From positions 1-32,302 of the forward strand of contig JAAZVW010000015.1 of NCBI GenBank assembly GCA_018623135.1: 32,302 bases of DNA. The letters are read 5' to 3'. Below, one piece after another: positions 1-32,302 of the stretch. Each line of letters begins with the position of its first letter. Position 1 is the first letter of the stretch. The notes beneath the pieces are model-generated. The model was not told the DNA's origin. It saw only the letters and a list, made by a program, of their open reading frames with translations, and searched no databases. Position numbers and translations under genes: made by a program. Source of the stretch: Pseudomonadota bacterium (GTDB lineage: Bacteria > Pseudomonadota > Alphaproteobacteria > UBA1280 > JAAZVW01).

Positions 1-62
1 GAAAGCTTATCTGCAAGGGTTGATTTGCCTGATGCGCTGTTGCCATAGATACAAATTTTCAT
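1..62 (-). CDS. P-loop nucleotide kinase-like protein, N-terminal fragment (runs off window)
   Basis: Reverse complement reads MKICIYGNSASGKSTLADKLS with a Walker A motif (GNSASGKST); its ATG overlaps the TGA of the next upstream gene. Confidence 0.65.
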   Translation of the reverse strand, partial: MKICIYGNSASGKSTLADKL

Positions 63-910
63 CAGCTGAACCTTTTGTGTTGCCAGAACCATTGTTCGGG
101 GTGTTTGCGGATGGCTTGTTCCATTATATCATTACATTTTTGTGTAAGAGAGGCGATGTTTTCAGCCGTTGGTTCTTGTTCGGGCTGAAGTGGTTCGCCT
201 ACCTCTAGTGTAAAGCCATTGCATGAATGGTAGCAAAAAACAGGGACGATAGGTAGTTTGCGCTTAAGGCTAAGCTCTGCAATAGCAGAGGCTGTTTTTG
301 CGTCTTGACCAAAGAAAGTTGTAGGGATGCCGTCGCTCATTTTTTGGTCATTTAATAAACCTAGGCTGATGCCTTCTTTAAGTGTTTTTAAAAGCTGACG
401 AGAACCCGAGTGACCTTTTGCTATAAGCGGCGCATGTGATTTTGCTCGTGCATTAAAAATAAGCTTATCTACAAGTTTGTTGTTGGCTTTGCGATAAATG
501 CTTGCCATTGGGAAATGGCACTTGTTGGTGTAGTGGCGGATAAGTTCCCACTGACCGAGGTGGGCTGTAAGAATAAGCACTGGGCCTTGATCTGGGAAGT
601 TGCCTTCGACGATTACTTTTTTAAGGAGTGTTTTTTTAGACCAATTATAAATTTTTGGTAGCTCAAGTAACGTGGTGGCAATATTAATTGTTGACTGGTA
701 CTGGATATTACCCACTTGTTGTTGATTAAGATCTGGCAAGGCTTTTTGAATGCGTGCTCGCGTTGCAGCATTCATTTTGATAGGGAGGCTTGCATAAAAA
801 GCACCGATAAGATAGGCAAAACTGCGCACAACAAAAAGCGGCAAAAAGCGCATAAGTGTGAAAATAATAAAGGTGAAGGCAAACTCGATAAGATGTTTAA
901 GCTGCGTCAT
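62..910 (-). CDS. LpxL/HtrB-family lipid A acyltransferase-like protein
   Basis: ORF 62..988; Met27 (pos 910) is the likelier start. Contains ILTAHLGQWELIRHY (HxxxxE acyltransferase motif) and a hydrophobic N-terminus; sits in a lipid A operon. Confidence 0.8.
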   Translation of the reverse strand: MTQLKHLIEFAFTFIIFTLMRFLPLFVVRSFAYLIGAFYASLPIKMNAATRARIQKALPDLNQQQVGNIQYQSTINIATTLLELPKIYNWSKKTLLKKVIVEGNFPDQGPVLILTAHLGQWELIRHYTNKCHFPMASIYRKANNKLVDKLIFNARAKSHAPLIAKGHSGSRQLLKTLKEGISLGLLNDQKMSDGIPTTFFGQDAKTASAIAELSLKRKLPIVPVFCYHSCNGFTLEVGEPLQPEQEPTAENIASLTQKCNDIMEQAIRKHPEQWFWQHKRFS

Positions 911-1955
911 TAGAAGAGGCCTTTGGGTCTTTATCTTTAGAATTTTCTTCTGTGGTTGTTTTGGTTTCTGACTCCTGATAGCTTGCAAGAATTTGATCTA
1001 TTTTTTCTACAACAGGATTAAGGTCTGTTTTGCTCATGTCAATTTCTACAACAGCAAGATCGAGTGATTCTGGTAGTTTGACAGCGTCTTTAGCGGTTGT
1101 CATCAGCAATGCATCATGTTGAGATGCCAGATTTTTAAGTTCTTCAATGTCTGAAATTTTATAGGCGTAGTGATCGGCATACTTTTTACTGGCTTTAATG
1201 TTAAGGCCAGCTTCTTCTAGTGCACGGAAGAATTTATCTGGGATACCAATGCCACAAAAGGCAACAATAGGACGTTGTTTCATAGAGCCTAGTTTACGTT
1301 TATCCATAATAATACGTACAGGTAGTTGAGGGATATCAAGCTCTACCTTATGGTCTTCTGGTGGATTAACAACAAGAGCAAAGTCGGCACGATGAATTTG
1401 TTTTGTACCTTCACGCAGTGGGCCTGCTGGTAGGCACATTTCGTTGCCTAAGCCGTAGTTTCCGTCAATAACCAGAATGTTAATGTCGCGCTGAAGGGCG
1501 CGGTATTGGAAACCATCATCTATAATAAGCATTGTTGCGCCACGGTTTACCGCAGATTTAGCGGATTCGATACGGTTTTTGCCTGCCCATACTTGTTCGG
1601 CAACTTGGGCGCGGAAGAGTTCTACCGCTTCATCCCCGACTTGTTCGGGGGTGTGGTCTTTAGTGACTTGTATTTGATGATCATCGGATGCGGCGCCATA
1701 ACCACGGGTAAGAATAGCGACGCGTTCGCCTTTTTCGCTATAGGCACGGGCGAGTGCTTTAACCACTGGTGTTTTACCTGCGCCACCTGCGGTGATGTTG
1801 CCCACACTAATAACGGTTGCGTTTACTTGTACGCCACGTTTTGCACGGCTTTTACCATGTAAGAAGGCAACAAAGCGATAGAGCAAAGAAAGCGGCCAAA
1901 GCAGCATAGAAATAGGGTTAAGGTTTTTCCAGAAAAAAGGTGTTTTGTACGCCAT
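897..1955 (-). CDS. lpxK: Tetraacyldisaccharide 4'-kinase
   Basis: VISVGNITAGGAGKTPVVKALARAYSEKGERVAILTRGYG and DDGFQYRALQRDINILVID are typical of LpxK. Confidence 0.95.
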   Translation of the reverse strand: MAYKTPFFWKNLNPISMLLWPLSLLYRFVAFLHGKSRAKRGVQVNATVISVGNITAGGAGKTPVVKALARAYSEKGERVAILTRGYGAASDDHQIQVTKDHTPEQVGDEAVELFRAQVAEQVWAGKNRIESAKSAVNRGATMLIIDDGFQYRALQRDINILVIDGNYGLGNEMCLPAGPLREGTKQIHRADFALVVNPPEDHKVELDIPQLPVRIIMDKRKLGSMKQRPIVAFCGIGIPDKFFRALEEAGLNIKASKKYADHYAYKISDIEELKNLASQHDALLMTTAKDAVKLPESLDLAVVEIDMSKTDLNPVVEKIDQILASYQESETKTTTEENSKDKDPKASSNDAA

Positions 1956-3190
1956 TAGTTTAATTCTTTTTCTATTTGGTTTTTAGCGATATCCAGAGCG
2001 CCACCTAAATGATCCATTGCACCTTTTAGGCTTTGTTCTTTAGCTTTTAATAAAGCATTGTTTGTGATGTACTCTGTTAGTTTTAGCACAAGTTCGCCTT
2101 TTGTTTCAACGCTAATCACGGCATCGGCCTTTTTTAGGTCTCTCATTGTTTCAGAAAAATTCTGCATATGTGGGCCTGTAAAAGTAAGGCGACCTGATTT
2201 AACAGATTCGATAGGCGTTTGCCCGCCATGATTTATAAAGCTGCCACCAATAATAACAACATGGGCTAATTGCAGCCATAGCCCCATTTCGCCTACTGTG
2301 TTGGCGATGTATACCTGATGCTCTTTACTGAGTTTTGCATGGTATGATCGCAACTGAAGAGCTGGATTTAAATTAAGTTCTTCGGCTATGTGTTCGCCAC
2401 GTTGTGGATGACGCGGTACGACAATGATAAGACAATCTTTTAGCTCTTTTTTCGCATGAATTGCTGTAACAAGGTCGAGCTCTTCTGGATTGTGGGTGCT
2501 TGAAAGTAAAATAATTTTACGATCTTTTAGCTCTGCCTGTAGCTGTTTGAGTTCTTGCGAATTATAGCTTGGCAGAGGTGTATCATATTTTAAATTACCC
2601 ATGGTTGAGGCGCGTTCGGCGCCTAATTGTTGAAGGCGTTCTGTATCTTGCACTTCTCTGCCGAGGCAAATTTTAAATTTATGCAATAAAGGGGCAATAA
2701 GGTTTTTATGCTTTGTATATTTTTTAAAGCTACCATCTGAAATGCGGGCATTAATAAGCATAGGGTTAGGTGCTTGTGTTAAAAGCTCTGGCCAAAATTC
2801 AGATTCCATAAACACAGAAAGGTCTGGCTGCCAGTGCTGCATAAATAGAGCAACAGAAAAGAAAGTGTCTAGCGGTACAAACTGATGAATAACCCCTTCT
2901 GGAAGGCGTTTTTTCATTAAATCTGCAGAAGTGCGGGTGCCGCTTGTAAGGAGAATATGTAGTTGGGGGTTGTCTGCCTTTAAGGCTTTAATAAGTGGCA
3001 AAAGGTTAATTGTTTCGCCAACTGAAGCGCCGTGTAGCCATAGTAATGTGCCTTCTGGCCTTGCTTTTGAGGCAATGCCTAGGCGTTCTTTAAAGCGTTT
3101 AGGGTCTTCTTTGCCTTTAATAAGGCGTAGGATAAAAATAATAAGAAAAAGAGGGCTTAGAGCACGGTAAAGCCAGATCATATTAGGCAT
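1955..3190 (-). CDS. waaA: 3-deoxy-D-manno-octulosonic acid (Kdo) transferase
   Basis: LLWLHGASVGE, FMESEFWPELL and IIGGSFINHGGQTPIE motifs typical of WaaA/KdtA. Confidence 0.95.
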   Translation of the reverse strand: MPNMIWLYRALSPLFLIIFILRLIKGKEDPKRFKERLGIASKARPEGTLLWLHGASVGETINLLPLIKALKADNPQLHILLTSGTRTSADLMKKRLPEGVIHQFVPLDTFFSVALFMQHWQPDLSVFMESEFWPELLTQAPNPMLINARISDGSFKKYTKHKNLIAPLLHKFKICLGREVQDTERLQQLGAERASTMGNLKYDTPLPSYNSQELKQLQAELKDRKIILLSSTHNPEELDLVTAIHAKKELKDCLIIVVPRHPQRGEHIAEELNLNPALQLRSYHAKLSKEHQVYIANTVGEMGLWLQLAHVVIIGGSFINHGGQTPIESVKSGRLTFTGPHMQNFSETMRDLKKADAVISVETKGELVLKLTEYITNNALLKAKEQSLKGAMDHLGGALDIAKNQIEKELN

Positions 3191-3899
3191 CCTTTTCTGT
3201 TGGTGTTGTTGGTGTGCGGCACATACGTTCGTCGGCCTCTATTTGTAATAAATTCATTTGAGATTCAACCTTAACGCGGAAGGCTTCTAACTCTTGTTCT
3301 GAAACTTTACGCGGGATATGAATAGGCTCCCCCCAAATAATGACACCTGAATCTTTTATTTTAGGGACTAGAAAATGATCCCAACTTTTAAGCGCTTGTG
3401 TGCCTTTTTGTGTGGAAATAGCAACTGGAATAATAGGTAAGCCAGACATGCGGGCAATTTCTACCACACCCATTTGGGCATGTTGCCTTGGTCCTTTTGG
3501 GCCATCGGGCGTAATAAAAAGGCTGTGGCCTAAGCGGGCAAAACGGAGCATTTTTTTAACAGCTGCAGTTGCACCCCTTGTGCTTGAGCCGCTTACGGTA
3601 TGAATGCCAAAAAAGCGACCTGCTTTGCTGACAAGTCGACCGTCGGGGTGGTCGGATATAAGTGCTTTAAGCTGAGGGGAGCGACGGCGATAGAGTTTAG
3701 GCATAAGTAAAAGTCGGCCATGCCATAGGGCTAAAATAACAGGCTTATCTTGTTGCCAATAATGTTCTACTGCTTTGCGGTTAATTTCATCATAGCGACC
3801 GAATTTCCAGCAAAGTTCCACATAAATAGCAATAAGCCCACCAAAGAACCATTGGAAGAAGGCGCTACGCAAAAGCTTTTTTTTGTAACGTTTAAGCAT
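3183..3899 (-). CDS. DUF374 lysophospholipid acyltransferase-family protein
   Basis: ALWHGRLLLMP, LISDHPDGRLVSKAGRFFG and FITPDGPKGPR match the DUF374 family, usually found near waaA/lpxK/msbA. Start at internal Met29 of ORF 3183..3983. Confidence 0.88.
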   Translation of the reverse strand: MLKRYKKKLLRSAFFQWFFGGLIAIYVELCWKFGRYDEINRKAVEHYWQQDKPVILALWHGRLLLMPKLYRRRSPQLKALISDHPDGRLVSKAGRFFGIHTVSGSSTRGATAAVKKMLRFARLGHSLFITPDGPKGPRQHAQMGVVEIARMSGLPIIPVAISTQKGTQALKSWDHFLVPKIKDSGVIIWGEPIHIPRKVSEQELEAFRVKVESQMNLLQIEADERMCRTPTTPTEKDA

Positions 3900-5643
3900 G
3901 GTTGTTGCGCTCTTGTTTTTGTTGGAGTTTGGCGTAAATACCAGCTTTTTTGATAAGCTCTTGGTGTGTACCATGTTCCACAATTTGACCTTTATCTAAT
4001 ACATAAATGCAATCTGCATTTTGGATGGTAGATAGGCGGTGGGCAACGGTAATGGTTGTGCGCCCTTTCATGAGTTTTTCAAGCTCTTTTTGAATTTGCT
4101 GTTCTGATTGGTTATCTAGTGCAGATGTAGCCTCGTCTAAAAGCAAAATAGGTGCGTTCTTTAAAAAGGCACGGGCAATAGCAATACGCTGGCGCTGCCC
4201 GCCTGATAAGCGTGAGCCAGAATCACCTACTTGGCTATTATAGCCTTCTTCCATGGCTTCAATAAATTCATGAGCCGCAGCTTGTTTGGCGGCTTCTATA
4301 ATGTCATCATCTGAAGCTTCGGGGTTGCCGTAGGCGATATTTTCTTTAATAGTGCCGTTAAAGAGGGCAACTTCTTGAGAGACAAGAGCGATATGGTTGC
4401 GTAAGCTTTTTTGCGTCACATCTTGGATGTTTTGACCATCAATAAGCAACTCACCCGCTGTGGGTTCATAAAAGCGGGGGATAAGGTTAAGTAAAGAGGA
4501 TTTACCCGCACCAGATGCGCCTACAAAAGCAATAGAGCTGCCTGCTTTTACGTTAAGGTTAATGTTCGATAGCGCTTTTGTATCTTCTTCGTAGCAAAGA
4601 TCTAGGTTTTTGATGCTGATTTCACCTTTTTTGAAGATGAAGTCTTTGGCATCTTCTTTATCTGAAATGCCTTGTTCTGTATCTAGCAACCTGAAAATAC
4701 TTTCAGCAGCGGCGATACCTTGCTGCAAACGAATATGGATATTAGATACGCCTTTGATTGGGCGGTAGAGCAGTAATAGAGTTGTTAAAAATGACATGAA
4801 GGCACCTGCGGTGATATCGCCCTGAACGACGCGTAGACCGCCTGCAAGTAAAACACCAGAGGTAATAATACCACCAAGGAACTCCATAACAGGGGAGGCT
4901 GTAACACGTACACGAAGTGATTTAACAAGGTGCGTAAACACATTGTCCATTTGGTTGGATGCACGCTTGATTTGGTAATCTTCATTTGTATAAATTTGCA
5001 CTTGGCGTGTGTGGGCCAGGCTTTCACTTAAAATATGGGTAAGGTCTGCGGTGCTATCTTGCGTATTGCGGGCGTATTTGCGCATGCGGCGACCAAGCTG
5101 GCGCACTGGCAGGATAATAAGCGGGATAGCTAAAAGAGAAAATGATGCCAAAATCCAGTCTTGCATGAAGAGGTTTACCAATAAGCCAATGATCATTGTA
5201 ATATCACGCGTGATGCCGCTGACGATAATGCCGAAGCAATCTTTTAAGCGAGAAACATCAAAAATAAAACGAGAAGTAAGTGTTGCTGCCGGGTTTTTCT
5301 GAAAATAGCTTAAGTTTTGGTGGATGAGCTTTTGAAAGAGCTCTTTTTGAATTTGCACAAGAGCGCTTTGGCCTATCCATTCCATAAGGAAGTTCGAGCT
5401 ATACATAGCGATAGACTTAACAGTAAAAAGAATGACAAGGCCAATGGAAAGGGTTTTAAGCATCGCCATATCTTTAGCGATGAGGACGTCATCAATAATA
5501 GGTTGCATGCTTTTGGCGAAGATAAAGGTTGTTGCGGCAACAACAATCATGCCGATAACGGCCAAGAAAAGGCGAAAAGCATGTGGAAATATGTAAACCA
5601 ACGCAAAGCGTTTGATAAGAGATAATGTGCTGTAGTTTTGCAT
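3892..5643 (-). CDS. msbA: MsbA-type lipid A/phospholipid ABC exporter (fused TMD-NBD)
   Basis: N-terminal ABC transmembrane region, Walker A GASGAGKSS, signature LSGGQRQR, Walker B ILLLDEATSALD. Confidence 0.88.
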   Translation of the reverse strand: MQNYSTLSLIKRFALVYIFPHAFRLFLAVIGMIVVAATTFIFAKSMQPIIDDVLIAKDMAMLKTLSIGLVILFTVKSIAMYSSNFLMEWIGQSALVQIQKELFQKLIHQNLSYFQKNPAATLTSRFIFDVSRLKDCFGIIVSGITRDITMIIGLLVNLFMQDWILASFSLLAIPLIILPVRQLGRRMRKYARNTQDSTADLTHILSESLAHTRQVQIYTNEDYQIKRASNQMDNVFTHLVKSLRVRVTASPVMEFLGGIITSGVLLAGGLRVVQGDITAGAFMSFLTTLLLLYRPIKGVSNIHIRLQQGIAAAESIFRLLDTEQGISDKEDAKDFIFKKGEISIKNLDLCYEEDTKALSNINLNVKAGSSIAFVGASGAGKSSLLNLIPRFYEPTAGELLIDGQNIQDVTQKSLRNHIALVSQEVALFNGTIKENIAYGNPEASDDDIIEAAKQAAAHEFIEAMEEGYNSQVGDSGSRLSGGQRQRIAIARAFLKNAPILLLDEATSALDNQSEQQIQKELEKLMKGRTTITVAHRLSTIQNADCIYVLDKGQIVEHGTHQELIKKAGIYAKLQQKQERNNHA

Positions 5644-5700
5644 CTGTACTTTTATGTTAGTTAGAGTGTTTGTTTAATGGTCTTTATATAAAGCTAAAGA

Positions 5701-5731
5701 CCCCTGCCATCATACATGAACAGGGGTTTTT
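5701..5731. terminator. Hairpin CCCCTG...CAGGGG between two minus-strand genes
   Basis: cccctg-ccatcatacatgaa-caggggttttt; T-run on the plus strand, weaker (TCTTTA) on the minus strand. Direction uncertain. Confidence 0.45.
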
Positions 5732-5769
5732 AATAAAGAATAATGTGAGACTTAAATTGTCTGCATTAC

Positions 5770-6111
5770 TTAGGCTGTTTTACCAAGGAAGGCTTGCCAT
5801 ACTTTGAGAACATCTTCGTTGTTGCATTTTGCAGCTTCTACAAGTTCCATAATGCTTTGATATGTTAGCATAAGTGAGCCTTCTTCTGGGCAGTCAAGTA
5901 CCGTGGCGTGACCAACGCGCGCTTTAAATAATTTTGCGCCTGTAAGTGGGCTGTGACCCTCTTGAAATGCTTTAAATTTTAGCTCAGATTCACGCTGTTG
6001 TTGCTCTTCATCAAAATGACGCTCCCGGATGGCTTGAAGTTGCTCTTGCTGTTGTTTATGAAAGAATTCTTCTTCTTTTGCTTTTTTAAGTTGGTCTAAG
6101 CCGGTGTTCAT
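5770..6111 (-). CDS. Small coiled-coil protein with C-terminal zf-TFIIB-like segment (degenerate)
   Basis: 113 aa; charged helical N-terminus then HSPLTGAKLFKARVGHATVLDCPEEGSLMLTYQSIMELVE, resembling zf-TFIIB layout but with most cysteines missing. Confidence 0.6.
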   Translation of the reverse strand: MNTGLDQLKKAKEEEFFHKQQQEQLQAIRERHFDEEQQQRESELKFKAFQEGHSPLTGAKLFKARVGHATVLDCPEEGSLMLTYQSIMELVEAAKCNNEDVLKVWQAFLGKTA

Positions 6112-6443
6112 TTTTCTACCCTCTTTATTTTGTTTGCCCTGTGCAACTTAATTACTTATGTTTTTAAGACTAAGTTTAAGTTGCGTTATATTTTTTTAGT
6201 AAGGTTTGCCCTTATCTTTTTGTTTTTCACACTTCCTAATCGTCAGTGTTACTCTCTCTTACGCAAGTTTTTATGTGGCGGTGCACAAAGTTTTTATAGA
6301 AATTCCTGACATCTTGTGGGGTTTTGTTTTATTTGCTGTTTTGTGCATTGTTATGTTTTAAGGATTAATGTTATGTTTTTAATGTTTTTTTAGGCATAAT
6401 GTGTTATTTAAAAGGCAATCAAATAGAAGATTAAGAGAGAATA

Positions 6444-7064
6444 ATGAATAAAATTTCTGTGGCTATGCATTTGAAATATTGGGCAGTTATCTGTATTGCT
6501 CTTGTTTGTTCTGCTGTGCCTTACGCCTTTGGATTTGATGTGCCTATGCACTTATGGGCGCAAGATTTTTTTGCGTCAACACGTCCGTTTTGGAAATTCC
6601 TGACAGATGCTGGTGAGGGTTGGGTGCAGGTTGTTTTTTGTTACTTGGTAAGTTTTTATTACTACAGGCATGCGGATTATATAAAATCTCGTTTTTGGTT
6701 TTGGGCTGGCCCTATTTCTTTATTAGCAGGTGTTGTTGGGCAGTTGTTTAAGCGCAGTATTGGTCGTCCGCGCCCTGTGTTGTTTGATCGCTATGAGCTT
6801 TATGATATGCAGTGGTTTGAAATGGGGTATAAATTCCATTCATTCCCTTCTGGGCATACTTTAACTACTTTTGCTATTGTGGGTGTGGTGGCAAGCCTTT
6901 ATCCGCGCGCAAAATATCTTTTTATTCTATTAGCTGGTCTTATTGGTTTTACGCGTATTGCAGTTGGTGCGCATTGGTTTGCAGATGTGCTAGCAGGCGC
7001 TGTTTTAGGCTATGTTTTAGGCTTATATTTTTCTCGACTATTTTTACAGAAGGAATCTAAATAA
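6444..7064 (+). CDS. PAP2-family membrane phosphatase (LpxE-like context)
   Basis: PAP2 signature KRSIGRPRP ... FPSGHTLT ... RIAVGAHWFADVLAG; multiple TM segments. Confidence 0.9.
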   Translation: MNKISVAMHLKYWAVICIALVCSAVPYAFGFDVPMHLWAQDFFASTRPFWKFLTDAGEGWVQVVFCYLVSFYYYRHADYIKSRFWFWAGPISLLAGVVGQLFKRSIGRPRPVLFDRYELYDMQWFEMGYKFHSFPSGHTLTTFAIVGVVASLYPRAKYLFILLAGLIGFTRIAVGAHWFADVLAGAVLGYVLGLYFSRLFLQKESK

Positions 7065-8795
7065 ATGTCTCGTCAAGGTAAATCAACACCTCTATACGGA
7101 TTATGGTTGTTTATTGGTATTGCCATTATGCTTTTTATGAATTTAGGAAGTTATGGCCTATTTGATGTTGATGAAGCTATTTTTGCGGAAGCCTCTCGTG
7201 AGATGCAAGAAAGCAGAGATTACGTAACGCCAACATATAATGGTAACCCACGCTACCATAAGCCGCCGATGATTTATTGGATTCAGTCTGCCAGTATGGA
7301 TATGTTAGGGGTTAACCCATTTGCTGCTCGTTTGCCGAGCGCTATTTTAGGCTTTTTGGCGTTGTTTATGTTTTGGGACTTTTTGAAGAAATGGACAAAA
7401 GATAATCGTTATGCGTTGATGGCAACAGCGGTGTATGGTTTTTGTTTATCCTTTATGATGATTTCGCGTGCTGCGATTGCAGACATGCTTTTAAACTTTT
7501 TAATACTGGCACTTATTTTTGCGATTTTAGGTAATTTATTTGCGTTAGAACGCTCTAATAAACGTGTGTTCTTTGCTGGTATTATTATGGGATTAGGGCT
7601 TTTAGCCAAAGGCCCTGTAGCTGTTGTTGTGGCTGGCTTGGTTGTTGCTTTTGTTGTGTTTACGCGCAGAGATGTTTGGTATGCCCTTAAATGTGCAAAC
7701 CCATTTTTATTGTTACTGGGCGCACTGATTGTTGTGACGCCTTGGTTGGGGCTTATTGTCTGGCAAAAAGGTTTTGGCTTTTTGCATGAATTTATTATGG
7801 TGCATAATATTGGTCGGTTTACAGCGCCTATGGACCGCCATGGTGGTGAGTGGTGGTATTATGTTGCTGTTTTACTTATTGGCTTTTTCCCTTGGGCGTT
7901 GTTTTTACCAAGTGCTTCTTGGGGCGTGCTTAAAGAGCGTTTGCCGATGCTTAAATCTGAAAACCCGAGAGATATATTACCTGTAGCGGGTTTATTCTGG
8001 GGTGTGGCTGTTGTTGTGCTCTTTAGTTTTTCTGCCACAAAACTGCCGCATTATATTTTACCAGCGTTGCCTGGATTTGCCCTTGTTGTGGCTGATAGGT
8101 TATGTAGGCTAGATAAAGAGCGTCTTTCACTTTTTAGTGCAGGCTTGGTATTTTTATTGGCATTACCTGTGTTGTTTGTTTTTGGTATTTTACATTGGTT
8201 GCCAGATGTGTTGTTGCAAAAGGGTTGGTTATATAGCCAAATTATTCAGTTTAAACCAGAGCTTGCTACAAATTGGCCAGAACTTGAAATGCAAGTACGT
8301 GCTGTACTTGATCAGCCGTTAACTTTTGAATTTATGCCCCTTATTATTGCGGTTCTTTTTGGCTTAGGCTTGGTGATTGGTCTTATTCTTATGCGCCATG
8401 GTTATGTTGAGGGGGCAGGCTTTTTGGTGGCAACAGCTTGGGCTGCAATGTTTGTGTTTGCTGCTGGTTTTGCACCCCGTGTGTATGAGTTTACGCAAAA
8501 GCCTTTGGCAGAATTTTCTGAAGGTGTAAGGCAAGTGTTTAGGCCGCAAGATGAGCTTTTATTGATGTCGTTGCATCATCCGAGTGTGACGTTTATTACG
8601 GGGCAGTCTTTTGTTTCTGTACCAAGTCCTGAATATTTAGAGGGTTTAGTGGATACATGGTCTAGTCAACCTGTTGGGGCTTCTCGTAAATTTATGTTTA
8701 CAGATTTAGAGCGTGTGAATGATTACTTAGCTGTACTTCCGGAGCGCGCAGAATATGAGTGTAAGGGCGGTTACTGCCTGATTGTACTCAAATAA
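7065..8795 (+). CDS. GT39/ArnT-like polyprenyl-phosphate-sugar glycosyltransferase
   Basis: DVDEAIFAEASREMQESRDYVTPTYNGNPRYHKPPMIYW is typical of ArnT/PMT_2 transferases; polytopic; starts immediately after the PAP2 stop codon. Confidence 0.9.
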   Translation: MSRQGKSTPLYGLWLFIGIAIMLFMNLGSYGLFDVDEAIFAEASREMQESRDYVTPTYNGNPRYHKPPMIYWIQSASMDMLGVNPFAARLPSAILGFLALFMFWDFLKKWTKDNRYALMATAVYGFCLSFMMISRAAIADMLLNFLILALIFAILGNLFALERSNKRVFFAGIIMGLGLLAKGPVAVVVAGLVVAFVVFTRRDVWYALKCANPFLLLLGALIVVTPWLGLIVWQKGFGFLHEFIMVHNIGRFTAPMDRHGGEWWYYVAVLLIGFFPWALFLPSASWGVLKERLPMLKSENPRDILPVAGLFWGVAVVVLFSFSATKLPHYILPALPGFALVVADRLCRLDKERLSLFSAGLVFLLALPVLFVFGILHWLPDVLLQKGWLYSQIIQFKPELATNWPELEMQVRAVLDQPLTFEFMPLIIAVLFGLGLVIGLILMRHGYVEGAGFLVATAWAAMFVFAAGFAPRVYEFTQKPLAEFSEGVRQVFRPQDELLLMSLHHPSVTFITGQSFVSVPSPEYLEGLVDTWSSQPVGASRKFMFTDLERVNDYLAVLPERAEYECKGGYCLIVLK

Positions 8796-8862
8796 ATGAA
8801 GTAATAATAAATACTATTTATATTTAAATGATAAGATTATTTGTATCAGTTAGGAAAAAGAA

Positions 8863-10047
8863 ATGTCTAAGCTAGATTTATCCATTATCGTACCAATGTA
8901 CAACGAAGCGGAATCTGTGCATAAACTTGTAACAGAAGTGCAAAAAGTGATGAACGCCACTAAGCTTAAATGGGAGCTTATTTGTGTGGATGATGGTTCG
9001 CAAGATGGGACATCTTGGGCGCTTGAAAAAATGAAGGCAGAATGCCCTGAGCTTAAGCCTGTTTATTTCCGTCGTAATTATGGTCAAACAGCTGCAATGC
9101 AGGCGGGCTTTGATGTGGTTGAAGGTAAAATTGTTGCGACGATGGATGGTGATTTGCAAAATGACCCAGCAGATATTCCGAAGCTGATTGCCCATATGGA
9201 AGAAACGAAGGCTGATATTGTAACAGGTTGGCGTCAGAATCGTTGGCAGGACTCTAAACTGATTCGTTTATTGCCGTCACGTACTGCCAATTGGCTTATT
9301 GCTAAAATGACAAATGTACATGTGCATGATAATGGTTGTTCTTTAAAGATTTATCGTAATGACCTTGTGCAACACCTTAAAATGTATGGTGAGCAACATC
9401 GTTTTATTCCGGCATTGCTTTCTCAGTATGGTGCGAAGATTGAAGAGGTTGCGGTTTCGTACCGTGATCGTGAATTTGGTGAATCTAAGTATGGTATTAG
9501 CCGTACTTTCCGTGTGTTAGTAGACTTAATTACGGTTAAGTTTTTACTACAATACTTACATAAGCCGATGCATGCGTTTGGTATGTTGGGTATGTCTTTG
9601 CTTGCTCCTGGTGTGGTGTTGGGTTTTTACTTAACGCTGTTAAAGCTTGCGGGTGAATCTATTGGTAACCGTCCGTTGCTTATTTTAGCTGTAATGCTGA
9701 TGTTAATGGGTGTGATGATGCTTGCTATGGGTGTGCTTGCAGAGCTAATTGTACGTATTTACCACGAGCCAACAGGTCGTAAGCTTTATTTAACACGTGA
9801 TATTAATGACCCGGTTAAACCAAAATCTCGTCCGATGCCTAAAAAAGGTGATGTTGCTGCTAAAGCTGTGGAAACAGATAAGCCTGACGAAGTTGTAGAA
9901 GAGAAGAAAAAGCCTAAGGCTAAGGCAAAAGCACCTGCTAAAAAGCCAGCTGCGAAAAAGGCAACGACAACAACGGCGAAGAAAACACCTGCCAAGAAGA
10001 GTGCAACAGCTAAAAAAACGACGACCAAAAAGGCGACTAAAGCTTAA
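8863..10047 (+). CDS. GT2 family (DPM synthase/ArnC-like) glycosyltransferase with Lys/Ala-rich C-terminal tail
   Basis: LSIIVPMYNEAESV, CVDDGSQDGT, TMDGDLQNDPADIP; two C-terminal TM helices; then KPKAKAKAPAKKPAAKKATTTTAKKTPAKKSATAKKTTTKKATKA. Confidence 0.9.
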   Translation: MSKLDLSIIVPMYNEAESVHKLVTEVQKVMNATKLKWELICVDDGSQDGTSWALEKMKAECPELKPVYFRRNYGQTAAMQAGFDVVEGKIVATMDGDLQNDPADIPKLIAHMEETKADIVTGWRQNRWQDSKLIRLLPSRTANWLIAKMTNVHVHDNGCSLKIYRNDLVQHLKMYGEQHRFIPALLSQYGAKIEEVAVSYRDREFGESKYGISRTFRVLVDLITVKFLLQYLHKPMHAFGMLGMSLLAPGVVLGFYLTLLKLAGESIGNRPLLILAVMLMLMGVMMLAMGVLAELIVRIYHEPTGRKLYLTRDINDPVKPKSRPMPKKGDVAAKAVETDKPDEVVEEKKKPKAKAKAPAKKPAAKKATTTTAKKTPAKKSATAKKTTTKKATKA

Positions 10048-10967
10048 TGAAAAAAAGCCTTAAACTTCTTTTAAAGCTTATGGTAACAGCAGGCCTTTTT
10101 GGCTTGCTGTTTCATCAGGTGCCTATGGCTGAGGTAAAAGAGAAGTTTGTGAACATAGATATGTTTTATGTTGTATTAGGTTTGAGCGCGTATACGCTTT
10201 CTACTTTTGTTTCTGCTTTAAGATGGTGCCATATTGCAAGATCGTTAAATGTGGATTTACCTTATGCAAAATCCCTTAAGCTTTATTATTTAGGTAGTTT
10301 TTTTAATCAGCTGTTGCCTAGTGGTATGGGTGGCGATGCTGTAAAGGCTGTTGCGCTTGCCAAAACATCCACCCATAAAACAAAGGCAGTGCATTCTGTG
10401 ATTTTAGAGCGCTTAGCAGGTTTAGGTGTGTTATTGCTGCTGGTTGCTGTTTTTAGTTTGTATATTGTTTCTGTACTCCCTGCTTTAAGTGCGCTTTTAT
10501 GGCCGCTTCTGGCGTTGGCGTTTTGTGGTTTTGTGGTGTTGATTTATGTGATGAATAAGCCAGAGCGACTTCCACAGATAAAGGCTTTATCTTTTGTGCG
10601 TAAGTTTTTAGAAGATGTGCGCTTAAGCTTTTTTAGCTCTGTGAGGGGGTTTGTGTTCCAGTTTTTGAGTTCCTTAGTGGTGCAGATGCTTTCTATTTTA
10701 GTGTTGTACGCGGCGGCTCTTTCTATAGGTATTTCCATTAGTTTTATGGCTGTTTGTGCTTTAGCGCCAATGTTGTTTTTATTATTGGTGTTACCTATTT
10801 CTTTAGCGGGTTGGGGTTTGCGTGAGGGTGTTGCTGTGAGCTTATTTGCTTCAGCTGGGTTGATGACATCTGTTGATGCGCTATCTATGTCATTGATTTT
10901 TGGTGTGTTGGTTATGTTGGCCTCTTTACCTGGTGGGCTTGTTTTGTGGATGAGGTATAAACATTGA
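10047..10967 (+). CDS. Lysylphosphatidylglycerol synthase TM region/YbhN-like (flippase-like) integral membrane protein
   Basis: ALRWCHIARSLN, YLGSFFNQLLPSGMGGDAVKA, LPISLAGWGLREG; start overlaps GT2 stop (taATGa). Confidence 0.85.
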   Translation: MKKSLKLLLKLMVTAGLFGLLFHQVPMAEVKEKFVNIDMFYVVLGLSAYTLSTFVSALRWCHIARSLNVDLPYAKSLKLYYLGSFFNQLLPSGMGGDAVKAVALAKTSTHKTKAVHSVILERLAGLGVLLLLVAVFSLYIVSVLPALSALLWPLLALAFCGFVVLIYVMNKPERLPQIKALSFVRKFLEDVRLSFFSSVRGFVFQFLSSLVVQMLSILVLYAAALSIGISISFMAVCALAPMLFLLLVLPISLAGWGLREGVAVSLFASAGLMTSVDALSMSLIFGVLVMLASLPGGLVLWMRYKH

Positions 10968-11016
10968 AATGATTTTTTTTGTATAAATTACACTTTTAAC
11001 CTGTATGCAAAAAAGC

Positions 11017-11050
11017 AAAATAAGCGCCCTTATGTAAGGGCGCTTATTTT
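11017..11050. terminator. Perfect 16-bp-stem inverted repeat (terminator of the 6444-10967 operon)
   Basis: AAAATAAGCGCCCTTA-TG-TAAGGGCGCTTATTTT. Confidence 0.85.
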
Positions 11051-11211
11051 CGCAACATTCAAAAAACAAAGAAGGAAGCACACCTTAATAGTTTTTGTTT
11101 TTGAATACAAAATGCAAGAGTATACTTGGGTTTTATTGGTTCCCGCTCTTGCTTGGGGAGTGTTGTTATACTCCTTTTAGAATAAAAAACAACCCCTGTT
11201 TTTAAAAAATA

Positions 11212-11412
11212 TTACAGCTTGTTTACCCTATGTTGTTTTTGGGTGACACGTTCTGTAAAACTTAACTTTTTATCAACCTTTGGTTGACTTTCTTCGGCTT
11301 GCAACTCTGCATTAAATGGTTTTTTTGTATAATCTTCCATCCAGTTCATATTGACTGCAAAGTAGCTACCAAACATGGCAAAAAATGCCAGTGTAAAAAT
11401 TGATTTAATCAA
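11212..11412 (-). CDS. Small protein with N-terminal hydrophobic segment
   Basis: 66 aa: MIKSIFTLAFFAMFGSYFAVNMNWMEDYTKKPFNAEL...; no competing ORF on the other strand. Confidence 0.5.
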   Translation of the reverse strand: MIKSIFTLAFFAMFGSYFAVNMNWMEDYTKKPFNAELQAEESQPKVDKKLSFTERVTQKQHRVNKL

Positions 11413-11521
11413 AATGAATTCCCCTCTTCATTTTTCTTCTTCTTGCTCCTATATCTTTATGTAGGTCTGTATTATTATAGTGGTAACTTTTACTGACAGC
11501 CTATGTGCAAGAGGGGGTAAT

Positions 11522-12493
11522 ATGCCAAAAAACGCTAGAAATGCAAGTTTTTTATATGGTTTTTTATTTTATATGCTTTTGCTGACACCAGCAAAGGCGC
11601 AGCAATATTATTTTAATGAGTCTGAAAATTTTGGTAAAAAAGAATATCATTATAAATGGCGTGACCTTTATGGTGAGGCGCATCAGATTGTTTTTAAATT
11701 GCAAAATGTGGATATTGATAAAGCTGTTGAAAAATCACAGCCTCTGACAGAAGCCCTCATACATCAGAAAATATTAGAAGAATTGGGGCTTTATTTAAAA
11801 AGATATGCCCGTAGAGGGATTGATATTCGTATTGTGCGTTATGGAAGTTCTATACAGTTTTTAGCCAGAGGTGGACGAGAATCTGCCCGCAAGCGCGCCG
11901 TTGCGGATATACAAAAACGCTATGATAAGGCTTATGATCAGGTTTTGGCGAAGCAGGGGTATCATATGACAGAATATGGTGGCCAGCAGGTGTTGATGTC
12001 TGATTATAAAAATATTGCCAAGGAAGAGTATGCTGCTTTTAAGCCTGTGGTGTTTGAAATTTCGCGTCAGGCAACGGGGCGTTTGCGTAAAAAATTAAAT
12101 TTTGCCTTAAACTTTTTTCAGTCAATTCCTTACGAAACACCGCATAGGGAAGGAAGTGCAAGTTCGGTTCGGTTTCAGTCACCTATGAGTTTGATTACTC
12201 AGAATAAGGGGGATTGTGACGAAAAATCTTTAGCTTTTGGTGCTGTTGTGCGTCGTATGAGTATGGCGACCCCTGTTTACTTAGTTGTTATAGAGGGGCA
12301 TGCGTTGGTTGCACTTGCGATGCGCCCTGATAAGGGCGATCAGTATATAAAGAAAAATGGGCAAACACTGGTGCTTGCGGAGCCAACGGGCCCGAGTATG
12401 TTGCCTTTGGGGCGTATTACTAAGTATTCTGCAACAGAAATTGCTGCCAATAGATATGAGCTTATAGAATTGCCAGGGTTATATTCTTTTTAA
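11522..12493 (+). CDS. Secreted transglutaminase-like cysteine protease
   Basis: Signal peptide from Met at 11522 (LYGFLFYMLLLTPAKAQ); catalytic-type motifs NKGDCDEKS, EGHALVAL and AEPTGPS. Confidence 0.75.
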   Translation: MPKNARNASFLYGFLFYMLLLTPAKAQQYYFNESENFGKKEYHYKWRDLYGEAHQIVFKLQNVDIDKAVEKSQPLTEALIHQKILEELGLYLKRYARRGIDIRIVRYGSSIQFLARGGRESARKRAVADIQKRYDKAYDQVLAKQGYHMTEYGGQQVLMSDYKNIAKEEYAAFKPVVFEISRQATGRLRKKLNFALNFFQSIPYETPHREGSASSVRFQSPMSLITQNKGDCDEKSLAFGAVVRRMSMATPVYLVVIEGHALVALAMRPDKGDQYIKKNGQTLVLAEPTGPSMLPLGRITKYSATEIAANRYELIELPGLYSF

Positions 12494-12530
12494 AGATGTT
12501 TTGGTGAATGCATTATTTATGTAAAAAAAG

Positions 12531-12550
12531 AAGCCCTCAGATGAGGGCTT
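12531..12550. terminator. Bidirectional terminator between convergent genes
   Basis: AAGCCCTC-AGAT-GAGGGCTT flanked by A-rich and T-rich sequence. Confidence 0.8.
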
Positions 12551-12579
12551 TATACTTAGTGTTAAGTAAGAGACGATAT

Positions 12580-13281
12580 TTACTCTGAGCCTTGTAAGAA
12601 GAACAGATACATGGCGGCAGAGGCCATTGTGTCCCAAATGGCTTGATGGTGCTGTGCAGGGTCAATACCCATGCTGATGCGTTGTTCAGTGCTATCTGCG
12701 AGCCCGACAAGGTGGCCAAGGGTGTATTGATCTATCATGCGATAGACGATAGAGGCTTGGGCTTTAAAGCCACTTTTTTGCTGCATAACAGCGGTTGCGA
12801 GCTGTAGTTGCTCGTAATCAAAAGCAGGGTTGTGGCAGCCACATTGCAGATATTCTTTGCCTCGTTTGCTATCAATAAAGCTGTAGGGGCGCATTTTTTG
12901 GTAAAAATTTTGTAGGCCTTCGGCAAGAGTTGGTTTGTCTGCCAAAAAATCTTGGCTGAGTTTGTGGATGTTTTCTGCTTCTGCTTCCCAGCTGAATTCA
13001 GGGTCGTGCTGAAAATAGCTTTGGAAAGAATCAACAACTTTCTTTTCTGGTACCGAAATAACAACCGCAGCCAGCTCAATAACCTGTGGCAGCTTTGTTC
13101 CGGGGTTGGTTTTAAGGGTTAAGGCATTGGGCATAAAGCCTGTTGTTTCTGTATCGAGTACAATGACAAATTCGGGTGTGTTAGCGGGGGTGGCGCCTTG
13201 ATGGTTTGGGAATTTAAGCTTGAGCTTATTAACCATGGCGTTTACGTGGTTGCGTACTTCTGTTGTGTTTAAAGAAGTCAT
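12580..13281 (-). CDS. DEDDh-family 3'-5' exonuclease (RNase T/DnaQ-like)
   Basis: Exo I VLDTETTGF, Exo II CHNPAFDYEQL, Exo III HHQAIWDTMA. Confidence 0.82.
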   Translation of the reverse strand: MTSLNTTEVRNHVNAMVNKLKLKFPNHQGATPANTPEFVIVLDTETTGFMPNALTLKTNPGTKLPQVIELAAVVISVPEKKVVDSFQSYFQHDPEFSWEAEAENIHKLSQDFLADKPTLAEGLQNFYQKMRPYSFIDSKRGKEYLQCGCHNPAFDYEQLQLATAVMQQKSGFKAQASIVYRMIDQYTLGHLVGLADSTEQRISMGIDPAQHHQAIWDTMASAAMYLFFLQGSE

Positions 13282-13442
13282 ATAAAACTCCGTAAATAAT
13301 AATAGGTTGTCTGGGTAAAACGGATACTACATGGTTTTGTATACTAGTTTAGGGGTTGAAGTTTTGTCAATGGCTTTTATATTAAGGGACTCAGGAAGGT
13401 GTATCTTTTTATGAGTGTATGCATTTTTTATGGCTTAAGCTA

Positions 13443-13471
13443 TTGACAAACGTCTCTAGTTGTCGTAAAAA
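13443..13471 (+). promoter_or_regulatory. Candidate sigma70 promoter for rplU operon
   Basis: TTGACA (13443-13448), 17-bp spacer, TAAAAA (13466-13471); followed by a UTR hairpin TGTTGC-attgtg-GCAACA (13499-13516). Confidence 0.45.
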
Positions 13472-13564
13472 AGGCGAACCTAACTGACATTAGGGGTTTG
13501 TTGCATTGTGGCAACAGGTAAAGAATTTATTTTGAACTATTTGATAAAGTGAGAGTTTCTACAG

Positions 13565-13951
13565 ATGTACGCTATTGTAAAATGTGGTGGTAAACAGCTT
13601 AAAGTTCAGCAAGGTGATATTGTTAAAGTAGAACGCCTAGCTGAAGAAGCTGGTTCTAAAGTTGAACTAACAGAAGTACTGTTAGTAGCTGAAGGTGACA
13701 ACGTAACAGTTGGCACGCCAATGGTTGAAGGCGCTAAAGTAACAGCGACTATTCTTGAACAAAAACGTGATAAAAAAGTAATCGTTTTCAAGAAAAAACG
13801 TCGTCAAGGTTACAAGCTTAAGAAAGGTCACCGCCAATACGTGACAGTTCTTAAAGTTGAATCTGTAGAAGCAAAAGGTGCTAAAACACCTGCTAAGAAA
13901 ACAACAGCTAAAAAAGCACCTGCTAAAAAAGCAGAAGCTGCAGCTGAGTAA
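13565..13951 (+). CDS. rplU: 50S ribosomal protein L21 with basic C-terminal extension
   Basis: MYAIVKCGGKQLKVQQGD, FKKKRRQGYKLKKGHRQ; tail AKTPAKKTTAKKAPAKKAEAAAE. Confidence 0.97.
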   Translation: MYAIVKCGGKQLKVQQGDIVKVERLAEEAGSKVELTEVLLVAEGDNVTVGTPMVEGAKVTATILEQKRDKKVIVFKKKRRQGYKLKKGHRQYVTVLKVESVEAKGAKTPAKKTTAKKAPAKKAEAAAE

Positions 13952-13967
13952 GGAAGGGTAGCGAAAG

Positions 13968-14219
13968 ATGGCTCATAAGAAAGCTGGCGGTAGCTCTAAG
14001 AACGGACGCGATTCTGAAAGTAAACGTTTAGGCGTTAAGAAGTTTGGTGGTCAAGCTGTAATCTCTGGTAACATTATTGTACGTCAACGTGGTACTAAGT
14101 TCCACGCTGGTGATAATGTGATGATGGGTAAAGATCATACTCTTTTCGCTGTTTCAGAAGGTAAAGTATCTTTCTCTAAAGGCTACAAAAACCGTACATT
14201 CGTTTCTGTAACTGCTTAA
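13968..14219 (+). CDS. rpmA: 50S ribosomal protein L27
   Basis: [29 protein letters not shown]. Confidence 0.98.
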
Positions 14220-14243
14220 TTAGCAAAATTAAGAAACTCTTTT

Positions 14244-14270
14244 TAAGGGGCGGTATATACGCCCCTTATT
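14244..14270 (+). terminator. Rho-independent terminator/attenuator between rpmA and obgE
   Basis: TAAGGGGCG-GTATATA-CGCCCCTTATTTT. Confidence 0.75.
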
Positions 14271-14286
14271 TTGTATTTAAGGTTAA

Positions 14287-15498
<1,212 letters not shown>

Positions 15499-15518
15499 GT
15501 TGACATAATTTATGAATT

Positions 15519-15542
15519 AAGCCCCTTTGAGGGGCTTTTTTT
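15519..15542 (+). terminator. Rho-independent terminator after obgE
   Basis: AAGCCCC-TTTGA-GGGGCTTTTTTT. Confidence 0.88.
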
Positions 15543-15692
15543 ATGTCGTAAAATATTACCTTATTTGTCTGTTTAAGGGGGCGATATATGTAAAATAAGT
15601 CTTTGTTTTGCTTTTATGATTTTATAAATTTGAGAATCTTTATAAGCTTTTGTTAGGTGTAACTCATTTATAAAAACTAAAGGTATCAAGCT

Positions 15693-16445
15693 ATGACAGA
15701 AACTCAGTATGTTCCCCCGCAAGACGAGACTGTTGCAGAAAATGTGCCTGTAAATGAGAGTTTAAGCACCAAGCAAGAAGGAGGTAGCGCAGCTGTTGTG
15801 CAGAATGCGGAGTGTTCCCCTAAGCACTATAAAGAAGTTTCCGTTGTTGCTGCGACAGTTGCCGCCGACTTAAAAATTGTAACAGAAGTTGCTAATCAGA
15901 TTACCCTTACCGTGATGAATGCCAAAGTTGTTGCGACCCGCGCCGGGGAAGAGGGGCGTGCGTTTAAGCCAATTACCGAGTTTGTAAGTACTTTAGCGCA
16001 GGAGACATCTCAAGTGGTGTCTCAGATTAATAGTTTAGTTTTAAAAGTCTCTCAAACAGCTATGCAGGAGACTTTTACAAGACGTATGGCAGATGCGGTA
16101 ACTAAAGCCTACATGATGCATCAATCTGGTAATCAAGGCTATGAGCAATTAAAAACATGGCAACATGGTTACCAAGAACAGCAACGCACAAAACATACAG
16201 AGCTTGCAGAAGATGTGCGCAGGCTTTTAAGTGCTTTGGATGCGATTGAGTACCAGGTGCGTTCTGCGCAATGTATTAGTTCTAACTGCCGTATTGAGGC
16301 TGCAAATGTGCAGAGCTATCGACAAGATTTTGAAACGGTGGCGGCTTCTGTAGAGGCCGCGGCGCAGAAGATGAGAGAGCAGGTTTCTAAAAGCAGGCAG
16401 CAATTAGAGTTTTGCTTAAATAGCCAATTAGATGTGGGAATTTAA
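15693..16445 (+). CDS. Soluble, divergent methyl-accepting chemotaxis (MCP signalling hairpin)-like protein
   Basis: NQITLTVMNAKVVATRAGEEGRAFKPITEFVSTLAQETSQVVSQINSLV parallels the MCP tip pattern (LALNAAIEAARAGExGRGFAVVAxEVRxLAxxS). No TM segment apparent. Confidence 0.72.
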   Translation: MTETQYVPPQDETVAENVPVNESLSTKQEGGSAAVVQNAECSPKHYKEVSVVAATVAADLKIVTEVANQITLTVMNAKVVATRAGEEGRAFKPITEFVSTLAQETSQVVSQINSLVLKVSQTAMQETFTRRMADAVTKAYMMHQSGNQGYEQLKTWQHGYQEQQRTKHTELAEDVRRLLSALDAIEYQVRSAQCISSNCRIEAANVQSYRQDFETVAASVEAAAQKMREQVSKSRQQLEFCLNSQLDVGI

Positions 16446-16450
16446 ATCTT

Positions 16451-17254
16451 ATGATGAAATCAACAATTATTTATGAGCAAGATCAGCAGTGGATTATGTT
16501 TGGTCGTGACCCTGAAAAGACAGATGGTATTATTGATTCTAACCAATATATGATTAAAAAAGGTGAACGCGCTATTGTGCTTGACCCTGGTGGTATTGAG
16601 CTTTTCTCGCCAATGCTTTCTGCTGTGTTAAATCATGCTAAAGCGCATGAAATTACAGACCTTTTTGCCTCACATCAGGACCCTGATATTATTTCTTCTT
16701 TAGGCTTTTGGGATAAAGCGATGCCAGAAGCAACTTTGCATGCGCCTTGGTTATGGGAATCTTTTATTAAGCATTATGGTTGCGAGAATATTCATTATAA
16801 CCCAATCCCTGACGAGGGTATGGAAATGGATTTTAATGGTATGGAACTTAAATTTATACCAGCGCATTATTTACATTCATCTGCCAATTATCATGTGTAT
16901 GATCCGCAGGCCAAAATATTAATGTCGGGTGATATTGGTGCTTCTTTAGATAAAAGCATGCCAGAATCTGAACAGAGTATTTGGGTTGAGGATTTTGATA
17001 GCCATATACAACATGCCGCGTATTTCCATCAGCGTTGGATGCCTTCTGAAAAAGCGAAAAAAGAGTGGATTGACCGTGTGCGCAAATTAGATATTGAGAT
17101 TATGGCGCCACAGCATGGTAAGCTTTATAAAGGGGAGATGGTGACTAAATTTTTAGATTGGTTTGAGCATTTAGAAGTTGGTGTCGCCTCAAACAAAGAG
17201 CGTCAGATGAAGCGCTATGAAACTTCTAAGCGAGAGGTAACCTCTGCGGCGTAA
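16451..17254 (+). CDS. Metallo-beta-lactamase-fold protein resembling oxygen-binding diiron protein (ODP)/flavodiiron core
   Basis: SHQDPDII, PAHYLHSSANYHVYDPQAKILMSGDIGAS and MAPQHGKLY follow the flavodiiron beta-lactamase domain order; no flavodoxin domain. Confidence 0.78.
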   Translation: MMKSTIIYEQDQQWIMFGRDPEKTDGIIDSNQYMIKKGERAIVLDPGGIELFSPMLSAVLNHAKAHEITDLFASHQDPDIISSLGFWDKAMPEATLHAPWLWESFIKHYGCENIHYNPIPDEGMEMDFNGMELKFIPAHYLHSSANYHVYDPQAKILMSGDIGASLDKSMPESEQSIWVEDFDSHIQHAAYFHQRWMPSEKAKKEWIDRVRKLDIEIMAPQHGKLYKGEMVTKFLDWFEHLEVGVASNKERQMKRYETSKREVTSAA

Positions 17255-17255
17255 G

Positions 17256-18137
17256 TTAATCTTGCGCCTGTGGATGCTTTTGGTAATTTTCTAAAATAAA
17301 TTTTTGGTTTACGCTTAAATATTTTTGAGTAGTGACAATACTTTCGTGCCCTAAAAGTTGTTGTACGGCACGTAAGCTTACTCCTTGTGCAAGCAAATGA
17401 CTTGCAAAACCATGCCTTAGAGCATGGGGGGTGAGTGTATCTGGCAAATTGAGTTCTATACGTATTTTTTCGAGTAGCCGTTGCGCGGCGCGGTCGTTAA
17501 ACGGATTGAGGCGACTGGAAAGAAACAGCGCTTGTTCTTGGGTATCTGGTCTTAAGGTTAGATAATTTTTTAAAGCTTCCTTTACAGGGGGGAGCATGGG
17601 TATGATGCGTTCTTTTTGGCCTTTACCTAAAATAATAAGCTGGTCTTTATCGGTATCGGATACTTTAAGGGAAAGAGCCTCTGATATACGCAAGCCAAGG
17701 CCGTAAAGTAACATAAGTAAGGCGTGGTTACGCTGTTGTTGCCAGTCATCTGCTTTTTTTGGTTTAATATGTTTGAAGAGGCGTTCTGTTTGCTCGGTTG
17801 TTAAAGCATAGGGAATGGTTTCGACCATTTTTAGGTTGTGGATATGATAGGCTTCTGGCACATCAATTTGCTGTTGCTGCTTAAGGTATTTGTAAAAACT
17901 ACGGATGCTAGAGAGTTTTCTGTTAATGCTATTGTTGCTTAAATTTTGCTTTTTAAGTTGCATCACAAAAAAGTCTATATGTTGTTTGTTGATTTTTTGA
18001 ACAGCAGTTTCTGTAAACAAATTGATGTTTGAAAACATAAAAAAGCTTTCAAGATCTAGTTTGTAGTTCTTGATGGTGTGGGTAGAGTAGCGTTTGTAAT
18101 CTTTTAAATAATCTAAAAATTTATCGAGTAACTGCAT
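17256..18137 (-). CDS. XerC/XerD-type tyrosine recombinase
   Basis: YGLGLRISEALSL, HALRHGFASHLLAQGVSLRAVQQLLGHESIVTTQKYLSVN (R...HxxR...H...Y); N-terminal SAM-like domain. Confidence 0.92.
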   Translation of the reverse strand: MQLLDKFLDYLKDYKRYSTHTIKNYKLDLESFFMFSNINLFTETAVQKINKQHIDFFVMQLKKQNLSNNSINRKLSSIRSFYKYLKQQQQIDVPEAYHIHNLKMVETIPYALTTEQTERLFKHIKPKKADDWQQQRNHALLMLLYGLGLRISEALSLKVSDTDKDQLIILGKGQKERIIPMLPPVKEALKNYLTLRPDTQEQALFLSSRLNPFNDRAAQRLLEKIRIELNLPDTLTPHALRHGFASHLLAQGVSLRAVQQLLGHESIVTTQKYLSVNQKFILENYQKHPQAQD

Positions 18138-18269
18138 CTTTTTTAATTTTTTTTATGTCAAGGGGTAGTTAATTTTTAAAAACATCTTACATGTACTTTA
18201 TAAGTGCGGTTTTGTTAGATATTAAAGTTGAATATTTACCGCCGTGCTTCCCTCTTGTTTGTTGCTCCT

Positions 18270-18304
18270 GAGTGCCTTCCTTTGTGAAGGCGCTCTGTTT
18301 TTTT
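18270..18304 (+). terminator. Strong plus-strand Rho-independent terminator in the priA upstream region
   Basis: GAGTGCCTTC-CTTTGT-GAAGGCGCTC then TGTTTTTTTT; 10-bp stem with one G-T wobble. Confidence 0.75.
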
Positions 18305-18382
18305 GGTCAATAGATAGCTTTTATCTGCTTTATATATTATCATGCTCGGTAGTTTCTCAACAGTATAAAAAGGTTGTTTTAA

Positions 18383-20530
18383 GTGTCCGTTATTTCTGTG
18401 CGTGTGCCATTGTATTTAAATAAGCGCCTAGACTATTTATGGCCTTATGATGATGTGCCTGCCCAAAAAGGGCAATGGGTAGAAGTTGAGGTGGCTAAAA
18501 AAAAGGTTAATGCTCTTATTGATGAGGTCAAAGAGCAAAGTAGCTTTAAAAAACTTAAACCTGCGCAAAAAATAGAACATCCTATTTTAGCTGAAGATAC
18601 CTTTGCTTTTTATAAGTGGGTGGCCAGTTATAATTTGGCGTTTCCTGGGGAAGCTGTACGTGCGGCATTAAGTGCAGGCCATATTCTTGAAAAACCAGAG
18701 CCTGCAAAAGTATTTTGCTTACAGGAATCGGGACTTAAAAATATAAAACAAACCGCCGCACGCCAGAAAGTTATATCCCTTTTACAAGAAGGGTATATGT
18801 ATGAAACGCAGGTTGCTCTCGCCGATGCTGCAGGGGTTTCTTCTGCTGTGGTTAAAGGGCTATTAGATGCGGCTGCTATTGTTGAAAAACCTAAAGAAGA
18901 AGTAAATTTAACATACCAGCTTAAGGGTGATTTGCATTTATCGGCAGAGCAACAACAAGCGGTAGATGAGGTTGCGCCTTATATTGAGCAGCATAAACAC
19001 CAAGGTTTTTTGCTAGATGGTGTGACAGGTTCTGGTAAAACAGAAGTTTATTTTAAACTGATAGAAGAAGCCTTTAAAACAAGACCTACGGGACAGCTTT
19101 TATTGTTGGTGCCTGAAATATCGCTAACGCCTCAGTTATTAAAGCGTTTTGAAGAACGTTTTGGGGAGGCGGCATATATTTGGCATTCTGAAACAGCTTT
19201 AGGTGCAAGGCGTAGGCTGTGGTGGCGTTTAGCCGAAGGTAAGCCAACGGTTGTTATTGGCGCGCGTTCTGCACTCTTTTTACCCTTTACAGATTTAAGT
19301 TTAATTGTTGTTGATGAAGAGCATGATAGTTCTTTTAAACAAGATGATAATTTTAGATACCATGGGCGCGATATGGCCGTTGTACGTGCGCATTTAGCAA
19401 GTTGCCCTATTTTATTAGGTTCGGCAACGCCATCGTTAGAAACTTGGCAGAATACTTTAGTTGGTAAATTTAAGCATTTAGTCCTTAAAAATAGGCATGC
19501 AGGTGCGCAAATGCCAGATGTGCAGATTGTAGATATGAAGCGCCAAGGACCTAAAGAAAAACATAAATTTTTAAGCCCGACTTTGGTGCAAGAAATAGAA
19601 AAACGCATAGATAATAATGAACAATCGCTCCTCTTTTTAAATAGGCGTGGTTTTGCGCCTTTATATTTGTGCCAAGATTGTGGGCATCAGTTTGCTTGCC
19701 CAAGTTGTTCTGTAAACTTGGTTATGCATGGTCATAGGCTTAAGTGCCACCACTGTGGTTATGAAGAAGCTGTGCCTGAAGCTTGCCCAAGTTGTGAAAG
19801 TGAGAAGTTAATTGCTTTTGGCCCAGGTACAAGGCGTGTGTATCAAGAAGTTCAGGAACACTTTCCGCATGCGCGTATTGAAATTGTGGATAGAGATGCT
19901 GTAACCACAGCAGGGCAAATGAAAGACATAGTTGAAAAAATGCAAAATGGTGAGATTGATGTGCTGATTGGCACACAAATGATTGCTAAGGGATTGCATT
20001 TTCCGAAACTTACTTTGGTGGGCGTTGTTTCTGCAGATATGGGTTTAGCGCAAGATGATATTAGAGCAACAGAGCGTACCTTCCAGCTTTTAACGCAGGT
20101 GGCAGGTCGTTCTGGTCGTAGTCAAAAAGGTGAGGTGATTTTACAAACCTTTAACCCTGATACAGAGCTTTTTGATGCACTAGCAAAACTAGATAGAGAT
20201 GCCTTTTATGATTTAGAATTGGCAAGCCGTGCCCGTGGGCAAAACCCACCTTTTGGTAGGTTGATTGCGCTTATTCTTTCTGGTGAACAAGAGCAAGCAG
20301 TACATCAGGCTGGTAAGATTTTGGCACAAAGCTTCCCGATGGCAGAGGGTTTTAGGCTTTTAGGACCTGTACCTGCGCCTTTGTTTAAAATTAATAATCA
20401 GTTTAGATATAGGTTATTAATTAAGAGCATACAGCCTGCACAAAAGCAGGTGCATAATTGGTTGGCAACAGTTCAATTACCTAAGTCAGTACGGGTGACG
20501 ATTGATGTGGATCCGCAGTCTTTCTTTTAA
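18383..20530 (+). CDS. priA: Primosomal replication restart helicase PriA (GTG start)
   Basis: DGVTGSGKTEVY, VVDEEHDSSFKQ, LGSATPSLET, Zn-binding CQDCGHQFACPSC...CHHCGY...CPSC, LLTQVAGRSGR. Confidence 0.96.
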   Translation: MSVISVRVPLYLNKRLDYLWPYDDVPAQKGQWVEVEVAKKKVNALIDEVKEQSSFKKLKPAQKIEHPILAEDTFAFYKWVASYNLAFPGEAVRAALSAGHILEKPEPAKVFCLQESGLKNIKQTAARQKVISLLQEGYMYETQVALADAAGVSSAVVKGLLDAAAIVEKPKEEVNLTYQLKGDLHLSAEQQQAVDEVAPYIEQHKHQGFLLDGVTGSGKTEVYFKLIEEAFKTRPTGQLLLLVPEISLTPQLLKRFEERFGEAAYIWHSETALGARRRLWWRLAEGKPTVVIGARSALFLPFTDLSLIVVDEEHDSSFKQDDNFRYHGRDMAVVRAHLASCPILLGSATPSLETWQNTLVGKFKHLVLKNRHAGAQMPDVQIVDMKRQGPKEKHKFLSPTLVQEIEKRIDNNEQSLLFLNRRGFAPLYLCQDCGHQFACPSCSVNLVMHGHRLKCHHCGYEEAVPEACPSCESEKLIAFGPGTRRVYQEVQEHFPHARIEIVDRDAVTTAGQMKDIVEKMQNGEIDVLIGTQMIAKGLHFPKLTLVGVVSADMGLAQDDIRATERTFQLLTQVAGRSGRSQKGEVILQTFNPDTELFDALAKLDRDAFYDLELASRARGQNPPFGRLIALILSGEQEQAVHQAGKILAQSFPMAEGFRLLGPVPAPLFKINNQFRYRLLIKSIQPAQKQVHNWLATVQLPKSVRVTIDVDPQSFF

Positions 20531-21249
20531 GAAGAAACTTGGGTAGCTATATCCCAAATGCTTTGAGCTTGGCGGAGGCAATGATTACGCGCGGCTTCTT
20601 CAAACGCATTCACCTCGTATGTTTTTTTACTAAAATTTTCTGACTTTTTAAGGCGGGCGATAAAGCGTTTTATACCTTTTGTTTTAGATGTTTTAAGGTA
20701 AAGAATATCTAGGCTTATGTTTTGTTCTTGTGCCCAATTTTCTAATGTTTTTTCATGCATAATGTGGTTGATGACATAAAGAGTTGCCTCTTGCGTTGTT
20801 TGTTTGTGCATAAGATTAAGCCAGTCTGTGATATGGGTGTCGGTAAAGCTATGGGCGTGGCGTTTAATGTTATCTTGCGCAAGGCTGTGTTTATCTTCTA
20901 GGTAAAAAGGTGGGTTGCTAAAGGCAAGCTGATATTTTTCTGCGCTGTTAAAAGTGAGAATGTTTGCATGGATTGCCTGAATATTTGCTTTATTAAGAGC
21001 AATGTTTTTTTGTGCAGATTGCAGCATCTCGGGCTGTTTTTCGAGGGCTGTGATTTTAAGTTGAGGGAAACGATAAGCTGTACAAAGGGCAAGTGCGCCC
21101 GTACCTAGACCAAGTTCTAGTGCTGTTTGGTGATTGTTTGCCTCTATTGCACAGGCAAGCCAAGCCGCGTCTTCTGAGAAGCGGTAGGCTGTTTCTTCTG
21201 GCTGGATAAAGCTTACTTTGCCGTTAAATAGATAAATATAATCGCTCAT
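20527..21249 (-). CDS. TrmN6-like tRNA1(Val) adenine-N6 methyltransferase family protein
   Basis: ALELGLGTGALALCTAYRFPQLKITALEKQPEMLQSAQKNI and catalytic NPPFY; substrate assignment tentative. Confidence 0.78.
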   Translation of the reverse strand: MSDYIYLFNGKVSFIQPEETAYRFSEDAAWLACAIEANNHQTALELGLGTGALALCTAYRFPQLKITALEKQPEMLQSAQKNIALNKANIQAIHANILTFNSAEKYQLAFSNPPFYLEDKHSLAQDNIKRHAHSFTDTHITDWLNLMHKQTTQEATLYVINHIMHEKTLENWAQEQNISLDILYLKTSKTKGIKRFIARLKKSENFSKKTYEVNAFEEAARNHCLRQAQSIWDIATQVSS

Positions 21250-24062
21250 TACTTGTTGGCTTTAAGTAAAATACGTTGGCGGTATTTATCGGTATTCCAA
21301 TGTTGGTTATGGGCACCACAGTTAATGTACATACCTGCAAGTTGGCAGTTTAGTTGAGCTTGGTAAGCGGTTTGTTTGTACATATAATCGTACTGAATAC
21401 TAAATTGATCTTGTGCATTTAAATTAATCAGCGCCTCATAGGTGTTTTTATGATGGGGCTTTTTAATAATAAGCGTATAGATTTTACTTTCTTTAGGTGC
21501 GTTTGCAGCTTTAGAAATACTAAAAGTACTGCCTTTAGGTAAGATATATGCGGCATCTTCAAAGTAGGTTAAATCTTCTTGCTGTGCTTGGGCTGTGTAT
21601 GTTTTATGAGGTGTGTTTTCCTCATCTTCACGGGCGTAGCGTATGCCTTTATATTTTTTACCTGTATCTAGCACAGCGGTTAAAGAGCCATCTTCATTAA
21701 TAAGGAATGATTCAATAAAACCGAAAGAACGTTCAAAAGAAAAGTTCTTTTTAGGTTGAATACGAGAGGTGTAACCTAGTGTGAGTTTAAAATCTTTAGG
21801 ATCGGCTTCTGCTGTAACGGTATAACTGCTTGTTTGTCCCCAGTCTTTTTGGTAGTTCTTTTCTTTGAAAATTGTACCAATAAGGTTTTCTAGAGTTACA
21901 TTAAGCTTAAGGTTTACCTTACTTTCGCTAAGAATTACTTTAAAAGCGCGCATATTATCATCTGCTGATGTGAAGACGTAAGAACCGTAAAAAGGCTTAA
22001 AGAGTTTAGAAAATTCTTTAAAATAAGGCTCTGCGATTTTAAGAAGCGCTTTATCCGAAATGTTTTTAAGGCGGTTCATGGCATCACGTACTTGGCCGTT
22101 ATCGTACTCATCTAAAGCGCGCATAAGGCTATAGTTTTGAGGGTAGGCGACTTCTACAACTTTCTTTTCTGATGCTGTTGCGCTTTCCCAGAAATCTTGG
22201 TGTTCTTCAAGAGAATCTAGTCGTTTAACAGCTTCTGTAACAATAAAACGCTCTTGAATATTAGAATAGTATTTACGTAGTTCACGGCCTTCTTCTAAAA
22301 TTTCAACGGCAGTGCTGATGTTATCTTTACGTAAACCAGAACGGAGGGCATTTTCAACCAAGGTTAGGCGTTCGCCTTTCGGGAAGAAGTCATACATACG
22401 TAACACGAACAGCGCAGGACCGTAAGTGCTTGGCTGTTCAAGCGATACTTTTTTAAGGAGACGCTGAATAAGTTCAGGACGTTCTTTAAAGTGATCGAGT
22501 ACATAAGCGACTTTAGGGTTGTTTGTGCGCTCCATTTCGGTTGGCTTTTGATGGAAGTCTGAAATTTGGTCAGCATTATAGAAAATTTGAACTTCAGGGT
22601 CATCAAAAGCTTTTTCAAACCTTGAAATAAGGTCTTTATCTAAATTGTATTTAACGCCTAGAGTTTTGGTAATAAGCTCATTTAGAATAGGTATGCGTTT
22701 AAAGTCTTCTTTTTCCCATGCTTGGTTAATACCGTTTTGGAAAACTTTAATAAATTCTTCTCGTTTACCCTTAATGAGCTCTTTGTCAAACTCTAAATAG
22801 GCCATAAGATCTTCATATTGTTGACTGTCTAGGGCAAGAGCAACACGGTCACTTAATAAAGCGACAACGCGTTTGTTAAAGGCTTCTGGGTTGGCGTCTG
22901 CACGGTAAAGAATTTGCTTAAATAAAGCAACGAGAACATCACCATTTAGCATTTTAGATTCCGCATGTGCCAAAAGCTGTTCGTTATTTAGAATAATTTG
23001 TTGGGCTGAAAGTTTTGTTAGGTCAAAACCATCGTACATACGTAAAAAGTCATCTGGTTGCTCATCGGTGTAGAGAAGAGTTTTAATGTAGCGATTCCAT
23101 AATGCTTCAAAATCATAGTTAAGAGACAAAGAAATACGTGTAAGAGCAAGTCTTACAGATTCAGATTCCCACCATTCCGATGTATCTAATTTATTACGAA
23201 GTAAGTTAACGAAAGAACGAGATTTAGACGCATTATTAAAAGAGCTTGCGAGCTTTTTAGCATTTGTGCCTTTTTCTAAGTATTTAAGACCGACTTCTTC
23301 TGTAAGTGATTTAAAAGATTTTAGGAACAAACTTGCGCCTTTAATCTCATCTTTTTCGAGGGCATAATAAACCATAACGTAAGGAAGGTTTACGAAGAAA
23401 ATATCTGGCATTTGTCCTGTATTAAGTTTGGCATTTAACGTACGTGCCAGAGATTCTGCTGTTTTTGTGCGGCCTTCAATAAGAGCAGAGAAAAACTTAC
23501 CAACGGTATGTTCTGGTGAGTTTGTAAGTGCATTATCGGTCGCAATTTTAATAAATGCATTACTTAAGGTGTTTGAGCCTGTTTTAAGTGCCTGAGAAAT
23601 ATCATTAAACAATGTTTTTGTAAGTTTATCTTTAGGGATGTTTTGCGGAATACCTAAACTTACAAAGTTTTTAAGGATAAGAGGGTTTTTATCTTCTACT
23701 GCCTGACGTGTTGCTTTTTCGACGATGTTTTCAAAAACAGGGCGGGTAAGCTTTTCTGGTGAGCGTTCTTGTTCGTAGATATAGTTAGAAAGATGTTCAC
23801 GGATACGTGTAAGTAGTGCGCGTCCGCTACGTTCTGTTGCACATTTTTCTTGTAAGCATTTATGTGTAAGCACCTCTGCAAGTAGGCCGTTTACAAGGCC
23901 ATTGTCAGGGTTTTTGTCATAGGATTTAACCAGTAATTTTTCTGCTTGAGAAAAATTACCGTTGTTAATGAGCTGTAGTGCTTCTTCATCTACTTCTCCG
24001 CCACAAGAAACAATGCCTACCGCGACGATAAGAGATAAAGTAAATTTATATAACGCGTTCAT
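21249..24062 (-). CDS. Large lipoprotein of unknown function, probably helical-repeat
   Basis: Signal peptide with lipobox (VGIVSCGG); TPR-like N-terminus (NNGNFSQAEKLLVKSYDKNPDNGLVNGLLAEVL); 937 aa. Confidence 0.8.
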   Translation of the reverse strand: MNALYKFTLSLIVAVGIVSCGGEVDEEALQLINNGNFSQAEKLLVKSYDKNPDNGLVNGLLAEVLTHKCLQEKCATERSGRALLTRIREHLSNYIYEQERSPEKLTRPVFENIVEKATRQAVEDKNPLILKNFVSLGIPQNIPKDKLTKTLFNDISQALKTGSNTLSNAFIKIATDNALTNSPEHTVGKFFSALIEGRTKTAESLARTLNAKLNTGQMPDIFFVNLPYVMVYYALEKDEIKGASLFLKSFKSLTEEVGLKYLEKGTNAKKLASSFNNASKSRSFVNLLRNKLDTSEWWESESVRLALTRISLSLNYDFEALWNRYIKTLLYTDEQPDDFLRMYDGFDLTKLSAQQIILNNEQLLAHAESKMLNGDVLVALFKQILYRADANPEAFNKRVVALLSDRVALALDSQQYEDLMAYLEFDKELIKGKREEFIKVFQNGINQAWEKEDFKRIPILNELITKTLGVKYNLDKDLISRFEKAFDDPEVQIFYNADQISDFHQKPTEMERTNNPKVAYVLDHFKERPELIQRLLKKVSLEQPSTYGPALFVLRMYDFFPKGERLTLVENALRSGLRKDNISTAVEILEEGRELRKYYSNIQERFIVTEAVKRLDSLEEHQDFWESATASEKKVVEVAYPQNYSLMRALDEYDNGQVRDAMNRLKNISDKALLKIAEPYFKEFSKLFKPFYGSYVFTSADDNMRAFKVILSESKVNLKLNVTLENLIGTIFKEKNYQKDWGQTSSYTVTAEADPKDFKLTLGYTSRIQPKKNFSFERSFGFIESFLINEDGSLTAVLDTGKKYKGIRYAREDEENTPHKTYTAQAQQEDLTYFEDAAYILPKGSTFSISKAANAPKESKIYTLIIKKPHHKNTYEALINLNAQDQFSIQYDYMYKQTAYQAQLNCQLAGMYINCGAHNQHWNTDKYRQRILLKANK

Positions 24063-24209
24063 AGGGCATATTTTGGCGTAATTAGTATGAAAAGTATATA
24101 AAAACAGCTGTTGCTGGGTGTATCTTGTTAGGGAGCATGTGTCTTTTTTGCACAGAGGATTTCTTTTGTGTTAGGATAAGCTTCTTGACAATGAAAGGTT
24201 TAAAACAAG

Positions 24210-25004
24210 ATGTTTTTTAAAGTGCTACTGGCTATGTTTGTTTGTGTAGAAGCTTGTTTTGCACAGGCGAAAGAGCTTGTTGAAAATAAGTTAATGGCAT
24301 CGGAATATTTGGCTTACGAGGTGCATTATGGCTTTTTACTTGCGGGATATTATGAGATTTTTTATCAAGCAAACCCAGAAAAAAACAGCTTTGAGCTGAT
24401 GTCTCGTGCCTGGTCTGCAGGGGCTGCTTCTATTTATGATTTAGAAGATAAATTTTACATTACTGGTAAACATAAACCTGCTGCTTTTTTACCAGAACGC
24501 TCTGTTTTAAAGTTAAATGAGGGTGATTATAAAGCGCATAAAGAAGTGGTTTATAACCGTAAAGATAATGAAGTTATTTATACAAACTTTAAAGCTAAAA
24601 AGGTTCAGCCTTATAAAATGGAGATGTCATCTCCGGTATTAAGAGATACGTTTACGGCGCTTTATTATTTAAGGCATAAGGTGAAAGGTGCCAAAGTAGG
24701 TTCGGTTTATTCTGTGCCGATTCAGGCGCTAGATAAACAATATGAACTTAAAGTGTTTGTAGAAGATGAAGAAACAATTAAAACAGATGCAGGTAAATTT
24801 AAAACATACCGTGTAAGGCCAATTACTTATAAAAATGGCCAAGAATATAAATCAACCATTATGGTGTGGGTGACACAAGATACTTATATGCCTGTACAAA
24901 TAGAGGCAGACTTAAAAATTGGCAGTTTTGAAGCCAGTTTACAAAGATATGGCAATAAAGTATTTAATTCTGAAGCACCAAAAAATTTAACATGGGGAGA
25001 GTAA
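24210..25004 (+). CDS. DUF3108-like periplasmic protein
   Basis: Signal peptide, then LAYEVHYGFLLAGYYEIFYQ and the beta-rich layout of DUF3108 proteins. Confidence 0.7.
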   Translation: MFFKVLLAMFVCVEACFAQAKELVENKLMASEYLAYEVHYGFLLAGYYEIFYQANPEKNSFELMSRAWSAGAASIYDLEDKFYITGKHKPAAFLPERSVLKLNEGDYKAHKEVVYNRKDNEVIYTNFKAKKVQPYKMEMSSPVLRDTFTALYYLRHKVKGAKVGSVYSVPIQALDKQYELKVFVEDEETIKTDAGKFKTYRVRPITYKNGQEYKSTIMVWVTQDTYMPVQIEADLKIGSFEASLQRYGNKVFNSEAPKNLTWGE

Positions 25005-25005
25005 C

Positions 25006-26010
25006 GTGACTTTTTTTACACTTGGCATTAAAGAACAAAAAAATCTGTTAGAAGGGCATAAAGTTGCCATTTTAGGTGATGTGATGTTGGATAGGTACTT
25101 ATGGGGTGAGGTGGATAGAATTTCACCTGAAGCACCAGTGCCTGTTGTACGTGTAACAAAGCGCACACAAGCCTTAGGCGGTGCTGCCAATGTGGCTTTA
25201 AATATAAAATGTTTAGGTGGTGAACCTATTTTAGTGGGTGCGATTGGTACGGATGATAACGCGACCCATTTTAAAAATTTACTTAAAGATAAGGGGTTGA
25301 GTCAGGAGCATTTAGTATATACGGATAGGCCTACTTGTACAAAATCTCGTATTATTGCGCGTACCCAACAGGTTGTGCGTTTTGATGAAGAAGAAACTGA
25401 TATTTTAACAAATTCCCTAAGGCTACAGCTGATTGAAAGTTTAAAAGCAGCACGTGAGCAAGCAGATGTGCTTATTCTTTCCGATTATAAAAAGGGGCTT
25501 GTTGATAAAGAGTTGTTTGATTTGGCTTCTGAGCTTTGGGCGGAGGGTTTTATTTTTGTGGACCCTAAACCACGTAATGATTTGAAATATTATAATGTGC
25601 ACTCTATGACGCCGAATTTAAAAGAAACGCAAGAACTCTTAGGTTTGGATGATAAAATTAAAACAGATGCAGATGCTGAAAAAGCCGCTAAAGATTTGGT
25701 AAAAGAACTCGGTCTTTCTGAGATTTTGGTAACAAGATCCGAAAAAGGTATGACACTATACCAAAGTGTAGAAGATAAAATGACGCATATGCCCACATTG
25801 GCTTTAGAAGTAGCAGAGGTTTCTGGTGCTGGGGATACAGTAATTGCGACATATGCCTTAGCAAAAGCAGCGGGGCAAGATTCTGTAAGTTCTATGCATT
25901 TAGCAAACCTTGCTGGTGGTGTTGTTGTCGGTAAATTAGGTACTGCAACTTGTACATGGCAAGAGCTTGTATGGCGTGAACAAAAAATATTGGAGAATAA
26001 TGATGACTAA
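25006..26010 (+). CDS. rfaE1: D-glycero-beta-D-manno-heptose-7-phosphate kinase (PfkB family, GTG start)
   Basis: VAILGDVMLDRYLWGEVDRISPEAPVPVV, ALGGAANVALN, VSGAGDTVIAT. Confidence 0.93.
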   Translation: MTFFTLGIKEQKNLLEGHKVAILGDVMLDRYLWGEVDRISPEAPVPVVRVTKRTQALGGAANVALNIKCLGGEPILVGAIGTDDNATHFKNLLKDKGLSQEHLVYTDRPTCTKSRIIARTQQVVRFDEEETDILTNSLRLQLIESLKAAREQADVLILSDYKKGLVDKELFDLASELWAEGFIFVDPKPRNDLKYYNVHSMTPNLKETQELLGLDDKIKTDADAEKAAKDLVKELGLSEILVTRSEKGMTLYQSVEDKMTHMPTLALEVAEVSGAGDTVIATYALAKAAGQDSVSSMHLANLAGGVVVGKLGTATCTWQELVWREQKILENNDD

Positions 26011-26737
26011 AAAAGTACATGTTCTTATACCTAGCCGTATGGCCAGTACACGCTTACCAAATAAGCCTTTGGCGGATATTTGCGGTAAACCGATGATTGT
26101 ACGTGTGTACGAGCAGGCAGTAAAAGCAAATGTAGGCCCTGTAACAGTGGCTTGTGATGATGTAAAAATTAAACAAGTTGTTGAGGCTGCGGGTGGTAAG
26201 GCTGTGTTGACAGACCCTGATTTGCCTTCTGGTTCGGATCGTATTTATGCGGCGATGCAACAGCTTATGGCAGAAGGAGCTGAAAAGCCTGATATTATTA
26301 TTAATGCGCAGGGTGATGAGCCTTTGTTGCCGCCAGAACTTTTGCAACAAGCTGTTGCGCCTTTTGATCAAGACTGGGTAGATGTTGTTACTTTTGCGCA
26401 TCCGATTACAGATGCGGAAGAAAAAAACAATCCGAACATGGTAAAAGTGTGCACAGATGCAGCTCATAGAGCGTTGTATTTTTCACGTAGTCCTATCCCT
26501 TATGGTGCAGATGTGATGAAGCGTCATATTGGCTTGTATGCTTACAAATATGATGTGCTTGCTGATTTTGTAAAAAAAGACCCTTCACCTTTAGAAAAGC
26601 AAGAAAAACTTGAGCAATTAAGGGCGATGGAAGCTGGTGCAAAATATTATGTTGCTATGACAAATGAGGCACCTGTTGGTGTAGATACGCCTGCGGATTT
26701 AACTTTGGTGCGCCATATATTGCAAACAAATGCTTAA
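26000..26737 (+). CDS. kdsB: 3-deoxy-manno-octulosonate cytidylyltransferase
   Basis: VLIPSRMASTRLPNKPLADICGKPMIVRVYEQA, INAQGDEPLLPPELL, YFSRSPIPYG. Start at 26000/26003 rather than 25967; overlaps the rfaE1 stop. Confidence 0.96.
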   Translation: MMTKKVHVLIPSRMASTRLPNKPLADICGKPMIVRVYEQAVKANVGPVTVACDDVKIKQVVEAAGGKAVLTDPDLPSGSDRIYAAMQQLMAEGAEKPDIIINAQGDEPLLPPELLQQAVAPFDQDWVDVVTFAHPITDAEEKNNPNMVKVCTDAAHRALYFSRSPIPYGADVMKRHIGLYAYKYDVLADFVKKDPSPLEKQEKLEQLRAMEAGAKYYVAMTNEAPVGVDTPADLTLVRHILQTNA

Positions 26738-26752
26738 TGTTTGCATAAGAAT

Positions 26753-26783
26753 AAAAAAGCCGCTCATATTGAGCGGCTTTTTT
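26753..26783. terminator. Bidirectional terminator between kdsB and rpoH-like gene
   Basis: AAAAAAGCCGCTCA-TAT-TGAGCGGCTTTTTT. Confidence 0.9.
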
Positions 26784-26804
26784 ATTCCTTAAAACAGTGT
26801 GTCG

Positions 26805-27581
26805 TTAATAGAAGTCTGAGACTTCTAGGTTGTTTTGAGCAAAGCGATTGGCTAAATTTTTCCGAAGAAACTCCAGCCCTTCTTTTTCAATTTGACGAAC
26901 TCGTTCGGAGGATACGTGAAGCTCAGGTGCTAATTCCCTGAGTGTTTTTTTCTCCTGCCCATCTAAGCCCTTGCGGGCTTGGATCACATAATGCGTACGT
27001 GCATCTTTCTGGTGTAACGCATTTAATGCTTGCCTGATTTGTTTCACTAGAAAAGCAAGGGTTTCTTTCTCTTCAAACAATCCTTCTGTGGTTGCCTCAT
27101 CGGGGAGTGCATCAGATAAATAGATTGCATCATCATCTGAATGCGCACTTTTTGAGGTGATGACGGGTTCATTCAGAGACTTTGTGTTGGTGCTAAGCAA
27201 CAGCAATAGTCTTTCCTTGTAGCTGTGTAGTTCTGGGGTTTTATCAATAATTTCTTCATCAGAAAGATCTTCTAATGAAAGGCTGGACTTATATTTAGCC
27301 TTCCAGAACAGATATAATATCTTACGCTCGTGTTCCGAATAGGTAACTGGAAACCAGTTGCGTTGTTTGCAACGGCTGATCTCAGCTTGTATGTAATGCT
27401 TTGCGTAAGAGCCAAAGGTCGCCCCATTTTCTGGGTCGAACTTCTGACTTGCTTCTACGACGCCTAACATTGCGGCTGCCTTAATATCCTCATTTGGCGT
27501 TTTACCGCCAAAATGTTTTTGAGCCATGCTGTAGCAAAGCCCAATGTGGTTTGTAACGTTAATAGCGGATTGAAGTGCCAT
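26805..27581 (-). CDS. rpoH: RpoH-like (sigma-32 group) RNA polymerase sigma factor
   Basis: KFDPENGATFGSYAKHYIQAEISRCKQRNWFPVTYSEHERKILYLFWKAKYK (region 2 and RpoH-box-like) and ELHVSSERVRQIEKEGLEFLRKNL (region 4.2). Confidence 0.78.
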   Translation of the reverse strand: MALQSAINVTNHIGLCYSMAQKHFGGKTPNEDIKAAAMLGVVEASQKFDPENGATFGSYAKHYIQAEISRCKQRNWFPVTYSEHERKILYLFWKAKYKSSLSLEDLSDEEIIDKTPELHSYKERLLLLLSTNTKSLNEPVITSKSAHSDDDAIYLSDALPDEATTEGLFEEKETLAFLVKQIRQALNALHQKDARTHYVIQARKGLDGQEKKTLRELAPELHVSSERVRQIEKEGLEFLRKNLANRFAQNNLEVSDFY

Positions 27582-27861
27582 AGCGTTTTTCCTGAAACGT
27601 AAATGAATGTTATGAACAGGTAAGGTTGTTTATGTGAAAATGCAAGAGTAAAAGAAAGGTTTTTTGTTCACAAAAATGTTAATACAGGGTATAACTTAAG
27701 CCGATACATTAAGTAGTAAGGCTAAAAACCTTTTTTCCGCGGGAGCTTTATTATGCTTGCTTAAGCTAAAAGTCGGCATAACATTGCACCCGTAATCAAG
27801 GTTTTCTTGGCTTTTTATATTTAATGTTTTGTGAATAAAACAAAAAGATAAGGAAACAATT

Positions 27862-30042
27862 ATGTTTACAATCTATAAAAAAGAAGTAAACGTTGGTGGC
27901 CGTACGCTTAGCCTAGAAACAGGTAAAATTGCGCGCCAAGCTGACGGTTCTGTTGTTGCTACATATGGTGGCACAGTTGTTATGGCAAACGTAACTTTTG
28001 CTAAAAGCCAAAAAGAAGGTGTGGACTTTTTCCCACTTACAGTAAATTATCAAGAAAAATTCTATTCAGCAGGTCGTATTCCTGGTGGTTTTAACAAACG
28101 TGAAGGTCGTCCTACAGAGCGTGAAACACTTACATCTCGTCTAATCGATCGTCCAATTCGTCCATTATTCCCGAAAGCATTCCGTAACGAAACACAAGTT
28201 GTTTTAACAGTACTTGCTATGGATGGCGTAAATAACCCTGAAATGGTTGCAATGGTTGCAGCTTCTGCAGCACTAAGCATCTCAGGTATTCCGTTCTTAG
28301 GCCCAATTGCTGGTGTGCGTGTTGGTTACATTGATGGTGAATACATTATTAACCCAACTCAAGAACAGCAAGAAGCTTCTGAGCTTGAGCTTTCTGTAGC
28401 GGGTACACGTGAAGGTGTGATGATGGTTGAATCTGAAGCATCTGAACTTTCTGAAGAAGTGATGCTTGGCGCTGTTGTTGCAGGTCACGAAGCTTGTGCA
28501 CCTATTATTGAAGCCATTGAAGAGTTAGCAGCTGCTGCAAGCAAGCCTGCTTATGAAATGCCAGAAGTTGAAGATACATCTGACCTTGAAAAACAACTTC
28601 AAGACGCTTTTGCTGCTGATATTAACGCTGCTTATGCAATTAAAGAAAAGCAAGAGCGTCGTAATAAGCTAGATGCGATTAAAGAAGCTGCTGTTGCTAA
28701 ATTTGTTGAAAATGCAGAAGAAAACCCACTAGCTGTAGATAAAGTAAAATCACTTATTAAATCTGCAGAAGGTGAAGTACTTCGTTCCACAGTTCTTGAT
28801 ACAAAGAAACGTATTGATGGTCGTGGTCTAGAAGATATTCGCCCGATTTTATGTGAAGTTGATGTGTTACCTGGCGTACATGGTTCTGCATTATTTACAC
28901 GTGGTGAAACACAAGCACTTGTTGTTGCAACACTTGGTACAGGTAAATCTGACCAGCTGATTGATCTACCAGAAGGTGAATCTTTCGATAGCTTTATGTT
29001 GCACTATAACTTCCCGCCATATTCTGTAGGTGAAGTTGGTCGTATGGGTTCTCCTGGTCGTCGTGAAATTGGTCATGGTAAACTTGCACGTCGTGCGCTT
29101 CAGCGTATGATTCCAACAAAAGAAGAATTCGGTTATACAACACGTATTGTTTCTGAAATTACAGAATCAAACGGTTCTTCATCTATGGCAACTGTTTGTG
29201 GTTCGTCTATGGCGCTTATGGCTGCGGGTGTACCAATGGATCGTCCAATTGCTGGTATCGCGATGGGTCTTGTAAAAGAAGGCGAAAAATATTGCGTTCT
29301 TTCTGACATTATGGGTGATGAAGATCATCTTGGTGATATGGATTTTAAAGTAGCTGGTACTTCTGAAGGTATTACAGCGCTGCAAATGGATATTAAGATT
29401 ACATCTATTACGCCTGATATTATGAAAGAAGCTTTAGCACAGGCTAAAGGTGGTCGTATGCATATTCTTGGTAAGATGGCGCAAGCGATTACTGAATCTC
29501 GTGGTCAGGTTTCTGATACAGCACCGCAAATGGAAACATTCCAGATCGATAAAGAAAAGATCCGTGATGTTATCGGTACTGGCGGTAAAGTCATTCGTGA
29601 GCTTATCGAAACAACAGGTTGTACGATTGATATTGAAGACGATGGTACAGTTAAAGTTGCTGCTGTAAGCCGTACAGACCTACAAGCTGGTGTGCAAGCA
29701 ATTCAGGATATTGTTGCAGAACCAGAAGAAGGTGTGGAATACACTGGTGAAATTACACGTATTACAGACTTTGGTGCTTTTGTTAAGTTTATGCCAAACC
29801 GTGAAGGCTTGTTGCATATTTCTGAAATTGTACCGATGCGCTTAAACAACGTAACAGATGCACTAGCTGAAGGTGAAACAGTAACAGTTAAAGTTCTTTC
29901 TGTAGAACAAAACGGCAAAGTGCGTTTATCCATTAAAGAAGTAACTCAAGAAGGTGCTGTTGCTGAGCGTATTGCAGGTCTTGTTTCTGCAAACGAAGCT
30001 CGTAAGGCTGAAAAAGCTGCGAAAGAAGCACAAGAAGCTTAA
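27862..30042 (+). CDS. pnp: Polyribonucleotide nucleotidyltransferase (PNPase)
   Basis: Two RNase PH domains, KH ([25 protein letters not shown]) and S1 ([28 protein letters not shown]). Confidence 0.98.
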
Positions 30043-30061
30043 ATCGTATCTTTTAGATAAT

Positions 30062-30104
30062 AAAGAAGCCTCCATATTTATTGTGGAGGCTTCTTTTATT
30101 TTTT
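30062..30104 (+). terminator. Rho-independent terminator after pnp
   Basis: AAAGAAGCCTCCA-TATTTATTG-TGGAGGCTTCTTT followed by TATTTTTTT. Confidence 0.92.
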
Positions 30105-30181
30105 TAGAAGGGTTTTTGTTGGGAGATGCGTTTAAAGGGTATAAGCTTAAAAGGCTTGAGTATAAAATAAGGAGTTAAGCG

Positions 30182-30493
30182 ATGAAATATTTAACAATTT
30201 TTGCATTAATGCTTTCTGTACTAGCGGTTTCGGCACAGGCAGAAGAGGGGCGTGAACATGGTAAGCGCGGGAAACATTTTCAGGAAACAGATGTAAATGG
30301 TGATGGCAAAATTTCTCGTGAAGAATTTTTAACAGCACGTCAAAAGAAAATGGAAGAGCACTTCGGTCGTATGGATGCTAACAATGATGGTCAGCTGACA
30401 AAAGAAGAGCTGAAAGAAGGTCGTAAAAAAATGCGTAAGCATATGAAAGAGCGCCGTGAAAAACGTAAAGAACGTCGTGAAAGCGAAGAATAG
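30182..30493 (+). CDS. Secreted EF-hand protein with very basic C-terminus
   Basis: Signal peptide (FALMLSVLAVSAQAEE); two canonical EF loops DVNGDGKISREE and DANNDGQLTKEE; tail KKMRKHMKERREKRKERRESEE. Confidence 0.88.
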   Translation: MKYLTIFALMLSVLAVSAQAEEGREHGKRGKHFQETDVNGDGKISREEFLTARQKKMEEHFGRMDANNDGQLTKEELKEGRKKMRKHMKERREKRKERRESEE

Positions 30494-30498
30494 GACCT

Positions 30499-31032
30499 AT
30501 GCTGGATTTAACTTTACTGATGAAACAAGCCGGCCAAGGGGATAAAAAAGCCTTTGGTCAGCTTGCCCAGCACTTAAGTGGCTATTTATATAATCTATGT
30601 TATAAATGGTTACAAAGTGAAACAGAAGCCGAAGACGCCTTACAAGAAGTGCTGATTAAATTATGGAAAACAGCCCCAAAATGGGAGGCGAAGGCAGAGG
30701 TAAAAACTTACGTTTATCGTATTGCTTATAACCATTGTTTAGATAAATTAAGAAGTGCAAAAAAAGTAGTGGAGCTTGTAGATGAACATGGCATTGAGCC
30801 TACACAGGTAGATAAAATTTACCAGGACCAGCGCCAAGCTCATTTAAAAGAACGTTTGGATGCCTTACCGGAAAGCCAAAAAACAGCTGTGATGTTGTTT
30901 TATTATGAGCAGATGAAGCAAAAAGAGATTGCTGAGGTGATGGCTATAAATGTAAAAGCAGTGGAGTCTTTACTTTCTAGAGCAAAGAAAAAGCTGCAAG
31001 AACAAGTAAACCCCATATATAAGGAGGCTTAA
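30499..31032 (+). CDS. ECF-type sigma-70 family RNA polymerase sigma factor
   Basis: Region 2 (ETEAEDALQEVLIKLWKTAPKW...VKTYVYRIAYNHCLDKLR) and region 4 (LPESQKTAVMLFYYEQMKQKEIAEVMAINVKAVESLLSRAKKKLQ). Confidence 0.93.
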   Translation: MLDLTLLMKQAGQGDKKAFGQLAQHLSGYLYNLCYKWLQSETEAEDALQEVLIKLWKTAPKWEAKAEVKTYVYRIAYNHCLDKLRSAKKVVELVDEHGIEPTQVDKIYQDQRQAHLKERLDALPESQKTAVMLFYYEQMKQKEIAEVMAINVKAVESLLSRAKKKLQEQVNPIYKEA

Positions 31033-31037
31033 GGCAG

Positions 31038-31334
31038 ATGAAAAAGCAAGATTTTGATGGCTTAATGCCAGAAAAAACAGAATTTAAATTTGATGAGAAA
31101 AAACTGGATGACATGATTGCAAAAGCTGTTATGCATACGCAAGATATGCCAGAAAAGCAAGATTGGCGAACAAAGGTTTCTTATGGATTAATGGCGGCAA
31201 GTTGCGCAACTTTGTTATATGTATGCTCTTTTGCGCCAATAAATAGTAATACCGATGTGCAACAGTTTGCGGATGAGGGTTTAACTGAAATTTATGATTA
31301 CGCAACATTAGAGTTATTAGAAGACCTTGTTTGA
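31038..31334 (+). CDS. Putative single-pass membrane anti-sigma factor
   Basis: 98 aa; acidic/helical cytosolic N-terminus, one TM (VSYGLMAASCATLLYVCSFA), directly downstream of the ECF sigma gene. Confidence 0.6.
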   Translation: MKKQDFDGLMPEKTEFKFDEKKLDDMIAKAVMHTQDMPEKQDWRTKVSYGLMAASCATLLYVCSFAPINSNTDVQQFADEGLTEIYDYATLELLEDLV

Positions 31335-31346
31335 TACTCAATAGAG

Positions 31347-31374
31347 CTTGAAAGTAGAGCTCTACTTACTATAA
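31347..31374 (+). promoter_or_regulatory. Candidate sigma70 promoter with palindrome in the spacer
   Basis: TTGAAA (31347-31352), 16-bp spacer, TATAAT (31369-31374); AAGTAGAGCTCTACTT perfect palindrome at 31351-31366. Confidence 0.5.
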
Positions 31375-31399
31375 TTTGTTGTTGATACAACCTAACCTG

Positions 31400-31425
31400 C
31401 CGAGGTTCCTCGGTGTTTTCTTTTT
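31400..31425 (+). terminator. Hairpin plus T-rich tract (terminator/attenuator)
   Basis: CCGAGG-TT-CCTCGG then TGTTTTCTTTTT. Confidence 0.6.
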
Positions 31426-31448
31426 ATATATTAAACTTGGAGGTGCCT

Positions 31449-32302
31449 ATGCGCACTTTATTTCTGCTGGTTATTGCTTTTCTTTTGATTGCCTGTGGTG
31501 GTGCAGGAGGAAGTAAAAATAGTCCTGCAAACATCTCAGCGGATCGCTTGAGTGCAACTGATATGGATGCTGCCCGTCTGGCTGCAGAGCGTGAATATAA
31601 CGCTGTGCAAACTGCGGTGCAGAAGAACCCTGAAAACCCTAAAAAGGTTGTTAAGATGCTGCAAGAATTGCATCGAGACCTTTATTTAGGGGATGATGGA
31701 CAAAAATGGCAACGTCATGTGCAGGGGGCTTCGGCTTATAATGCCCAAATCCTTGAGAAAATTTCTCAAGGTGAAGACATTGCCGTTGCTGTGATCACAG
31801 GTTCAGATAGTAGCTTTTATGAAGCCGCTGCCTTTGAACTTTATTTGCAGTATTATTTGCAGGAAAATTTTTCTGCTTATGCGTTTGATGTTTTTGGGCT
31901 TCAGCTGGATAACTCAGATCAGGTTTTTAGTGGTGGTATTTCTGCTGCAACTAAAAATGTGCTGTTGTCGGTTACTGGCGCTCAAACTTGGTCAGACAAG
32001 TCTCGGGCAGATGCTTTGAATGTTGTGCCAGCGTTATATGATGTTGACGTTGATTCTAAGTATCTTGGTTCTGTAACCAATGCCTTAGCGATGCAAATGG
32101 ATATGGGACGGCCTGTTTTGTTGGTGCCTCTGGGTAATGCAAATAAAGCAACACACAAGGTATACAGCAAACTTTGGGATTTGGGCTATACAGATGGTCA
32201 GATGCGTTTACTGAGTATTGGTGGTGCGTCTACGATTTTGAATAGCTTTAATATTCTGTCGGATAAGGATGCAAATTTTGCTGTGTATAAGAATATGCCA
32301 GA
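31449..32302 (+). CDS. Lipoprotein of unknown function, 3' truncated by window edge
   Basis: Open frame not in supplied track: MRTLFLLVIAFLLIACGGAGGSKNSPANISADRL... to window end without stop; lipobox LIAC; Shine-Dalgarno-like ggagg at 31439-31443. Confidence 0.85.
   Translation, partial: MRTLFLLVIAFLLIACGGAGGSKNSPANISADRLSATDMDAARLAAEREYNAVQTAVQKNPENPKKVVKMLQELHRDLYLGDDGQKWQRHVQGASAYNAQILEKISQGEDIAVAVITGSDSSFYEAAAFELYLQYYLQENFSAYAFDVFGLQLDNSDQVFSGGISAATKNVLLSVTGAQTWSDKSRADALNVVPALYDVDVDSKYLGSVTNALAMQMDMGRPVLLVPLGNANKATHKVYSKLWDLGYTDGQMRLLSIGGASTILNSFNILSDKDANFAVYKNMP

Follow-up and report, generated by a model that had tools for sequence, protein, structure and literature searches.

Few direct links from extracellular Ca2+ to bacterial transcription have been worked out. 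The CnrYXH system of Cupriavidus metallidurans consists of a small membrane anti-sigma factor without a zinc motif, an ECF sigma factor, and a periplasmic partner. In Caulobacter vibrioides, the CaBP-SigV circuit joins a periplasmic EF-hand protein (CaBP, CCNA_02838/CC_2752) to the sigma factor SigV (CCNA_02837) (PMC13171946). Genetic evidence shows that SigV strongly activates cabp, and overproduction of CaBP increases sigV expression. Deletion of cabp barely alters its own promoter under EGTA or acid, the inducers in that study (PMC13171946). The cabp promoter was mapped by 5'RACE (-35 GGAAA, 13 nt, -10 CGTTCA), sigV has its own transcription from a promoter that lies within cabp, and the membrane link between CaBP and SigV was left unidentified in this 2026 work (PMC13171946). 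The Azospirillum rpoE8 operon is of the ECF sigma/anti-sigma/Metal_resist (CnrX-like, PF13801) type, and RpoE8 activates its own promoter (PMC12826043). EfhP of Pseudomonas aeruginosa is an EF-hand protein and a proposed Ca2+ sensor affecting transcription (PMC11559002).

The window analyzed here, a 32,302-nt stretch of alphaproteobacterial DNA, carries an operon that is a slimmed-down relative of the CaBP-SigV circuit. Its features are:

30062-30096, + strand: terminator-like hairpin (intrinsic) after pnp, a 15-pair stem followed by TATTTTTTTA, which would end upstream transcription
30106-30134, + strand: predicted ECF-type promoter, AGAAGGGTT-N12-TGCGTTTA, with the EF-hand ATG 47 nt further on; the best PWM site of the window
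30182-30493, + strand: secreted EF-hand protein of 103 aa, Pfam EF-hand_5 (E 1e-13), with a signal peptide, two canonical loops and a basic C-terminal helix
30499-31032, + strand: ECF sigma factor of 177 aa, with Sigma70_r2 and Sigma70_r4_2 (E ~1e-16)
31038-31334, + strand: probable membrane anti-sigma factor of 98 aa with one TM segment, judged by position, the single TM and a short alignment with the proteins of L003, L007, L012 and L112
31398-31415, + strand: terminator-like hairpin 3' of the operon, a 7-pair stem followed by TTTTCTTTTT

The initial annotation had described three open reading frames spaced 5 nt apart and suggested that they make up a single regulatory unit. All three were recovered, in the order EF-hand protein, sigma factor, one-TM protein, with gaps of 5 nt each. 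In the terminator scan, the + strand shows a terminator on either side of the three genes and none within the group, so that by spacing and hairpins they look like a single transcription unit. A further promoter within the operon, of the kind reported for sigV, could also drive the sigma and anti-sigma genes. No Rfam match was found within the operon. Beyond its 3' end, the region 31348-31415 contains a near-consensus sigma-70-type promoter (TTGAAA-16-TATAAT), with a terminator-like hairpin about 20 nt further on and a lipoprotein-like gene at 31449. One possible reading of this region is a leader carrying an attenuator; another is a plain terminator overlapped by a promoter.

The EF-hand protein was expected to have two Ca2+-binding loops and a basic tail, and it has both. 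The loops, DVNGDGKISREE and DANNDGQLTKEE, score above the Pfam gathering threshold for EF-hand_5 and fit the canonical 12-residue loop, in which positions 1, 3, 5 and 12 carry acidic or polar ligands. The N-terminus, MKYLTIFALMLSVLAVSAQA, resembles a signal peptide as judged by eye. The tail, KEGRKKMRKHMKERREKRKERR, has a charge of +7, and the tails of its four sub-clade relatives (below) range from +1 to +8. In a structure predicted at pLDDT 73, Foldseek ranks EF-hand proteins first, though the matches are weak and none reaches E < 0.001. The PF13801 model (Metal_resist/CnrX) gives the protein E 0.11 and 13.1 bits, below the cut-off of 29.2.

The domain matches of the sigma factor bear out its assignment to the ECF class. 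Its group profile, A1, was run against 386 whole genomes of the class Alphaproteobacteria, and neighborhoods were read at 107 group loci scoring 160 bits or more and, as controls, at 47 other ECF loci scoring 112 bits or less. The window sigma scores 221 bits, against no more than 112 for control ECFs, and the sigmas of Caulobacter relatives score about 200 bits. A search for the exact NA1000 locus did not find it, and its place is taken here by L204 and L195, two close relatives that several of the published primers match at 0-2 mismatches and in the right order (PMC13171946). The window sigma and those of L204 and L195 belong to the same ECF group by profile score and lie on one tree. PRK05602 is the best NCBIfam model of both the window sigma (144, below the cut-off of 208) and the L204 sigma (282). 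The group takes in loci closest to named Phenylobacterium as well as those matching the Caulobacter primers. Same-group sigmas of about 203 bits also occur on Paraburkholderia and Burkholderia contigs (L178, L184), so the group extends past the Alphaproteobacteria; L178 has a CnrX-like gene, and neither locus showed an EF-hand ORF. At L011 (2163-2984), a same-group sigma lies beside a flagellin-like gene without an EF-hand or CnrX-like gene, an arrangement that recalls Azospirillum RpoE6.

A survey of EF-hand and ECF neighbors, which had been suggested as a check, showed the pairing to be conserved. At 59 of the 107 group sigma loci, and at none of the 47 control loci, a same-strand EF-hand ORF is found no more than 300 nt upstream of the sigma. 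The Fisher test (p = 4e-13) ignores kinship, and counts per GTDB family, 31/60 against 0/28, are the fairer figure. The EF-hand/sigma pairing is more than chance. The remaining 48 of the 107 group loci, about 45%, have no upstream EF-hand gene, which indicates that this gene is not needed for the sigma/anti-sigma pair to work. Along the sigma tree, its presence changes 4-5 times at a minimum, or about 17-18 times by parsimony, so the gene has often been gained or lost. Members of family f41 (L023, L052, L059, L065) have a further EF-hand ORF ahead of the first, about 0.9-1.0 kb upstream of the sigma.

When box pairs ahead of the 59 EF-hand genes were counted without guidance, CGAC-N18-CGTT and pairs that overlap it turned up in 23-29 loci, compared with at most 8 for any pair in shuffles. 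In 57 of these 59 loci, which are its training set, the fitted two-box motif, CGACGGAAT-N11/12-tgCGTTTA, exceeds the 99% null level upstream of the EF-hand gene. Outside the training set, it precedes the sigma in 36 of the 48 group loci that have no EF-hand gene, and in 1 of the 47 controls. The L204 copy, CGACGGAAT-N11-CACGTTTC, lies 46 nt from the gene start, and by their letters the boxes of the mapped cabp promoter fit the group motif. Over both strands of the 32-kb window, the site at 30106-30134 scores 10.36, against 6.46 for the runner-up. It still ranks first (8.17 against 6.03, with p = 0.001 for the upstream region) under a held-out model whose training set lacked the clade of the window together with another four loci of the short type; within the sub-clade, L003 and L112 pass this model, and L007 (p = 0.03) and L012 (p = 0.06) are weak. 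A search of 22 relatives with an over-tight pattern returned almost nothing, and a strict scan found no sigma-70-type promoter ahead of the EF-hand gene. A motif that travels with its sigma group is the usual sign of autoregulation. The window sigma probably recognizes the promoter at 30106-30134 of its own operon, and we are highly confident in reading the locus as a sigma/anti-sigma operon that regulates itself and gives rise to a secreted EF-hand protein.

The motif also provides a handle for finding the regulon. In the window's own genome, G000, a second strong copy (CGAAGGGTT-N11-TTCGTTTA, G000:C28:579-604, locus L223) lies 66 nt before the gene of a Gly-zipper (PF05433) lipoprotein. It scores 12.58, and the best site in 3 Mb of random sequence scores 11.66. 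The lipoprotein gene is a possible second member of the regulon; close homologues of it are missing in the relatives. A third site in G000, near an RND adaptor, had a chance-level score and was set aside.

The product of the third gene had been described as a small single-TM protein 3' of the sigma that lacks a zinc anti-sigma motif. It does have one hydrophobic segment (residues ~47-65), and the HxxxCxxC motif (ASDI type) is absent from it and from all 86 group candidates. A low-confidence model places helices at residues 20-32, 43-65 and 74-97, giving a single TM and a short cytoplasmic helix. Class II anti-sigma factors of the CnrY type have a single TM and two cytoplasmic helices that wrap around sigma2 and sigma4; the window protein has no sequence match to CnrY. 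The protein might be some other small membrane protein rather than an anti-sigma factor, as it has no family match in Pfam or NCBIfam and no PDB relative, and its model is of low confidence. We consider this very unlikely: a single-TM ORF directly follows the sigma at 86 of 107 group loci against 22 of 47 controls, and the short anti-sigma forms have an N-terminal helix and an acidic C-terminal motif in common. The 98-aa protein is a probable membrane anti-sigma factor on these grounds. Its acidic periplasmic tail reads DYATLELLEDLV, and across the group the last 20 residues of the anti-sigma tail have a median charge of -4. That the basic EF-hand tail and this acidic tail match in charge is no more than suggestive.

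A CnrX-like gene adjoins the sigma, nearly always downstream, at 97 of the 107 group loci and 1 of the 47 control loci. Three examples were checked against Pfam and belong to PF13801 (Metal_resist). At 44 group loci, the sigma and the CnrX-like gene occur without an upstream EF-hand gene, and in most relatives the CnrX-like protein, more than the EF-hand protein, suggests itself as the sensor. The anti-sigma gene has no CnrX-like gene after it in the window, L007, L012 and L112. A profile search of genomes G000, G005, G051 and G281 (85, 91, 75 and 95% complete), four of the five genomes of the window's sub-clade, found nothing over the cut-off for a CnrX-like gene, although one could be missed in G000 at only 85% completeness; the EF-hand gene is present in all four. 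In G002, of the same order, a CnrX-like gene adjoins the sigma. The sigmas of the window, L003, L007, L012 and L112 form one group on the tree (support 98/94 in the first tree and 95 in a rebuilt tree that left out the row L172phenylo, where the five-member clade stayed), and the window sigma clusters with EF-hand-positive loci from genomes in which no CnrX-like gene was detected. All five sub-clade loci have EF-hand genes, with two loops in four of them and one in L003, and their anti-sigmas are 89-107 aa long. As no CnrX-like gene was detected in the window's genome, the pair appears to have no periplasmic partner encoded alongside it other than the EF-hand protein, and the sub-clade amounts to a natural experiment on the role of this protein. 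The EF-hand-positive loci L092 and L054 were considered as CnrX-like losses and dropped, because L092 has such a gene and L054 stops at a contig edge. At L024 (2539-3180, sigma-strand coordinates), a multi-loop EF-hand ORF lies directly after the anti-sigma gene, in the usual CnrX-like position.

For the window, we infer that the anti-sigma factor binds the sigma, that the sigma recognizes the motif, that the EF-hand protein binds Ca2+, and that this protein contacts the anti-sigma factor. The short cytoplasmic helix of the 98-aa protein would hold the sigma at the membrane until a periplasmic signal acting on the acidic tail released it. The freed sigma would transcribe its own operon from 30106-30134, and the first product, the secreted EF-hand protein, would act as a Ca2+-dependent periplasmic modulator of the anti-sigma factor, tuning the response to Ca2+ or to envelope state. 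We put a self-activated operon with such a modulator at even chances. Feedback of the EF-hand protein on sigma release is itself a claim that could go either way, helped by what CaBP overproduction does in Caulobacter and by the loss of the CnrX-like gene. It is weakened in that deleting cabp has little effect on its own promoter and in that 48 group loci have no EF-hand gene upstream.

The EF-hand protein could instead be an output of the regulon and nothing else, a secreted Ca2+ buffer or envelope protectant, with the anti-sigma factor, or the CnrX-like protein where there is one, sensing the signal. Deletion of cabp leaves the Caulobacter promoter response almost unaltered (PMC13171946), and the protein may therefore be mainly output; its gene also stands directly behind the sigma's own predicted promoter, and the 44 group loci just mentioned keep the sigma and the CnrX-like gene without it. 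This is a serious possibility, to which we give somewhat less than even weight. An output-only role is harder to square with an EF-hand gene that recurs directly upstream of the sigma in 31 families and stays where the CnrX-like gene is absent, and with the rise in sigV expression on CaBP overproduction (PMC13171946). At the other extreme, the EF-hand protein of the sub-clade may have replaced the CnrX-like sensor, creating a minimal three-gene Ca2+-gated switch in which the basic helix grips the acidic anti-sigma tail according to Ca2+ loading; we regard this as doubtful. The frequent switches on the sigma tree (at least 4-5, or 17-18 by parsimony) might even suggest that the EF-hand gene is a hitch-hiker, placed in the operon by chance and without a functional tie to the sigma pair. 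This is unlikely given the neighborhood survey (59/107 against 0/47), and with the group's motif preceding the EF-hand gene and the genetic link of the Caulobacter pair (PMC13171946) also against it, we give it scarcely any credence.

The conserved gene order bears on the Caulobacter circuit as well. Both L204 and L195 have cabp and sigV followed in turn by genes for a 150-aa one-TM anti-sigma-like protein and a second one-TM protein and by an MsrP gene (MsrP being identified in L204); the second one-TM protein of L204 matches PF13801 Metal_resist at 1.6e-15. We infer from this order that the two genes next after sigV, one anti-sigma-like and one CnrX-like, are candidates for the missing membrane component of CaBP-SigV. 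YedY is CC2748 (PMC3511200), and with cabp at CC_2752 this leaves two gene numbers after sigV for these genes. The MsrP gene of L204 (methionine sulfoxide reductase catalytic subunit, 3172-3504) lies directly after the CnrX-like gene. Dichromate induction of CC2748 depends on sigF only in part (PMC3511200). SigV is a candidate to account for the sigF-independent share.

CnrYXH is similar to the window system in outline of working, but its gene order is different and CnrX is absent in the window. The sigma profile gives SigW (122 bits) a higher score than CnrH (91 bits), and the anti-sigma profile does not find CnrY. EfhP and the window protein are both EF-hand proteins, likened here by description (PMC11559002). 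The rpoE8 operon, also likened by description, has a sigma followed by a small hypothetical protein, and self-activation is what we propose for the window; unlike that type, the window has an EF-hand gene, with no PF13801 member in the operon or detected in the genome. Compared with CaBP-SigV, the window protein has two EF-hand loops where CaBP has three, the 98-aa protein stands alone where L204 and L195 have the 150-aa anti-sigma-like and CnrX-like genes, and the apparent single unit contrasts with the separate transcription reported for sigV. Like CaBP-SigV, the window has a gene for a secreted EF-hand protein immediately ahead of that for a related ECF sigma, behind a predicted promoter with the same two boxes.
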